From Planctomycetota bacterium (GTDB lineage Bacteria > Planctomycetota > Planctomycetia > Planctomycetales > Planctomycetaceae), in NCBI GenBank assembly GCA_027623235.1, contig JAQBVJ010000008.1:38353-102352 (forward strand): a DNA stretch of 64,000 bases. Direction: 5' to 3'. Position 1 is the first letter of the stretch. Each line of letters begins with the position of its first letter. The translations under genes were made by a program, and so were the position numbers. Shown one piece after another: positions 1-64,000 of this stretch. The notes beneath the pieces are model-generated. The model was given only the letters and a program-made list of their open reading frames with translations, was not told where the DNA came from and made no database searches.

Positions 1-1476
1 CTGGCTGTCTTCCGGGACGATCGTCACCGGGCGGCCGTTTCGGTCGGGGATCGTTGTGTGTGGATCGATGCCCAGCAGGTAGTGCATTGTGGCGAGGGCG
101 TCTTTCGGGCCGACGGGGCGCGACGTGACTTCGCCAGCCTGGCTGTCGGTACTGCCGATCACGTTGCCGCGAGTGACTCCGCCACCGGCGAAGATGCTCG
201 AATAAGCCTTCGCCCAGTGATCGCGGCCGCCGCCCTTTGCAGAGTTCAGTCGCGGCGTTCGGCCGTGCTCGCTGATGCACACAACGAGGGTCTCGTCGAG
301 CAGACCGCGCTGTTCCAGGTCAAGGATTAATCCAGAGAACGCGCGATCGAACGGCGGCATCAGCTGATCTTTCATACGCGGGTAGTGCTCAACGTGAGTG
401 TCCCACGCGTCGCCGGCCAGACCGTACTCGTCCCAGAAAACGGAACACAGTCGAGTCCCCGCCTCGACCATTCGCCGCGCGGCCAGGCAGCCCTGGCCGA
501 ACAGCGTCATCCCGTAAAGATCGCGCGTCGATTGCGGCTCGCGCCGCGTGTCGAGCGCCTCAGCAACCTTCGGCGTGCCGACCAGGGAGAACGCCATCTC
601 CTGAAACTTGCCGAGTGACCGACCAGCCGGAGATCGTTCGAGGTCTCGCCGTGACTGATCGAACTGAGTCAGCAGTGAACGCCGTCGATCGATCCGGTCG
701 AGCGTCACGCTCGGCAGCGGAGCCGTCGAGGCGATGCGGAAATGCGTTTCTTTGTCGCAGCCGAGGTACGGTTCCGGGCCGTCGAAAGAGAACTGGCCGT
801 TGGCTCGTTCTTTGTGAATGTCGACGGTGCCTTTGCCGACGAACTCCGTCCATGTCGGATTGAAGCCGGCTCCCAGAAAGGCGCCGTACGGACCAGCTCG
901 AAATGGCTGATCGCTGCGCTGACTGCTGAAGTGAAACGGCAGAGCGACGTTCTGCACAAAGTCGGCCTCGCCCCCGCGTCGCCGCCGGTCGACGTACTCG
1001 ACGACGGATCCAAACCACGGGTGATGAGCCGGGTCGTACGGGCTGAGTTCCATGCCGACGTCGATCGCCGGAATTCCGGTCATCGCATAGGCGACGCCAT
1101 GAATCGGCTGGCTGTGAGTCATCGACCGGATGACCGTTGTGCGGTCCATGATTTTCGCGGTGTGAGGCAGCAGCTCGCAAACATCCATGCCAGGCATCGA
1201 CGAGGCGATCGGGTTCATCGTCCCGCGAATCTCGACGGGAGCCTTCGGTTTCATATCGAAGGTTTCCAGCTGACTTGGCGATCCGTACAGAAAGAGCAGG
1301 ATGCAGTTCTTCGCCTTGCCGAAACCGGCACCGGCTGTCGCAGCAACGTTCGCATCTTCCGCCGCCAGGAGCTGAGACAGCCCCAGTCCGCCCGCGCCAA
1401 GAGCTCCCGCGTGCAGGAATTCCCGGCGGGAAACGCCGTTGCAGAGTTTTCGATTGGAACCAGAAATCCGCAGCAT
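1..1476 (-). CDS. DUF1501 secreted protein, cut by the window edge
   Basis: The reverse strand is open from an ATG at 1476 to the window edge, so the C-terminus is missing; 492 codons are visible. The N-terminus has a twin-arginine-like leader (SRREFLHAGALGAGGLGLSQ, about residues 16-35), suggesting Tat export. The body carries DUF1501 signatures: an early CILLFLYGSPSQLETFDMKP block, RSMTHSQPIHG, and near the visible end GRTPR followed by GGGRDHWAKAYS and FAGGGV. DUF1501 belongs to the alkaline-phosphatase-like superfamily; its biochemical role is unknown. In planctomycetes it usually sits beside a DUF1549/DUF1553 gene, but the neighbour would lie outside the window. Family assignment is firm, function is not. 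Confidence 0.9.
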   Translation of the reverse strand, partial: MLRISGSNRKLCNGVSRREFLHAGALGAGGLGLSQLLAAEDANVAATAGAGFGKAKNCILLFLYGSPSQLETFDMKPKAPVEIRGTMNPIASSMPGMDVCELLPHTAKIMDRTTVIRSMTHSQPIHGVAYAMTGIPAIDVGMELSPYDPAHHPWFGSVVEYVDRRRRGGEADFVQNVALPFHFSSQRSDQPFRAGPYGAFLGAGFNPTWTEFVGKGTVDIHKERANGQFSFDGPEPYLGCDKETHFRIASTAPLPSVTLDRIDRRRSLLTQFDQSRRDLERSPAGRSLGKFQEMAFSLVGTPKVAEALDTRREPQSTRDLYGMTLFGQGCLAARRMVEAGTRLCSVFWDEYGLAGDAWDTHVEHYPRMKDQLMPPFDRAFSGLILDLEQRGLLDETLVVCISEHGRTPRLNSAKGGGRDHWAKAYSSIFAGGGVTRGNVIGSTDSQAGEVTSRPVGPKDALATMHYLLGIDPHTTIPDRNGRPVTIVPEDSQ

Positions 1477-1602
1477 CCGTGAGCTCCGGTGAGGCAACTA
1501 CGACGTCCGTTTGAGTCGTCGATGTCGAGGAAATTCGAGAGTTCCCCACGGTATCGGCAGATTCGTGTGACAGCAACCAGTTCGAGGGAGCGGCAGCGCA
1601 CT

Positions 1603-1634
1603 GTGGAGAAACAGCAGAGTGGAGAAACAGCAGA
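1603..1634. repeat. Perfect 16-bp tandem duplication
   Basis: The unit GTGGAGAAACAGCAGA occurs twice head to tail, followed by a partial third copy (GTGGA). It lies in the intergenic stretch upstream of the DUF1501 gene and next to an A/T-rich inverted repeat. Confidence 0.85.
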
Positions 1635-1656
1635 GTGGAAAAACATCAAAGTGAGA

Positions 1657-1738
1657 AGTGCAAAATGCAAAGTGAAAAACCTCGCGCCACACAGATTTTC
1701 AATTTGCACTTTTCATTTGTCACTTTTCATTTTGCACT
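1657..1738. repeat. A/T-rich intergenic inverted repeat
   Basis: The left arm AGTGCAAAATGCAAAGTGA (1657-1675) and right arm TCACTTTTCATTTTGCACT (1720-1738) are reverse complements at 18 of 19 positions, separated by 44 bp. The right arm is preceded by a partial direct copy (GCACTTTTCATTT). Composition is far richer in A/T than the flanks. It fills most of the 348-bp gap 1477-1824, where I see no gene. It could form a cruciform or an RNA hairpin, and may be a dispersed intergenic repeat. Confidence 0.7.
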
Positions 1739-1824
1739 CTGCGCTGCGGAGTCATGCGGCAACCCCTCATCTGGCCTCCGGCCATCTTTCCCCCAGGCAG
1801 AGAAGAGACCGGGGCGAATCCTGG

Positions 1825-2508
1825 CTACGCGGCGCGAGCCTGCGGCGACTCAGCGACCCGGCGTTCAGCCTCCTCGTTGAGCTGGTCCATCGCTGTCTGC
1901 AGCTTCGCCGTGTACTCGTCAAGTTCCTCACGGGACGCCTTCTTCGGAACCTCGATCGGAGTTCCCGCCAGCACGACGACCTTCGCAAACGGCGAAGGGA
2001 TCATCTGGTCGGTCCAGCTGCCTTTGATCTTCCAGCACCGGGAGGCAGCAAACGCGGTCGGGACGAGCGGCTTGCCGGTTTTTGCGGCGAGGTATGTCAG
2101 GCCCGGTTTGAGTTCGCGTCTCGGGCCGCGCGGACCGTCGGGGGTGAGCACGATGTGGTGGTCCTTCGTGTCTTCGATCAGCCGTCGCAGTGCCGTCGCT
2201 CCGCCTTTCGAGCTCGAACCACGCACCGACGGGATGCCCGCCGACTTCAGGATATTCGCCACGTAAGAACCGTCGTTGTGCTGCCCGACAAGAGCCATCG
2301 TCGCTGGCTGTTTTCCAGCAAAGACCGGGACGATCATCGAGTCATGCCAGACCGAGTAGATGAAAGTCTGGCCGTGGGCGACCTGGTACGGATTCGTCTC
2401 GGGAACGTCGAAATCGAATTCGATCCGCAGCGTGCGGAACAGCACCCGGAACGAGCTGGTCATTCCGGCCGAAAGCGTTGAGTTCAAAAGAGGATGCTGA
2501 ATTCGCAT
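1825..2508 (-). CDS. DUF374 lysophospholipid acyltransferase-like protein
   Basis: 227 aa. The sequence fits the DUF374 branch of the glycerolipid/LpxL-type acyltransferases. It has SVWHDSMIVP near residues 52-61 (the catalytic-His region), a GSSSKGG segment near residue 97, and the characteristic TPDGPRGPRRELKPG block near residues 122-136. Proteins of this family are thought to transfer acyl chains to lipid A precursors or lysophospholipids at the inner membrane. No signal peptide is evident. It stands alone, with no lipid-A genes nearby, so the substrate is open. Confidence 0.85.
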   Translation of the reverse strand: MRIQHPLLNSTLSAGMTSSFRVLFRTLRIEFDFDVPETNPYQVAHGQTFIYSVWHDSMIVPVFAGKQPATMALVGQHNDGSYVANILKSAGIPSVRGSSSKGGATALRRLIEDTKDHHIVLTPDGPRGPRRELKPGLTYLAAKTGKPLVPTAFAASRCWKIKGSWTDQMIPSPFAKVVVLAGTPIEVPKKASREELDEYTAKLQTAMDQLNEEAERRVAESPQARAA

Positions 2509-2752
2509 CGTCCGCCATCCTTTGCGGTGAGTCGATTTTTGCCGTACGCCGAACCCGGCAGGATTTCCGTTTCAGCGGGAATTCCAGTCAGCCAGGTGAG
2601 CCGCTCTTTACCAGAAACGGCCGATTTCTCCAATAACGCTCCTGCCTGGTTGGCCGAGACCGTCACTCTCGCTTCGAGTTCTGGAAAAGGGAAATGCGCT
2701 TGCGGCTCGGCGAGAGCCTCGCCCTCCCGGATGCGGACGAACGGGACGCGGC

Positions 2753-4399
2753 TTACTCGGTAACGCCGCCCTGCCCGAGCTCGAGAATCTTGCTGCGAAC
2801 CCGGAAGTACGCGGCGATGATCGCCGGGTCCCACTGCTTTGCCTGATCGCTGCGAAAAATCTTTTCGATCGTCTCGACAGGCAGGCCTCGCCGGTACGGG
2901 CGGTCGCTGCGCATTGCATCGTACGCGTCGGCCACGGCGAGGATGCGGGCCATCAGTGGGATTCCTTCGCCAGTCAGGCCGTCCGGATAGCCGGTTCCGG
3001 CAAAGTCCTCGTGATGACTGCGAACCCCGGGCAGCAGCGGGCGGAGACTTTTCAGGCCGCAAAGAATGTTGTACCCGATCTCCGGATGTTTCTTGACCTT
3101 AGCAAATTCTTCGTCAGTCAATTGGTCCGGCTTCTGAAGGATCGCATCGTTGACGCCGATCTTCCCGATGTCATGCAGCAGCCCGGACTGATAGATATCG
3201 TTGAGGTCCCGCTCCGGAAGGCCCAGTTCCTCGCCCAGACGACGTCCGATCGCGGCGACACGTTCGCTGTGTCCGCGCGTGTAGGCATCTTTCGCATCGA
3301 GCGTTGAGACGAGCAGATTCACGAACTGCAGCAGAATATTTTCGAGCTCGCAGTAGAGCAGGCGGTTCTGGCGATGAGTTGCCAGCAGCGTCGCGGTGGA
3401 CTGCAGGAGAGTTGCCTCAGCGTTTCCAAACTCGCGTCCGGCGGGAAGATTGCACAAAAGAATCCAGCCGGTCGAGATTGTGTCGCTGCCGATTTTCGCA
3501 ACGACGAAATTCCGGATTTCCTGATCCGTTCGCAGCAGTGTGTTGTCGACTTTGTTCTGCACCAGCGGCCGGGACCAGTCTCGGCCGGGAAAACAGTCGA
3601 GCAGACGCCGAAGCATTTTCTGGTCGAGCAGCAACTTCCCCTGCTGGCAGGTTTGGGGGGCATTGGAAGGCTCAATGCCATCCGTCGGATCCTGATCCAG
3701 AACAATGAGATTCCCTTCAGCGCCGATCAGCTGCTTGAGCTGCTTCAGGAAGAGTCCTGAGATCTCCGCCGACGATCTGGTAAGACGCAGCTCACGAGTC
3801 ATCTTATGGACGACGCCGATTTCCTCCTCGGCGCGTTTGGCCTCGCGCACCAGCTGAGCGATCTCGTCCTGCATCCATTTCAGCCATTTGCGAGACTCGA
3901 TGCACGTGCTCAGAAGCTTCTTCAGCAGATCGGGACTGCAGTAGGGCTGGGACGCTCGCCACTGTTCGTGTTCGACGTCGCTCCAGCCGAGCGTTTGCGT
4001 AATCTCTCGCAAAGCCTGCTGCGCAGACCCGTCTTCCGAACTGTCGGGATTGAGGACGTAACCGACGGCAGCAACCGGAATGTTTTCCAGATCCGGCAAG
4101 GCCACGCTGTAAAAGACAAGCCCCGTCGGCTCCACGACGACTCGCAGCCCATTCAGTCCCTCCAGTTGACCTCGGACGGACCAGGGCAGGAGTTCGAGAA
4201 GGTCCTCGTCGGTCTTCGCAAGGACCGATCCCGAATGGACATCGACGCAGAAGAACGGAAGTCCGGTCGTCTCGGTCAGAGCCAGCAGCGCCCTCATGGC
4301 TGGTACGGGATCTTCCAGGTCAAATTGCCGCTCTTGCGTCAAAGACCTGGGAGCCAGCTCGAGCGTTCCGCCCGAAGCTGCAGTTTTCGTCGTCATCAT
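2753..4399 (-). CDS. HD-GYP domain cyclic-di-GMP phosphodiesterase
   Basis: About 548 aa from ATG 4399, chosen because GAGG lies a few bases upstream; a longer reading from 4489 adds an improbable 30 residues. The N-terminal half is a sensory region, probably GAF-like around residues 190-320, with a helical linker. The C-terminal 190 residues form an HD-GYP domain with HSERV, HDIGKIG, KKHPEIG and HHEDFAGTGYPDGL, so metal ligands and the GYP loop are intact. The family hydrolyses c-di-GMP to pGpG or GMP. No receiver domain is attached, so input is probably through the N-terminal region. Confidence 0.92.
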   Translation of the reverse strand: MMTTKTAASGGTLELAPRSLTQERQFDLEDPVPAMRALLALTETTGLPFFCVDVHSGSVLAKTDEDLLELLPWSVRGQLEGLNGLRVVVEPTGLVFYSVALPDLENIPVAAVGYVLNPDSSEDGSAQQALREITQTLGWSDVEHEQWRASQPYCSPDLLKKLLSTCIESRKWLKWMQDEIAQLVREAKRAEEEIGVVHKMTRELRLTRSSAEISGLFLKQLKQLIGAEGNLIVLDQDPTDGIEPSNAPQTCQQGKLLLDQKMLRRLLDCFPGRDWSRPLVQNKVDNTLLRTDQEIRNFVVAKIGSDTISTGWILLCNLPAGREFGNAEATLLQSTATLLATHRQNRLLYCELENILLQFVNLLVSTLDAKDAYTRGHSERVAAIGRRLGEELGLPERDLNDIYQSGLLHDIGKIGVNDAILQKPDQLTDEEFAKVKKHPEIGYNILCGLKSLRPLLPGVRSHHEDFAGTGYPDGLTGEGIPLMARILAVADAYDAMRSDRPYRRGLPVETIEKIFRSDQAKQWDPAIIAAYFRVRSKILELGQGGVTE

Positions 4400-4668
4400 G
4401 AGCACCTCAACCTGGCCTGCCAATAACCGTAGGTCGAGGTCCGACAAGAGCAACCGGGATCTCACGTCTCGCGGAGACCCGTATCGCAATCACCGTTGAG
4501 TGGCGTTTTAACCGGCCCGCGACCGGTTGAGGCAAAGTCGACCACCTCCCGCAAGCGAGGGAGACGCCTCCGAAGAGAACACATTCGCCCAAAGGCGGGC
4601 CTCGTGCGGAATGTCCCGCGCCATGACACACGGATTGGCAAGGGGAGGCCACCGCTCAAGACATGAAG

Positions 4669-4804
4669 GTAGGCGGATTTCTCCGAAATCCGCATGTCTT
4701 ACGGCGAGGAATCGCAAGCTCGCGCGATCAGCGGTTTGTTTGAATTGTGCCTGCGGAGAGATTGCGACCCGTCATCACTGCGGATTTCGGAGAAATCCGC
4801 CTAC
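4669..4804. repeat. Pair of inverted REP-like palindromes
   Basis: A 26-bp sequence at 4669-4694 recurs as a perfect reverse complement at 4779-4804. Each copy is itself a hairpin: GCGGATTTC-TCC-GAAATCCGC, a perfect 9-bp stem with a 3-nt loop. The pair is separated by 84 bp without a convincing gene, inside the 431-bp gap 4400-4830. Two inverted palindromes with a short spacer is the layout of a REPIN/BIME element. I recall similar GGCGGATTTC hairpins in other planctomycete genomes, but could not check this here. Confidence 0.75.
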
Positions 4805-4830
4805 GGCAGGATCGCCGCGCGGAGCAGTTG

Positions 4831-5901
4831 TCAGCCCCGCCGCGCGGGCAGGCTCTGAAACCGGAAGCCGGCCATAATCGAGTTCAGTCCGCTGCCGATG
4901 CCGAGCAGCGCGACATTCTCGCCAGGAAGCACGTGACCTCGTTCCAGGCCGATCGCCGTTGTCACCGGAAGCGCGGCCGCGCCGGTATTTCCCAGAAACC
5001 CGACCGTCGCAAAGTCGAGCTCCTCGCTCAGGCCGAGCTTTTCATAAAGCAGCCGGCAGTGAGCTCGCCCGACCTGATGCGTAAACGCCTTGTCGACCGA
5101 TTCGTTCTCCCAGCCGAGTGCCCGTTTAGTTCCCTGCCAGGTCTCAGCCGCGAGCCCGACTCCCGCGTGAAGCAGCGCTTCTGAATCGGTCTGCATGCGC
5201 GGTCGGCCGTCACCGAACTTCTCGGCCTCGACACCACCCGCGCACAATTCGTGGTGCGACGAGTCAGCTCGGCAGCACGCGCCGAGAAGCCGGTTACCGG
5301 TCCGGCTGAGCTTCGAATCGCACAGCACAATCGCGGCCGAAGCAGACCCGATTGTCAGCGACGCGAACTCACCCTTCACATCTTTCCGGGTGATGTCCGG
5401 GGAATTGAGCAGAGTATCGATCGTGCCTTCGACGAGACCGCGCCCGGTTTCCGTGCCGACGACAACTCCCGCGCGGATCTGACCAAGCTCAATCATGTTC
5501 GCGATAAGGAGCATGCCGTTAAGAATTCCCAGGCACGCGTTGCTCACATCGAACGCGGCGCAGCTTTGCGGCAGGCCGGTTCCGTGATGAACTCCCGCGG
5601 CGGTCGCCGGCTCAAGCTGATCCCGGCACACCGAGCCGTGTACGAGGGCTCCGAAATAGTCGATCGGAATTCCGGAGGCCGCGATGGCCTTCCGAGCCGA
5701 CTCGACACTGACCGATCCGGGCAAAGTTCCCGGCGGAAAGAAACGTCGCTCGCGAATGCCGGTCATCAGTTCCAGCCGGCCGGCCGGAAGATGCAGCCGC
5801 TCGTAAAGCGGAGCCAGCCGCGATTCGATCTCGTCGGACGTGACGATCTCATCGGGCAGCGTATATCCAAAAGCTTCGATGTAGACGTTTTGAAATCGCA
5901 C
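4831..5901 (-). CDS. 3-oxoacyl-ACP synthase III (FabH/OleA-like) thiolase
   Basis: About 356 aa from GTG 5901 (reading VRFQNVYIEAFGY). The open frame continues to an ATG at 6123, but that extension has no family character and would overlap the divergent gene's upstream region. The condensing-enzyme triad is visible: Cys in DVSNACLGILNG, His in AFTHQVG and Asn in GFLGNTGAAALP. The family performs Claisen condensation, either acyl-CoA with malonyl-ACP (FabH) or two acyl-CoAs head to head (OleA). No fab or ole partners adjoin it, so the choice between them is open. It is divergent from the DUF1501 gene. Confidence 0.85.
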   Translation of the reverse strand: MRFQNVYIEAFGYTLPDEIVTSDEIESRLAPLYERLHLPAGRLELMTGIRERRFFPPGTLPGSVSVESARKAIAASGIPIDYFGALVHGSVCRDQLEPATAAGVHHGTGLPQSCAAFDVSNACLGILNGMLLIANMIELGQIRAGVVVGTETGRGLVEGTIDTLLNSPDITRKDVKGEFASLTIGSASAAIVLCDSKLSRTGNRLLGACCRADSSHHELCAGGVEAEKFGDGRPRMQTDSEALLHAGVGLAAETWQGTKRALGWENESVDKAFTHQVGRAHCRLLYEKLGLSEELDFATVGFLGNTGAAALPVTTAIGLERGHVLPGENVALLGIGSGLNSIMAGFRFQSLPARRG

Positions 5902-6101
5902 GGAACCGGCACGGCTGGGAAATGCGGGAAAGCGGTCTGAATACCGATCTGCAGACGGGAATGCAACGATGCCTATTGCAGTGCGAAGTGATGGACACTG
6001 CGTTTGGAACCGCGTATTCTGGCAGACTGTCCTCAGGGTCTGAGAGTCGCGTACGACTCGGCTGGAGTCCTGACTCCCGTAAACTTTCGTCTGATCAGAG
6101 A

Positions 6102-7508
6102 ATGTTGCCTCGCCATATTTCATCGCCGCTCACCACTCGACGCGACATCGTCCGCGCCGGATCGATCGGTCTGTTCGGCATGTCTCTGCCGCGTCTGTTG
6201 TCGGCGCGAGCGGAGGCGCAGGACGCCACATCCGACCGTCCTCCGGTGAAGGCCAAGGCCTGTATCCTCCTCTTTATGTGGGGAGGACCAGGTCATCAGG
6301 ACACGTGGGATTTAAAACCGGACGCGCCTGCCGAAGTCCGTGGCGAATTCAAACCGATCTCCACAAACGTCCCCGGAATTCAGATCTGCGAGCACTTTCC
6401 GAGGCTCGCCAGCCGCGTCGACAAGCTGGCGATTGTCCGGTCGATGACACACACGAATGTCGATCACACGACGTCGACTCACTACCTGCTCACTGGCCAG
6501 CCGCCTCCACCTGGCAACGATCTGCGGAAAGACTGGCCTCACATCGGCGCGGTGCTGTCGCGACTGGGTCGAGGTCGCGGGCCGCTGCCGCCGTTTGTGT
6601 CGATGAGGCCGAAGCTGGAAAACACCGTGCCTCGTTTTGTCGAGGAAAGTCACGGACAGTTCGCCGGCTGGCTGGGGCCGACGTGGGACCCGCTCACGAT
6701 CGACGGGAACCCCGCGCTGCCTGACTACCGCGTCGGCGATTTTCTGCCGCAACCCGGCTTGAACGACGAGCGGCTTTTCCGACGGCAGTCGCTGCTGTCA
6801 TCGATGGAACGCCGGCTCGACAGCCTCGACCGGTCGGCCGCGCTGGACAACATGAGCCGTCACTACAGCCGCGCGTTCGACCTGCTGGCCTCGTCCGTTG
6901 GTCGCGCTGCGTTCGACCTTTCGGAAGAGCCGGACGAAATGCGTGACCGCTACGGACGGAACCCGCACGGACAGTCGGTGCTGCAGGCGCGACGACTGAT
7001 CGAACGCGGCGTGCCTCTTGTCACAGTCTTCTGGCCAAACGACGGCATCAAGAATGTCAGCGTTTACTGGGACACGCACAGCAAAGAATTCATCGACCAC
7101 CGCGAGCGACTCATGCCGCCGGCCGACCTCGCGTTTTCGACGCTGCTCGACGATCTGTCGGATCGAGGTCTGCTCGACGAAACTCTCGTCGTGTGGACCG
7201 GCGAGTTCGGACGGACGCCCAAAATCGGCCAGCGAAACAGCGACGCGGGCGCAGGAGCCGACGGCCGCGACCACTGGCCCAACTGCTTTACGAGTGTCCT
7301 TGCCGGAGGCGGTATCAAAGGCGGCCAGGTCTACGGCTCGTCCGATCGCTATGGGGCCTACCCGGACTCAAACGCGGTGCAGCCGGTGAACCTCGTAGCG
7401 ACGATTTACAACCAGCTGGGAGTCCCCGGCGATCTGGAGCTGCGCGACCATCTGAACCGCCCATTCGTGATCTGCCCCGGCTCGCCGATCCCGGAACTGC
7501 TCACGTAG
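6102..7508 (+). CDS. DUF1501 secreted protein
   Basis: 468 aa from ATG 6102, placed so that the leader TTRRDIVRAGSIGLFGMSLP falls at residues 11-30; the frame is open further upstream but without family similarity. The leader has an Arg pair and hydrophobic stretch consistent with Tat export. Body motifs are KACILLFMWGGPGHQDTWDL, RSMTHTNVDH, GEFGRTPK and GRDHWPNCF with a following AGGGI, matching the DUF1501 gene at the window start. It is a sulfatase/phosphatase-fold family of unknown activity. There is no DUF1549/1553 partner next to it. Confidence 0.92.
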   Translation: MLPRHISSPLTTRRDIVRAGSIGLFGMSLPRLLSARAEAQDATSDRPPVKAKACILLFMWGGPGHQDTWDLKPDAPAEVRGEFKPISTNVPGIQICEHFPRLASRVDKLAIVRSMTHTNVDHTTSTHYLLTGQPPPPGNDLRKDWPHIGAVLSRLGRGRGPLPPFVSMRPKLENTVPRFVEESHGQFAGWLGPTWDPLTIDGNPALPDYRVGDFLPQPGLNDERLFRRQSLLSSMERRLDSLDRSAALDNMSRHYSRAFDLLASSVGRAAFDLSEEPDEMRDRYGRNPHGQSVLQARRLIERGVPLVTVFWPNDGIKNVSVYWDTHSKEFIDHRERLMPPADLAFSTLLDDLSDRGLLDETLVVWTGEFGRTPKIGQRNSDAGAGADGRDHWPNCFTSVLAGGGIKGGQVYGSSDRYGAYPDSNAVQPVNLVATIYNQLGVPGDLELRDHLNRPFVICPGSPIPELLT

Positions 7509-7523
7509 CGGCCCGGTGAAAAA

Positions 7524-7600
7524 GTAGCGGAACGGCGCGAGCCGTCCGGTCTGAGCGCGTTTTCCCATGCAAAACCGGGCGGCTTGCGCCGCTCCGCTAC
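7524..7600. repeat. 28-bp imperfect inverted repeat (stem-loop)
   Basis: Arms at 7524-7551 and 7573-7600 are reverse complements with four mismatches in 28 positions and a 21-nt loop. The core is GTAGCGGA-CGGCGC-AGCCG-CCGG. It starts 15 bp after the DUF1501 stop and lies in the 327-bp gap before lysA. It could act as a Rho-independent-like barrier, though without a U tract, or be a mobile REP-like element. The rest of the gap shows no gene. Confidence 0.65.
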
Positions 7601-7835
7601 GTTGTCAGTGGGCTGGCAACGGCGGTTGAATTTCTCGGATAAGACCGATTTCGGCTCAGACACGCGAACGGAACCCGGCGAGCAGGCGTCCTGAAATCCG
7701 GCAGACGCCTACCCTTTCGAAGCCCGTTCGAAGCGACAACAATCCGCACCGAATTGGCTCAGCCAGCGACCGCTTTGCTTCCTGAATTGAGAGGGCGAGG
7801 CTCCTTCCCTCCTGCAAACGAACTTCGGAATCATC

Positions 7836-9107
7836 ATGAACGCATTCGAATATCGAGACGGCCAGCTTTACTGTGAAGACGTCGCCGTGGCCGATCTGGC
7901 TGCCGAATATGGCACGCCGCTTTACATTTACTCGAAGGCTCAGCTGCTGCATCAGCTCGGGCAGATTCAGGAAGCGTTCGCCGAGACGGATCCGGTCATC
8001 TGTTATTCGGTGAAAGCGAATTCCAATCTCGCCGTGCTGAAGACGATGAACGAAGCCGGCAGCAGTTTTGACGTCGTGTCCGGCGGCGAGCTGTACCGGG
8101 TCAAGCAGGCCGGAGCGGACACGACGCGCGTCGTCTTTGCGGGAGTCGGGAAGACCGACGAGGAAATCCGCTTCGCGCTGGAGTGCGACATCCTCAAGTT
8201 TGACGTCGAGAGTGAAGCCGAACTCGACGCGATCGCCGCCGTCGCCGAGTCGATGGGCAAAGTCGGTCGAGTGGCACTCCGCCTCAACCCGGACATCGAC
8301 GCGAAGACTCACGAGAAAACGACGACCGGCAAGAAGGGCAACAAATTCGGCATGGACATCGAACGAGCCAACCAGCTCGCCGACAAGGTCCTCGCCAATC
8401 CGCATTTAAAGCTCAGCGGAATTCACATGCACCTGGGCTCGCCGATCCTCACCACCGAGCCGTACGAAAAGGCGTCGAAGAAGGCTGTCGAGATCGTCGC
8501 GGCGTACCGGGCGAAGGGGCACGAAATCAGCTGGATCAACCTCGGTGGCGGCTTCGGCATCAGCTACAAACACGAGGAAGGCCTGCCCGCGTCCGAATAC
8601 GCAAAGGTCATCGTCCCGCAGATCAAAGAGGCCGGCTGCCGACTGACACTCGAACCTGGCCGCTTCATCGCCGGCAACTCGGGCGTGCTGATCTCGAAAG
8701 TCATCTTCACCAAGCGGGAAGGCGGCAAGCTGTTCATCATCCAGGACGGTGGTATGAACGACCTCGTCCGCCCGGCAATGTATGACTCGTTCCACCGCGT
8801 CTGGCCGGTGGCCCCTTCCATCGAGATGCCGGCCAATGCCGAAGCGACTCCGGACGGGTGCGAGGCCGCTGACGTCGTCGGCCCGATCTGTGAGTCGTGC
8901 GACTACCTGGCCAAAGGCCGCCACCTGCCACCGATGCAGCGCGGCGACCTGCTCTGCACATTCAGCGCGGGAGCGTACGGCTCGGCCATGAGCAGCACGT
9001 ATAACTCGCGGCCTCGTGCGGCGGAAATCCTGGTCGACGGCTCCAACGTCACCGTCGCCCGACGACGCGAGACGTACGAAGACCTCGTCGCCCACGAAAT
9101 CGGGTGA
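7836..9107 (+). CDS. lysA: Diaminopimelate decarboxylase
   Basis: 423 aa, full length for the family. Fold-type III PLP enzyme that decarboxylates meso-diaminopimelate to lysine, the last step of lysine biosynthesis. The PLP lysine is in CYSVKANSN (about residue 60), the phosphate-binding glycines are in [10 protein letters not shown], the substrate loop is LEPGRFI, and the active-site Cys is in [10 protein letters not shown]. The C-terminal [19 protein letters not shown] block is typical of LysA. No asd, dapA or dapB neighbours are present. Confidence 0.95.
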
Positions 9108-9247
9108 GCCGATCGTTCGATCTGAATCGGTTTCAAAATGGAGCTTCGGTCGCGGATTCCTGAGATCTTCGGACAATCTGTCTGAAAGCTCCGCGGCAAT
9201 CGCCGGCGCGAGCGCGGCCACAGTGATTTGAAACCACGGGTCAGAAC

Positions 9248-9955
9248 ATGCTCGGTACACGAACGCGATTTCCTGCGGCGTTGATTCCTGTCCTCGCACT
9301 GTCGGCGACATGCCTCACCGCGGCGCAGTCACATCCGCCGATGAGGCCGCTTCCCGCTCCCTCCGACCGGGCGATGCCCGACGGACCCGCGAGGTTCGTT
9401 GATCCGGCCCGCGGCGATGACACGTCTGACGGGAGTCGGACGCAGCCGTGGAAAACACTTTCGATTGCCGTTTCAAAGCTCACCCCTGGCGACACGCTTT
9501 ATCTGCGCGGCGGGACGTACTACGACCACGTTCGTGTAAGCGTCCGCGGCACTCGCCCGAAGCCGATCACAATTCGCAGTCTTCCCGGCGAACTGGCCAT
9601 CATCGACGGAGGACTGCGCGAGTTTTTTGAGTCTCCACAAACGTCCTGGGAACCCGTTCCGGATGGCGCACCGGGAGAGTTCCGTTCTGTCAGAACATTT
9701 CCTGAACTCGGAGGAAGTCCCGGTTCGACGAACGTGCTGGGGAATTTCGGCGACTCGATGATCCCGCTGCACGGCTACCGTTTCCTCACGGACCTCCGCA
9801 GCGACAACGAGTACCTCGATAATCTTGAAGGCGAGAAGACCGCTCAGGGGAGCGGCGTTTATTGCGGCCCCGGCGTTTATTACGACACCGAGACCGGCCG
9901 CATCCATGTCCGGCTGGCTCACACCGATCAGTCGGCACTCGGCATCCGGGTTGGT
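9248..9955 (+). CDS. Secreted parallel beta-helix protein, 3' end lost at a breakpoint
   Basis: Starts with a signal peptide (hydrophobic segment up to CLTAAQS). It is followed by a region typical of planctomycete right-handed parallel beta-helix or DUF1565-type proteins: ARFVDPARGDDTSDGSRTQP, PWKTLSIAV, PGDTLYLRGGTYYDHV, then a catalytic-domain-like ETGRIHVRLAHTDQSALGI. Around 9940-9965 the family character stops. The open frame continues to 10291, but that stretch is the exact antisense of the next gene. About 235 residues remain of a protein expected to be much longer. Such proteins are often polysaccharide lyases or surface proteins; no specific activity is claimed. Confidence 0.6.
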
Positions 9956-10744
9956 GGATTCCTCGGCAAGGCGTTCCAGCCGATGGATTTCCTCAAACTG
10001 TTCCTGTTCTTCCACCGATTTCATGTGCTCCCGGTCACCCCGTCGGCCTGCGCGGCGGCGATCGAGTGCCTCGATGCAATCCAGATCGCCGTAAACGATC
10101 AGCGTATCATTCGCCTTGATCGTGTCGTCACCGCGGGGCGTCCCGTGGAATTGCCCATCGACTGGCCGGATGCCCAGGATCAGAATCCCCTCGTCGGACA
10201 GACGCAGTTCGGCCAGCGGCTTGTCGACCAGCCAGTCACCCGGTTCCACCAGCATTTCGGAAACGGCATACCCACTGGACAGCTCCAGTAGAGACACATA
10301 ATCGCGCACATCCAGATCAGTAAAACGCTTCAGCGACCACGCGATAATGCGGTTCAGTCGTTTCTCGACCCAGCGGCTTGTCGAGCCGATCCAGAGCAGC
10401 CCGAGACCGGCACACAGCATCGCGACGAGCGTGGCACGCTGCTGCCAGCTGGCTTCGGTCGTGCTGGAAAAGGACACCATGATCGTCGCGACAACTGTCG
10501 CCACACCGATGTTTCCCAGCAGCATCAGCAGCATGATGATCTGCCGCCGGACGGGATGATTGACCGTGTTTTCGGCTTCCCTGGTTGTATAGCCGACGCC
10601 GGTGAAGGCCGACCTTGCCTGGAATTTTTCCGCCTCACGCGACATCCCCGTAAACGTCAGCGCCATGGCTGCGACCCGCGTAATCAGCAACGACAGCGTC
10701 AGCGCCACCAGTAACGACAGAACTCCGAGCACAGAAACACTCAT
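9955..10744 (-). CDS. Membrane protein with C-terminal TrkA_C (RCK_C) domain, 3' end uncertain
   Basis: ATG 10744 with GGAAAGG immediately upstream. Three hydrophobic segments (about residues 4-28, 68-92 and 104-120) precede a TrkA_C domain (about 150-225) containing LVEPGDWLVDKPLAELRLSDEG and NDTLIVYGDL. A charged tail (GDREHMKSVEEQEQFEEIHR) follows, typical of the end of such proteins. The expected stop is missing: the frame runs on to 9473 as the antisense of the beta-helix gene. TrkA_C domains sense small ligands in K+ and other ion transporters. The symporter gene lies directly upstream on the same strand. Confidence 0.65.
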
Positions 10745-10832
10745 CCTTTCCAGTTTCAGATTCCGTCACAGACGCAGGCGTGAACGATTCCGCCGTGTGT
10801 GCAGTCCGTGCCGGACCATATTCCAGCAATTC

Positions 10833-12161
10833 TTAATCCAGTAATTCTTCCCGCACTTGCGCCGCAATCTGTTGACCATTGCGATCGCACAGGCTGACTC
10901 CGATCGCCACGAGCCCGGACACGATGAAGGCTGGTGGCAGCTCGGATAATGCGGCGAAGCTGTCTCCGACAACGGGCAGTTGCGGTGCAACGAATTTGAA
11001 GAACGGCACGCTGGCGAATCCCGACAGCATCGCGGCCAGAGCCCCGCGAGCAGTCAGTCGCGGCCAGAACAGCGACAGGATCATCGTCGGACAGAACGTC
11101 GCAGAAATTCCCGACCAGCCGAAAATCGCAAACCAGAAGACCGTTCGCCCCGGCACCAGAGCGGCTACAGCGAAGGCAATTCCCAGCGCGACCGCCGCCA
11201 GCAGGAAAGTCACCGTCCGACTGCGGCCAAGCAGTTGCTCATCGGACATGTCCGGATGGCGAACTTTCTGAAAGTAGTCGCGGACGAACGCACTCGATGC
11301 CAGCACGAGCAACGAATCGACGGTCGACATGATCGCCGCCAGGACGATCGCGATGTACAGGCCGACTGCCCACTCGGGGACGACGTCCGCCACCAGCAGG
11401 GGCAGGACCTTTTCGCCACCCTCGCCCAGCTGCTCCGTCATGGACTTGTCAGGCGCCATCAGCATCGCGCGGCCGGCGATGCCGATCAGGACTGCGCCGG
11501 TGGTGGCCAGCAATGTCCAGATTACGGCGACAATCGCTCCTGGCCGGATCTCATCGACTGACCGCAGTGAGAGAAACCTGACAAAGATCTGCGGCGAACC
11601 CAGGAATCCCAGCCCGATTGCCAGAAAACTAAGAATCGTCAGGACCGAAGCCCAGCTCTTGCCATCCGGTCCCCACAGCGACAGCAGTTGCGGATCCTGT
11701 TGCCGAAGCGCTGCGATCGGCGCTTCCAGACTTCCCGCTGTCCCCAGCGCAAAGAACGGCAGTGCCACCAGGCCGACGACCATCAGGCTGCCCTGAAAGA
11801 CGTCCGACCAGACCACCGCGACAAAGCCTCCGCTGACGATGTAAACCAGGACGACGGCGAAACCGACGATCGCTCCGATGTAGTAGTTCCAGCCGAGAAA
11901 CCCTTCGAACGCCGTGCCGATGGCGTCGATCTGAGCACTCACGTAAATCGTCACGAACACAACCAGAGTGAACGCGGCCACGAGTCGAATGCGATGAGTC
12001 GTGTCGCGCAGGCGGGATTCCAGGTAGTCGGGGATCGTGATCGAGTCATACCGATCGGTCAGTCGTTTGAAACGCCGGCACAGAAATATCCACGCGGCGG
12101 CCACGCCTAAGACTTCTCCCGCCACAACCCAGAAGGCCTGCACGCCAACGGCGGCCCCCAT
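10833..12161 (-). CDS. PutP-like sodium:solute symporter, N-terminus missing
   Basis: About 443 residues of an SSS-family Na+/proline-type symporter. Recognisable are GVQAFWVVAGEVLGVA, TIPDYLESR, the NYYIGAIVGF and YIVSGGFVAVVWSDVFQG core, and IMSTVDSLLVLASSAFVRD. Many membrane helices are visible. PutP normally begins with about 60-70 residues (TM1 and the GGR-like loop) before the GMGAAVG segment; here family similarity starts abruptly at about 12161. The upstream open codons to 12191 are antisense of the aminotransferase. The gene is therefore 5' truncated at a breakpoint and probably non-functional as it stands, unless the join is an assembly artefact. Confidence 0.75.
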   Translation of the reverse strand: MGAAVGVQAFWVVAGEVLGVAAAWIFLCRRFKRLTDRYDSITIPDYLESRLRDTTHRIRLVAAFTLVVFVTIYVSAQIDAIGTAFEGFLGWNYYIGAIVGFAVVLVYIVSGGFVAVVWSDVFQGSLMVVGLVALPFFALGTAGSLEAPIAALRQQDPQLLSLWGPDGKSWASVLTILSFLAIGLGFLGSPQIFVRFLSLRSVDEIRPGAIVAVIWTLLATTGAVLIGIAGRAMLMAPDKSMTEQLGEGGEKVLPLLVADVVPEWAVGLYIAIVLAAIMSTVDSLLVLASSAFVRDYFQKVRHPDMSDEQLLGRSRTVTFLLAAVALGIAFAVAALVPGRTVFWFAIFGWSGISATFCPTMILSLFWPRLTARGALAAMLSGFASVPFFKFVAPQLPVVGDSFAALSELPPAFIVSGLVAIGVSLCDRNGQQIAAQVREELLD

Positions 12162-12168
12162 CTGCTTT

Positions 12169-13077
12169 ACCGAGGGATTCCACGGTCGCACTCTGATGGC
12201 GATGTCGTTGACTTCGAAGTACGGCTACAAGGTCGGCTGCGGACCATACGCCCCCGAGGTTTACCGTCTGCCGTTTCCTAACCACTACCGGTACGGCGCT
12301 GGCTTAAGTGAGGCCGCGTTCGTCGAGCGTGAACTCTGTCGCTTTCGGGAATCGCTGACCAACACCGTCGCGGCGGAACAGGTTGCCGCCGTGCTGCTTG
12401 AGCCGGTGCAGGGAGAGGGCGGGTTCATTCCGGTTCCTCAGACCTACCTTCAGGGGCTGCGGCAGTTGTGCGACGAGCACGGCATGCTGCTCATCATGGA
12501 TGAAGTTCAGTCCGGCTTTTGTCGAACCGGGCACTGGGGGGTGTTCCAGCATTACGGTGTCGTGCCGGACATTTCGACCTGGGCGAAGGCGATGGGTGGC
12601 GGACTGCCGATCGGTGCGGTCATCGGGAAGGCCGACGTGATGGACAGCGCTCGACCGGGAACGATCGGCGGCACCTTCGGAGGCAATCCGGTGGCCTGCG
12701 CCGCCGCTCTGGCCACGATCCGCCTGATGGAAGAGTTACAACTGAATACTCGAGCCATTGAGATCGGCCGGCGAGTCACTGATCGCTTTCGGGCAATCCA
12801 GCAACGCTTTCCGGATTGGGTCGGCGACGTTCGCGGGATCGGTGCGATGGTGGCCATCGAATTAATGACGAACGGCGACCCGCATCAACCCGCGACAGAA
12901 TTGACGGGCGAAGTTCTCAAAGCGTGCGTGTCGCGTGGAGTGTTGATTCTCGGCGCCGGAATTTACGGCAACGTCATTCGCTTCCTGGCTCCACTGGTGA
13001 TCACGGATGAACTGCTCGATCGGGGCCTCGACATCATTGCGGATGAAGTCGCAAACGCCGTGACACGGCACTCGTAG
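12169..13077 (+). CDS. Class-III (omega) aminotransferase, N-terminus missing
   Basis: About 302 residues beginning at the GFHGRTLMAMSLTSK motif. Also visible are MDEVQSGFCRTG (cofactor Asp), STWAKAMGGGLPIGA (PLP-binding Lys) and GTFGGNPVACAAAL. Family members of the GabT/ornithine-transaminase type have about 120-150 more residues in front. The open frame extends back to 12037, but that stretch is antisense of the symporter. No credible start codon exists for the real reading frame. It transfers the terminal amino group of an omega-amino acid or diamine. It lies 76 bp upstream of the amidase gene and looks like the first gene of the amine/amide module. Confidence 0.8.
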   Translation, partial: TEGFHGRTLMAMSLTSKYGYKVGCGPYAPEVYRLPFPNHYRYGAGLSEAAFVERELCRFRESLTNTVAAEQVAAVLLEPVQGEGGFIPVPQTYLQGLRQLCDEHGMLLIMDEVQSGFCRTGHWGVFQHYGVVPDISTWAKAMGGGLPIGAVIGKADVMDSARPGTIGGTFGGNPVACAAALATIRLMEELQLNTRAIEIGRRVTDRFRAIQQRFPDWVGDVRGIGAMVAIELMTNGDPHQPATELTGEVLKACVSRGVLILGAGIYGNVIRFLAPLVITDELLDRGLDIIADEVANAVTRHS

Positions 13078-13153
13078 CTGACTCACGACCGTTCCGCCGT
13101 ACAGAATCACGCGTCCACAATACTGCTCAACTCCATTTTCAAAGAGATCCTCA

Positions 13154-14062
13154 ATGACACCATTCGCCATCGGCGGGATGCAACTCAACGTTTCCGGGAT
13201 GCGGGATAACCTGCCCTACATTCAGGCCAAGCTGGACTACTTCATGTACCTCTTTCCCTGGGTGCAGATGGTCGTTTTCAGCGAACTGGCTGCCTACGGT
13301 CCCAACCCTGCGAAGGCTGAACCTTTGCCTGGTCCGGCGGAACGCAAGTTTCAGGAGATGGCTGCGAAACACAGGATCTGGGTCATCAGCGGATCGCTCG
13401 TCGAGCAGGTTGAGGACAAGAGATACAACACGCTGTCAGTCATCGACCCGAGCGGCATCGTCATCAATCGTTATCGCAAGATGTTTCCGTTTCTGCCGTA
13501 CGAAGAGGGTGTCGAGTGCGGCAGCTCGTTCGTTGTCTTCGACGTCCCGGATGTGGGACGCTTCGGTGTCTCGATCTGCTACGACATGTGGTTCCCCGAA
13601 ACCACGCGAACTCTGGTCAGCATGGGTGCCGAAGTGATTCTGCACCCGACTCTGACGACCACCATCGACCGCGACGTCGAGCTGTCCATTGCCCGCGCAA
13701 ATGCCGCGACGAATCAGTGCTTCATGGTCGATATCAACGGTGCTGGCGACGGCGGCAACGGCCGCTCGATCATCTGCGGTCCCGCCGGTGACGTGCTGCA
13801 CCAGTTCGGCGCGTCGGAAGAACTCGTGCCGATGGAAATCGATCTCGATCGAGTTCGCCGGTATCGCGAAGTCGGTCTCCGTGGACTCGGCCAGCCGCTG
13901 AAGAGTTTTCGCGATTCGACCGTCGAGTTTCCTGTGTACGGACCAGGCGGCAAGGAAGTGAGTTATCTCCAGTCACTGGGGCCGCTCGCCAAACAGAGCC
14001 GCGGTTCGCGAGCCGGTCTGGATGAACGAGCCGGTCTGGATGAAGAAGCGGTCAATGTCTGA
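13154..14062 (+). CDS. Carbon-nitrogen hydrolase (nitrilase superfamily)
   Basis: 302 aa. The Glu-Lys-Cys triad is complete: Glu44 in VVFSELAAYG, Lys109 in RYRKMFPF and Cys142 in SICYDMWFPE. The superfamily hydrolyses amides, N-carbamoyl amines or nitriles. Context with an Orn/Lys/Arg-type decarboxylase and an aminotransferase makes an N-carbamoyl-amine or acyl-amine amidase plausible, for instance an AguB-like role, but this is inference. The C-terminal tail contains an exact tandem duplication (RAGLDE twice) just before the stop. The next gene starts 72 bp downstream on the same strand. Confidence 0.88.
   Translation: MTPFAIGGMQLNVSGMRDNLPYIQAKLDYFMYLFPWVQMVVFSELAAYGPNPAKAEPLPGPAERKFQEMAAKHRIWVISGSLVEQVEDKRYNTLSVIDPSGIVINRYRKMFPFLPYEEGVECGSSFVVFDVPDVGRFGVSICYDMWFPETTRTLVSMGAEVILHPTLTTTIDRDVELSIARANAATNQCFMVDINGAGDGGNGRSIICGPAGDVLHQFGASEELVPMEIDLDRVRRYREVGLRGLGQPLKSFRDSTVEFPVYGPGGKEVSYLQSLGPLAKQSRGSRAGLDERAGLDEEAVNV
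14009..14044. repeat. Perfect 18-bp tandem duplication inside the amidase gene
   Basis: CGAGCCGGTCTGGATGAA occurs twice in succession, in frame, encoding a doubled RAGLDE in the C-terminal tail, outside the catalytic core. Confidence 0.9.
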
Positions 14063-14134
14063 CCGCATGCGTGTCGCTCCTCGCGCGTTGCTGCCACTCG
14101 ACAGTAAGGATTACTCATTGCACGGATGGGATGA

Positions 14135-17014
14135 ATGAAAGAACAGGGCTACGATTATTTTGACCTCGAATCGGTGAATCCTTCCAACGTGGCGTTGTAC
14201 AACGTCACGCGGGTGCGAACGGATATCTGGCATTTCCTGAGAGATTCCGCTCGGCGTCTGCATCGACTCACCCGACCCGGCAACACAGAGTCTCAGGCCG
14301 ACGTGATGTGGCTGACGGATGCCTGTGCCGAAGTCTTCAATTTTCTGAGGCCACTGGAAGACTTCTTCGTGTTCCCTGGCCGCCCGGCGATGGAACAGGT
14401 CTGCGTCTCATTCGAACAGCGGCGCTACGATGACTTCGCCCGGCAGACGCTCCGCATGGTGCGGATGATGGCGAATGGCCTGTACCGGAAACTTGATCTG
14501 ACGGCGTCACGGCTGACGGACTACGGTGACCTGCTGAACGTTGCGAAACTGAGTGAGGAGATTCACGCCCGGATTCGACAGGAGAAACGACCCTATTTCC
14601 AGCTGCTCGTCATCGATGATGTGACGGACGTCGAAGCCAAAGACCTGCGGCGTCAGTTGCGTGATCTGAGGCGTCCAGACGACCTGTTCTTCTACGAAAT
14701 GGTCGTCGCTCGTTCGTTTGAAGACGCGCTGATGTGTGTGCTGTTGAATCCGGATATTCAAATCTGCGTGGTCCGGTACAGCTTCCCGTACCGCACGTCG
14801 AAGAAGTTCAATCTGCTCAACGAAATTCATCCGCTGACAAATCAGGATCCGGACAAAGTCGTCGCGATGATGCCCACAGAGCGATCATTGAGGCTCGGCA
14901 GCGCATTGAAGGCGCTGCGTCCGGAGCTCGATCTGTTTCTGGTCACTGATGCTCCTGTGGAAGCGATTGCCGGTGAGCCAAGCCGCGCTTTCCGTCGCGC
15001 GTTTTATCACCAGGAGAACTACCACGAGCTGCATCTCAGCATCCTGAAGGCGGTCAACGATCGCTTCGAAACACCGTTCTTCAATGCACTGAAAAAGTAC
15101 AGCCAGAAACCGACCGGCATGTTTCATGCGCTGCCGATTTCACACTCGGCAACCATCGTCAGGTCGCACTGGATTCGCGACATGGGCGAGTTCTATGGCC
15201 AGAAGATTTTTCAGGCGGAAACGTCAGCCACAACCGGCGGGCTGGATTCACTGCTGCAGCCAAACGGTTCTCTGAGAGACGCTCAGGAGCGGGCAGCGCG
15301 CGCGTTCGGTGCGCGACGAACTTACTTCGTGACCAATGGCACCTCGACCGCGAACAAGATTGTCATGCAGGCCATCAATCGGCCCGGAGACATCGTGCTG
15401 CTGGCTCACGATTGCCACAAGTCGCATCCTTATGCGGTGATTTTGTCCGGCTCGCACCCGGTGTACCTCGACGCCTATCCGCTGTCGGAGTACTCGATGT
15501 ATGGAGCCGTTCCGCTGTCTGAGATCAAGTTTCGGCTGCTGGAGCTTCGACGCGCCGGAAAGCTCGATCAGGTACGCATGCTGCTGCTGACCAACATTAC
15601 ATTCGACGGAGTCGTCTACGATCCCGTGCGGATCATGGAAGAAGTTCTCGCCATCAAGCCGGACATGATTTTTCTGTGGGACGAAGCCTGGAGTGCTTAC
15701 GCGAGGTTCTCACCGATCCTTCGACGTCGAACGGCCATGTGGTCGGCAGGTCACCTGCGGCAGCAATTCAAGAACGCCGAATACCTCGCCACCTGGAAGA
15801 AATGGCAGGCTCGGTTTGACGCTGGCGAACTGGGCGACATCGACGACGACGAAACATGGCTCACCCAACGGCTGCTGCCCAATCCCGAGCGGGCACGCGT
15901 CCGGGTCTATGCCACACAGTCGACACACAAGACGCTCACGGCGCTGCGGCAGGGTTCGATGATTCACGTCCATGATCAGGACTTTGAACATCACACTCGC
16001 AACGCGTTCAACGAAGCCTACATGACCCACACATCGACCTCGCCGAATTATCAGATCCTGGCGTCGCTGGATGTCGGTCGTCGGCAGGTCGAACTTGAGG
16101 GGCACGAGTTGGTCGCGCGCAGCATCGAACTGGCGATGATGCTCCGCGAACGCATCGACGCCGACCCGTTGATGGGTAAGTACTTCAGTGTCCTGGCTCC
16201 AAGCGACATGATTCTTGAGGAATATCGCCCGTCAGGATTGAAAGAGTACTACAGCGAGTCCGACGGTTGGGCACGCATGGACCAGGCCTGGCTGGCCGAC
16301 GAGTTTGTCCTCGATCCGACCCGAGTCAGTCTGCATGTCGGTCGAACGGGATTGGATGGCGACACCTTCAAGCAGCTGCTGATGGATCGCTTCGACATCC
16401 AGATCAACAAGACGTCACGGAATACCGTGCTGTTCATGATTCACATCGGCATGACGCGCGGCACGGTCGCCCATCTGGTCAACGTGCTGACGGAAATCGC
16501 CCGCGACCTGGATGACAAACTCGACCGTTGGAGCAAGGTGGAACTCGACGTGCATAAGCAGCAGGTCCGATCGTTGACCGAGGATCTGCCACCGCTGCCG
16601 AACTTCAGCCGCTTTCATCCGGCATTTCTCACCTCGTCCGACAGCACAACGCCGGAAGGCGATCTGCGACGGGCGTTTTTCGATGCCTACGAAGACAAGT
16701 CGTGTGAATACGTGAAGCTTGAAGACGGCTCGTTACTGAAAGCCGTCGAGTCGGATCGGGAGATCGTTTCGGCAGCGTTCATCACTCCTTATCCGCCCGG
16801 ATTTCCCGTGCTCGTACCCGGTCAGGTGATTACTCGCGAGATCGTCGGCTACCTGATGGCGCTCGATGTGAAGGAAATTCACGGATACGAGCCGACATTC
16901 GGCCTGCGTGTGTTCAGGAAGGAATTCGTCGCCACGGCCGCCGCGCCGGCCAGCGAAAAGGAGCGGCGATCCACTGACGACGATGGCGACGCTGCGATTA
17001 GTCGCTCCGCGTGA
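14135..17014 (+). CDS. Large Orn/Lys/Arg decarboxylase-family PLP enzyme
   Basis: 959 aa, about 200 longer than E. coli inducible Arg/Lys/Orn decarboxylases (about 710-755 aa). An N-terminal helical region of about 150 residues has no family I recognise. A receiver-like wing domain follows (YFQLLVIDDVTDVEAKDLRR, about 162-181), as in the decarboxylase family. The aspartate-aminotransferase-fold core has ETSATTGGLDSLLQPNGSL, TYFVTNGTSTANK, FLWDEAWSAY and the PLP lysine Lys599 in QSTHKTLTALRQGSM. The C-terminal domain contains PYPPGFPVLVPGQ. It should decarboxylate a basic amino acid to a di- or polyamine; the substrate cannot be read from sequence. It is third in the module. Confidence 0.88.
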   Translation: MKEQGYDYFDLESVNPSNVALYNVTRVRTDIWHFLRDSARRLHRLTRPGNTESQADVMWLTDACAEVFNFLRPLEDFFVFPGRPAMEQVCVSFEQRRYDDFARQTLRMVRMMANGLYRKLDLTASRLTDYGDLLNVAKLSEEIHARIRQEKRPYFQLLVIDDVTDVEAKDLRRQLRDLRRPDDLFFYEMVVARSFEDALMCVLLNPDIQICVVRYSFPYRTSKKFNLLNEIHPLTNQDPDKVVAMMPTERSLRLGSALKALRPELDLFLVTDAPVEAIAGEPSRAFRRAFYHQENYHELHLSILKAVNDRFETPFFNALKKYSQKPTGMFHALPISHSATIVRSHWIRDMGEFYGQKIFQAETSATTGGLDSLLQPNGSLRDAQERAARAFGARRTYFVTNGTSTANKIVMQAINRPGDIVLLAHDCHKSHPYAVILSGSHPVYLDAYPLSEYSMYGAVPLSEIKFRLLELRRAGKLDQVRMLLLTNITFDGVVYDPVRIMEEVLAIKPDMIFLWDEAWSAYARFSPILRRRTAMWSAGHLRQQFKNAEYLATWKKWQARFDAGELGDIDDDETWLTQRLLPNPERARVRVYATQSTHKTLTALRQGSMIHVHDQDFEHHTRNAFNEAYMTHTSTSPNYQILASLDVGRRQVELEGHELVARSIELAMMLRERIDADPLMGKYFSVLAPSDMILEEYRPSGLKEYYSESDGWARMDQAWLADEFVLDPTRVSLHVGRTGLDGDTFKQLLMDRFDIQINKTSRNTVLFMIHIGMTRGTVAHLVNVLTEIARDLDDKLDRWSKVELDVHKQQVRSLTEDLPPLPNFSRFHPAFLTSSDSTTPEGDLRRAFFDAYEDKSCEYVKLEDGSLLKAVESDREIVSAAFITPYPPGFPVLVPGQVITREIVGYLMALDVKEIHGYEPTFGLRVFRKEFVATAAAPASEKERRSTDDDGDAAISRSA

Positions 17015-17055
17015 CTTAACTTTTACAAACGAATGATCTTTACGGAGAAACGAAT

Positions 17056-18545
17056 ATGACGACCGACTCAACACCGGCGAGAACACTGCAGGGCATTCCG
17101 GACATTCGCCTGTTCTTCCACCGCAACGAAACGCCGATCTATTTCATCAGCGCCACGAACTTCAACCTGCTGGGTCTTGATGAGTGGGTGCGCATTTTTT
17201 TTACTACATCAGTTACATCGACTGCTTCGACGGTCAACACCCGAGCGTTCTCTCGCCGTCTGAGATGCCGCACCGACCCTTCACATCCATCGAGGACATC
17301 AACAACTATCTGCTCGAACACAAAGAGGTCGTCGACGAAATCCGTAGTCGGACGAAGGACGGAGTCGCCGGAAAGGCCGTGTTCCTGTTCTTTGACGAGC
17401 AGACAGAAGCCCTCTGCGAGCAACTTGGACTCGAAGTCTGTTTTCCGAAAGCCAGTCTGCGGCAGGAAATCGACAACAAGATCATGACGACGCGGATCGG
17501 CGATCGAGCTGGTATCGACAGTGTTCCGAACGTCCTGGCGAACCTGAAGTCTTATCAGCAGATGCGTGAGCTCACCGGGAAACTGGGTGAGGATGTCGTC
17601 ATTCAAACGGCGTACGGAGATTCGGGACACACCACATTCTTCATTTCCAGTGAAGCTGACTGGAACAAGCACGCCGACGAAATCATCGCGGATCCCGAAG
17701 TGAAGATCATGAAGCGGATCCGCTGCCGGGGGGCCGCTCAGGAAGCCTGCGTGACCAGGCACGGCACGATCGTCGGGCCGTTGATGACGGAACTGGTCGG
17801 GTTCAAGGAACTGACTCCGTACCGTGGAGGCTGGTGCGGCAATGAAGTGCTGGCCGAAGCGTTCTCGCAGGACGTCCGTAACAAAGCCTGCGACATGACG
17901 TTCCGCTTTGGTGAAGAACTCCGAAAGATGGGTTATCGCGGTTACTTCGAGCTGGACTTCCTGCGTGATCTGGATACGGACGAGCTGTACCTCGGCGAAG
18001 TGAATCCGCGAGTCACCGGTGCCAGCGCGATGACCAATCTGGCAGCGTTCGCGCATGCCGACGCTCCGCTGTTTCTGTTCCACCTGCTGGAATGGGCCGG
18101 CGTCGATTTTGAGCTGGATGTCGAAGACCTGAATCGTCGCTGGTCCGATCCTCACAATATCGACAGTTGGGGTCAGCTCGTCATTAAACACACCGGCGAT
18201 TCCGTCGAGCTGATTACCTCAGCGCCGATGACGGGCATCTGGCGTCTGCACGACGACGGCAGTGTCGAATACGTGCGCATGCAGACGCACCGCCGAACCG
18301 TTGAATCGGAGAATCAAGCGTTCTTCCTGCGAATCTCCAAGCCCGGCGACTACAAGTACGAAGGTGCCGATCTTGGGATTCTGATTACTCCGGGTCGTCT
18401 GATGACCGAAGACTTCGAACTCAACGACCGGGCTCGCGCCTGGACGAACGGAATCCTTTCGCAGTTCGTTTCACGTCCCATTGAGCCGGCCGAAGTGGAA
18501 GTGTCTGCTCAGGTTGCGGAAGTCGGAAGCTTCAAAATGATGTAG
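17056..18545 (+). CDS. ATP-grasp ligase (annotated 'biotin carboxylase'-like), frameshifted
   Basis: The N-terminus starts at ATG 17056 behind GGAGAAA and reads NFNLLGLDEWVR in frame 1. Family-like sequence then resumes in another frame as YYISYIDCFDGQHP and continues to 18545. The switch occurs at CGCA followed by eight T (17194-17201). Joined, the protein is about 495 aa. ATP-grasp features are TAYGDSGHTTFFI, KRIRCRGAAQEACVTRHG, YFELDFL and LYLGEVNPRVTGAS (metal-binding Glu/Asn). The family joins a carboxylate to an amine or thiol through an acyl phosphate. It follows the decarboxylase by 41 bp. It is either a sequencing error in the homopolymer, a pseudogene, or slippage. Confidence 0.82.
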
Positions 18546-18602
18546 ATTGGACAGACCGCTCCCCATGTTTCTTTATCACGCCGGACACGATCTGTATCGC
18601 GA

Positions 18603-19571
18603 ATGGAAACACTGTTTCAAGCGATCTCTGAACTGCAGCCGGGTGACAAGTGGCGCCGCTTGTTCGAAAAACTGTGGCCCGCTTATCACAAATGGTTTCT
18701 GAAGGAGGGTGACAAGGCCCGACCGAAGTTTCTGACGTGTGAGCGTGCGCTGAAGTCGTACATGCCGGAACTGATGCCAACGTACGAACGCCTGCTGGAG
18801 CTTGCCGGCGGCAGTGATCAGGCCGCTCGGTTTCTGAGCCTCTACAACCCGACGCCCTACATGTCGGGCTGCTCCCAGGCAGTCTGGACGCGTGACGAAC
18901 CGTTTCTGGTCCGCAATTACGATTACAGCGCGAAGCTGTGGGAAGCGCTGCAGTTGCACACGGCGTGGAATGGCCGTCAGGTAATCGCCACGAGCGACTG
19001 CCTGTGGGGCGTTCTGGATGGCATGAACGAAAGCGGCCTCGCGGTGTCGCTGGCGTTTGGCGGACGCAAGATCGTCGGCGATGGTTTCGGCATCCCCTTA
19101 ATTCTGCGGTACATCCTGGAATTTTGCGAAACGACTTCCGAGGCGACTGAAGTTCTCAGCCGCGTTCCCAGCCACATGGCCTACAACGTGACGTTGCTGG
19201 ATAAAGCCGGTTCTCACGCCACCGTGTTCATTTCTCCGGATCGGGATCCCATCATTTCACGTCAGGCCCTGGCGACGAATCATCAGGGTTCTGTCGAGTG
19301 GGCCGAACACGCCCGCGCGACGGCCAGCCTCGACCGCGCGCATTTTCTGTCATTGCGACTACACGACGAAGGAGAGACACGGGACCGTTTCATTTCGAGA
19401 TTCTTCGAGCCGCCGCTGTACCAGACGAAACACCACATCGGCTGGGGCACGCTCTATACGTCGATTTACGATCCAGCCTCGGGGCAGGTGGTCTGCCGCT
19501 GGCCTGCGTATTCGCTGGAGCAAGGAATGGAGGATTTCACGGAACGAGGCCTCGTCGTCCGCTTCCAATGA
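18603..19571 (+). CDS. C45-type Ntn hydrolase / acyltransferase-like protein
   Basis: 322 aa. Resembles the C45 (acyl-CoA:6-aminopenicillanate acyltransferase / acid-ceramidase-like) superfamily. The candidate nucleophile is Cys90 in PYMSGCSQAVW, followed by FLVRNYDYS and WGVLDGMNESGLAVSLAF, which form the usual core after autoproteolysis. C45 enzymes hydrolyse or exchange amide bonds, fitting a module that also has a ligase and a decarboxylase. The start at 18603 has no strong ribosome-binding site; an ATG at 18565 is in another frame. The last gene of the module, 57 bp after the ATP-grasp stop. Confidence 0.78.
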   Translation: METLFQAISELQPGDKWRRLFEKLWPAYHKWFLKEGDKARPKFLTCERALKSYMPELMPTYERLLELAGGSDQAARFLSLYNPTPYMSGCSQAVWTRDEPFLVRNYDYSAKLWEALQLHTAWNGRQVIATSDCLWGVLDGMNESGLAVSLAFGGRKIVGDGFGIPLILRYILEFCETTSEATEVLSRVPSHMAYNVTLLDKAGSHATVFISPDRDPIISRQALATNHQGSVEWAEHARATASLDRAHFLSLRLHDEGETRDRFISRFFEPPLYQTKHHIGWGTLYTSIYDPASGQVVCRWPAYSLEQGMEDFTERGLVVRFQ

Positions 19572-19675
19572 GCGTCTCGTTCGGTGTGACAACTCGCGCC
19601 GGGGGACGACAGCAAACCCGCAGTTCAAGTCTGCTGTCGCCACTTCGCGGCTTGGCGTACGGAGGCGCTCGCCGT

Positions 19676-19695
19676 CCCCTGGCTCACGCCAGGGG
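19676..19695. repeat. Perfect hairpin downstream of the C45 gene
   Basis: CCCCTGGC-TCAC-GCCAGGGG, an 8-bp perfect stem with a 4-nt loop, in the convergent gap 19572-19752. Two related CGCCACTTCGCGGCT-like segments flank it (about 19637-19655 and 19704-19722). It may terminate transcription from both sides or belong to a dispersed repeat family. Confidence 0.6.
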
Positions 19696-19752
19696 CTACG
19701 TGCTGCCGCCGCTTCGCGGCTGAAACTCCGGAAATCAATTCATTCCCAGTTC

Positions 19753-21678
19753 CTACGCGGCGTCGCCCGTCTTTTCGATCTTCGGGGCGATCTTCCTTGT
19801 TCGCTTGCCGGCTCTCGCTTTGAGGTCGAACAGCCCGAAGATTTCCGCCGCGTTCAGACTCAGCGAGGCCGTTGACTCGTCGCCTCCGCCCAGCACCGCC
19901 TCGAAGATTTCGCGCTTGTGCTTGAGGACCGCGTCAATTCGCTCTTCGATCGTGTCCTTCGAAATGAACTTCGTCACGATGACCGTATTCTTCTGCCCGA
20001 TGCGGTGAGCCCGGTTGATCGCCTGGTCCTCGACAGCCGGATTCCACCAGCGATCAAACAGGAAAACATATTCGGAAAATTGAAGGTTGAGCCCGACTGC
20101 TCCCGTGCCGTAGCTCATCAGCAGAATGTGCTTTGTTGAGTCTTCCTGGAACTGTTTGAGAATCGGCTCGCGTTTCTTTGTCGGCACGCCACCGTGGTAG
20201 ATGAGCGGCCCGAACTGCTCCAGAGAAGGGGCGAGCCAGTCCAGCACTTTGGTCCACTGACTGAAGAGGATCGCCTTCTTGCCGCTCGCCGCGATTTCCT
20301 CCATGTCCGCGATGAGGCGGTCGCGTTTCGTGCTCTCGCCGGTGAGCGGATCGAAATTTGTAATCTGCTTGAGCCGCAGCACGAGCTCAAAAACGTGCTG
20401 CACAGTGATCGATTCACCGAGCTCGTTGAGCTGAATGACTCCCTCCTTCTCCGCCGTGTGGTACGCGTATCTCTGCGCCGCCGAGAGCTCCAGGACTGCC
20501 TCGCGGTCGAGCAGCGGCGGCATATCTTTCATGGCCAGATCTTTCGTCCGCCGCAGAACGTAGACCTCGGAAATTTGACGCATCTGCCTGAGGTCCGGCG
20601 TTGCTCGCGGCGGGACGACTTCCATGAACTCGAAGATTGATGCCATCTCCTCGATCCGGTTTTCGATCGGCGTTCCGGTCAGCGCCCAGCTTCGTCGACG
20701 CGACACTTCGCGAACGATCTCTGCGGTTTTGGAGTCGCGGTTTTTGATCCGCTGTGCCTCGTCCAGAACAACCAGATCGAATTTCGGTTTTTCGTCCTCG
20801 GACATTTGCTCCATGTCGCGCACGAGGACTTCGTAATTGACGATCCGGATCGGAATGTTGGGCATCGACCAGATCAGCTTGCGGCGATTCGTGTCGCCTT
20901 CCACAGTGACAATTGGAAGCTCCTCCGCCCACGCCCGAAACTCGCGCTGCCAGTTCGGGATGAGTGGTTTCGGGCAGACAAACAGGACCGTCCTGACGCG
21001 GGCACCACGCAGCAGAAGCCGCACGGCCGTAATCGTCTGCATCGTTTTGCCGAGCCCCATCTCGTCGGCCAGCAGCGCCGACTTCTGCGAGAACAGCCAG
21101 CCGATTCCCTCGTACTGATGCGGAAACGGCTCAAACGGCATGATGAGTTCCTGCCCGGCGAGCATCGTCTCCAGCGGTGGCTGCAGGATGTAAAACAGCC
21201 GATCCTCAAGAGACAGCGCATCATCCGGCGGTCGAAGTCGCGTTGGCTTTCGCTTTTCCCGTTCCGACTCGCCATCGCCGTCGCCACTTACCTTCGACTT
21301 TTTCGGGCGGACCACGGCCAGTCCAGCGTCGGCCTGATCTTTGATCGGCAGGAACTGCACGGTATCGGGAAACGCCAGGCCGACCGTCCGCACGCGAGAC
21401 CACGCTGGCCTCCACGACGGCACCATGCCAACCGGAATCGAGGAAGCGACTTCGCAACACTCGACCGGAGGCCAGCGCCGCAGCGCACCATTCCAGCCCG
21501 ACGGAAAGATTTCGGTCGTCAGGTCGAGTGACGCCGGGAATGTCGTGACGCCAAAGTCCGCGGCCGTCGGCAGGTCGAGCATTGTCGACAGCCGCTTTTC
21601 CGGTCGCGATTCCACGGCCCGGTGCCAGTGTCTGCGAGTCGAGTTGTCCGGTCTTCGAACAAACACGGAACCTGCCAT
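19753..21678 (-). CDS. SNF2-family DNA helicase/translocase
   Basis: About 641 aa from ATG 21678; a longer open frame to 22068 overlaps other genes antisense and lacks similarity. The Swi2/Snf2 ATPase is complete: [14 protein letters not shown] (Walker A), [14 protein letters not shown] (DEAQ box), [42 protein letters not shown] and [21 protein letters not shown]. The N-terminal 200 residues are variable. Bacterial SNF2 proteins move along DNA and may assist transcription recycling (RapA-like) or defence. It is preceded on the same strand by a 32-codon ORF and a small unknown gene, which may form one operon. Confidence 0.9.
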
Positions 21679-21700
21679 TCTGAAGGTTGTGTCAGTTGTG

Positions 21701-21799
21701 TTAAACGTTGCCGAGGAGGCTCTGGTACCGAACGAGCTCTTCCCGAATGTCGAGCTGCGTTTCGCCGAACGACTGTTCATCGACGCGTCGAAGTGCCAT
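21701..21799 (-). CDS. 32-aa small ORF between the unknown gene and SNF2
   Basis: ATG 21799 is preceded by GAGGAAACCGCG, a good ribosome-binding site that overlaps the stop of the upstream gene (TGAGGAAA). The product begins [18 protein letters not shown] and ends [11 protein letters not shown], amphipathic and without membrane segment. It ends 22 bp before the SNF2 start. I recognise no family. The tight spacing and Shine-Dalgarno favour translation, but a leader peptide or chance ORF remains possible. Confidence 0.45.
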
Positions 21800-21809
21800 C
21801 GCGGTTTCC

Positions 21810-22379
21810 TCACGCGACGCGCGGTTTCGCAGAAACCGTCGCCATTGTTTCTTTCAGGGCATCCGCAACTCGTTCCAGCGGCTCCTGCAGATTCGCATCC
21901 GACGCCAGCTTCTTTGTGAGCCCGGCAACTCGCGTTACGTCGCTCGCGAAATCGTCGTGAGCTCGAAACCGGTGCTGCCCGATCGTCACTTCCAGCGGGT
22001 CCGACTCGATGTTTCCCGTTGGAGCAGCGTTTCCCGTTGGAGCAGCGTCCGGCACACGATCTCCACACAGGGTGACGACAGGAACGCTCACGATGTTTCG
22101 CAACGCGAGCATTTCCGAGCGGTCAGTCACGACGAGCGTCGGCTTGACGCCGATCCTGGCGAGCAATGCCTTCCCCAGCAGATCACCAAGGATGAACGGT
22201 TCCAGAGTCGGTCCGTAAAGCAGTTCCTGGGTGCGGTTCGGCTTGACCGGCGTCGTGCATTGAAATTCAAGCGGCCGGCCAAAACGGTCTGTGACCAGCA
22301 GGCCACCCACGAACGCATGGTCGCGAGTCTGCACGGCGGTCAGGAATCCGATTCGTAGTTCGTCTCCGTCGCGGCTCAT
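21810..22379 (-). CDS. Conserved-looking unknown protein upstream of SNF2
   Basis: 189 aa. The first 80 residues are well ordered ([39 protein letters not shown]), suggesting a folded alpha/beta domain. Residues about 110-124 contain a doubled AAPTGN, then a helical C-terminus ([12 protein letters not shown]). No catalytic motif or signal peptide is seen. It is followed without gap by the 32-aa ORF and then the SNF2 helicase, so a shared job with the helicase is possible but unproven. Confidence 0.7.
22011..22046. repeat. Perfect 18-bp tandem duplication in the unknown gene
   Basis: GTTTCCCGTTGGAGCAGC occurs twice in succession on the + strand, encoding a doubled AAPTGN in frame in the minus-strand protein. 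Confidence 0.9.
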
Positions 22380-22607
22380 TCGAAACGCCCCGGGTCGAGA
22401 GTGTCAATCAGTCAGGTCAATCGAGTGTGCGAGGCTCCGTCGCGCAGCGCGAACCGCGCGCCGGGACAACGCCTCACCGTGAGTATCGTCGCGGAACCGT
22501 GTGAAACTTTACCGGTTCTCCGGATTCTCCGGGCCTCGCAGGGCGCCGCGCGGTCGGCTCAATTCCTGTCGAGGCAATCGACGACCGGCCGGGTTGTTCC
22601 TGGCGAT

Positions 22608-23750
22608 TCAAGCGTTTCGCAGTGCCTGGACGATCTCGGTTCTCGCCGCCTGAATCGCGGGGGCGATTCCGGCGAGGGTCCCGGCAATCGCTGAGACGAT
22701 GAGCCCTGTGGTCGCCAGTCGGATCGACGGCGTAAACGCGATCGTGACGGCTTCGGCTCCGACCGAAAGGCTGCTGACTTTGAGCATCAACATAGCGGCT
22801 CCGACGCCGATGATGCCGCCGGCAATACTCAGCAACAGGCTTTCGGTCATGATCAGCCGGAAGACTCGTGGGCCGGAGAACCCGATGGTCTGCAGGACGG
22901 CATGTTCCTTGATGCGATCCTGGACCGACATGACGGTGGTTGTGGCGACAAGTGCCAGAACGAGGCCGACGCAGGCGTAGCCGAGGTAGTGGGCCATGCT
23001 GATCAGCTGCGTCAGGTCACCGAGGCTCTTCGCCTGGAAGACGCCTTTCGGGCGAGTATCGGTTTCGACGGGACCACCACGGAACTTCTCGTCGATCTCA
23101 GCACAACTGGCGGCAGGATCGACGCCTTCGTCTAACAGGATTTCTAACTGCGTCACCGTGCCGACGAGGTTCATCCCCTTGCTGCGTTGCAGGAACTCAA
23201 GGTGCGAGTAGATGTAGTTCTCTTCGGCGGGATCGTCGCTCCTGAAGATGCCGGCGACGTTGACACTGAGTTCGCCGATGGAAAACTTGTTACCCACTTT
23301 GATTCCTCGACGACTGGCGACAGATCGGCCTACGACCGCGGCGTCCTGATGTTGTTCGAACTCGGACCAGCTGCCTGACGTGAGTTCAAAGTCACGAGCC
23401 TTTCGAAGCTTCTGCGGTGGCACTCCGTAAAACACGACGACATCGAGACTCGCCCGGCAGTTATTCGTGAAGACCTGAACCGGAACGACTTCCTTCACGC
23501 CATCGAGCCGGGCGATTTGCTGGTCATAGTCCTGTGGTAAATGACTTGTGGCCGGGCAGAACTTGTTGGCCTGGAAGACGATCAGCGAGCCCCTCGCTGC
23601 CTGCCGTCGCTGCAGATCGTCCATGCCTTCCTGTACGGCACCGACAAAACAGAACACGAAGAGAGCGACGGCAGACCCACTGACGGTGAGGACCGTGCGT
23701 GAGCGGTGCCGCCACAAAGTTTTCCAGACGTACGGAACGAACTTGAACAT
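22608..23750 (-). CDS. ABC transporter permease (FtsX/MacB type), distal
   Basis: About 380 aa from ATG 23750 ([19 protein letters not shown]), 18 bp after the ATPase stop. An N-terminal membrane helix (about 18-38) is followed by a periplasmic MacB-like domain (about 40-250). Three C-terminal helices then follow ([56 protein letters not shown]) with [16 protein letters not shown] between. This is the type VII ABC (mechanotransmission) layout used in tripartite efflux or lipoprotein release. Last gene of the efflux operon; a second permease lies four genes upstream. Confidence 0.9.
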
Positions 23751-23767
23751 GTTTCGAGGGACGGAAA

Positions 23768-24496
23768 CTAATCCGCCGCTTCCTGTGGTTGGCAAGAGGC
23801 TGATGACTCGAATCCCGCGCCGCCCGACTGCACGAGTTTCCCTGCATCGAGAATGAACTGCTTATGAGCGATTTCGGCGGCAGCGGCGTCGTGAGTGACC
23901 ATCAGAAACGTCACGTTGAGTTGTTCGTTCAGTCGTTTGAGCAGATCGAGAATCTGATCCGAAGTGACCGGGTCCAGGTCGCCGGTCGGCTCGTCAGCGA
24001 CGACGACTTTCGGATGAGCAACGATGGCTCGTGCGATGCCGGCTCGCTGCTCCTGACCGCCCGACATTTGACGTGGGTAGTGGTCGGCCCGGTCAAGCAG
24101 ATCGACGGCCTGCAGTGCGATCTGAATACGTTTTCGACGTTCGCTGGCAGACATCGGCAACAACAGCAGCGGCAGTTCGATGTTCTCATAGGCGGTGAGA
24201 ACGGGGACGAGATTATGGGTCTGGAAGATGTAGCCCATGCTGGCTGCCCGCCAGTTGGCCAGCTTTGTACGAGACAGATTCGTAATGTCGATTCCGTCGA
24301 TCACGATGCTGCCGCTGTCCGGCTTGTCGATGCTGGCGATCAGGTTCAGCAGCGTGGACTTTCCGGTGCCGCTGGCTCCCATCAGCGAAATGAACTCGCC
24401 CTGTTCAATGTCCATCGACACGGAGTCCAGCGGCGTAATCGTCTCGCCGCCTTTGTGGAATTGTTTCGTCACATTCCTGATCTCAATCAGTGCCAT
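23768..24496 (-). CDS. ABC transporter ATP-binding protein (MacB/LolD type)
   Basis: 242 aa. Walker [11 protein letters not shown]-loop [11 protein letters not shown], signature [15 protein letters not shown], Walker [13 protein letters not shown] and switch His in MVTHD are all present, so it should be an active ATPase. The signature reads SGGQEQR rather than the common SGGQQQR. The order of elements and the [17 protein letters not shown] segment place it in the MacB/LolD/DevA group. Its start overlaps the end of the adaptor gene by 14 bp, indicating translational coupling. Confidence 0.93.
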
Positions 24497-26120
24497 GTTG
24501 GATGCCTCCTGACGGCAGTCGATTCATCGAGCCTGACCGACTGCCCGTTGTTTTTCCGAATGACGGGTCTTCGCCAACGACCAGAATTCGATCTCCCTCG
24601 CGAAGTCCGTCTAGTCCTGTCGTGATGAGCCGGGTTGCGACTGTCAGCCCACTCGTGATCTCAACAAGCTCGCTGGTCAGAAGTGGTCCGGTTTCCTTGG
24701 AAACCCGGCATTTCCGGGCGGCACCGGCCGATTGATCGGCGACCCAGAAAAACGCGCCCGCATCGTCGCTCTGCAGGAGCTTGTGCGGTGCGTAAATCTT
24801 CAATTCCTGCGATGGCCTGGCAGTGTCCTCACTTTGTGCTGGAGCAAGGAACGTCACATCGACGAGCATTTCCGGCTTGAACACGGGTGGCGGATCGGGA
24901 ATCGCCACTTTGACCTGCAGCGTGTTTTTCTGGATGTCGGCTTCGGAACTGACATACAGAACTTCCCCGGTAATGGGTGACGACAAAGCCGGGTTGTTGA
25001 TCTCGACGGTTTGCTTGAGGCTGACGCTGGCGCTGACCCTGGGAATGTCCTCGAAGCGGACATCGACTCGGACCTGCAGCATTTCAGGGCGGTACATGGT
25101 GACGACCGTGCTGCCGTCGTGACCCGACATCTGCGTCGTCCCGCTTCCGATGCGTGCGCCGGGGTGAGCGATCAGACGAAAGACCCGACCGTCGACCGGA
25201 GCAACAACCGTCATTCGAACCACCTGCAGTCTGGCTTCGGCCAGCGCGACGCGAGCCTGTTCGACACGCGCCGTGGCGGCTTTGACTTTGGCGTCGGCCT
25301 GCTCCTTCGCCTCAAGTTCGTCGGCGAGCAGTTCGAGTTGGGTCCTGACCGCTTCCTGCCGGCCGGTCAGTGCAGTCTGTTCCTTCTTGAGCGACTCGTC
25401 CCGGCCACGAAGTTCCTCGACCAGTGCCGTGGCGGAATCCCGTTTGCTCCTGGCGATGTCAATCTCGACACCCGCGACGACTCCCTTCGCTGCCAGTTTT
25501 CCGTCATAGTCCTTTTCTGCCGCAAGCTGATCGGCCTCGGCTCGACGGAGTTCGAAGGGCAGGTTCTTCCGGGTCGTCTGTATCTTTGCGAGAGACGCGT
25601 CGGCTGCTCGCAATGCAGCCGTCAAATGCACCGGCTGCTCCAATCGAGTTACAGCCGCCTTGAACTGAGCTCTGGCTTCATCCCGCTCGGCCTCTCTGAG
25701 ATTGAAGTCCGCCGTCGCTCGTTCGAACGTCAGCCTCGCATCGTCTTTGATGAGTTCCGCAATCAGGTCTCCCGCTTTGACAGGTTGATCCTCAACGACA
25801 AGCAGTTTCTCGACGACACCCGGCGCAAGCGCCGCAACTCTTATCGGAGTGGGTCGAGGTTCGATCCAGCCTGCCGCCTTGAACAAGGGCGTGCCCTGCT
25901 GCCGGACCTCGGCGGTCGTTGAGAACACGGGCACGACCATGACTTCCCTGGGCGGAAACATGAGGTCGCGTGAAGCCCACGCCACCAGCGACAGGAACCC
26001 AAGAATCAGAATCAGCGGCAACACGTAGCGAGTCAGCACGTGCCGCCGAGTCTTCATGCCCGGTTGGCTTCTGCCGCCGCGATCGATCGCCAGTCCTGTG
26101 AGATCAACATCGTTTGTCAT
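24483..26120 (-). CDS. Periplasmic adaptor (HlyD/MacA/DevB-like membrane fusion protein)
   Basis: 545 aa. A short cytoplasmic N-terminus, one membrane anchor ([18 protein letters not shown], about 32-49), a lipoyl-like half motif ([20 protein letters not shown], about 105-124), then a long alpha-hairpin (about 130-310) rich in Ala/Glu/Arg heptads. The second lipoyl half follows ([15 protein letters not shown]), then beta-barrel and membrane-proximal domains. Such adaptors link inner-membrane ABC pumps to TolC. The long hairpin resembles DevB/MacA-type adaptors rather than short RND ones. It ends inside the ATPase gene start. Confidence 0.9.
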
Positions 26121-26126
26121 GACTCA

Positions 26127-26660
26127 TCATTTCTTCTTCACATACACGCCAGTGGCGAGCACGGTGAGATTGCCAGCGTCGTCCCGTTTGGCCTTGCCCT
26201 TAACGACAACCGTGGAAAGTTCTGTCACACCGAGCAGTCCTTTGGCATTGGCCTTCACGAGCGAGCCCTCTGCGTCAACGACTTTGATCAGAGCAGTCGA
26301 GGCCGGCAGCCGGTCTGTCTCGCAGCAGTAGTCCCAGGGTTTGGGACATTGATCGCCGGGAATATCGCTGCACGCCTTGAGCGATCCATCGACGATGGTG
26401 AAGGCCGCTCGACCATCGACCCACGGGTTCTCATCGCCGCCAATCCGTCCCACGAGGACAACCTCGTCCCCATCTTTGGCTTCTTCACGGACCTTGATGA
26501 CATCGGCGGCACCGGCTGGTTCTTCAGTGAGAAGAAACTTCGATCCATCGACCGCCGGTGTCGAAGCCGATTCCGTTGCTGGTGTTGTCGAGGTGTCCTG
26601 TGAGCATCCGGAAGCAACAGCCGCACAGCCAAGCACCGTCAGGACAAGTAACTTTTTCAT
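26127..26660 (-). CDS. Small lipoprotein in the efflux operon
   Basis: 177 aa from ATG 26660, with GGAG 7-8 bases upstream (ATGs at 26666 and 26672 are alternatives). The leader MKKLLVLTVLGCAAVASGCS has a clear lipobox ending at Cys19, so the protein should be lipid-anchored and exported. The mature part has a Thr/Ser/Ala linker and then a compact domain with VVLVGRIGGDENPWVDGRAA, CSDIPGDQCPKPWDYCC (four Cys) and repeated VVVKGKAKRDDAGNLTVLA strands, suggesting an OB-like beta barrel. No named family is assigned. It lies between adaptor and permease genes, 7 bp before the adaptor start. Confidence 0.8.
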   Translation of the reverse strand: MKKLLVLTVLGCAAVASGCSQDTSTTPATESASTPAVDGSKFLLTEEPAGAADVIKVREEAKDGDEVVLVGRIGGDENPWVDGRAAFTIVDGSLKACSDIPGDQCPKPWDYCCETDRLPASTALIKVVDAEGSLVKANAKGLLGVTELSTVVVKGKAKRDDAGNLTVLATGVYVKKK

Positions 26661-26713
26661 TGTCATCTCCATTGAGTTGTTAAGTTCCCGCCGCATCCTG
26701 CGACCGAACGGGT

Positions 26714-27883
26714 TCAAACTGATTTCAGCCCATCGACGACAGGCATCCGTAACGCTCGGATCGCCGGGGGGATGGCCCCGAAGAATCCCAGCAGCAAACC
26801 AACTCCGCAGCCGATCAGCACGGCGATGCTGTCGATGCGAAGCGAAAACGCTCCCATTGTGAATCGCACGGCCGCTCCGTTGACGAGCACCAGGGCAATC
26901 AAAGCTGCCAGCAAACTCGCCGCCGCCGCCAGCAACATGCCTTCCTGAATCAAACTCACGACGATGGCTCGCCGGACAAATCCGAGGGTCCGCAACATCG
27001 ACAGTTCCGGGATGCGACCAACAACGGAGCCGTACATCGTGTTGAGTCCGGCAAACACGCCGGCTCCGGACACGAGCAGTACGACCAGCCACGCCAGCCA
27101 GCGGATCGGGCGGTAGTCCTTCTGCAACCCGGCGTAGTAGTCCGTCTCACGCATGACCTGAAGTTCCAGATCCAGCCGTTCTTTGCAGAACAGATCGAGG
27201 TCGGCGAAGTCGCCAGTGGGCGAAAGTGTGACAGCAACAATGCTGAGGTCCTGCCGCTTCATCGCCTGCTGCAGCTCATCGAGACGACACCACACTTCGG
27301 ACTCAAACGCCGAACCGGCAGCGGAAAAAACTCCACTGATCCTCCACGACCGACCTTCAAACGTGATCGATTGACCGATGCGGGCTTCCGCTTCATTGGC
27401 TCCGAACTTTGTCGCCGCCATTCGACCGATCATGACTTCTCCGGTGCCGGGCCAGTCACCTTCTTCGATCTCGACCCGCCATCGAACCAGCAATGCTGAC
27501 CGAGTGACACCACGCACAAGTCCCATTGATGGTTCACGCTCGCCGACTCCGACCTGGGTGCCGAGGTAGAGTTCGGGCGAGACGTAATTCTGTCCGAACC
27601 GCTCCTGAATCCCGGCGACACTGGCCGGAACCAGATCGTTCGTTCTCATTGGAATCGACGAGTATTCAAGGTTTTCGCCCATGCCCAGCGAAAAGATCAC
27701 CGCAGTTTGCGGATCACCACTCACCGCCAGCGACCGTTCCAACCCCCGAATGAACCCGACCACGACGAAGACCAGAACGATCACCGTTGTCAGGCCCGCA
27801 AACGTCAGACACGTTCGCAACGGGCGACGGAACAGATTTCGAATTGCGTACTCCCACGGGAGCAGCCGGAAGAAGAGAGTCAA
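26714..27883 (-). CDS. ABC transporter permease (FtsX/MacB type), proximal
   Basis: No ATG is available. I place the start at TTG 27883, reading [20 protein letters not shown], because family members begin a few residues before LPWEY; an upstream TTG at 27955 would put 24 residues inside an intergenic inverted repeat. About 389 aa: TM1 ([20 protein letters not shown]), a periplasmic domain, then three C-terminal helices ([57 protein letters not shown]) around the [14 protein letters not shown] coupling loop. It pairs with the distal permease and shares one ATPase gene, suggesting a heterodimeric pump. Confidence 0.85.
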
Positions 27884-27890
27884 GGGCCGA

Positions 27891-28013
27891 GTGTCCAGAG
27901 TCGAGAGGCTGCGCAGCGCATGCCAGGGCGATCGCCAGCGAGCGAGTCCAGACAAAGCACTTCAGGAGCGGCTGCTTTGGCTCCCGGTTCTGGACTCTTT
28001 TTTCTCGACTCTC
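27891..28013. repeat. Nested inverted repeats between Cys-rich gene and permease
   Basis: Outer arms GAGTCGAGA (27898-27906) and TCTCGACTC (28003-28011) and inner arms GAGTCCAGA (27944-27952) and TCTGGACTC (27989-27997) are each perfect 9-bp reverse complements, nested around one centre. It overlaps the last codons of the Cys-rich gene by about two bases. It may attenuate transcription or stabilise mRNA ends within the efflux operon. Confidence 0.55.
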
Positions 28014-28449
28014 AGCACAAAAACGACATGTGCAGCGTGCGCAGGAAGCGACCGTGGTTCGAGTCGGAGCGGCAGCAATTCTGCTCACAGCAGCGATGAC
28101 GACACTCAACGATTCGGGCGGTTATCGGAGCGTAAACATCGACCGGCGGCAGGAAGAGCACATCGGGACAGTCGTCGACTTCGACGATCTTCTCAAAGAC
28201 CGCACCACCACAGATCCCCTGACAGGATGTCTGCGAAGAATTGCGGGGACCTTGCTGGTGGTCGCCGTGCTCACACCCGTCTTCGTCGAGGTGGCAGCAA
28301 TCCCGAGTCCCACGAAACGGAGCAGCAGTCGAGGCTTCGGACGATTCCTGTGAGCAGCACTCACCGCGACACAAACCGGCACCACACCACATCGGGCAGG
28401 CAACGATGGCCGCAATCAGTATCAGGGAAACCGTCCGGGAATACATCAT
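28012..28449 (-). CDS. Secreted Cys/His-rich small protein
   Basis: 145 aa from ATG 28449, preceded by AAAGGACAGG. A signal peptide (TVSLILIAAIVACPMWC) leads into a mature region packed with cysteines: LCRGECCSQ, DCCHLDEDGCEHGDH, TSCQGICGG, DDCPDVLFLPP and ECRHRCCEQNCC. More than 15 Cys in about 120 residues plus His suggests metal binding or a disulfide-knotted fold in the periplasm. It sits between the TolC gene and the ABC permease of a seven-gene efflux operon, which hints at metal handling. No family recognised. Confidence 0.75.
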   Translation of the reverse strand: MMYSRTVSLILIAAIVACPMWCGAGLCRGECCSQESSEASTAAPFRGTRDCCHLDEDGCEHGDHQQGPRNSSQTSCQGICGGAVFEKIVEVDDCPDVLFLPPVDVYAPITARIVECRHRCCEQNCCRSDSNHGRFLRTLHMSFLC

Positions 28450-28520
28450 CCTGTCCTTTTTGTTGAGCCTCACATCGTACGACCGGTTTGTGGCACGGGC
28501 AATCGGAGTTTGTGCTGTCG

Positions 28521-29828
28521 CTACCACTGACTCGCCAGGCTGCCCGTTAAAAGCTGCCCATCAATCACCGACGACGAAACCCGAAGTTCCTGCAGTGAGT
28601 CCAGATACGACAGACTCACCTGCACGTAGGTCTGCTGGGCCGTGAGTGCTGTGAGGTACTTCACCTGCCCCTTCTGGTATCCCTGAGTCACCAGGTCCAG
28701 CGACTTCTTTGCTCGCGGCACCATCCGGCGGCCGTAGCGATCCACCTGTTGCCGAGCGTTCGAGTACCGTCGAAACGCCACGGCCAACCGATCCTGGAGG
28801 TCGAGTTCGATCCGTTGGACTTCTTTACTGGCAGCGACCCAGTCCGCTTCCGCAGCAGCGACATTTCCCTGATTCCGGTCAAAGATCGGGATCGGGATGC
28901 CAAGCTGCACATTCGCGTTGTCACTTCCGCTGATGTTGTTCTTCCGCACGCTGACGAACAAATCAACATTCGGGATCGGCTCCTTTTTCGCCCGACGAAT
29001 GACAATTTCCGCCCGGTCCAGTCGGGCCTGCGCCGCATTCAACTCGGGATTCCCCGCAAGAACAGTCGCACAACAACTGTCCCATTCAAGCTGCGGCAAT
29101 TCGCCAGTCAACTCGCCGGAAGCCGTTGCCATCTGCATTTGAGGCATCCCGACAACGGCTGCCAACCGCCGCCACGCTTCGATCTGCTGGTTTCGAGCGT
29201 TGTCAAAAAGGATTCGGGACTCGTCGGCCCGAATCTCAGCCTGCAGAAGATCGTTGTCAGTGGCGAGCCGACCTTCGAGCAACTTCTCGGTTGATTGAAC
29301 AAGCTCATCGCCGATCCGGGTAAGTGTCTTTGTGAGTTCAACTCGCTTCTGAGCAACCAGAGCGTCATAGAACCGAACCCGCACATCGCTGAGCACTCGC
29401 TGCTCCTGACCATGGAACCGAAAGTGTGCTTCGTCGATCTCCTTCCCGACAATCGCCTGATCGAGTCCCAGCTTTCCAGCGGTGATGAATCGCTGGCTGA
29501 CAAACGCGCCCTGTTGCCCGGCAGTCCCAAGATTTCCAATCTCCGTGGCGTGATATCCCACAACCGGATTCGGATACAGACTCGCCTGAACCTGGCGTCC
29601 TTGAGCCGCCTGCATCCGAGCACTTGCTCTCGCCAGTGTCGGGTTATTCTGGAACGCGATCTGTTCGAGGTCGCCGAGTGTCACGACCTGCTCGCTGCCC
29701 AGTTCGCCGACTGTCGAAGCGGCTGGGGTTGCCACCCAGCCCTGCTGGCCGCCTGACGAGCGATCCTGTGCACTGGCAAGTGCCGGCAACAGAAACAAAA
29801 GGAGAATGACAGGAAAGCGGCAACCCAC
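28521..29828 (-). CDS. TolC-family outer-membrane efflux protein
   Basis: About 435 aa from GTG 29828, chosen so that FPVILLLFLLPALASAQ forms a normal signal peptide and because AAGGA lies about 9 bases upstream; the frame is open to GTG 29924. Two OEP repeats are visible: LGDLEQIAFQNNPTLARASA and a second copy around NPELNAAQARLDRAE, each followed by long coiled segments. PNPVVGY and QLGIPIPIFDRNQGN are typical TolC-family positions. It should form the outer-membrane channel for the adaptor and ABC pump encoded downstream. First gene of the operon. Confidence 0.9.
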   Translation of the reverse strand: MGCRFPVILLLFLLPALASAQDRSSGGQQGWVATPAASTVGELGSEQVVTLGDLEQIAFQNNPTLARASARMQAAQGRQVQASLYPNPVVGYHATEIGNLGTAGQQGAFVSQRFITAGKLGLDQAIVGKEIDEAHFRFHGQEQRVLSDVRVRFYDALVAQKRVELTKTLTRIGDELVQSTEKLLEGRLATDNDLLQAEIRADESRILFDNARNQQIEAWRRLAAVVGMPQMQMATASGELTGELPQLEWDSCCATVLAGNPELNAAQARLDRAEIVIRRAKKEPIPNVDLFVSVRKNNISGSDNANVQLGIPIPIFDRNQGNVAAAEADWVAASKEVQRIELDLQDRLAVAFRRYSNARQQVDRYGRRMVPRAKKSLDLVTQGYQKGQVKYLTALTAQQTYVQVSLSYLDSLQELRVSSSVIDGQLLTGSLASQW

Positions 29829-29976
29829 AACGAGGCATCCTTGCCTTGAGGACAGAACAATTCGATCGACGAATAATGTCGGGCATCCTTGATTGTGTAT
29901 CGGTTCTGCTGACCGCAAAGTCACCTCTAATCATCATGGTCGGTCTCTCTTCCCCAATCGGAAATGTCTGACATAA

Positions 29977-29999
29977 CGCTGTTACAGCGGGTTGCCCGC
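29977..29999. promoter_or_regulatory. Possible operator upstream of the efflux operon
   Basis: CGCTGTTACAGCG (29977-29989) is a perfect palindrome with 6-bp arms. It overlaps GCGGGTTGCCCGC (29987-29999), 5-bp arms with a 3-nt centre. Both lie about 150 bp upstream of the tolC start in the divergent gap 29829-30358. A dimeric repressor site is possible. No regulator gene is adjacent and no clear -35/-10 pair was found. The remainder of this gap shows no gene. Confidence 0.3.
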
Positions 30000-30358
30000 G
30001 GAGTCACCCGACGGTCACATGCGTAACTTCAAAACTCGCGATGGCGGGCCTGCGAATCAACGGGTAGCCTACAAACGGCTTCGGCGCGGTGATCTGAGGG
30101 TGTCAGCCACAGTGGAATCAGGCGTTTGAAAACCGCATCCCGCGTAGCAATCGTTTCGAAAAGCCAGCAGGGCGGAGCCGTCGAATTGCCGTAACCCGTG
30201 TGGAGACTGACTGTTCTGTCGATTGTCGCGAATCCGGTCGGGAGTACTTATTCCGGATTTCGCTCGGCCCGACAGTGTGGCTGTCCCCTGTTTCGATGAG
30301 CCCCCGCTCCGAGGACCTGTGCATTTCGCACGACGACTTTCATCCTGCAGCGTGATTT

Positions 30359-31873
30359 ATGGAAATGCAGCCAGGCAAGGTGTACCTCGTTGGAGCCGGA
30401 CCCGGGGATCCCGGATTGATCTCGCTGCGCGGGGTCGAGTGCCTCCAGAAAGCCGACGTTGTGCTTTATGACGGGCTGGTGAATCCTCTGCTGCTTCGCC
30501 ACGCGAAGGCTCATTGCGAGCGGACCTGCCGACACTCGGCGCCGGGTGGCCGAATCCTCAAGCAGGACGAAATCAATCAGCGACTCGTCGAGGAAGCCTC
30601 GAAGGGGAAGACGGTTGTTCGGCTCAAAGGCGGAGACCCGTTCATCTTCGGGCGAGGTTCCGAAGAAGCAGCGTTCCTCCGCGAGCACGGCATCGAATAT
30701 GAAATTGTGCCCGGCATCACGGCAGCCGTCGCGGCGGGCGAGTATGCCGGGCTCTCTCTGACCCATCGTGATCACGCGGCGATGGTCTCGTTCATCACCG
30801 GTCACGAGTCGCCGGACAAGCCGGCCAGCCAGCTCGATTACCGTCAGCTGGCCGAGCTGCCCGGAACACTCGTCTTCTACATGGGCCTCGACCGGCTGCC
30901 GAAGATTGCGGCGTCTCTGATCGAAAACGGCAAAGCGGAATCAACTCCGGCGGCGGTGGTCAGTCGAGCGACAACGCCTCTTCAGCGGACGGTCGCGGGA
31001 ACGCTGGGTGAGCTGCCGCAACTCGTCGCCGAGGCACAATTACACGCCCCGTCGCTGATCATTGTGGGCGAGTGTGTCCGGCAGCGCGAACAACTCGCGT
31101 GGTTTGAGGATCGGCCACTGCTTGGTCAGCGAGTCGGAATTACGCGGCCGGCTCACCAGGCGGACGAACAGATTGCCCGTTGTATCGAGCTCGGGGCGCA
31201 GCCGGTCCTGATGCCGCTGATCGAGATTACTCCGCCGGACGACTGGTCCGAAGTCGACGCGACGCTCGACCGGATTGCTGAGTTTGACTGGGTCATCTTC
31301 ACGAGTGTCAACGGCGTCTCCGGCTTGCTGGATCGGCACTGGTCGCGCGGAGGAGATGTGCGGCAGTTGGCTCATTTGAAGTTCGCGGCGATCGGTTCGT
31401 CGACTGCGAAGGCGCTGGAGCAACTCCACATTCGGCCCGACGTGATTCCGGAAGAGTTTCGCGCCGAGAGTCTCGCCGCGTCTCTGAGTCCGCTCGTTGA
31501 GGGACAGAAAGTTTTGTGGGCTCGCGCCAGCCGCGGACGCGATGTTTTACCTCGCGAGCTCGCCGCGGCCGGAGCAGATCTCGAACAGCTCGTCGTTTAT
31601 CAGAACCGCGACGTGACGGAACTGGACGCGGAAACAGTCGAGCTGATTGAAGCCGGCGAGCTGACCTGGATCGGACTGAGCAGCCCGTCGATCGCCCGCA
31701 GCCTTGCGGCTTTGCTGCCGGATTCCGCGAAAGCGAGCCTTGGCAAATCGACTCGCCTTGTCGCGATCAGCCCGGTCACGGCGGAAGCGGCCGCGGAGTG
31801 CGGGTTGCCCGTCGCCCTCGTGGCGGACACTTTCACGTGGGACGGCATCCTGTCCGCGATCGCTGCTTCCTGA
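30359..31873 (+). CDS. cobA-hemD: Fused uroporphyrinogen-III methyltransferase / uroporphyrinogen-III synthase
   Basis: 504 aa. Residues about 5-245 are an SAM-dependent uroporphyrinogen-III C-methyltransferase (SUMT): VYLVGAGPGDPGLISLRG, VVLYDGLV, VVRLKGGDPFIFGRG, PGITAAVAAGEYAGLSLTHR and LVFYMGLDRLP. Residues about 255-500 are uroporphyrinogen-III synthase (HemD): LLGQRVGITRPAHQA, FDWVIFTSVNGVSGLL, AAIGSSTAKALE and VYQNRD. The fusion makes uro'gen III and then precorrin-2, feeding siroheme, cobalamin or heme d1. No hemC lies beside it. Start ATG 30359 or ATG 30365. Confidence 0.93.
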   Translation: MEMQPGKVYLVGAGPGDPGLISLRGVECLQKADVVLYDGLVNPLLLRHAKAHCERTCRHSAPGGRILKQDEINQRLVEEASKGKTVVRLKGGDPFIFGRGSEEAAFLREHGIEYEIVPGITAAVAAGEYAGLSLTHRDHAAMVSFITGHESPDKPASQLDYRQLAELPGTLVFYMGLDRLPKIAASLIENGKAESTPAAVVSRATTPLQRTVAGTLGELPQLVAEAQLHAPSLIIVGECVRQREQLAWFEDRPLLGQRVGITRPAHQADEQIARCIELGAQPVLMPLIEITPPDDWSEVDATLDRIAEFDWVIFTSVNGVSGLLDRHWSRGGDVRQLAHLKFAAIGSSTAKALEQLHIRPDVIPEEFRAESLAASLSPLVEGQKVLWARASRGRDVLPRELAAAGADLEQLVVYQNRDVTELDAETVELIEAGELTWIGLSSPSIARSLAALLPDSAKASLGKSTRLVAISPVTAEAAAECGLPVALVADTFTWDGILSAIAAS

Positions 31874-31979
31874 ACCGGATGATTCTCCGGGTGAGTGGAC
31901 TCCGCGGATCCCTGTTCGGCCTCAGCCTAAACCGCTACCCTGGCGAGCTCGAAACCAACCACTCGACGGGAGTTAAACT

Positions 31980-33035
31980 GTGCCGGTTCTTCAGGAAGCG
32001 CAACTGCTGAATTTTGGAGTGAGTCTGCTGGCAGCGGGCGGAGCGAACGAAAATGAAGCCGCGATCGTTGGACGCAGCCTCGTCCAGGCGAATCTGCGAG
32101 GCCACGATTCGCACGGCGTCATGCGGATTCCGTTTTACGTCAAGCAGGTTCAGGACGGAAAACTCAACGCGGGATCCACGCTGCAGGTTGTTCACGAAAC
32201 TTCGGGCACGATCGTTGGCGATGGCAACTGGGGCTTTGGCCAGGTCCTTTCGCGAGACTTGACCGAGCGTCTCATCGAGAAAGCGGGCGAAGCGGGAATC
32301 GCTTCCGGCTCGCTGCGTCAGTCCGCTCACATTGGCCGGCTCGGTGAGTACGCGGAAATGGCCACTGCGAAAAACATGTCCGCGATCATTTGTGCCAACA
32401 CTCACGGAGCCGCTCAACGAGTCGCTCCGGTCGGCGGCAAGCGACCTCGCCTGGGCACGAACCCGCTGTGCATCGGCATGCCCGGCGGAAAGGACGGCCC
32501 GTTCATCCTCGACTTCGGAACGAGTGCGACGGCGGAAGGGAAGGTTCGAGTCAAAAAGATCGCCGGCGAAAAAGTTCCTGACGGCTGGGTGCTCGACCCG
32601 GAGGGAAAACCGACCAACGATCCGAATCAACTTTACGGTGACCCGCCGGGAACGATTCTGCCAATGGGCGGCGATCAGGCTTACAAAGGCTTCGGCCTGT
32701 CGTTCATGATCGAGATGCTGTGCGGAACTCTCTCGGGCGGGCAGTGTGCCTATCCGAACCCGCCGCCACCGATCGGCAATGCGGCCTTCTTTATCGTTAT
32801 CAACCCGCAACAGTACGCCGGGTTTGAGCATCTCAAAACGGAGGTTGAGAATCTGGAGGAGTACGTGCGCAGTGTCCCGCGCATCGACGGAGTTGACGAG
32901 ATTCTTCTCCCCGGCGATCCGGAGCGGCGAGTTCTCGCGGCGCGGCAGCAGTCCGGAATTCCGCTCGACGACGGCAACTGGAACGCGCTGCTGGCGCTCG
33001 CGACGGAACTGGGAGTGACTCCGCCGACTGTCTGA
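31980..33035 (+). CDS. Malate/L-lactate dehydrogenase-family (Ldh_2) oxidoreductase
   Basis: 351 aa from GTG 31980, with GGGAG 7 bases upstream. NAD(P)-dependent oxidoreductase of the type-2 malate/L-lactate/ureidoglycolate family. Signatures are NLRGHDSHGVMRIPFYV, SAHIGRLGEYAEMA, GTNPLCIGMPG, PFILDFGTSATAEGKV and GGDQAYKGFGLSFMIEML, with active-site His in both GHDSH and SAHIG. Substrate cannot be assigned: members act on malate, lactate, sulfolactate, ureidoglycolate or delta-1-piperideine-2-carboxylate. It follows cobA-hemD by 106 bp on the same strand. Confidence 0.9.
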   Translation: MPVLQEAQLLNFGVSLLAAGGANENEAAIVGRSLVQANLRGHDSHGVMRIPFYVKQVQDGKLNAGSTLQVVHETSGTIVGDGNWGFGQVLSRDLTERLIEKAGEAGIASGSLRQSAHIGRLGEYAEMATAKNMSAIICANTHGAAQRVAPVGGKRPRLGTNPLCIGMPGGKDGPFILDFGTSATAEGKVRVKKIAGEKVPDGWVLDPEGKPTNDPNQLYGDPPGTILPMGGDQAYKGFGLSFMIEMLCGTLSGGQCAYPNPPPPIGNAAFFIVINPQQYAGFEHLKTEVENLEEYVRSVPRIDGVDEILLPGDPERRVLAARQQSGIPLDDGNWNALLALATELGVTPPTV

Positions 33036-33097
33036 ATCCAACTCGAAGTTTGTCGTCATCGACCCGACTTGTGGACCTCCTGCAAACCGGAAACGCC

Positions 33098-34312
33098 ATG
33101 AGCAAGAAAACACGATCCGCCATCCTGAACGGCGCACTGTTAGTCGGCGTCGTTGCGGTCGCGGTGTGGCGGAATCCGCTGTTCGTCAACGGGCAGTTGA
33201 CCGGGCTGGCGCTGTTGTTCGGGCTGCTCGGCGTGCTTTTCGTTCTGGAGTGGTTTCGGGAAACAACCTGGGGCCGCTGGGCCGGAGTGCTTGTGACTCT
33301 CGGTGCGGCCGGGACACTTCTCGGACTGGACTTGAACGGAGCGAACGTCGCGCTGGCACTCATTTGCCTGATCAGCCTCATTCGTTACCTCCCCGACGAC
33401 GACGACGACGATGCGCCGATGCGATCGCTCGTGCTGCTGCTGCGCGAGCCGCACTACGTCGAGGGATCAATGATGGCGCGCGTGGCATCCCGAGCCTGGG
33501 GCTGCGAAGTCAACTACGAGAGTGCCGAAGACGACAATGACGACGAAACTCCGCTCGAAGAATCGACTCCGTTTCTGGTCGGTGAGGAACCACCATTTTT
33601 CTGCAGCAAATATCCGGCAATGCTGACTATTCACAGCTTCCCGGCTCCGTACTTCGACGATCCACAAGCCGTTGCCGACGAGGTTCACGAAGTCCGTATT
33701 CGAGCGGCCATTCTTGAGCACACAGCCTGGATTTCCTGCGACCTGATTACCTGGATGGATGACGATTCGGGCGAAGCTCAGGCCGATGTTCTGATCGGTC
33801 AGTTGCTCGCCGAGTTTGCAGACGACAACTGCCTGGCAGTCATCGACCTGCTCGACCAGAGCGTCTACCCGTTTCTCGAAGACGAAACCGAAGCCGCTTT
33901 GCGATCGCCCAACCCCCGCAAGGCCCTCGAAGAACTGCCTTACGATCCGGTTGTCACGATCAGTTCTGACGACCCGGAAATGAAGGCCGCCGTGCAGATC
34001 GCTCGCGACCGCTGGCCGGAATTTGTCGAGGCGTTTGAAAACCGCACCGACAAACAGCACTTTGCGATGAAGGCTCGTTTCGAGGAACACGACTCTGTCG
34101 AGTTCATGTGGGTCACCGTGACTGCGATCGAAGGTGACCACGTACTGGGAGTCCTCGACAGCGACCCGGCCGACGTGAAGTCGCTCCTTTGCGGAGACCG
34201 CGTCCGAGTCACGCTCGACAACCTCAACGACTGGATGTTCGTCGACGGCGACGAGGAACCCGTCGGAGGCTTCACTATCGCGGTGCTCACAAAGCGGCAA
34301 CGCGGCGAGTAG
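33098..34312 (+). CDS. Membrane protein with C-terminal DUF2314 domain
   Basis: 404 aa from ATG 33098, behind GGAAACGCC; a frame extension to 33050 is unlikely. Hydrophobic helices near residues 9-27, 34-51 and 60-90 end in an Asp-rich cytosolic loop (YLPDDDDDDAP). A middle domain (about 110-290) has no family I know. The last 100 residues match DUF2314: HFAMKARFEEHDSVEFMWVT, VTAIEGDHVLGVLDSDPADV, CGDRVRVTLDNLNDWMF and PVGGFTIAVL. DUF2314 has no established activity; it occurs in stand-alone proteins of unknown function. The protein is strongly acidic overall. Confidence 0.8.
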   Translation: MSKKTRSAILNGALLVGVVAVAVWRNPLFVNGQLTGLALLFGLLGVLFVLEWFRETTWGRWAGVLVTLGAAGTLLGLDLNGANVALALICLISLIRYLPDDDDDDAPMRSLVLLLREPHYVEGSMMARVASRAWGCEVNYESAEDDNDDETPLEESTPFLVGEEPPFFCSKYPAMLTIHSFPAPYFDDPQAVADEVHEVRIRAAILEHTAWISCDLITWMDDDSGEAQADVLIGQLLAEFADDNCLAVIDLLDQSVYPFLEDETEAALRSPNPRKALEELPYDPVVTISSDDPEMKAAVQIARDRWPEFVEAFENRTDKQHFAMKARFEEHDSVEFMWVTVTAIEGDHVLGVLDSDPADVKSLLCGDRVRVTLDNLNDWMFVDGDEEPVGGFTIAVLTKRQRGE

Positions 34313-34325
34313 TCTGCGGTCGCAT

Positions 34326-34640
34326 CTAAAGCGAGTCGACTTCTTTGCCGCCCATGAAACGCCGGGCGCCGTGACGAACTGTGAGGATGTAGGCGACATC
34401 CCCGTCGACTGTGTGAAGAATCCGATATCGCCCGAAGAGAAGTTGTCGCACTTCGCGTTCGCTATGCTCGTTTTCGGGGGCAAATCCGAACCGGATTGAC
34501 GGTTCTTCGAGCAGCTTCAAACTGGCTTCGAGCTTTCTTCGCCAGCGGACAGCATTCATCGGAGCGTCCGCCTTGATTCGCAGAAAACTCTCTTCGATGT
34601 CCTGTTCGGCTCGCTGCGAGAACTCAATCTGTAATGCCAT
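34326..34640 (-). CDS. RelE/ParE-family toxin
   Basis: 104 aa from ATG 34640 (MALQIEFSQRAEQDIEESF). The compact beta-alpha-beta fold of RelE/ParE toxins is indicated by the early AEQDIEESFLRIK helix, LLEEPSIRFGFAPENE and the late REVRQLLFGRYRILHTVDGDVAYILTV strands with a basic tip (RHGARRF). The family either cleaves mRNA on ribosomes (RelE) or poisons gyrase (ParE); this one cannot be separated by eye. It overlaps the antitoxin gene by 17 bp, the usual order antitoxin then toxin. Confidence 0.85.
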   Translation of the reverse strand: MALQIEFSQRAEQDIEESFLRIKADAPMNAVRWRRKLEASLKLLEEPSIRFGFAPENEHSEREVRQLLFGRYRILHTVDGDVAYILTVRHGARRFMGGKEVDSL

Positions 34641-34881
34641 GTCGTTTGTCGAATTCGGAAAAGAAATCGGCCACCGGCCGTGTCCGTCCTGCCTCAACGT
34701 CGGCAATGCCTTCTGCGATTGCGAGTAGGGAATGTTGGTATTCCTCGTCCGTTCCGATACCCATCATCTCGCGAAAGACGGGCATCGAAATCAAAACACA
34801 AGGCTCGTCACCGTCGAGTTGGACGATGCCGTTACCCTTGCGAAGTGCCGTTGTCTGGTCAGGGGTGAGAGATGGATTCAT
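34624..34881 (-). CDS. Antitoxin of the RelE/ParE-type pair
   Basis: 85 aa from ATG 34881 (MNPSLTPDQTTALRKGNG); an upstream start at 34938 is less likely. The first half (GIVQLDGDEPCVLISMPVFREMM) is a short beta-helix segment like Phd/YefM-type DNA-binding domains. The second half is a helical, acidic toxin-wrapping tail (LAIAEGIADVEAGRTRPVADFF). Overlap with the toxin gene shows co-translation. Autoregulation of the promoter is expected from the family, but no operator was identified. Confidence 0.75.
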   Translation of the reverse strand: MNPSLTPDQTTALRKGNGIVQLDGDEPCVLISMPVFREMMGIGTDEEYQHSLLAIAEGIADVEAGRTRPVADFFSEFDKRHGITD

Positions 34882-35077
34882 GGCTTCAAGCGTAAACAGA
34901 ACCGCTGCAGGATGCGACGGAAAAGTTGATGCCAACATGCTGACGTGGACGGTGTCGCCGGCTGGCGTACAATGTCAGCCCGCCTCGGACTGGCTGAACT
35001 CAACTGCACAGTCTCGCAGACCGGCCTCGCAGCCAGACCGTTTTTCTCACATGAAACTCACCGATGGAGTGCAGACG

Positions 35078-38000
35078 ATGAACCGTTTTGCATTGCTCGC
35101 CGTCTCGCTTTCTGCGATCTCCCTTGTGGCTTCGGGCCGTTCCGCACGCAGTGAGGACGACTCGATCGATTTCAGCCGGGACATTCGACCGATCCTGTCT
35201 AATAACTGCTTCGCCTGCCACGGACCGGACGAGAAGCAGCGCAAAGGCGGCTTTCGGCTCGATGAGAAAACGTCCGCGCTGGGCAAGGGCGAGTCCGGTG
35301 AGCCGGTCATCGTTCCGGGGAAAGCTGAGGCGAGTGAACTCGTCGCGAGAATTCTGTCGGACGATCCTGACCTGAGGATGCCGCCGGCCGCCTCGAACAA
35401 GCACCTCACGCGGGAACAAATCGAGCTCCTCAAAAAGTGGGTTGCCACCGGAGCCGACTGGCAGGAGCACTGGGCATTCGTCGCACCGAAGGAACCCGCG
35501 AAACCGAAACTCTCAAATCCGGACTGGGTGCGAAATCCGATTGACTGGTTCATTCTGAAGAAGCTCGAACAGTCAAAGCTCGCGCCATCCCGGGAGACGA
35601 CTCGCGAGACACTCATCCGGCGAGTGACGTTCGACCTCTCCGGCCTTCCACCGACGCTCGCTGAAGTCGACGCGTTCCTGAAGGACGACTCGCCGCAGGC
35701 CTATGAAAAACTTGTGGACCGCCTGCTCACGTCGCCGGCCTTCGGTGAGCACATGGCCCGCTTCTGGCTCGACGCCGCACGGTACGGAGATACGCACGGG
35801 CTGCACCTGGACAACTACCGCGAAATGTGGGCTTACCGCGACTGGGTCGTCAACGCGTTTAACTCGGGCAAGCCTTACAACGAGTTCATCATCGAGCAGC
35901 TCGCCGGTGACCTCATCCCCAACGCGACCGATGATCAGCTCATCGCGACAGGCTTCAACCGCTGCCATGTGACGACCGGCGAGGGCGGCTCGATCCAGGA
36001 TGAGGTTTACGTACGAAACGTCGTCGACCGAGTCGTGACGACGGGGACAGTCTTCATGGGGATGACCTTTGACTGCACGCGCTGCCACGACCACAAGTAC
36101 GACCCGTTCACGCAGAAAGATTTTTATTCGATGTTCGCCTTTTTCAATTCCATCGACGGCAACGCGATGGACGGAAACAAGAAGGACCACGCGCCGGCGC
36201 TGAAGGTGTTTACAAACGATCAGAAGCAGAGAATCAGCGATCTTGAGAAGCAGATCGACGCGACTCAGCAGGACATCCAGAGTGCGCTGGCCAGTTTCAA
36301 GTACGTCGAACCGGAAAACCCGACCGAACTGAAACTCAGTGAGCCCACGGAATTCGTCTGGGTCGACGACGCGGTTCCAGCGGGAGCGAACGCGCAGGGG
36401 GACACTCCGTGGAAGTTCGTGTCCGAGCCGAAACCAGTCAGCGGCAAGACAGCGTCGACTCGGACGGCAACAGGACGCAGTCAGCATTTCTTCGACAAAT
36501 CACCGGAGACGCTCAAGATTGCCGAAGGCGACGTCTTTTTCTGTTACGTGTACCTCGATCCGAAAAACCCGCCAAAGGAAATCATGCTGCAGTGGAACGA
36601 CGGTAACTGGGAGCACCGTGCCAGGTGGGGCGGCAATCAGATTCCGTGGGGCAAAGACAATTCTCCGAGCCGCATCAACAAAGGTGATCTGCCGAAAGCT
36701 GGCGAATGGGTGCGTCTGGAAGTTCCAGCGAAGGACGTCGGACTGAACGCGGGCGCTCAGGTCAACGGCTGGGCTTTCACTCAATTTGACGGAACAGTCC
36801 ACTGGGACAAAGCCGGCGTCGTGAGCTCGGCCAACCAGAAACCGCTGTATGACTCGCTGGTGCTCTGGGACCGTAATCAGAAAGCGGCCAATGGCGGATC
36901 GCTGCCGGCAGACGTGAAGGCGATCGTGCTGCTTGAAGCGGAAAAACGAAACGCAGACCAGAAGAAACAACTGCAGGACTACTTTGTCGAGCACGTTTTC
37001 GTCGGCTCTCGTGACCAGTTCGGGACGAAACACAAAATGATCGCTGATTCTCAAACGCAACTCGCCGCTGTTCGAAATGCCGCCGCGACGACACTTGTCT
37101 TCCGCGAGAAGGCCGAGTCGAATCCTTCGTTCATGCTCACCCGCGGCGAGTACGACAAGCGGGGGGAACAGGTCGCTCGCGGTACGCCGAGTGTGCTGCC
37201 GCCGATGCCGAAAGACGCGCCGCTCAATCGGCTGGGTTTCGCCCAATGGCTGACGGACCCGTCACACCCGCTGACCGCTCGCGTCACGGTGAATCGACTG
37301 TGGCAGCAGATGTTCGGAGTCGGTCTGGTAAAGACTTCGGAGGATTTCGGGTCACAGGGAGAACCGCCGAGTCATCCTCAATTGCTCGACTGGCTGGCCG
37401 TGACGTTCCAGGCCGACGGCTGGAACGTCAAGAAAATGATGAAGCGGATTGTGATGTCGGCAACTTATCGGCAGTCGTCAACGGTGACACCGGCACTCAC
37501 TGAAAGAGACCCGGAGAATCGGCTGCTCGCGCGCGGCCCGAGATTTCGGCTCGATGCCGAGATGCTTCGCGACCAGGCACTCGACATCAGCGGACTCTTG
37601 AACCGCAAGATGGGCGGGCCGAGTGTCAAACCGCCGCAACCGGACGGCCTCTGGTTCGCGGTTGGGTACAGCGGATCCGACACGGTTCGATTCAAAGCGG
37701 ACACCGGTTCAGACAAAGTCCATCGTCGCACCCTCTACACGTTTATTAAGAAGACCGCGCCGCCGCCGCAGATGTCGATCATTGACGCCCCGTCGCGCGA
37801 GGCCTGCGCTGTCCGGCGGGAAAGAACCAACACGCCGCTGCTGGCTCTCCTGTTGTTGAACGATCCGCAGTACTTTGAGTGTGCCCGGATGCTGGCCGAG
37901 CGGACGCTGAGAGAGGGCGGTCAGGCACCGAAGGACCGGCTGCAGTTTATTTTTCGCCTCTCGGCCGGACGACTGCCGTCCGATTCGGAATTGAATGAGC

Positions 38001-38179
38001 TCACTGCGATCCTGACGGACCTTCGCAAGGCGTACTCCAAGGATGCTGCCGGCGCCGCAAAGCTCCTGGGCGTTGCGGTTGCTCCGGAAGGCGAGCGGGC
38101 CTCGCAGGCCCAACTGGCGGCATGGGTCAACGTCGCCAACCTGATCCTGAATCTGGATGAAGTGCTGACAAAAAGTTGA
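35078..38179 (+). CDS. Planctomycete cytochrome-type PSCyt1/DUF1549/DUF1553 protein
   Basis: About 1,033 aa from ATG 35078, with GGAG 9 bases upstream; the long open frame back to 34634 crosses the antitoxin antisense. Signal peptide (ALLAVSLSAISLVASG). Next is a PSCyt1 heme-c domain with CXXCH in NNCFACHGPDEKQRKGGFRL and PDLRMPP. DUF1549 (about 170-380) holds a second CXXCH in FDCTRCHDHKYDP and RVTFDLSGLPPTLAEVD. An inserted lectin-like domain follows (about 430-620). DUF1553 (about 760-1000) has HPLTARVTVNRLWQQMFG and GLVKTSEDFGSQGEPPSHP. Secreted; role unknown, often paired with DUF1501, here unpaired. Confidence 0.92.
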   Translation: MNRFALLAVSLSAISLVASGRSARSEDDSIDFSRDIRPILSNNCFACHGPDEKQRKGGFRLDEKTSALGKGESGEPVIVPGKAEASELVARILSDDPDLRMPPAASNKHLTREQIELLKKWVATGADWQEHWAFVAPKEPAKPKLSNPDWVRNPIDWFILKKLEQSKLAPSRETTRETLIRRVTFDLSGLPPTLAEVDAFLKDDSPQAYEKLVDRLLTSPAFGEHMARFWLDAARYGDTHGLHLDNYREMWAYRDWVVNAFNSGKPYNEFIIEQLAGDLIPNATDDQLIATGFNRCHVTTGEGGSIQDEVYVRNVVDRVVTTGTVFMGMTFDCTRCHDHKYDPFTQKDFYSMFAFFNSIDGNAMDGNKKDHAPALKVFTNDQKQRISDLEKQIDATQQDIQSALASFKYVEPENPTELKLSEPTEFVWVDDAVPAGANAQGDTPWKFVSEPKPVSGKTASTRTATGRSQHFFDKSPETLKIAEGDVFFCYVYLDPKNPPKEIMLQWNDGNWEHRARWGGNQIPWGKDNSPSRINKGDLPKAGEWVRLEVPAKDVGLNAGAQVNGWAFTQFDGTVHWDKAGVVSSANQKPLYDSLVLWDRNQKAANGGSLPADVKAIVLLEAEKRNADQKKQLQDYFVEHVFVGSRDQFGTKHKMIADSQTQLAAVRNAAATTLVFREKAESNPSFMLTRGEYDKRGEQVARGTPSVLPPMPKDAPLNRLGFAQWLTDPSHPLTARVTVNRLWQQMFGVGLVKTSEDFGSQGEPPSHPQLLDWLAVTFQADGWNVKKMMKRIVMSATYRQSSTVTPALTERDPENRLLARGPRFRLDAEMLRDQALDISGLLNRKMGGPSVKPPQPDGLWFAVGYSGSDTVRFKADTGSDKVHRRTLYTFIKKTAPPPQMSIIDAPSREACAVRRERTNTPLLALLLLNDPQYFECARMLAERTLREGGQAPKDRLQFIFRLSAGRLPSDSELNELTAILTDLRKAYSKDAAGAAKLLGVAVAPEGERASQAQLAAWVNVANLILNLDEVLTKS

Positions 38180-38482
38180 ACGGCACGGGTCCTGAAATTC
38201 GTTTGATCAGTAGAGAGTGCCGTTTGGCTGACTCGTCGTCATGCCCTGTTCGTCGAGCTTCGTATTGTCGGTTTCCCGCTGAGATCTGAGTCACGGCGGA
38301 CAGAGGCAATGGACCGCCCCTTCTCCGTCGTTTGAGCCAGGTTCTGCAGACAGCAACCTTCGGGTGCTCTTCGCCGACAGACGACGCAGACTGGGCAAGC
38401 CTCATCGCATCGGGAAAACAAGGCCTGCCCGGCGGCTGCGCCGTGCTGGGAACGTCCGGGGGGCTGGTGGAAACAATGCCTG

Positions 38483-38510
38483 TTGACCGGTTCTGTAATC
38501 TGGATACAAT
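38483..38510 (+). promoter_or_regulatory. Candidate sigma-70 promoter upstream of the HTH-receiver gene
   Basis: TTGACC (38483-38488), a 16-bp spacer and TACAAT (38505-38510). It points at the regulator gene that starts 190 bp downstream. It lies in the 520-bp gap 38180-38699, where no gene is seen. The match is good for a sigma-70-like site, but planctomycete consensus is poorly known. Confidence 0.45.
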
Positions 38511-38699
38511 CGGAACTTCTGTTAAATTCGGTAAAATCGGTTTCACTGGTAGAACCTGCAAAGTCGATACATCCTCTGATCAGGCAATCGACGGATCGAC
38601 ACTTCCTGCCAGCTTCGTTGAGTTCTGCTAAACGCTACTGAATTCGTCTCAGAGCGATTCCTGCCAGCCTTCCTGTTCAATTCCAAGGATGAATGAACG

Positions 38700-39284
38700 A
38701 TGAAGACAGTTTTCACCACAGGAGAAGCGGCGAAGATCTGCAAAGTGAGCCAGCAGACCATCATCCGGTGCTTCGATTCCGGGCAGCTGAAAGGCTTTCG
38801 CGTCCCAGGCTCCAGGTTCCGCCGTATTCCACGCGAAATTCTGTACAAGTTCATGAAAGACAACAGCATTCCGACTGACGCTCTGGAGAGCGGAAAACGG
38901 AAGGCTCTGATTGTCGATGACGACGAGGATCTGGTGGATCTGATCAAAGACGTCCTCGACAGCGATGGGCGTTTCGAGGTTCGTACTGCAAACAACGGCT
39001 TTGATGCCGGAATGATGGTCAAAGAATATCACCCGGATATCATCGTCCTCGACGTGATGCTGCCTGACATTAACGGCAAGGAAGTCTGCCAGCGGGTCCG
39101 CAACGACTCGACGCTGGACGACTGCAAAATCATCTGCATCAGCGGCATGGTTGAGCAGGACAAGATCGCGGACCTGCGCGCATCCGGTGCCGACGAATTC
39201 ATGCAGAAACCGTTTGAAATCGAAAAACTGGTCGATCAGGTCTGCCGCCTGCTCGACGTTGAACCGGCAACCTCGAAGACCTGA
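38700..39284 (+). CDS. Response regulator with N-terminal excisionase-type HTH
   Basis: 194 aa. Residues 1-60 are an excisionase/MerR-like winged HTH: FTTGEAAKICKVSQQTIIRC, then GSRFRRIPREILYKFM. Residues about 68-188 are a receiver domain with acidic pocket ALIVDDDEDLVDL, phosphoacceptor Asp in IIVLDVMLPD, the Ser/Thr position in CISG and Lys in FMQKPFE. Domain order (DNA-binding first) is the reverse of OmpR/NarL regulators. The kinase gene starts 115 bp downstream on the same strand and is a likely partner. Between them is a short imperfect hairpin (about 39312-39348). Confidence 0.9.
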   Translation: MKTVFTTGEAAKICKVSQQTIIRCFDSGQLKGFRVPGSRFRRIPREILYKFMKDNSIPTDALESGKRKALIVDDDEDLVDLIKDVLDSDGRFEVRTANNGFDAGMMVKEYHPDIIVLDVMLPDINGKEVCQRVRNDSTLDDCKIICISGMVEQDKIADLRASGADEFMQKPFEIEKLVDQVCRLLDVEPATSKT

Positions 39285-39399
39285 TCGGCGAGATGGACGA
39301 CTCCGAAATTCACGCAGCAGCAGGTTCGTATCTGCTGCTGCGTTTTTCGTAGACCGCTGACTGAGCAATCCTCAAATCAATTCCCTCCGTGGCGGCGAG

Positions 39400-40587
39400 A
39401 TGACGGTGCAGTCCGAAGACGCTCGAACTCAAACGGGATTCGACCTTCTGGTCCGGTCGTTTCCTGTGACGGACTCTCGCCGATTACTTGAGGGTCTCGC
39501 CGCAGCCTGGTCTGAAGCCTGCGGATGCTCGACGCTGTTCGTCTCGCTCATTATTGATGGCGAGGCGCGGGGGTTGATGCTGCGAAACGGGCAAGCCGAT
39601 TTCACGACCGCGTGCAGCAGCCAGTGGTCGGCCGCGCTGGCAACCGAATTATTGTCTGACGTGTTGGGTGAGTGCCGCGAACTTCTCAGTTCGATGACCG
39701 TCGTTCCGTTTGAATTGACCCCGAACTCACGTGCAAATGTCACCGAAGCTGCGGGGACACCCACTTCGACAGAAGTCTCCGAAACCGTTGGCGGCCTGCT
39801 TGCCCTGGGCGCTGAACCGGCAACGCGAGCCGCGCGACCACTTGCGGATTTGAGCGCGCGGTTGATCCAGCAACTCCGCCTGGCGTCACCGGAAGGCTGT
39901 GCTAAACAGACGTCGCGCGAGCTGCGTGATTTGAAACTCGAAGCGCTGGCGGAATTTGCGGCCGGAGCCGGGCACGAAATCAACAACCCGGTCGCAACGA
40001 TCGCGGGTCGAGCTTCGCTGTTGCTGCGCGGCGAGACCGATCCGGAACGCCGGAGATCTCTCGAGACGATTGGCGGTCAGGCCTACCGAATCCGCGACAT
40101 GATCGGCGACGCCATGACGTTCGCCCGGCCGCCGGAACCTCGGATTGAGTCGATCCTTCCGGCAAGGCTTGTCCAGGACGTCGTCTCCTCATTTGAAGAA
40201 ACGGCGAAGACGCAGGGAACGCAACTGAATCTGATCCTCGATGAGACATTGCAGATTCCGGCCGATCCGGAACAGTTTCGAGTCGTCGTTTCCTGTCTGA
40301 TTCGCAACAGTCTGGAAGCGCTGAAGAAGGCCGGAACGATCGAGATTCAACTTCAATCGGTCGGCTCATCGCGTGTCATTCTGCGAGTTTCCGACGACGG
40401 CCCGGGGCTCGACGAAATTGAACGCGAGCATCTGTTCGACCCATTCTTTTCCGGTCGACAGGCCGGCCGCGGCCTCGGCTTCGGCCTTTCTCGGTGCTGG
40501 CAAATCCTCCGTCAGCACGGTGGCTGGATCGACACGGAAGACGCAGCAACGGGGTTCGTCATCACGACAGCCTGGCCGGTCGACTAA
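39400..40587 (+). CDS. Sensor histidine kinase
   Basis: 395 aa, cytosolic (no membrane segment). Residues 1-180 form a poorly conserved input region. The dimerisation/phosphoacceptor helix is EFAAGAGHEINNPVATIAGR (about 187-206) with the phospho-His in GHEINNP. The ATPase has N-box CLIRNSLEALKKAG, G1 VSDDGPGLDEIE and G2 GRGLGFGLSRCWQILRQHGG. It should phosphorylate the HTH-receiver protein encoded just upstream. Signal unknown. Confidence 0.9.
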   Translation: MTVQSEDARTQTGFDLLVRSFPVTDSRRLLEGLAAAWSEACGCSTLFVSLIIDGEARGLMLRNGQADFTTACSSQWSAALATELLSDVLGECRELLSSMTVVPFELTPNSRANVTEAAGTPTSTEVSETVGGLLALGAEPATRAARPLADLSARLIQQLRLASPEGCAKQTSRELRDLKLEALAEFAAGAGHEINNPVATIAGRASLLLRGETDPERRRSLETIGGQAYRIRDMIGDAMTFARPPEPRIESILPARLVQDVVSSFEETAKTQGTQLNLILDETLQIPADPEQFRVVVSCLIRNSLEALKKAGTIEIQLQSVGSSRVILRVSDDGPGLDEIEREHLFDPFFSGRQAGRGLGFGLSRCWQILRQHGGWIDTEDAATGFVITTAWPVD

Positions 40588-40627
40588 GGCCGCTCCGACG
40601 AACCTGACGCGAGGGCGATTTAGATTC

Positions 40628-40665
40628 TTCAGTCGTCAGGCCTTCGCGCCGGCCTGAAGACTGAA
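40628..40665. terminator. Bidirectional hairpin between kinase and folC
   Basis: TTCAGTCGTCAGGCC (40628-40642), an 8-nt loop and GGCCTGAAGACTGAA (40651-40665): 14 of 15 paired. It lies between convergent genes, so it can serve both. There is no long U tract. Confidence 0.6.
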
Positions 40666-40751
40666 TTCTCTAAGCCACGAAAAGTGCATCGTGTTTCCCT
40701 CGCAGCTTTGTGTCGTCGTGTGAAGTCGAGACGCCTCACCCACCGTTCAGA

Positions 40752-42053
40752 TTACCCGTGCGCTGCGGGTTCAACCGGCTGGCCGGCTTCTTCGGCGATC
40801 AGGCCTCGCAGTTCGGCTGCCAGGAAGAAGGAGCCGGCGACGCAGATCAGGCTGTCGGACTGGCTTAACCGCCGAGCGGCTTTCCAGGCGGAGGCGGGAT
40901 CTGCTGCCACGTGAACGCGCCTCGCCGTGACCTGGGTGGCGATGCGCGAAAGTTCTGCGACTGGCAGAGCTCGCGGGTTCAACTGGAATGCGGTCAGAAT
41001 GAGCGTGTCAAATTCGGGGGCGAGCCGCCTCAAGAGGCCCGCGGCATCTTTGTCGGCCGAGGTGGCAAAGATGAGGATTCGCCGACCGCTCTTGTGCAGG
41101 GAGTTCAGCGAGTCCAGCAGAGCTCCGCACGAAGCCCAGTTGTGAGCCGCGTCGAGAATGACCAGCGGCTGCCGGCTCATGACCTCAACGCGGGCTGGCC
41201 AGGTGACGTTCCTCAATCCTGCTGAGATCGCCTCGTCTGAAACCGTCCAGCCGCGGCGGCGAAGCTGTTCGATAATCGCCACGGCGACGGCCGCGTTTTT
41301 TTTCTGATGGTCTCCGATGAGGTTGCCGGACAGAGCGACCAAACTGGAAGCCACCGTCATCTCTGCGCTTTGTTCGGCGGCGATTCTCCGGACGGCGGCT
41401 TCAGCTTCAGCGGGCAGTTCGCCACAGACGACGGGAATCCCTTCCTTGATAATGCCGGCTTTTTCGGTGGCGATCTGGCTCAGCCGACTGCCGAGAATGT
41501 GCGTGTGGTCCCGGCTGATTGAAGTGATCGCGCAGACTTCGGGGCGGCAGATGTTTGTTGAGTCGAGTCGACCGCCGAGCCCCACCTCAAGGACCGCGAT
41601 CCGAACTCGCCGCTTTCGAAACGCGAGCCAGCCCAGCGCGGTCGTGAGCTCAAAGAAGGTCGGCTTCAGCCCTCCGGACTCGGCGTCGATCATTGTCGTG
41701 ACCTGGGCGATCTGGTCCACAAACTCGACGAGCTCTTCCGGTTCGATGGGAACTCCGTCAATTCGGATGCGCTCCTCAAACCGCTCCAGATGAGGTGACG
41801 TAAACAGCCCGACGCAGTGTCCGGCCCCAACCAGAATCTGCGAGACCATCGCCGCTGTCGATCCTTTGCCCTTCGTCCCGGCGATGTGAACGACCGGTGT
41901 GGCAAGGTGCGGATCGCCGAGGTGCCTCAACAGGTTTCGCATTCGGTCAAGCTTGAAGTCCGACGCCGAAAGCGCCGCCGACATCCGCTCGTAATTGATG
42001 CGGCTGTGGAGGAATTCAATGGCCTGTTCGGCGGTGTGGATCTGACCGTGCAT
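40752..42053 (-). CDS. folC: Dihydrofolate synthase / folylpolyglutamate synthase
   Basis: 433 aa. Mur-ligase-family enzyme that ligates glutamate to dihydropteroate or folate. P-loop VHIAGTKGKGSTAAMV (about 55-70), SPHLERFEERIRIDG, the ATP/metal segment LEVGLGGRLDSTN, SISRDHTHILGSRLSQIATEKAGIIK and DAAHNWASC are all as expected. Catalytic residues are present and the length is normal. Convergent with the histidine kinase and without folate-pathway neighbours. Confidence 0.94.
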   Translation of the reverse strand: MHGQIHTAEQAIEFLHSRINYERMSAALSASDFKLDRMRNLLRHLGDPHLATPVVHIAGTKGKGSTAAMVSQILVGAGHCVGLFTSPHLERFEERIRIDGVPIEPEELVEFVDQIAQVTTMIDAESGGLKPTFFELTTALGWLAFRKRRVRIAVLEVGLGGRLDSTNICRPEVCAITSISRDHTHILGSRLSQIATEKAGIIKEGIPVVCGELPAEAEAAVRRIAAEQSAEMTVASSLVALSGNLIGDHQKKNAAVAVAIIEQLRRRGWTVSDEAISAGLRNVTWPARVEVMSRQPLVILDAAHNWASCGALLDSLNSLHKSGRRILIFATSADKDAAGLLRRLAPEFDTLILTAFQLNPRALPVAELSRIATQVTARRVHVAADPASAWKAARRLSQSDSLICVAGSFFLAAELRGLIAEEAGQPVEPAAHG

Positions 42054-42186
42054 TCGATTGGCGTCGGTGTGAGACCGGGAGGTCGTTTCAGGAAAGTTTC
42101 AGCAAATTGCTGGAAAGTTGGCAGGGGCATCCTGCCCGTAAAGAATCCTGCTTCAACCACAGCCCGGCAAGCAGTGCCCAAACCTT

Positions 42187-42220
42187 CTTAACGGTCTTTC
42201 CGGCTTAACGGTCTTTCCGG
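42187..42220. repeat. Perfect 17-bp tandem duplication
   Basis: CTTAACGGTCTTTCCGG occurs twice head to tail, in the 396-bp gap 42054-42449 between folC and the CRTAC1 remnant. Apart from this I see no gene or signal in that gap. Confidence 0.9.
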
Positions 42221-42449
42221 GCGAGATTCGCGAAGCGGAATATACAGGTCTGCCGGACATCTGAGCGAGCGATTCCGAACCCGTCGGAATCTCGGACCGG
42301 CACGCGTCCCCTTGGCCGAAGCTGTTTCAGAATCTGCGAGGAACTCGCGAGGCGGAACTGGCAGAGAATGCTTTTCCGGGCGTCGGAGGCGGGGAGCTTC
42401 CAATAGATTCGTAATTCCCCACGCAGCAATGATTCCCTGGGTCGGGTCG

Positions 42450-44011
42450 TTACCTCTGGCCCTGCTCCGAAAACCTGACGGACCGGAGCGATAATTCGCG
42501 GTAACTGCCCGCGCCTTCGGTGATCTCAATTCCCTGATCAACCGGGACGTTGCGAAACTCCTGCGTGCGACCAGTGGTCGGCCAGAAGATTTCCAGTCGA
42601 TCAATCTGCTCGGCCTTGCCAACTCCCAGATGCTGCCGCAAGTGGGTTGGCCCCGAAACTGCCGCCACTGTTGACCGTTTTGTAAACGCTGCGTCTGGCT
42701 CCGGATTCGTCGATATCGAGTCGAATTCTGGCGCCGATCCCCGATCGATTTGAATCTGTACCGACGAGCCGTACGACAATCCAATGGTTGCCAAACCCGG
42801 GATTCTCGAACAATGCGTCGCCAAACGCGTCGCCGGCAAACGCTCCGCCCAGTTGCGCGAAGACATCCTCATCGCCATCGTTGTCGAGATCGGCAAAGGA
42901 CACGCCATGTCCTTTTTGAAGGTGACCGAAACCATCCGCTGTTGTGACGTCTGCAAAACCGTTGCCGCGCAGGTTGTGGAACATCAGGTTAGGCATCAAC
43001 GCTGAGTATTCCGGGTAGCCAGTACCCAGATAAAAATCCGGAAAGCCATCGTTGTCCAGATCACCGAAATTCGCTCCCATGGGATGCGTGACACGGGTCA
43101 GTTTCTGTTGTCTTGCGACTTCGCGAAACCCACCCTGACCGTCGCCTTCGTACAGACAATCGGGCTCTGCATCGTGCGGCAAACTGAGATAGTCGGCAGC
43201 CACGTCACGCACCGACCACAGGCAGCTGCCCGCATAGAGATCCAGATGGCCGTCGTTATTGAAGTCCCAGAACCAGACCGGGAATCCGCTGCAGGGACGC
43301 ACGACATCAAGCTCCGGCGCGACGTCAGTAAACGTGCCGTCTCCATTGTTGCGGTATAGACGATTCCAGCCTTCTCTTTCCGGGATACTCTCCGACGGAC
43401 ATGAAGGCGATGTTCAGCAGCCAACGCGCTTCCAGATCTGCGGGATCGCGATCCAGCGCGATTGTGAGGTACTGAATGGCGCTTCGGGATGCACTCTGTT
43501 TGACATAAACGCCACTGTTCTGAATCGGAAAGAGACAACTCTCACAAGTGTTGCACTCAACGCAGTTTTGAGTTTCCGCCAACCGAAGATATGCGACGCC
43601 AAGCTGACGGACGCCGAAGTCGATCGCAGCTTTCTGCTCGGGTGTGACATCGCCGAATTGCGGGATCAGGTTGCAGGCAGCCAACTGATGGTCAATCGCC
43701 TCTTGAGTCCTGCCGATCCGGAGCGATTCATCGCTCAGCCGGCGATGGATGTCCCACGTTTCGGCGAGTGTTGCGTACGGAGGGAACGATGCGAACTGGG
43801 CAACGGCATTGCGATAGGCCAGATCGCCAATGTCACTGTGTTCATCGGCGCAACGATCCCTGACCACTGCCAGCAACTGCAACATGCGCACGTGGCCGTC
43901 CTGAATGGAAACGGGAGCGTCGACCGGTGGCGATTTCATGAGTTGAATCGCCGAGACCGTAACAATGACCGCCATCGAAAACGCGGCAAGTATCAACATG
44001 GAACGTGACAT
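42450..44011 (-). pseudogene. CRTAC1/ASPIC-UnbV FG-GAP repeat protein, deleted and frameshifted
   Basis: Reading from ATG 44011: a signal anchor (MSRSMLILAAFSMAVIVTVS) and a TPR-like N-domain to SVGEYPGK (about 43372). Family-like sequence then jumps to another frame as GWNRLYRNNGDGTFTDVAPE, FWDFNNDGHLDLYAGS and FGDLDNDGFPDFYLGTGYPE. It shifts again near 42645, from VNSGGSFGANPL to RQHLGVGKAEQIDRLEIFWP of the ASPIC domain. Relatives have several more FG-GAP repeats between the N-domain and the first repeat seen here, so about 200 residues appear deleted at the first shift. Secreted, calcium-binding-type repeats; probably inactive as read. Confidence 0.75.
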
Positions 44012-44385
44012 ACGAATCAGCTTGTGATCGAAAACCGCGACCGTCAAGTGCGAAGAACTGCCAGCAAAGTTCATTCGAAAACAACCAGCCCGACGGCGAC
44101 GCAGAAAACGGTGAATTCCGGTACCGTCACGAAGAGTCAGGCTGAAGTTTGCCAAGGCAAGCCCTTTCCGCGACTTCCGTCTTTTCCGTGGTTCGAATGT
44201 CCGCGCAAAACTCAATCGGACAGTCAGTTGCCTGACTGGAAATTGTCCAGCGTCTTGCCGCATCGACGACCCCTTGACGCTCGTGTGCTGCGTCATGCTC
44301 GCCTGCGACAGTTGCTGACGAGTGCCCCGGAAGAGAAGCGTCGCGTCGCTGTCTCTTCCGAGCCGAATGAGTATCATGCCGCGTC
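44012..44385. other. Intergenic region, nothing recognised
   Basis: A divergent gap of 374 bp between the CRTAC1 remnant and the channel gene. Frames here are open but lack coding character. It presumably holds both promoters; no convincing -35/-10 pair was picked out. Confidence 0.5.
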
Positions 44386-45372
44386 ATGAGAATTGCGGTC
44401 ACCTCAATCAGCCTGCTGTTTCTGCTCACGCTCGTCGGCACGGTCGGTTTCTTTTTGACGATGCCGAACGCAACCTGGCTGGACAGCCTCTACCAGGCGG
44501 TCATCACGCTGACGACGGTGGGCTCGCACGACGGGGGCGGAAGCACGCCGGAGGGAAAGATTTTCGTCATCTGTTACCTCGCCGCCGGGCTGAGCGTTTT
44601 TACTTTCAGTGCCTTCCAGCTGGGAAACGTGCTTGTCAGCGCGAGTTTCCGCCAAGTATTTGAGAGGCGACGGATGGACAAGCAAATTGCTCAACTCAAG
44701 GGCCACTCGATCATCTGCGGCCACGGCCGCATGGGCGAGACGATCTGCCAATACCTGATGGAACGTGGCAAGCAGTTCGTTGTCGTCGACATCAACGAGG
44801 AGCGGATCGAAGAATCGTGCTCGCGGTTCGGGTGGAACTACGTAATCGGCGATGCAACCCTTGACGAAACACTGTTCCGAGCCGGAATCGAGCGGGCGGA
44901 AGCACTCACAACCGTTCTGGAGACCGACGCGGACAACCTCTACGTCGTGCTCTCTGCCAACATGCTGAACAACAAGCTGAAGATCATCGCCCGCGCCAGT
45001 GAGGAAAAGGCGATCCAGAAGCTCGAGCGAGCCGGCGCGACGCGCGTCGTCAGCCCGTTCCGGTCGGGAGCCGTCAAGATGGCTCGATTCATGCTCAATC
45101 CGAGCGTTGAGGATTTTCTGGAAATCGCCGACAGCCGCGGAAACGAACTGCAGCTCGTCGATCTGCAGATTACGAGCGCGAGTCCGTACACCAACAAGTC
45201 GCTTGCTGAAACGGATTTTCGTGCGCGGGGCATCATGGTGATTGGCATTCGGCGGGCAAGTGGCGAGCAACTGATGCCGCCTCCCGGTAACGCCACGATC
45301 CACGAGAACGACAGTCTGTTTATTTTCGGAAAATCCGAAGCCGTGAACGCGTTGCTGGCAACGAATGTCTGA
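44386..45372 (+). CDS. K+-channel-like protein with RCK (TrkA_N/TrkA_C) domains, atypical filter
   Basis: 328 aa. Two membrane helices (about 5-25 and 58-82) flank a pore segment ending TLTTVGSHDGGG, where K+ channels normally have TVGYG. Next is an RCK/TrkA_N Rossmann domain (HSIICGHGRMGETICQYL, about 107-124; FVVVDINEERIE) and a TrkA_C domain (about 240-328; ADSRGNELQLVDLQIT, IHENDSLFIFGK). Single-pore plus RCK is the MthK-like layout. The loss of the GYG triad may change selectivity or abolish conductance. The gene is followed after 52 bp by a small membrane protein. Confidence 0.88.
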   Translation: MRIAVTSISLLFLLTLVGTVGFFLTMPNATWLDSLYQAVITLTTVGSHDGGGSTPEGKIFVICYLAAGLSVFTFSAFQLGNVLVSASFRQVFERRRMDKQIAQLKGHSIICGHGRMGETICQYLMERGKQFVVVDINEERIEESCSRFGWNYVIGDATLDETLFRAGIERAEALTTVLETDADNLYVVLSANMLNNKLKIIARASEEKAIQKLERAGATRVVSPFRSGAVKMARFMLNPSVEDFLEIADSRGNELQLVDLQITSASPYTNKSLAETDFRARGIMVIGIRRASGEQLMPPPGNATIHENDSLFIFGKSEAVNALLATNV

Positions 45373-45424
45373 GGCGGGCGGACGAGTGTGTGACAAATGA
45401 GTTAGTGACAGATGAGATTCTATC

Positions 45425-45799
45425 GTGAGTGAGACAACAAACAGTCCGGACGCAAACGCGAAGGACGATGTGATCACACGGGCGGACCCGACCAACGTGA
45501 AGCCGAATTTTCTCTTCCGGCTGGTGATCCTCTTCAGCGCGGCGTTTCTGCTGACAATTCTGCTGCTGCTGGCGACGACGTTTTCGTCCAGCCGGTCGTC
45601 GGTGAAGCAACTGCTCGACCTGTACGGTCTGCAGTTGATCGGCCTTGAGCTCGCCGCGATTCTCGTTTCCGGTTTCTTTGCGATGGCTCTTGATCGGCGT
45701 CAGACACTCGCAAAGCAGGCCGAAGTTGCAGCGATTTCGGCGTCGAGCAGGTCAAACGCAAACAACGACGGGCTGCCGCCCGCCCGCCTGACGGATTGA
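45425..45799 (+). CDS. Small membrane protein of unknown function
   Basis: 124 aa from GTG 45425. Two hydrophobic helices (FRLVILFSAAFLLTILLLLA, about 31-50, and LIGLELAAILVSGFFAMAL, about 71-89) with polar ends. No family recognised. It lies between the channel gene and truB, 10 bp before truB, so it may be co-transcribed with either. Confidence 0.7.
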   Translation: MSETTNSPDANAKDDVITRADPTNVKPNFLFRLVILFSAAFLLTILLLLATTFSSSRSSVKQLLDLYGLQLIGLELAAILVSGFFAMALDRRQTLAKQAEVAAISASSRSNANNDGLPPARLTD

Positions 45800-45809
45800 T
45801 GATTCTGAG

Positions 45810-46763
45810 ATGACTGGGATTCCCACTGGCCTTTTGAATGTCGACAAGCCGGCCGGGTTCAGCTCGCGAGATGTGGTGAACCGCGTCCAGTGGCTGCTCC
45901 GGCGGCGGACCGGAATGCGCAAGGTCAAGGTCGGGCACTGCGGTACGCTCGACCCGCTGGCCACCGGGGTGCTGGTCGTCAGCGTCGGGTCGTCAACGCG
46001 ACTGACGATTCGAGTGCAGCAGCACTGCAAGTCGTATCAAGCCTCGTTCATTCTCGGTCAGACGACGGACACGGATGACATAACCGGGACGACAACTCGC
46101 GAAGTTGCGATCACTCCCGGTGAATTTGATGAAGGTTCCATCCGGGATCTGCTTCCTGAATTCACCGGTCGAATCTCCCAGGTCCCGCCGGTGTTCTCGG
46201 CGGTTCACGTCGACGGGCAGCGTGCTTACAAGCTCGCACGGAAAGGCAAAGAGGTTCAGATCGAACCGCGCGATGTCGATGTTTACTCGCTCGAAATTAC
46301 GCGTTTTTCTGAGGTTCCGCACACCGAATTCGATTTGAAGATCGTGTGTGGATCGGGAACCTATATCCGCTCGCTTGGCCGCGACATCGGCAACCGCCTC
46401 GGCTGCGGCGCGACGATGAGCGCTCTCTCGCGAACCGGAATCGGACCGTTTGAACTGCGAGAGGCCATCCCGCTGGGAGACCTCGAACAGGACAACATTT
46501 TCGAGCATCTTCAGCCTCCGGCCCTCGCCGTCTGCCATCTCCCGACCCGGATTCTCGACGCGCAAGAAACGCGACGGATTCTGAATGGTCGCGACATCCC
46601 TCGAAGATTCTTCGAGCCGCCTCGCGTCCGCGCCGAGTCCGCAGACCGGAATGAGGACGTCGCATTGCTGAACTCAACCGGCGACCTGATTGCAATTGGT
46701 GCTGCCGGGAAACTTCCAGACACGTTGAAACCGGTCACCGTTTTTCATGGCCCGCCTGTTTAA
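45810..46763 (+). CDS. truB: tRNA pseudouridine-55 synthase
   Basis: 317 aa. Isomerises U55 in the T-loop of tRNAs. Motif I GLLNVDKPAGFSSRDVV, catalytic Asp48 in HCGTLDPLATGVL, then YQASFILGQTTDTDDITG, GRISQVPPVFSAVHVDGQRAYKLAR and CGSGTYIRSLGRDIG are all present. No rbfA, infB or rpsO neighbours are seen. A strong hairpin follows the stop by 14 bp. Confidence 0.95.
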   Translation: MTGIPTGLLNVDKPAGFSSRDVVNRVQWLLRRRTGMRKVKVGHCGTLDPLATGVLVVSVGSSTRLTIRVQQHCKSYQASFILGQTTDTDDITGTTTREVAITPGEFDEGSIRDLLPEFTGRISQVPPVFSAVHVDGQRAYKLARKGKEVQIEPRDVDVYSLEITRFSEVPHTEFDLKIVCGSGTYIRSLGRDIGNRLGCGATMSALSRTGIGPFELREAIPLGDLEQDNIFEHLQPPALAVCHLPTRILDAQETRRILNGRDIPRRFFEPPRVRAESADRNEDVALLNSTGDLIAIGAAGKLPDTLKPVTVFHGPPV

Positions 46764-46776
46764 CCCGCCGCCGGTT

Positions 46777-46830
46777 AACCCGCAGCCGAAGGCAAGGCCA
46801 CACGGCAGGCCTTGCCTTCGGCGGCGGGTT
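46777..46830 (+). terminator. Long perfect hairpin after truB
   Basis: GCCGAAGGCAAGGCC (46785-46799), an 8-nt loop and GGCCTTGCCTTCGGC (46808-46822): 15 of 15 paired, extended by AACCCGC/GCGGGTT with one unpaired base on each side. Very stable, but no U run follows, so it may be a Rho-assisted terminator or a repeat. Confidence 0.55.
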
Positions 46831-46936
46831 CAACGTTGAGGCTGGAACGACACGGAACGGGACCGTAGCCTGCGACACGACGCCGGCTTCTTCGGCCAGT
46901 TCTTCTGATTTCTTGACTCGCCGCTTTGAGAGACCC

Positions 46937-47887
46937 ATGCAGGAATTCGCCACGGACGTCCTCTTTCGCCCCGCTGCCAGTGAGCTTCGCTTTCTTCCGG
47001 AAGGACCGTACCCGTACGGCGAAGGCCGGCTGAGCTGGGTCAGCATTCAGCACGGGCTGGGATCGACTTTTGGAGCAATCAACGTTTTCGATTTTGCGAC
47101 GGGTTCCAACGCGACACACAAACTTCCAGGCCGTCCCGGTTTCGCCTTTCCGACGAATCAGGACAACACTTTTGTCGTTGGCTGTGAGCGACACGTCGGC
47201 CTGTTCAACATCGCGACGGGTGAGTGGTCGCCGATGAGCGACGAACTCGAAGCGGGCGTCGCGGGGACGATCCTGAACGACGGGGTGGCGTTTTGCGGCG
47301 GACTCGTGTTCGGCGCGAAGGACCTGACATTCTCTGAAAAGAAAGCCGGGCTGTATTTCTGGCGACGTGCCGATGGTGAGTTCGTGAAACTGCGGTCTGA
47401 CCAGGTCTGCTCGAACGGCAAAATCGTCGTCGGCTCAGGCGATCAGGTCACGCTGCTCGATATCGACACTCCGACAAAATGCGTGGTCCGCTACGAGCTT
47501 GATGTTGCAAATGGAAGTCTGTCCGAGGCGGAAGTCGTGCTCGACCTGAATTCGCGCGAGGACTTTCCCGACGGCATGATCGCGACGCCGGACGGCCGCG
47601 GCGTCATCATCGCGTTTTACAATCCGCACGACCGGGACGTCGGGCAGTGTGTTCAGTTCAGTCTGGACACGGGCGAGGCAGAAGCGATCTGGATTACCGA
47701 AAAGGCGCCTCGCGTGACGTGCCCTCAACTGATCAAAATTGACGGCGCCGTGAAGCTCGTTCTGACGACGGCCATCGAAGACATGCCGGCGGAGATGCTG
47801 GAGCGACATTCGAATTCCGGCTGCCTGTTTGTTGGTGAGACAGAGTTCGACTCGCTTCCAGAGACACCGATTTTCGAAGTTCCCTGA
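46937..47887 (+). CDS. SMP-30/gluconolactonase-like beta-propeller protein
   Basis: 316 aa from ATG 46937 (MQEFATDVLF), after GAGAGACCC. Family landmarks are LRFLPEGPYPY near the N-terminus (metal-binding Glu), LNDGVAFCGGLVFGAKD and EDFPDGMIATPDGRGVIIAFYN, with the Asn/Asp ligands of the six-bladed propeller. Members hydrolyse sugar lactones with a divalent metal; the substrate is not predictable here. Followed closely by a VOC gene. Confidence 0.85.
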   Translation: MQEFATDVLFRPAASELRFLPEGPYPYGEGRLSWVSIQHGLGSTFGAINVFDFATGSNATHKLPGRPGFAFPTNQDNTFVVGCERHVGLFNIATGEWSPMSDELEAGVAGTILNDGVAFCGGLVFGAKDLTFSEKKAGLYFWRRADGEFVKLRSDQVCSNGKIVVGSGDQVTLLDIDTPTKCVVRYELDVANGSLSEAEVVLDLNSREDFPDGMIATPDGRGVIIAFYNPHDRDVGQCVQFSLDTGEAEAIWITEKAPRVTCPQLIKIDGAVKLVLTTAIEDMPAEMLERHSNSGCLFVGETEFDSLPETPIFEVP

Positions 47888-47898
47888 GGATCTGCCTG

Positions 47899-48663
47899 AT
47901 GAGCGACAACCTCGGACGATTTGTCTGGCACGACCTGATGACGACCGACGCACAAAAGTCGCTCGAATTTTATCAGCAGCTTTTTCCCGAATGGACGGTC
48001 GAGGACCTGGGCATCGGCGCGGCGGGCACGTACCACCTGATCCGCGCGAACGGCTTTCAATGTGGCGGCATCGTGGCGATTCCCGAGGACGCCGGCATTC
48101 CGTCTCACTGGATCGGTTATGTCGCGGTCAAGGACTGCGACGCGGCCGTGGAACGGGTGAAAGAGGCCGCAGGAGCCGTCGTCATGCCTGCTCACACGGC
48201 GCCCGGCATTGGTCGTTTCGCTGTCGTCGCCGATCCGGTGGGAGCAATCGTCAAGCCGTTTGAGGTGGAACGGGAAATCCACCTGCCCACGCGTCCAAAG
48301 TCCGGCCAGTTTGCGTATGACGAATGTCTGTCGAATAACGTCCCGGCAACTCAGCGGTTTTATCAGTCGGTCTTCGGATGGTCGGTCATTGAAACTCCGA
48401 TGGATGGTCTGGGGACCTACACGAGTTTCCGTGTCGATGAGAAGGACACGGCGGGTTGCCAGGCTATGCCGCCGGAAGCGGACGGCAACCCCGTCTGGCT
48501 GTCGTATCTCTATGCCGAAGACATCGACGATCGAGTCGCGAAGGCGGAATCACTGGGAGCTCAATTGTTCGTGGAGCCGCAGAATGTTCCAGGCGTCGGC
48601 CGATTTGCGGTCCTCGCCGATTCCAGCAACGCGCTCTTTGCACTGTTCCGAAGAGGCGTTTGA
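47899..48663 (+). CDS. Two-domain VOC (glyoxalase-like) protein
   Basis: 254 aa, two vicinal-oxygen-chelate domains in tandem (about 5-120 and 130-250). Each opens with a motif of the type FVWHDLMTTDAQKSLEFYQQ or FAYDECLSNNVPATQRFYQS and ends with a GRFAV(V/L)AD strand (IGRFAVVADPVGA, VGRFAVLADSSNA). Such proteins bind a metal or small ligand; specific reaction unknown. Only 11 bp separates it from the SMP-30 gene, so they are likely co-transcribed. Confidence 0.88.
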   Translation: MSDNLGRFVWHDLMTTDAQKSLEFYQQLFPEWTVEDLGIGAAGTYHLIRANGFQCGGIVAIPEDAGIPSHWIGYVAVKDCDAAVERVKEAAGAVVMPAHTAPGIGRFAVVADPVGAIVKPFEVEREIHLPTRPKSGQFAYDECLSNNVPATQRFYQSVFGWSVIETPMDGLGTYTSFRVDEKDTAGCQAMPPEADGNPVWLSYLYAEDIDDRVAKAESLGAQLFVEPQNVPGVGRFAVLADSSNALFALFRRGV

Positions 48664-48730
48664 CGCTTCGGAAGTTTAGAGGAATGACAGCTCCAGAATC
48701 GCCGACCTCAGAATCCGGAAGGAGACTAAC

Positions 48731-49588
48731 ATGAAGCGCATTGTCGTAACGGGTGGCTCGGGTCGGCTTGGTGTGAAGGTCATCGACGAACTTGTCGCAC
48801 GCGGCCTGGATGTACTGTCGGTCGATCTCAATCGGCCGGAAACGCCGAAGTGTCCGTTCCTTCCAGCGGACCTGACCGACGCGGCAGTTGTCCACGATGT
48901 CCTCGCCGGAGCGGACGGGGTCATCCACCTCGGCGCGATTCCCGGGCCGACATCGCAAACGCAGCCAGTCACGTTTCAGAATAATGTGATGAGCACGTGG
49001 AACGTCGCTCACGCTGCCGCGACGCTCGGGCTGAGGCGGCTCGTTTTTGCCTCAACGGTCTTCACGCTTGGCTGGCACGAATCGGCGAATGCGTTCTGGC
49101 CAGAATACGTGCCCGTCGATGAAGAGCACCCGCTGACTCCGTTTGAGGCGTACGGGCTTTCCAAGGTCATCGGCGAGGAGACGGTCGCCGTCGCCTGCCG
49201 CAGGTCAAAGCTCACTGCCGTCAGCCTGCGAATCATGAATGTCATCCAGGAAGACGGATACTTCGCGCTGCCGTGGCCGACACCGACGAAGGATCGCGGG
49301 ACGCGGTTCGTCCTGTGGCCGTACGTGGACGTTCGCGACGCGGCTATCGCCTGCTGCCAGGCACTTGATGCGAACGTGAGTTGCCACGAGGCAGTCTACA
49401 TCGCGGCAGAGGACATCCGATTTGATGCCCCGACCGAGCAGTTGCTCCGCGAGTTCGCACCAGACGTGACGATTCGAAAACCGCTTGCCGGTTCGCAAAG
49501 CGTCATCAGCATCGAAAAAGCCCGGCGGCTGCTCGGCTTTCGGCCGCAACACACCTGGCGAAACATCCGGCCCTCTGAAACGTCATAG
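48731..49588 (+). CDS. NAD(P)-dependent epimerase/dehydratase (extended SDR)
   Basis: 285 aa. The Rossmann motif VVTGGSGRLGVKVIDEL is at the N-terminus, with NAD-ribose Asp in VDLNRP and the catalytic YGLSKVIGEE (Tyr-X3-Lys) about residue 141. A strong ribosome-binding site (AGGAGACTAAC) precedes ATG 48731. Related proteins include UDP-sugar epimerases and uronate dehydrogenases. The SMP-30 neighbour (lactonase) makes a uronate dehydrogenase plausible, but this is inference. Confidence 0.88.
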   Translation: MKRIVVTGGSGRLGVKVIDELVARGLDVLSVDLNRPETPKCPFLPADLTDAAVVHDVLAGADGVIHLGAIPGPTSQTQPVTFQNNVMSTWNVAHAAATLGLRRLVFASTVFTLGWHESANAFWPEYVPVDEEHPLTPFEAYGLSKVIGEETVAVACRRSKLTAVSLRIMNVIQEDGYFALPWPTPTKDRGTRFVLWPYVDVRDAAIACCQALDANVSCHEAVYIAAEDIRFDAPTEQLLREFAPDVTIRKPLAGSQSVISIEKARRLLGFRPQHTWRNIRPSETS

Positions 49589-49760
49589 CCTGCCTCGTCA
49601 TTGAGACCGCATGTTCTGCATTTCCGTCGGCGCGACAGTTTTTCTCAGCAACGGCCGTGCGGCTTGCCGTGTTCCGTGGGAAGCCACTCGATTCACTTGT
49701 CGGATCCCTCAACAGAACTCGAATACTACTTCTGCGGGTCGCACTCCTGGCTGAAAACTC

Positions 49761-50123
49761 ATGGACATTCTCCTCGTCGAAGATGACGCCCAGGTTCGTG
49801 GCGGGCTTTCCGCATTTCTGCGGACGCGCGGATACCGGGTGAGAGCCACCACAACGAATGAAGGTGTCAATTCAATCGACGGAACGCTGGACGCGGTCAT
49901 CAGCGGTTACCGCATGAAGCCGCCGAATGTCGAGCGGCTGGTTGCGTCGCGGAACGAGCGGGCTCCGCTGTTGCCCATGATCGTGACCCTGTCGACGCCT
50001 CGCCCCGAGGACGCTTCTCGAACAGATGTCGAAGTGATCGACGCGCGGGACGGGGTTGGCCATCTTCTGAAACGACTTCAGGAGCTGGACACGCAACTTC
50101 GACCGCTCAACGCGACCGAGTAG
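49761..50123 (+). CDS. Degenerate receiver-domain protein
   Basis: 120 aa. The N-terminal MDILLVEDDAQVRGGLSAFL has the acidic pocket of a receiver domain. The strand that should carry the phosphoacceptor Asp reads LDAVISGYRMKP, where canonical receivers have a pattern like VLLDLRMP; no Asp is at that position. The conserved Lys near residue 100 is also not evident. It is a likely pseudo-receiver that signals without phosphorylation, or a decaying gene. Not linked to a kinase gene. Confidence 0.75.
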   Translation: MDILLVEDDAQVRGGLSAFLRTRGYRVRATTTNEGVNSIDGTLDAVISGYRMKPPNVERLVASRNERAPLLPMIVTLSTPRPEDASRTDVEVIDARDGVGHLLKRLQELDTQLRPLNATE

Positions 50124-50138
50124 CGATGTTGTTTCTGT

Positions 50139-51242
50139 TTACTTCTTCGAGTCGTCCATGGCCCGCAGTGCCTCTTTAGCCCGAATGCGGATGCGGATGA
50201 TGCCGAACTCGTCGGCGATCGGCTTCACCAGTTGTTTCACCTCGGCTGCCTGAGCGTCATCCATGATCGGATAGAGGTCTTCAACCGCTTTCAGAACGTT
50301 GACCAGGGCCACCGCATTCATCACTTCCTGATTCTCAGCCTGCGCCTGCCGCACAACTTCGGTTTCTCCGTCCATCGTTTGCGGGTCGACGGCGTCAGGA
50401 GCTTTCTGCAGAACCCGGATGAAAACGGGCAGTCCTTCTGTGGAGCCGTGACGTGTCAGACCGATCGCCGCGTTGACCTGCGTATTTGCGTCATCGTCTT
50501 CGGTCATCACCCGCAACCGCTGCTCAACACCAATTCCTTCGACGAGTCCCATCGTGAAGGCACACAGCTGGCGGCTCAGCGGGTTCGGGTCCTGCGAGTA
50601 ACGCACCAGGCTGTCGGCGAGTTCCGGATCGTTCAACCGCGCGCCAGCCCCGTCGGCCCGGCCTGCGATCAGAGCCAGAGACCGGATTGCGTCGGCTCGG
50701 ACGATTTCGTCCCGCCTCGGGTCGGCGGCGTCGAGCAGTACCGGAATGACCACCTCGTGAGCGTCCAGCCAGCCAATCGCCGTCGTCACAAACGACTGTT
50801 GACTGACGAGCTCTTCGTCGGAAGCCGGTTCGTCGAGCAGATCTTTCAGCAGCTCAGTCAGCTCTTTCGCGATCGCCGGATTCTTCGAAAGCTGCTGGCC
50901 GTCTTTTCCCAGTTCGATGTCGGCCCGCAACATCTGGGCGAGTCCATTGGCACCGCGCCATCGACGATGCTCGTTGTTGCTGCGCATCTCGACAATCTGC
51001 TGCCGCCAGTCCTGTTCGCTGGACGAGATCTTTCCGAACAGAGCCCACACACCGATCACCGCTGCGACGATGAGTCCCGGAACCAGGAAGAGCTGCAGAA
51101 TGAACCCGGCTGACGGCGGCTCAACATGCGGAAGATCGTCAGGGAGATCGGAAGCCGGAATGGCCTTCGCGGAAGGGACCGCGCGTGAATGCGTGTCGTC
51201 CGGGCTCGGAATGGAAGTTTCGTCCGGGCTGGAATCAGCCAT
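50139..51242 (-). CDS. Membrane-anchored HEAT-repeat-like protein
   Basis: 367 aa. A Pro/Asp/Ser-rich cytosolic N-terminus (about 1-45), one membrane helix (GFILQLFLVPGLIVAAVIGV, about 46-65), then about 300 residues of helix pairs (IRSLALIAGRADG, QVNAAIGLTRHGSTEGLPVF) like HEAT or armadillo repeats. No enzyme motif. It may be a scaffold. It is convergent with the degenerate receiver gene, 16 bp apart. Confidence 0.8.
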   Translation of the reverse strand: MADSSPDETSIPSPDDTHSRAVPSAKAIPASDLPDDLPHVEPPSAGFILQLFLVPGLIVAAVIGVWALFGKISSSEQDWRQQIVEMRSNNEHRRWRGANGLAQMLRADIELGKDGQQLSKNPAIAKELTELLKDLLDEPASDEELVSQQSFVTTAIGWLDAHEVVIPVLLDAADPRRDEIVRADAIRSLALIAGRADGAGARLNDPELADSLVRYSQDPNPLSRQLCAFTMGLVEGIGVEQRLRVMTEDDDANTQVNAAIGLTRHGSTEGLPVFIRVLQKAPDAVDPQTMDGETEVVRQAQAENQEVMNAVALVNVLKAVEDLYPIMDDAQAAEVKQLVKPIADEFGIIRIRIRAKEALRAMDDSKK

Positions 51243-51515
51243 CAGAGTTTCCTCAAACAGCGAGGCGAGGCAGCGCCGACGCGGACGTTCGCTGTCGGCA
51301 GGATGCGAATTGGTGGCAGTTTAGGCCTCGCCCGTCGAGCGGGGAAGGATCATCCGATCGGTTCCCGATTCCGGGAGGTTGCCCTCCCAACGGGATGGCC
51401 CACTTTCACGCTGAAGCCACGACCTGATCATTGAATGGCCAATGTTTCCGTGAGAAACTCCGCAAACGTACGGCCACGAAAGTGGCTTCGACCTGACGAC
51501 CACGAGGGAATCAAG

Positions 51516-52580
51516 ATGGTATTCTGGAAGAAAAAGTCGAAGCAGACGTTTCGGGAAGGTGTCGCGGAATTCTGGGACTGGTTCCCGACCGTGGCCGAGC
51601 GGTTCGGTCAACTGCTCGAAGATCAGGATGGCGAGAAAGTCGTCGCTGAAGTCAGTCGGAAGATGGAAAAGTCTCTGCCGACTCTCAGCTGGGTCTTCGG
51701 CGGCGAGGGCAAGGGCCACTCGTTCACTTTGACTGGCGAAGGTCAAGTCGCCAGGCAGCTGCTCGCCGAGTACTGGCTGTCACAGGCGGTCGACGTTCCG
51801 GGCTGGGAGTTCTTCGGCTCGCGACAGCCTTCGTCACCGGACTCGCTTGCCAGCATGGCCATTCGTTTAAGCGATCAGGATCAGGTGGATGCCGAGACGT
51901 TTCTCATCCGGACGAAGGTCGATGAAGAAGCAGAAGTCGTCGACATCGTCGCCTGGCATCCGGCATTCGAATCTCTTCCTGAGGAGCATCACGCGAACAT
52001 CCTGTTCATCTTTCTGGACGAAGCAATGGGAGAATTCGGAACCCAGACCTGGATCGGCGACATCCAGATCGAGCCTGTGACTGCCGGAAACGACACGCGT
52101 TCCTTCGCCGACTTTCCGAAATTTCTGGACTCCATCCAGAAGTATCATGGCTGGGAGAAAATGTCTCCACTGGAGTGCTACACGGGCTACGAAACTCAGC
52201 AGCAGTCGGACGCGCCGCGCGGCGACACGATCTGCGGGACAACCTGCGTTTCAAGCCTCATCTTCGACTTCATCGAAAACGACGGACACTTGTCGGAAAA
52301 CCCGCTTCAGGGAACCGGCGCGGAGTTTATCTACATCGCGGTCGACCGATCGGTGTTTCCGGACGGAAGCCAGATCGACGTGCGAAGCAATATTGAAGAC
52401 ACAATCGACGATGCCCTGCGTGAAGAAGCGTGCGGCCGGTCGCTCGGCGGCGCCTTCGGAGAAAACTACAGCTACATCGAGTTTCTGCTGTTCGACTCCG
52501 CGGACGGTCGCCGAATCATTCGAGACACTCTTGAACAGCTGCAGCTTGCCGGTCGGTCGCGAATCGAAAGTTTCGATTAA
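51516..52580 (+). CDS. Unknown 354-aa protein upstream of the zinc-ribbon genes
   Basis: 354 aa from ATG 51516, behind GAGGGA; an open frame from 51435 adds 27 unlikely residues. Soluble, acidic, with a basic start (MVFWKKKSKQTFREG). Recurrent features are SWVFGGEGKGHSFTLTGEG, GWEFFGSRQPSSPDSLASM and LFIFLDEAMGEFGTQTWIG. I do not recognise a family, though the layout is reminiscent of DUF695-type proteins. No signal peptide or catalytic motif. It is followed by three small zinc-ribbon genes on the same strand, which may be co-expressed. Confidence 0.75.
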   Translation: MVFWKKKSKQTFREGVAEFWDWFPTVAERFGQLLEDQDGEKVVAEVSRKMEKSLPTLSWVFGGEGKGHSFTLTGEGQVARQLLAEYWLSQAVDVPGWEFFGSRQPSSPDSLASMAIRLSDQDQVDAETFLIRTKVDEEAEVVDIVAWHPAFESLPEEHHANILFIFLDEAMGEFGTQTWIGDIQIEPVTAGNDTRSFADFPKFLDSIQKYHGWEKMSPLECYTGYETQQQSDAPRGDTICGTTCVSSLIFDFIENDGHLSENPLQGTGAEFIYIAVDRSVFPDGSQIDVRSNIEDTIDDALREEACGRSLGGAFGENYSYIEFLLFDSADGRRIIRDTLEQLQLAGRSRIESFD

Positions 52581-52695
52581 GGCATCACAAAGAAAACTCA
52601 GAACACTTCATTGGAACCCGCCTCAGCATCTGGGACACTGGCTGGAGCAGGGCGACTTCAAGTTCTGCCTGCAGACCCCTCGCGAAAGCCGCCCC

Positions 52696-52890
52696 ATGTG
52701 GTTTTATATTATCTTTCCGATTCTGGTCGTTCTCGGAGTGCTGTCGCTTCTGGCATTCACCGGAAGCGCCGGAATTGAGTCGCTGGCCGACTTCGAGGGC
52801 CACAACGCAACGATTACCTGCTTCCACTGCGGCAACGAAACGCAGGTCGGCCGAAAAGTCTGCGAGCACTGCAACGAGGAACTGCAATAA
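52696..52890 (+). CDS. Small membrane-anchored zinc ribbon protein 1
   Basis: 64 aa: an N-terminal membrane helix (FYIIFPILVVLGVLSLLAF), a short acidic linker, then a zinc ribbon ITCFHCGNETQVGRKVCEHC (two CXXC). It ends EELQ and its stop overlaps the next start (TAATG). Paralogous to the two genes that follow. It would place a Zn-binding knuckle on the cytosolic or periplasmic face, depending on topology. Confidence 0.75.
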   Translation: MWFYIIFPILVVLGVLSLLAFTGSAGIESLADFEGHNATITCFHCGNETQVGRKVCEHCNEELQ

Positions 52891-53096
52891 TGGCCTTTTT
52901 CTCGCTGCTGCAAATGGTTGTGATCGTTGTCGTCGTGGTCGGCCTCGTGGCCGTCTTTCGTCGGGGACAAAGCAGCAGCGGTTTCGGGGAATCGACGCAG
53001 CAGGCGGCGTCAGGAGTGACGCTCAACTGCCCGCACTGCGGCCAGGAAACGGAAGCGGCGGTTGAAGTGTGCTCGCACTGTGGTGAAGAGCTCTGA
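52890..53096 (+). CDS. Small membrane-anchored zinc ribbon protein 2
   Basis: 68 aa, ATG overlapping the previous stop. A membrane helix (LLQMVVIVVVVVGLVAVF) is followed by a basic RRGQ, a Ser/Gly linker, and the ribbon LNCPHCGQETEAAVEVCSHC with two CXXC pairs. The layout and end (GEEL) match proteins 1 and 3. Confidence 0.8.
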   Translation: MAFFSLLQMVVIVVVVVGLVAVFRRGQSSSGFGESTQQAASGVTLNCPHCGQETEAAVEVCSHCGEEL

Positions 53097-53135
53097 CCGA
53101 CGTTAATCACCGTGAGGGCTCAAATGGAGATCGCA

Positions 53136-53345
53136 ATGGGAGTGTCTTCGGGACTTGTCGAAATTGTCATCCTGGTCGCCATCATTGGCGGACTGGCCTT
53201 CGCCTTTTCCCGCCGAGGTTCCGGCAACTCAGGAAGCACGTCTCTCCCGCAGGCCGCTTCCGATGTCACCCTCAACTGTCCGTCCTGTGGCGCGGAAACC
53301 GGTGCGGCACGCGAGAACTGCGAACAGTGCGGCGCGGAACTCTGA
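53136..53345 (+). CDS. Small membrane-anchored zinc ribbon protein 3
   Basis: 69 aa from ATG 53136, with GGAG 6 bases upstream and length equal to its paralogues; alternatives at 53124 and GTG 53112. Helix VEIVILVAIIGGLAFAF, RRGSG linker, ribbon LNCPSCGAETGAARENCEQC and end GAEL. Closest to protein 2 (shared QAAS-VTLNCP and RRG). Confidence 0.78.
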   Translation: MGVSSGLVEIVILVAIIGGLAFAFSRRGSGNSGSTSLPQAASDVTLNCPSCGAETGAARENCEQCGAEL

Positions 53346-53404
53346 TCCGGCTTCTTAGTTCAACCTGAAGTTCGCCTGTTTGCTGGCGAGCCGCCAGCGG
53401 GAAT

Positions 53405-54478
53405 TCACGAGGACTGGTTCGCTCCGGCCAACTCTCGCAGATTGGCCAGCACGACCGGTTGCGGGCACGACCACACGAGGAAAAACATCGCCTCACTGAC
53501 CAGTCGGGCTGCGGCATGCGCTGCGACGAAGCCGGCACCTTTGCTCGCGGCGAGACCTGCCTGCGTCGACCTCAAAGCCAGCGAGTTCGATCGCTGCCGG
53601 AGCGTATCCGCAGAGAGGTGGAGTGGCAGGTCGTCATCGTCAATCGCGACCGCCTCATGGAGGGACGTCTGGAGTGCGGCGAGTTCTGACTCAAACGACT
53701 CGGCAATCCCCTGCAGATCCGAACGCTTTTCCGCTTCCGCTCGAACGATCTTCACAGCCGCTGCGGAATGCCCAACGGCCAGAGCCGACGTTGTGTAAGA
53801 GCCCGCTCCGCCACCGGTGACTTTGATGACGTCTTTGACTGGCTCGGCAACGAGATCGGTCCTGGGCACGAAAACATCTTTCAGCTGAATCGACGCCGTG
53901 CGGGACGCGTTGAGCGCCAGCAACGGCACAGGCGACTGAACGGTCACGCCGGCTGTCGTCATCTGCAGAGCGACGAGCAACTGTCTCCCGTCGTCCATTG
54001 TTCCCCCGGTGACGACAATGTCTGCGCAGTCAGATCCCGTGACCCACGGAACATCTCCGTTGAGCAGAAATCCGTCTGCCGTTTCTTCTGCCCTGACGGT
54101 CGGCTGTTTCCAGTGCTGACGCGAGGTCGTGAGGTGAGAGATCCCGACCGTTGCAAAAATTGAATCGTCGATGAGTGCTCGCAACAGCGGCTCTTTGAGC
54201 TCGACATTGGGAGACCGGACCAGTCGCTGGATGGCCGCGTTTCGCTGAGTCAGCACGAACACCGACGTCAGGCACGCCGCAGCGAGCCTCTCATAGCCAA
54301 CCACAAGTTCCCGTGGCGAAATGTCCGAGCCGCCGAATTCCTGCGGAATCAACCAGCCGAGAACTCCCGCTTCAGACATCGCGGTCAGCTGCTCGCCCGG
54401 CCACGCGTCGAGCCGCCCGAGATCCGGAGTGGCCAGATTCAGTCGCGTCAGCAGTTCGTCGAAAAACTTGTCGATCAT
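53405..54478 (-). CDS. Acyl-CoA dehydrogenase-like flavoprotein
   Basis: 357 aa. N-terminal helical domain with GVLGWLIPQEFGGSDISPRE, central beta domain with NGDVPWVTGSDCADIVVTGG and VFVPRTDLVAEP, and a helical C-terminus (AAKIVRAEAEK-like segment, GLAASKGAGFVAAHAAARLV). FAD-linked dehydrogenase of acyl-CoA or a related substrate. The catalytic Glu was not located with certainty, so a non-canonical substrate or loss of activity is possible. It stands alone. Confidence 0.8.
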   Translation of the reverse strand: MIDKFFDELLTRLNLATPDLGRLDAWPGEQLTAMSEAGVLGWLIPQEFGGSDISPRELVVGYERLAAACLTSVFVLTQRNAAIQRLVRSPNVELKEPLLRALIDDSIFATVGISHLTTSRQHWKQPTVRAEETADGFLLNGDVPWVTGSDCADIVVTGGTMDDGRQLLVALQMTTAGVTVQSPVPLLALNASRTASIQLKDVFVPRTDLVAEPVKDVIKVTGGGAGSYTTSALAVGHSAAAVKIVRAEAEKRSDLQGIAESFESELAALQTSLHEAVAIDDDDLPLHLSADTLRQRSNSLALRSTQAGLAASKGAGFVAAHAAARLVSEAMFFLVWSCPQPVVLANLRELAGANQSS

Positions 54479-54582
54479 GGTCTGTCCGCAAGGTCACCCG
54501 AAGCGCCCCGGCAGGAGTGTCCTTCCTGCTCTGGGTTCGCGACAGGAACATCATTGCGGGTGTGGAGCTCTCCGTCGCCGTC

Positions 54583-56502
54583 TCAGCAGTTCGGGCCGCT
54601 GGAGCCGTCGGCTCCGGCGAGAATAACTTTCTTGAGTGGCGGTAGCCCCTCTTCGGCAACCCCCTTGACGCGGGGCAGAACAATCAGCGCCTCAACGATC
54701 ATCCAGAACTGAATGCCGAGAATCAGGATGCCCGTTACGAAAAGGTGCTGTGAGCCGTCCTGGCCGTACCAGCCACTCTCTGCGTTAAACAACTGCCAGA
54801 GCATCGCCCACGCCGGCATGATCAACATGATGGTCATCGGGATTGCCACGAACCAAACCGGCTTGTTGCGTCGCCAGAGGTAAAACATCGTGACCATAAA
54901 GGCGAGTCCGGCGAGCAGCTGATTCGTTGCTCCGAACAGCGGCCACAGAATGAGCCCGCCTGTTCCCGCCGGCATGCCCTCTGCCGCCGGCATCGCCGCG
55001 ACGAATCCAGCGAGCATCACCGCAAAGGCCGTGGCGACGTACTTGTTCTCGAGGGGCTTGATCTTCAAGGTCCCGGCGAGTTCCTGCACGACGTACCTCT
55101 GCAGGCGCGTGGCGCTGTCGAGTGTCGTCGCAGCGAAGCATGCCACAAGAACGGCGATGACACTGATGCCCAGCTTCAGTGGAATCCCGATCGATGTCAG
55201 GAAGTTGGCTCCGCCGTTTACAAACGCTCCGACCTTGTTGGACAGTTTGAAGTCGCCCCACTTTTTGCCGATGTTGTACTGAGCATTCCAGGCGGCCGCG
55301 CCTGTGGCGTGACTTCCGTCGGCTTCCAGGCGGGCTTCCCAGCGGTAGCCACCACCGGCCGTTGCATCGTCGACCTTTTCGAACGCGCCCATGCCGACTC
55401 CGGCACAGCACGCGAGGATGACCATGATCGCCAGGCCGCCTTCCAGCAACATCGATCCGTACGCGACATACTGGGCGTCGCTTTCTTTCTCGATCTGTTT
55501 GCTCGTCGTGCCGCTGCTCACAAGGCAGTGAAAACCGCTGCACGCTCCACAGGCGATCGTGATGAAGAGGAACGGCCAGATCGGCGGCGCATCCGACGGC
55601 AGCGACGAGGCGATCATCGGCGCGCTCTCCTCGAGATTCGCCGCGCCCGTCGCACCGGCGACGACGACGCCGATCATCAGCAGGCCGAGCGCCACAACAA
55701 GCTGGTGACTGTTCACATAGTCTCTCGGCTGGAGCATCACCCACACCGGCAGGACAGACGCAACGAAACAGTAAACGAGCAGCACGAAAGTCCACATCGT
55801 GATGACATTCAGGAAGCCGCTCGTTCCGATGCCGAGGCTCGTCTGAAGTTTCGCGACCGGCGCCGCGATGTCGATCGGCACAGCGTAAGCACCCAGCCAG
55901 ATGCAGAGATACACGATGGCGAGGGCGATCAGCGATGGAACGAGGATGCCTCCGCCCTTTTTGTAAACCCAGAATCCAATTGCCACAGCGAGCGGCAGAG
56001 AAATCCAGGTTCCCAACACGCTCTCCGGGTAATCCTTGAAAATTGACGCGATCACCAGTCCGAAAATCGCCAGGACTACGGTCAGGGCCATGAACAGGAT
56101 GACGAGGAACAGCACACGAGCCCGCGGGCTGATGAGTCTTCCGGCGACCTCACCGACGGTCTGGCCCCGGTTACGCAGCGAGACGACGAGAGCTCCGAAA
56201 TCGTGGACGGCTCCGATGAAGATCGAGCCGACGAACACCCAGATCAACGCCGGCAGCCAGCCCCAGAACACGGCGATCGCCGGCCCGACGATCGGTCCCG
56301 TACCGGCAATGCTCGTAAAGTGGTGACCGAAAATGACCTGTCGCTTTGTCGGAACGAAGTCGACGTCGTCACGCAGCTCGTGGCTCGGAACGACGTTCGT
56401 GTCGTCAAGTTGGAAAATTTTCCGGCTGAGCCAGCGGCCATACGTATGGTAGGCAATGAGGTAACCGACAAACGCTCCAACGGCGATCAGCAAAGTCAAC
56501 AT
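54583..56502 (-). CDS. cstA: Carbon starvation protein A (peptide/pyruvate transporter family)
   Basis: 639 aa with many membrane helices from the N-terminus (LLIAVGAFVGYLIAYHTYG). CstA signatures are GHHFTSIAGTGPIVGPAIAV, GSIFIGAVHDFGALVVSLRN, FITIACGACSGFHCLVSSGTT and CFAATTLDSATRLQRYVVQE. CstA-family proteins import peptides or pyruvate during carbon starvation. In E. coli cstA is a CsrA target. Here csrA is the divergent neighbour, which is suggestive but not evidence of regulation. Confidence 0.94.
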   Translation of the reverse strand: MLTLLIAVGAFVGYLIAYHTYGRWLSRKIFQLDDTNVVPSHELRDDVDFVPTKRQVIFGHHFTSIAGTGPIVGPAIAVFWGWLPALIWVFVGSIFIGAVHDFGALVVSLRNRGQTVGEVAGRLISPRARVLFLVILFMALTVVLAIFGLVIASIFKDYPESVLGTWISLPLAVAIGFWVYKKGGGILVPSLIALAIVYLCIWLGAYAVPIDIAAPVAKLQTSLGIGTSGFLNVITMWTFVLLVYCFVASVLPVWVMLQPRDYVNSHQLVVALGLLMIGVVVAGATGAANLEESAPMIASSLPSDAPPIWPFLFITIACGACSGFHCLVSSGTTSKQIEKESDAQYVAYGSMLLEGGLAIMVILACCAGVGMGAFEKVDDATAGGGYRWEARLEADGSHATGAAAWNAQYNIGKKWGDFKLSNKVGAFVNGGANFLTSIGIPLKLGISVIAVLVACFAATTLDSATRLQRYVVQELAGTLKIKPLENKYVATAFAVMLAGFVAAMPAAEGMPAGTGGLILWPLFGATNQLLAGLAFMVTMFYLWRRNKPVWFVAIPMTIMLIMPAWAMLWQLFNAESGWYGQDGSQHLFVTGILILGIQFWMIVEALIVLPRVKGVAEEGLPPLKKVILAGADGSSGPNC

Positions 56503-56957
56503 GGCAGGAGTCCTGGTGTGACCGACGTCTTGTTGAGGGTGTCATTGTGCGGTTTCGGCCGCACGAAAAACCGAACTCGAAAACATTACCGAAGTGCCAT
56601 CAGGCCCGCAACGAGCACAATCGGACCTCACGAAAGAGGTTTAAACCGCGTCCCTTCAGATTCACTCAAGTTTGGTGAGCTCGGCGGCAGGACTGGCTGA
56701 GGTTTAACCGGACACCGCCAGGCTGCGGATGCGGATTTGCCGTCACAAACAGGACAGTCGGCACGCTGTTCACTCGACACACGCCGAAAGCACCGAACAG
56801 GAAACGGTTTGCGGGTGCGGTTCGCCGATGACGATAGCACTCATCGGCTCTGGAAATGTGAGCCGTAAATCAGGCGGTCTTCTGGTCGCCGGTCTGCATC
56901 GAAAAGTGTCGTCCCCTCGACCACCGACGCAGGCTCCCTCATTTAGGAGTAGCTGGG
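56503..56957. other. Intergenic region between cstA and csrA
   Basis: A 455-bp divergent gap. No gene, hairpin or promoter pair stands out; the only clear signal is GGAG at the csrA end (AGGAGTAGCTGGG before ATG 56958). Confidence 0.5.
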
Positions 56958-57197
56958 ATGCTGGTACTTTCCCGACAACGTGATGAGAGCATCATCATCG
57001 GCGACAATATCGTGATCACAGTGGTCGATATCCGCGGTGACAAAGTGCGCCTGGGAATCGACGCTCCCAAAGAGGTGCCGGTCCATCGCCAGGAAGTCTA
57101 TGACGCGATCCAGCGGGAAAATCAGCGGAACCAGGAATCGGCCGCTGATGCCTCTGTGAAAGAGGACTCCGTGAAAGAAGACAGCCAGAGCTCGTAG
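56958..57197 (+). CDS. csrA: Carbon storage regulator, RNA-binding
   Basis: 79 aa. The first 50 residues match CsrA/RsmA throughout ([49 protein letters not shown]). It dimerises and binds GGA motifs in 5' leaders to control translation and mRNA stability. The tail has a duplicated SVKED. Strong ribosome-binding site AGGAG. An intrinsic terminator follows. Confidence 0.96.
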
Positions 57198-57235
57198 GCG
57201 CGGTCATTCTGGCCGTTGCCTTTGAGAACTGAATT

Positions 57236-57266
57236 ATCCCCCTGATTCTTTGAGGGGGATTTTTTA
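57236..57266 (+). terminator. Intrinsic terminator after csrA
   Basis: ATCCCCCT, an 8-nt loop and AGGGGGAT followed by a T run: GC stem plus U tract, the classic form. It lies 39 bp downstream of the csrA stop. Confidence 0.85.
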
Positions 57267-57304
57267 ATGCGCTGGTCACGAACAGGACGATTCACCGAGC
57301 CAGG

Positions 57305-57337
57305 GCTGAGCCGACGCTGAGCCGACGCTGAGCCGGC
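57305..57337. repeat. 11-bp unit repeated three times
   Basis: GCTGAGCCGAC appears twice exactly and a third time as GCTGAGCCGGC, head to tail, between csrA and the small gene on the other strand. Confidence 0.85.
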
Positions 57338-57354
57338 GCCTCTGCCAGGCGCCT

Positions 57355-57537
57355 CTATTCGGCAGAAGTCGAACTGGGTCCACCCGGCTCCCCGAGCTCG
57401 CTGGAGACTCGTTGGCGAATCTCCTGACAGTCGCACCATTCTCGTTCAACTGGCTGCAGAGACAGTCGCTCGTCGGATTCACGCAGTTTCCGAATCAACG
57501 TGGCGAGCTCTCGAATGTGAAGCTGCATCGGGTGCAT
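57355..57537 (-). CDS. Small hypothetical protein, 60 aa
   Basis: ATG 57537 with AGGAGAAAGCC before it. The product starts MHPMQLHIRELATLIRKLRE, then SDERLSLQPVEREWCDCQ and a Ser/Gly-rich tail. Mostly helical and charged, no membrane segment. Two Cys (CDC). The good ribosome-binding site and position between terminator-like sequence and the sulfatase support a real gene. Unknown function. Confidence 0.6.
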   Translation of the reverse strand: MHPMQLHIRELATLIRKLRESDERLSLQPVEREWCDCQEIRQRVSSELGEPGGPSSTSAE

Positions 57538-57697
57538 GGCTTTCTCCTGTGACTGGGTCCGCCTCATCCAAACGAACACCATCCTACGCAGGAAATACCG
57601 GGATTTCACGTGCAATCGCCTCGCACGCAGAGAGTTTCGTTTTCCCGCAAATTGACGGGAATCTGCTCTTGATCGAAGCTTCCGGCCGCAGGCCCGG

Positions 57698-59311
57698 TCA
57701 CTTTGCCTTCGGCCGCTTCTGTTCGAGCCACGGCTGTCCGGGGACCCGGCCTGGATTCCCGGTCGCCCAATCCGGAGTCGGAAACCAGCGGAGACCGCTG
57801 TAACGGGGGTAAGTCTCGAAAATGTCGCCGGCGTCCGCGTCAACGACACGCGGATCGTTGGTCTGCTTGAGATAACTCAGCAGCCGACTCCGCAGTTTCG
57901 TTCGCACATCCGCAAACTTCGGATCGGCAGCGAGGTCCTTCAGACAGCCGGGATCCTTTTGAATGTCAAACAACTCTTCCGCCGGTCGCCGATCGACTGA
58001 AAGATTCAAAAAAGGACCCAATATCGGATCGTCCCGATTCTCGATGAGGAACGTCAGAGTCGGGCAGGCATCGATGTCGTGATAACCGCCGTGCATCGGC
58101 CCGAGCTTCCCCACAAAGTCTCCGCCTTCGGCAAAACGGACGCTGTCAAATTTTTGCGGCGTTCCCGCCGGCCAGCGTTCCGGGCGGAAATTGTGGATGT
58201 AGAGGTACTGCTGAGTTCGGATGCACCGCTGCGGATAGCCGAGCGAATTGAAGCGCGACGACGAATGCCGCTCGCGCCCGGAGTACGTCGCGTCGCGTGT
58301 CACGTCGACGAGTCTGTCCTGCTTCGAGGTCAGCACGTTGACGAGGCTGCGTCCCGCGATCGGCGTCGCTGACGGAGGCTCGACACTCGTCGCTTCATAG
58401 ATCGTCGCCGTGACATCGATGAGGTTCACAACGTCGTCGACCGTCCGGCCGCCGGGAACCGACTTTGGCCAGGAAACGGCCAGTGGCATGTGAATGCCGT
58501 ACTCGTAGACGTTGGCCTTGGCTCGGGGAAACGCCATTCCGTTATCGCTGGTCACGATGACAATCGTGTTGTCGAGCTCACCGATCTCCTCCAACTGATC
58601 AAGCATCCGGACCAGGTGCTGGTCGAACCACTGAATCTCGAAGCAGTAGTCGAGCAGGTCGCTGCGAATTTCTGGTGTGTCCGGCAGGAACGACGGCACG
58701 ACGACTTTTTTCGGGTCGAGCCCGTTCTCAATGCCGATCCCCTTTTTAAAGCTGCGATGCGGTTCCGACCCGCCGAACCAGAAGCTGAACGGTTTTCCTT
58801 CCGGCCGCTGTTTGAGGAAGTCCGCGAAGTTCGCCGCGTAGTCGGTGTTGCGAATGCCCTCCGGCGCCTTCAGCGTCTTCGACGAAAACGCCGGCCCCGC
58901 GGGATTTCGAGTCCACCCGCTCACTTTGAAGTTGCCCGGACTCCAGCCCTTGCCGGTATGGCCGATGAAATAGCCAGCCGCCTCAAGGCGGTCCTGATAG
59001 ACCTCATACTTTCTGGGGAAGGAACTGGCATGAGTCCCCGCGTGCTCGATCTGCCAGATGTGCCTCCCGGTGAGAAACGCCGCCCGCATCGGACTGCACC
59101 CCGGAGCCGGCGTGAACGCGTTGTTAAAGAGGACACCTGACTTCGCGACGCGATCAAAACCCGGCGTACTGATCGCGGCATATCCATAGGCCGAGGCATG
59201 CGGAAACGACTGGTCATCTGAAACCGCAAACAGAATGTTCGGCCGCTCTGCCGCTGCCAGACAACTTGACCATGCGAGGAGAATCAGAATCACACAGAAC
59301 TGTCGAGCCAT
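57698..59311 (-). CDS. Secreted sulfatase
   Basis: 537 aa with a signal peptide (FCVILILLAWSSCLAA). Sulfatase S1 fold: metal-binding RPNILFAVSDDQSFPHAS, the formylglycine site GCSPMRAAFLTGRH (about 72-85) and EIQWFDQHLVRML with VIVTSDNGMAFPRAK. The FGly motif here is CSPMR, keeping the C-X-P-X-R core but with Met where most have Ser. The C-terminal subdomain has GYPQRCIRTQQYLYI. Planctomycetes carry many such enzymes for algal polysaccharide sulfates. No sulfatase-maturing enzyme gene is near. Confidence 0.92.
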   Translation of the reverse strand: MARQFCVILILLAWSSCLAAAERPNILFAVSDDQSFPHASAYGYAAISTPGFDRVAKSGVLFNNAFTPAPGCSPMRAAFLTGRHIWQIEHAGTHASSFPRKYEVYQDRLEAAGYFIGHTGKGWSPGNFKVSGWTRNPAGPAFSSKTLKAPEGIRNTDYAANFADFLKQRPEGKPFSFWFGGSEPHRSFKKGIGIENGLDPKKVVVPSFLPDTPEIRSDLLDYCFEIQWFDQHLVRMLDQLEEIGELDNTIVIVTSDNGMAFPRAKANVYEYGIHMPLAVSWPKSVPGGRTVDDVVNLIDVTATIYEATSVEPPSATPIAGRSLVNVLTSKQDRLVDVTRDATYSGRERHSSSRFNSLGYPQRCIRTQQYLYIHNFRPERWPAGTPQKFDSVRFAEGGDFVGKLGPMHGGYHDIDACPTLTFLIENRDDPILGPFLNLSVDRRPAEELFDIQKDPGCLKDLAADPKFADVRTKLRSRLLSYLKQTNDPRVVDADAGDIFETYPRYSGLRWFPTPDWATGNPGRVPGQPWLEQKRPKAK

Positions 59312-59410
59312 TATTCAGCCTCAATTCCATTCAAACCGGACAGAAACAGGGAACGCCCATCGAAGCGATTTCGCGAGGGGCTGTCCAGCCAGATGCGAGG
59401 AGAGGCTCTG

Positions 59411-62323
59411 CTACGAGCGGACTTCGTCCGCGGCCTGGTCGTCCGCGTCCTGATTGTCCGCGTCCTGATTGTCCGCGTCGCCGGAGTCGAGCTCAACAGG
59501 CGGCAGCGGTGAGATGGCGGGCGGCGCTTTGTAGAACGCGGGCAGGCGCGAGACGTCACAGCCGGCGCTGCTGCCGTCGGTTGCGGCGAGCCCGGACGCT
59601 TCAGGATCGAGAGCGAATTCCGCGGCAGTCACTTCCCGCAGCGCAACGGCGAGCGTCCATTCCGGAACCGCCCAGGGGATCGGTCCGTTCGCTGCGCCGA
59701 CTTCCTGAGTCGGACCCCAGACGGACAGCCAGTCGTCAAACGTCAGCGAGTCCTGCGAGCCTTCCATAAACCAGAACCGGTCGAGCTGGTTGTAGAAGTT
59801 TCGGTCGCCTTCCCAGGCGAGCATCTTGCGGGCGTCTTCGGAGCTGACAGCACCCTCAGCCAGTATCAATGCGGACCGCTGTGACGATCCGGTGAAGCTG
59901 TGAATGCTGTTTCGAGACAGGCAGTACACGGTCGAGTTGACTTCCTGCCCGGCGAACCCCTCGAAGCGAACCAGCGACGAATCGAACGCTGCCGTCACGT
60001 GCTTCAAAGTGAGCCCGAGTCTGGTTCGCTGCATTGACTGCGATCCCGCATCAATGCGGAGCAGGTCGTCCTGCAGAGCGAAGGCGGAATTCGTCAGAGT
60101 GAACTGCGCGGGCGTCTTGAACGCGACCTGAGCGAAGCTCCCGCCGCCTCGAAACAGACAGTCTGTCGCCTCAACGTCCATCGTCTGTGGCGAGCCCGCC
60201 GGCATCGGCATGTCCGATGGCATCTTCGAGGAATCCAGAATGCCGCTGACGAACGACGCTTTCACGCGGCGCGGATTCGTGATCGTGCCAGCCACTCGGG
60301 AGAGTTCCAGGCGAGCCGGATTCGAAACGCCGAACAGCGAGTATTGCTGCCCGGATGCGGTTTCGGGAATTGACATTTGAAACTGAACGCCGACGATGCT
60401 GACTCGCCCCCCCAGGACGCTGATCATCTGCCCGTCCGGCGTCGAATCGACATCTGACGCGACGAAGTTGATGACAGGAGTGTGATCGCCCTCTGCCATG
60501 ATCGTGATGTTTTTCCGAGTGATGCGAACGGGCTTGTCGGGTTTCTCCTTGTCGCGAATTCCCGAAAACGCGAGCCGGATGACTCCGCCATTTTCCACCG
60601 CGAGGCAGGCGGCGTTCAGCGTCCTGCAGCGACGATCAAATGTCAGATCCGCACCGAGAACAACAAACGGCTCGAAATCTTCCTGAGGCACCACAGCAAC
60701 CGGTTCGGTCGTGCCGGCTTCTGATTCACTGGGTCCGGTTGCCGGTTTCTCGGTCCCCGCGACGGTCTCCGTACGAACTCCGACTTCGGGCGGCTCAACG
60801 GGTTTGACTTCAGGTTCGGTCGCGGGCGGCTCCACAGGGCCTGTCACCGCTTCGCTACCTGCTGGTGCTGCAGCGCCGGTTGTTGACTCAGTTCCCGACT
60901 CAGAACCCGGGTCAGGCGTGGCAACTGAGATCGGAATCGGAGTTTCGATGCGGCCCGTTGCTGGGTCAGGCGGAGAGGAAATGGCCGGTGATTCTGCTTC
61001 GAGCGGAGCCTCAGCTGCCGCCACTTCCGCATTGCCAGCCTTTGCCGTTCCCTCCGACGTGCCTGCGGTGCCGGGATTCGAGCCGGGTTCAGTGACTCCT
61101 GTGAGGTTCTGGCTGATCTGCGGGAACTGATGCAGGATTCCCACGACGCCAAGCAGAATTCCGAGCGTCGCGACCCAACCGGTCAGAGCGGCGTAGTTGC
61201 GGGGCCGGGCAGCTCGGGAAGCGATCCAGACCAGACCTTCCGGGTTGACTCCCTTCAGGCCAAAGCGGCCCGCAACGTAAGTCAGGTCTCGGATCAGCTG
61301 ATCCGGTGTCTGGTAACGCTTATTCCGATCGCTGTTCATCATCCGTTGAACGATGAGTGACAGCTGCTCGGAAACCGCCGGGTTGAGCGTACGTGGGTCC
61401 GGCACTTCGCTGGCCTGATGCTCAAGCAGTTTCTGCAGGACGGTTCCCTCGGGGTAGGGCGCCTGCCCCGTCAGCATGTGAAACAGCGTGCAGCCAAGCG
61501 AGTAGATGTCACTGCGAACGTCGACCGAACGAGGGTCCTTCGCCTGCTCGGGGGAAATGTAGTCGAACGTGCCGAGCGTGGTGCCGGGGAGAGTCAGTTC
61601 TCCCTGCGACTCAGTGGTCTCATTTCGCGCGAGGCCCAGATCGACAAGCTTTGCCCGCCCCTTCGGCGTGATGATGATGTTCGACGGTTTGATGTCGCGG
61701 TGGACAACTCCCATCGCCGAAATGTGTTTCAGAGCGTAGGCAATCTGCAGGACATAATTGACAGTATCGGCAATCGGCATCTTGCCGCGGCGGCGGATCA
61801 GATCGCGGATGTTCGAGCCGGTGACGAATTCAAAGGCGATGAAATGAAGGCCTTTGTCCTCGCCAATGAAATGGACCGTCGAAATGTTTTCGTGATTGAG
61901 CCGCGCGGCCGCGCGAGCCTCGTTTCGAAACCGCTTGACCGATGATGAATCGAATGACTGCGACGGAGAGAGCAGTTTGAGAGCGACGTGTCTCTGCAGT
62001 GTCGTGTCCAGCGCGCGAAAGACGGCACCCATGCCACCCAGCCCGATCCGCTCTTCGATTTTGAACTGAGCCAGCTCGATTCCGTTTGCAGAAAGCGTGC
62101 TGATCGAGTCGGCGTCGAGTGTCGGCGGAAAGAGCTTCGCCAGGATGCTGCCGTCGGTCGCCTCAACGTGTGGGATATAGCCGCTCGTATCGAGAGAACC
62201 GTTGCGGACAACGGTTTCGGAATTGACCAGTCGTGGCTGCTCATCACTGTCAACAGGGAGCGGGAGTTTCGGAAGGCCGGGCGCGCTGAGCGAACTCCCG
62301 CGACTGGCAGTGCTGCCGTCCAT
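59411..62323 (-). CDS. Membrane Ser/Thr protein kinase with large external domain
   Basis: About 970 aa from ATG 62323, with GGAGAAGG just upstream; the TTG at 62533 is less likely. An N-terminal region of about 85 aa precedes the kinase domain (about 87-350): GLGGMGAVFRA, VALKLL, VVHRDIKPSNIIIT, LVDLGLAR and GTFDYISPEQA. A TM helix follows (LTGWVATLGILLGVVGILHQ), then a Pro/Glu/Thr-rich linker and an external region of about 400 aa with beta-helix-like repeats. The tail repeats DADNQ. Typical planctomycete Hanks-type kinase. A small helical gene lies directly upstream on the same strand. Confidence 0.9.
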   Translation of the reverse strand: MDGSTASRGSSLSAPGLPKLPLPVDSDEQPRLVNSETVVRNGSLDTSGYIPHVEATDGSILAKLFPPTLDADSISTLSANGIELAQFKIEERIGLGGMGAVFRALDTTLQRHVALKLLSPSQSFDSSSVKRFRNEARAAARLNHENISTVHFIGEDKGLHFIAFEFVTGSNIRDLIRRRGKMPIADTVNYVLQIAYALKHISAMGVVHRDIKPSNIIITPKGRAKLVDLGLARNETTESQGELTLPGTTLGTFDYISPEQAKDPRSVDVRSDIYSLGCTLFHMLTGQAPYPEGTVLQKLLEHQASEVPDPRTLNPAVSEQLSLIVQRMMNSDRNKRYQTPDQLIRDLTYVAGRFGLKGVNPEGLVWIASRAARPRNYAALTGWVATLGILLGVVGILHQFPQISQNLTGVTEPGSNPGTAGTSEGTAKAGNAEVAAAEAPLEAESPAISSPPDPATGRIETPIPISVATPDPGSESGTESTTGAAAPAGSEAVTGPVEPPATEPEVKPVEPPEVGVRTETVAGTEKPATGPSESEAGTTEPVAVVPQEDFEPFVVLGADLTFDRRCRTLNAACLAVENGGVIRLAFSGIRDKEKPDKPVRITRKNITIMAEGDHTPVINFVASDVDSTPDGQMISVLGGRVSIVGVQFQMSIPETASGQQYSLFGVSNPARLELSRVAGTITNPRRVKASFVSGILDSSKMPSDMPMPAGSPQTMDVEATDCLFRGGGSFAQVAFKTPAQFTLTNSAFALQDDLLRIDAGSQSMQRTRLGLTLKHVTAAFDSSLVRFEGFAGQEVNSTVYCLSRNSIHSFTGSSQRSALILAEGAVSSEDARKMLAWEGDRNFYNQLDRFWFMEGSQDSLTFDDWLSVWGPTQEVGAANGPIPWAVPEWTLAVALREVTAAEFALDPEASGLAATDGSSAGCDVSRLPAFYKAPPAISPLPPVELDSGDADNQDADNQDADDQAADEVRS
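59426..59485. repeat. 15-bp repeats at the kinase C-terminus
   Basis: GTCCGCGTCCTGATT is exact at 59441-59455 and 59456-59470, with degenerate copies on both sides. In frame it encodes a repeated DADNQ. Confidence 0.85.
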
Positions 62324-62548
62324 TGCCTTCTCCGCAACTGGCCCGCTGAGCGCTAACGAATCACCGGTTGAGCGCCGGATATCGTCAACTTTCGTCGGGA
62401 ATGAGTCCCCACTGCGTCCTCGATCGGCCGCGTAGGGGAATTTCGTGTGCAGCGCGCCCTGAATCGGGCCAGAAATCGCCGCGTGAGAGATGAGTCGTCG
62501 AAGTGAAGTGTCAGGCTGCGGGAAAACCCGCAATTCTCAATCGATGAA

Positions 62549-62842
62549 TCAGTTTCCCGTGATACGACCGACCTCACGGTCAATCGCGTCCAGATACTGA
62601 CTCGTCTTCTGATAAAGCTGTTCGGTGAATTCCTGGCTTTCCTGCAGAGTCTTTGCCTGATTTCGGATCGTGATATCCTGAACACGACTACCCGTATCAA
62701 ACGCCGAATCGGGCCGGACGAGGCTCTGAAACTCCTTCGTTTTAGGAATCATGTTCCGTTCGAGATGGTCGATCAGCTCCCGGGTCAGTCGCTCCGCATC
62801 TTTGCAGAGATCCTGAAGAGGGACATTTCCCAGGTCGCTCAT
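62549..62842 (-). CDS. Small helical protein upstream of the kinase
   Basis: 97 aa, almost entirely predicted helix with heptad-like spacing (LCKDAERLTRELIDHLERNM; QAKTLQESQEFTEQLYQKTS). No membrane segment. Its stop is about 225 bp before the chosen kinase start (16 bp before the TTG alternative). Possible coiled-coil partner of the kinase; unnamed. Confidence 0.7.
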   Translation of the reverse strand: MSDLGNVPLQDLCKDAERLTRELIDHLERNMIPKTKEFQSLVRPDSAFDTGSRVQDITIRNQAKTLQESQEFTEQLYQKTSQYLDAIDREVGRITGN

Positions 62843-62969
62843 GAGCAGTCCATTCAGGCCGGATTCTGAGAGCCGGGAGGCTTACGCCTTTGACTCAAGC
62901 TGTCTTTCCGTGACACCCGGAACAGAAACGGCACAAAGTCGGTTTACGTCCCGGTTCGACCGGGTAGTG

Positions 62970-62998
62970 GTGACAATTCACTGTTCACAGAGAATAAT
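62970..62998 (+). promoter_or_regulatory. Possible sigma-70 promoter upstream of the metallophosphoesterase
   Basis: GTGACA (62970-62975), a 17-bp spacer and AATAAT (62993-62998), in the 372-bp divergent gap 62843-63214, pointing to the gene at 63215. The -10 is a weak match. No gene is seen in the remainder of this gap. Confidence 0.3.
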
Positions 62999-63214
62999 CT
63001 TCGTCATTAGAGGATCCGGATCGCGGAATGGTCAAGCACTGTTCTGGCAAATCGACAGAAACGTAGTGATTTCAGTAGTTTCCGTGCATCTGACGAGTGT
63101 CGGCAGCACGACTTCAGAAGCCGGGCTCGACTCGGATTTTTCAACGGTCCTCAATCCTGACCGAGACTCCGCCACCAGAGACAGCACTTTATCCGGGGCA
63201 GACCCGGTTGTTCC

Positions 63215-63919
63215 ATGAAAATCCTCCTTCTCGCAGACATCCACTCAAACTGGCCAGCTCTGCGGGCCATCGACGAGACATTCGATGTGTGTCTCTTTGT
63301 AGGGGATCTGGTCGACTACGGCACGGACCCGGTTCCGTGCATCGAATGGGCTCTAAAAAATGTCAGCTCCGGAGTTCGGGGTAACCATGACCATGCTGTT
63401 GCCCAGCGAATTCCCGTTCGAAAGAAAACCGGGCTCTCGCAGCTGGCCGGAGCGACAAGGCCGCGGCACTGGGAAATCCTCCAGCCGGAGCACTTGAAGT
63501 ATCTGGCGAGGCTTCCGGTCACGCGGCGAGTCGTCCTCGAAGACAAAACCTATTACCTCGTCCACGCGACTCCCCGGGATCCGTTCGACGAGTACCTGAA
63601 AAATGATCTTGAGGGCTGGCAGGAGCGGTTACAGGGGATCCAGGCGGACTTCGTCTGTGTCGGACACTCGCACATACCGTTTGTCATCGATCTCGGCGGA
63701 ACAACCGTCATCAATCCGGGCAGCGTCGGCCAGCCGCGCGACGGCGATCCGCGGGCCGCTTACTGCGTGATCGAAGATGGACAGGTCAGCCTGCGACGGG
63801 TCGAATACGACATCGACGAAACCGTCGAGCACATGCGTGCTTCGGGAGTGCCGGCAAGCATCCTGGAACTTGGCGAGCACTTCCTGCGGACCGGCGGCCG
63901 GATACTTCCGAGCTCGTAA
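63215..63919 (+). CDS. Calcineurin-like metallophosphoesterase (YfcE-type)
   Basis: 234 aa. Metal-binding motifs of the MPE fold are all present: ADIHSNWPAL (D-x-H), FVGDLVDYG (G-D), RGNHDHAVA (G-N-H-D), YLVHATPRD and VGHSHIPFVI (G-H-x-H). Hydrolyses phosphomono- or diesters with two divalent metals. Substrate not predictable. Ends 81 bp before the window edge, where no further gene is visible. Confidence 0.92.
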   Translation: MKILLLADIHSNWPALRAIDETFDVCLFVGDLVDYGTDPVPCIEWALKNVSSGVRGNHDHAVAQRIPVRKKTGLSQLAGATRPRHWEILQPEHLKYLARLPVTRRVVLEDKTYYLVHATPRDPFDEYLKNDLEGWQERLQGIQADFVCVGHSHIPFVIDLGGTTVINPGSVGQPRDGDPRAAYCVIEDGQVSLRRVEYDIDETVEHMRASGVPASILELGEHFLRTGGRILPSS

Positions 63920-64000
63920 GCCCCGTAGGACGGACGTGGGCGTCTGTCGTTTATACATAAGTCACTTAATCGCCTGGCCCGAAGGTCATCCATGCGGTGG

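Follow-up and report, generated by a model that had tools for sequence, protein, structure and literature searches.

A conserved gene module around an Rv2531c-type decarboxylase, with a tentative assignment to the breakdown of a glutamine-type compound through GABA

Introduction

The Puu system of E. coli is a putrescine pathway comprising an ATP-dependent ligase, a glutamyl-amide hydrolase, an aldehyde dehydrogenase (ALDH), a GABA transaminase, and the regulator PuuR. The gene module described here resembles it in possessing an ATP-dependent ligase, a hydrolase suited to a glutamyl-amide-type role, an ALDH, a GABA transaminase, and a PuuR-like regulator. However, its ligase is an ATP-grasp protein rather than one of the glutamine-synthetase fold, its hydrolase belongs to family C45 and is not PuuD, it has a decarboxylase and a nitrilase besides, and the regulator falls under the PuuR cut-off. 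Lysine catabolism by DavB-DavA-DavT-DavD likewise employs a nitrilase-family amidase, followed by GabT- and GabD-like enzymes, and these families recur in the module; yet a PLP decarboxylase here takes the place of the lysine monooxygenase, and ATP-grasp and C45 proteins are present in addition.

In butirosin, BtrJ and BtrK, an ATP-grasp ligase and a PLP decarboxylase, turn a bound glutamyl group into an aminobutyryl group. The same pairing of an ATP-grasp ligase with a PLP decarboxylase is found in the module, in which, however, no carrier protein was seen, the decarboxylase is of another family, and the neighbouring genes are catabolic. PMC11405602 names the BtrJ/BtrK genes for the aminohydroxybutyrate moiety. 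A further likeness is to the AspD/AspT acid-resistance islands: five stand-alone relatives of the module's decarboxylase adjoin aspT; aspD is also present beside two of these, and a gene for an HdeA/HdeB chaperone beside one. Neither an ATP-grasp nor a C45 protein is annotated in those five stretches, however, and the five relatives group together in a separate clade (support 0.999).

The structure of the mycobacterial protein Rv2531c reportedly stems from a cryoEM study. This 'probable amino acid decarboxylase' (PDB 9N0N, 9N0O, 9N0P) shares an N-terminal region and an NKTS motif with the module's decarboxylase, and differs from it in having isoleucine at the position of Arg762. Its reaction is given as unknown in PMC12910592.

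Results

The window, a stretch of 64,000 nucleotides of planctomycete DNA, contains on its plus strand five co-directional coding regions, which encode a class-III aminotransferase (12169-13077), a nitrilase-superfamily amidase (13154-14062), a 959-residue PLP decarboxylase (14135-17014), an ATP-grasp protein (17056-18545), and a C45-family Ntn hydrolase or acyltransferase (18603-19571). The intergenic gaps are, in gene order, 76, 72, 41, and 57 nt. While the positions, the common strand, and the protein families agree with the five-gene block proposed in an earlier, sequence-only reading, the aminotransferase gene is truncated at its 5' end and the ATP-grasp frame is broken. Because two of its genes are damaged, the window copy of the module is probably not functional as assembled.

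The aminotransferase is GABA-transaminase-like, and its PF00202 match (E = 5.2e-85) spans positions 117-401 of a profile of 403. The alignment with the 433-residue homologue from the close relative L167 (68% identity) is confined to residues 135-430 of that protein; the first ~134 residues are lacking, the gene having been cut at a junction near 12165. As judged from the open reading frames and the partial Pfam matches, this junction (12150..12191) cuts both the aminotransferase and a sodium:solute symporter, which lies on the minus strand (10833-12191), occupies the sequence before ~12165, and also lacks its N-terminus (Pfam profile 33-406 of 406). G+C content does not change across the junction, and no other part of the assembly contains the missing portion of the aminotransferase at comparable identity, the next best match being 34%. 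The remaining fragment scores below the equivalog cut-off of the GABA transaminase model TIGR00700 (348.5 vs 506.65).

The amidase is a member of the CN hydrolase family (PF00795, E = 2.8e-33), and Glu44, Lys109, and Cys142 are kept in 20 of 20 aligned rows, in agreement with the Glu-Lys-Cys amidase originally described. Its best NCBIfam match is to N-carbamoylputrescine amidase (TIGR03381), far under the equivalog cut-off (77 vs 410.25). At loci L034, L093, and L114 (the last by annotation), which lack this enzyme, an amidase-signature protein is found, and locus L032 possesses both. The earlier description of a Cys90 Ntn hydrolase is similarly borne out, as the C45 protein is recognized by NF040521 (169.7 bits, cut-off 85), has its nucleophile, Cys90, in all 22 rows, and is predicted to adopt the isopenicillin N acyltransferase fold.

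The decarboxylase lies within the Orn/Lys/Arg decarboxylase superfamily (PF01276, E = 1.9e-75; 254.6 bits against a cut-off of 27), and its PLP lysine, Lys599, is present in 108 of 108 alignment rows; both the family and the length of 959 residues stated earlier are therefore confirmed. Rv2531c, with 947 residues, aligns to it over residues 20-935 (E ~2e-241; PDB 9n0n, 2.1e-241), and this full-length similarity, N-terminal region included, makes it a large decarboxylase of the Rv2531c type. The extra N-terminal region that had been noted is thus present, but it is common to Rv2531c and not peculiar to this gene.

Other residues of note are Asn758, Arg762, and Asn763. In Lys/Arg-type decarboxylases, the glutamate of the VEKTG motif is presumably the residue that binds the distal amine. 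Three Lys/Arg-type paralogue genes, represented by six overlapping rows, keep this glutamate, as do the aligned PDB sequences. All 97 relatives outside the AspT clade have asparagine at its position (Asn758), and so do all 5 inside that clade. The enzyme also falls under the NCBIfam cut-offs for lysine, arginine, and ornithine decarboxylases (best scores 207.5 vs 968 and 168 vs 1167). On the scores and the substituted motif, a canonical lysine, arginine, or ornithine decarboxylase function is rejected, and the names ornithine or arginine decarboxylase borne by relatives among the matches listed are doubtful. Arg762 is replaced by proline in one of the 97 relatives, in addition to the isoleucine of Rv2531c. 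A single clade of all members outside the AspT group receives a support of only 0.31, and 7 of these 97 have no link to the module within the stretch seen.

In the ATP-grasp gene, the main open frame (17184-18545) does not continue the reading frame of the start region at 17056, and the break lies beside a run of T; the frame is open in the relatives L166 and L167. The ATP-grasp ligase of the sequence-only reading stands as regards its fold, which is that of the structure modelled for a homologue (L029), but the gene is not one open frame and its product matches no Pfam family at E 0.001. The open part just reaches the cut-off of the NCBIfam model PRK06524, 'biotin carboxylase' (684.9 bits vs 684). 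Of 7999 candidates, a profile search scored 6882 as relatives with an E value no higher than 0.001, and in the 120 relatives listed the functional names, where given, are 'biotin carboxylase' or similar. This naming is probably wrong: the glutamate of the biotin carboxylase ENxRxxxEH motif, which we take to be catalytic, is replaced by alanine in 25 and by cysteine in 2 of 27 rows, and is kept in an aligned pyruvate carboxylase. A biotin carboxylase function is rejected on this ground. No biotin carrier or carboxyltransferase partners are annotated in four of the stretches (L089, L093, L114, and L115). The structure matches listed for the model do not tell carboxylases apart from amide ligases.

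Co-inheritance was counted over 294 genomes of the phylum. The amidase occurs in 15 of these and the ATP-grasp protein in the identical 15, to which the decarboxylase adds only one (G241); the C45 protein is found in 14 of the 15 and in two others (G055 and G074). The gene span per genome is 4984-6427 bp. A genome scan yielded 80 loci, 63 of which contain the amidase, decarboxylase, ATP-grasp, and C45 genes, and the three partners lie within 6 kb at 52 of the 61 loci that have 6 kb on both sides. One intact cluster is that of the marine isolate Sulfitobacter litoralis DSM 17584 (L044). The other 17 loci are without the amidase, the ATP-grasp, or the C45 gene. The genomes of 9 of these were searched, and in 7 both the ATP-grasp and the C45 gene were located: both at new places for L009, L014, L063, and L084, the C45 gene alone at a new place for L070 and L081, and both already inside the locus for L015. 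Neither was found in the genomes of L042 and L082.

Bacteria from five or more phyla carry the genes of this block side by side. Chance neighbourhood is ruled out by the counts over the 80 loci and by the co-inheritance across the 294 genomes, and the genes are one linked, co-inherited module. The single conserved unit first suggested by the window thus extends across phyla, and the scatter of unlinked homologues that would have spoken against it did not materialize. Rfam returned no RNA at the gathering threshold in nine related loci, and among viral contigs no relative was found (two pattern matches, neither confirmed).

Partner genes of the module include a GABA transaminase, a succinate-semialdehyde dehydrogenase (SSADH), and a PuuR-like regulator. 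In L167, ALDH and XRE-cupin genes adjoin the complete set of aminotransferase, amidase, decarboxylase, ATP-grasp, and C45 genes. Linked aminotransferases pass the TIGR00700 cut-off at L071 (548.1) and L015 (552.1); L058 instead has an aminotransferase of a different family (PRK07482), and a second one (PRK07483) is present at L071. The ALDH of L015 passes TIGR01780 (710.8 vs 646.35), those of L087 (634.6) and L058 (608.2) remain under this SSADH cut-off, and the regulator of L071 is under the PuuR equivalog cut-off (155 vs 211). A TAXI-TRAP subunit family occurs at 14 of 88 loci and an SDF symporter at L096, FMN glutamate synthase at 7 of 88 and also at L089, and glutamate dehydrogenase at L093, L115, and L091. 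An arginase-family gene stands beside the C45 gene at L032, and at L090, where the module is absent, the decarboxylase is near arginase and ornithine cyclodeaminase; these neighbours hint at arginine or ornithine.

Discussion

The GABA transaminase, SSADH, and PuuR-like partners point to the GABA shunt as the most likely endpoint of the module. The analysis establishes the linkage, the predicted folds, the conservation of catalytic residues, and the family to which every partner belongs. Beyond this, we propose a substrate and an order of steps: the module may degrade a compound of the glutamine type (a gamma-glutamyl amide) to GABA and onward to succinate, a reading to which a probability of about 40% is assigned. 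The decarboxylase would strip the alpha-carboxyl from the gamma-glutamyl amide, in the simplest case glutamine, to yield a 4-aminobutanamide, which would be hydrolysed to GABA by the nitrilase-type amidase or, in some relatives, by the amidase-signature enzyme. GABA transaminase and SSADH would then take GABA to succinate, with the PuuR-like regulator in control. The putative role of the ATP-grasp protein would be to form an amide of glutamate, and that of the C45 hydrolase to cleave or exchange it.

The substitution of asparagine for glutamate, the AspT-linked relatives, the TAXI-TRAP and SDF transporters, glutamate synthase, and glutamate dehydrogenase all count toward this substrate class, and the amidase-signature protein at loci without the nitrilase counts toward the amide step; the Dav route of lysine catabolism offers an analogy. 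Conversely, the arginase-type neighbours, the presence of both kinds of amidase at L032, the sub-cut-off ALDHs and regulator, the other aminotransferase families, the variation at Arg762, the unlinked relatives, and the low support for a single clade count against the reading as a whole.

If the decarboxylase acted on glutamine itself, the module would have no need of an ATP-grasp or a C45 protein, which is a further point against the reading. It is conceivable, if a good deal less probable than the general reading, that glutamate is converted to GABA while tethered as an amide: the ATP-grasp protein would mount the gamma-carboxyl of glutamate on an amine, the decarboxylase would act on the conjugate, and the nitrilase and C45 proteins would release GABA and the amine. 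A protect-decarboxylate-deprotect logic, as first suggested, may still apply. The N-acyl or gamma-glutamyl amine then envisaged as the end product has, however, lost ground, since the asparagine substitution and the linked GABA transaminase and SSADH make GABA catabolism likelier.

Equally doubtful is a route of the Puu type, in which the decarboxylase would convert ornithine, arginine, or citrulline into putrescine (or N-carbamoylputrescine), which the ATP-grasp protein, in the role of PuuA, would gamma-glutamylate; an aminotransferase and a dehydrogenase would oxidise the product, and the C45 protein would deglutamylate it in the role of PuuD, giving GABA. The PuuR-like regulator, GABA transaminase, and SSADH would suit such a route, as would the second aminotransferase of L071, the arginase-family neighbours of L032 and L090, and the best NCBIfam match of the amidase, low as its score is. 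Yet the aligned pocket motif has asparagine for glutamate, the planctomycete clusters have one aminotransferase only, and no agmatine deiminase was recognized by eye in the loci read. The earlier suggestion that the decarboxylase makes diamines is weakened by this substitution, invariant in both groups of relatives, and by the linked GABA transaminases and SSADH.

Less probable again is that the module is biosynthetic, with the ATP-grasp and C45 proteins building and finishing a gamma-aminobutyryl or N-acyl conjugate, either an osmolyte or a natural product, comparable to the butirosin side chain. While the likeness to BtrJ/BtrK and the capacity of C45 proteins, judged by fold, to be acyltransferases would permit this, the module's partners are catabolic, comprising a GABA transaminase, an SSADH, and uptake systems, and inspection by eye recognized no carrier-protein gene in the gaps of 41-76 nt that separate the genes. 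Finally, an accessory role in ectoine breakdown, acting on diaminobutyrate or an acetylated form, is very improbable, for although in Halomonas-type loci the four genes occupy the doeC/doeD position between DoeA/DoeB/AsnC-type and ALDH/aminotransferase genes (names by eye), DoeA- and DoeB-type families occur at 8 of 88 loci each, and one stand-alone decarboxylase relative is near annotated eutB/eutC, the DoeA/DoeB-type families are confined to the Halomonas-type loci and were encountered neither in the planctomycete stretches read nor beside the window genes, and the pocket motif of the decarboxylase does not look dibasic.

The sequence-only reading could not place a named pathway, and this holds: a search of part of the open-licence PMC literature, in which zeros for multi-phrase terms are weak evidence, turned up no publication that names this set of genes, and among the titles and abstracts listed for glutamine decarboxylase and 4-aminobutanamide in that literature there was nothing on this pathway. 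A module that is present in five phyla, is co-inherited within one, and has no named pathway found for it is a well-posed target. The substrate class of its decarboxylase would bear on the Rv2531c family, and, if the amide-tethered route is true, it would provide the first function for this decarboxylase family, including the mycobacterial enzyme of solved structure.

Genes of the window cluster

Five genes lie in succession on the + strand of the window, separated, from 5' to 3', by 76, 72, 41 and 57 nt. Open reading frames together with Pfam and NCBIfam define a class-III aminotransferase (12169-13077), a nitrilase-superfamily amidase (NIT; 13154-14062), a 959-aa PLP decarboxylase of the Rv2531c type (DC; 14135-17014) and a C45 Ntn hydrolase/acyltransferase (18603-19571), as the sequence-only reading had proposed. 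Its fifth family, ATP-grasp (17056-18545), was not borne out by Pfam, in which the protein has no match, and NCBIfam PRK06524 ('biotin carboxylase') places it barely above the cut-off (684.9 bits vs 684). An Acido-Lenti-1 RNA (Rfam RF01687; 49.3 bits, gathering 37) lies 104 nt 3' of the C45 gene at 19676-19721 (+). Nine related loci have no match at the gathering threshold, so in those this RNA does not accompany the module.

Two of the five genes are not whole. The aminotransferase is a fragment; its intact homologue in the close relative L167 has 433 aa, of which just residues 135-430 are covered by the alignment (68%). Upstream of ~12165, the sequence is part of a minus-strand sodium:solute symporter lacking its own N-terminus (ORFs, Pfam), and G+C is constant across the junction. 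Nothing of comparable identity to the missing part occurs elsewhere in the assembly (7.4 Mb, 253 contigs; window at G000:C153:38353-102352), the next best match being 34%. In the ATP-grasp gene, the start region and the main frame are in different registers, with the break adjoining a run of T; the gene is open in L167 (90% identity) and in another relative, L166 (96% over the open part). The damage may reflect assembly error or real decay, which are indistinguishable here. The stretch ~9985-12165 appears out of place between the flanking sequences: near 9990 an ORF on the + strand (9248-10291) collides with a TrkA_C ORF on the - strand (9473-10744), and near 12165 the symporter and the aminotransferase are each truncated. 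Rearrangement or chimeric assembly is possible.

Linkage across genomes

Genome contigs were searched with a profile of a 19-row decarboxylase alignment, and the best 80 of 579 confirmed relatives were taken as loci. Among these 80, NIT is present in 70, ATP-grasp in 73 and C45 in 68, with all three together in 63; an aminotransferase close to that of the window occurs in 33. Where at least 6 kb was available on either side, all three partners lie within 6 kb of DC in 52 of 61 loci. According to record titles, the 80 loci come from Planctomycetota, Gemmatimonadetes, Sumerlaeota, Alpha- and Gammaproteobacteria and Bacteroidota. For Bacteroidota, C45 stands apart from the other module genes at the locus, yet all three genomes searched have it. 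A betaproteobacterial (Cupriavidus) plasmid, L096, carries NIT, DC, ATP-grasp and C45, together with an SDF symporter. Seventeen loci are incomplete, and the genomes of nine of these were searched: ATP-grasp and C45 are both present in seven, partly at other places, and both absent in two.

An independent draw of 294 genomes of the phylum gave NIT in 15 and ATP-grasp in the identical 15 (hypergeometric 1.8e-25, a value that ignores relatedness, five of the 15 coming from one family). DC occurs in these 15 and in G241 (46% identical), and C45 in 16 genomes, without G156 and with G055 and G074 added. The module-bearing genomes spread over 10 families, and each of the 15 has the genes found within a span of 4984-6427 bp. 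In the class to which the window's genome belongs the module is rare, DC occurring in 3 of 397 genomes.

NIT was neither found nor annotated in the gammaproteobacterial L015, L018 and L034 or in Rhizobium L093 and L114. Three of these five were covered for an amidase-signature protein, and each has one, L034 and L093 by Pfam and L114 by annotation; the argument that it replaces NIT is weakened because L032 carries both kinds.

The decarboxylase pocket

The VEKTG motif of Lys/Arg-type enzymes, whose Glu binds the distal amine, reads NKTSRN in DC. Outside the relatives linked to aspT antiporter genes, Asn758 and Asn763 are kept in 97 of 97 family members and Arg762 in 96, seven of the 97 not being module-linked in the stretch covered; the aspT-linked relatives have the same residues in 5/5. 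Lys/Arg-type paralogues have Glu, Leu and Tyr at these positions (only three genes, represented by six overlapping rows), and the aligned lysine and arginine decarboxylases of the PDB likewise have Glu. Among solved structures, 9n0n and 9n0o come closest (E about 2e-241). PMC12910592 lists 9N0O as Rv2531c and states that the activity was not clarified by the cryoEM study. Rv2531c keeps the Asn but has Ile in place of Arg762.

From these residues and the aspT-linked relatives described below, the DC substrate would be an acidic or neutral amino acid, not a dibasic one. Counting against this are arginase-family genes close to C45 in L032 and to the lone DC of L090.

Stand-alone DC relatives adjoin aspT antiporters in L094, L095, L113, L116 and L117. 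These five enzymes form a clade (support 0.999; grouping of all others, 0.31). Annotation places aspD in both L113 and L116, and an HdeA/HdeB chaperone gene in L113. The position of these relatives beside aspT suggests that Rhizobiaceae and Rhodobacter have a second acid-resistance pair of decarboxylase and antiporter.

Gene neighbours and a candidate pathway

In the planctomycete loci L159, L162 and L163, the order is aldehyde dehydrogenase (ALDH)-aminotransferase-NIT-DC-ATP-grasp-C45, all co-directional. L158 shows the same genes except ATP-grasp, whose stretch is present but masked by a longer ORF; L157 has no ALDH in its stretch and L160 neither ALDH nor aminotransferase, the ALDH calls in all these loci being made by eye. 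L167 combines the five module genes with a divergent XRE-cupin gene and an ALDH (Pfam). By NCBIfam, the aminotransferases of L071 and L015 exceed the GABA-transaminase cut-off and that of L058 is PRK07482; the ALDH of L015 exceeds the succinate-semialdehyde dehydrogenase cut-off, and those of L087 and L058 fall below it. The L071 regulator falls below the PuuR cut-off. Of 88 loci, 14 have the TAXI subunit family, 19 the fused permease and 18 XRE-cupin; ABC systems lie downstream in L089, L093 and L114. FMN glutamate synthase occurs in 7 of the 88 and in L089, and glutamate dehydrogenase in L093, L115 and L091. In Halomonas-type loci, the module genes lie within an ectoine-catabolic region.

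MttB-like methyltransferase genes share stretches with the module in L015, L018, L034, L059 and L088 (by eye); L059 and L088 also have a dimethylglycine-dehydrogenase-like gene, and L088 a gamma-glutamyltranspeptidase (Pfam). The rhizobial plasmids L114, L093, L115 and L091 carry DC and ATP-grasp, and all but L115 also C45; the L114 cluster directly adjoins nifHDKEN, and a Nif11-type radical-SAM RiPP cluster is near those of L093 and L115.

The conserved chemistry would comprise ATP-dependent ligation, alpha-decarboxylation, two reactions on amides (one a hydrolysis, the other a hydrolysis or transfer by C45), transamination and oxidation of an aldehyde, the pathway ending in GABA-shunt enzymes. 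Our tentative reading (probability about 0.4) is that a gamma-glutamyl amide (glutamine-type) substrate is decarboxylated to a GABA amide, from which hydrolysis would release GABA; the roles of the ATP-grasp and C45 proteins are ones that we only infer. The main rival, a Puu-like diamine route, is somewhat less likely. A search of open-licence PMC papers found none naming this gene set, nor any description of the combination or of the role of DC. Each family by itself, like the GABA shunt, is already known.
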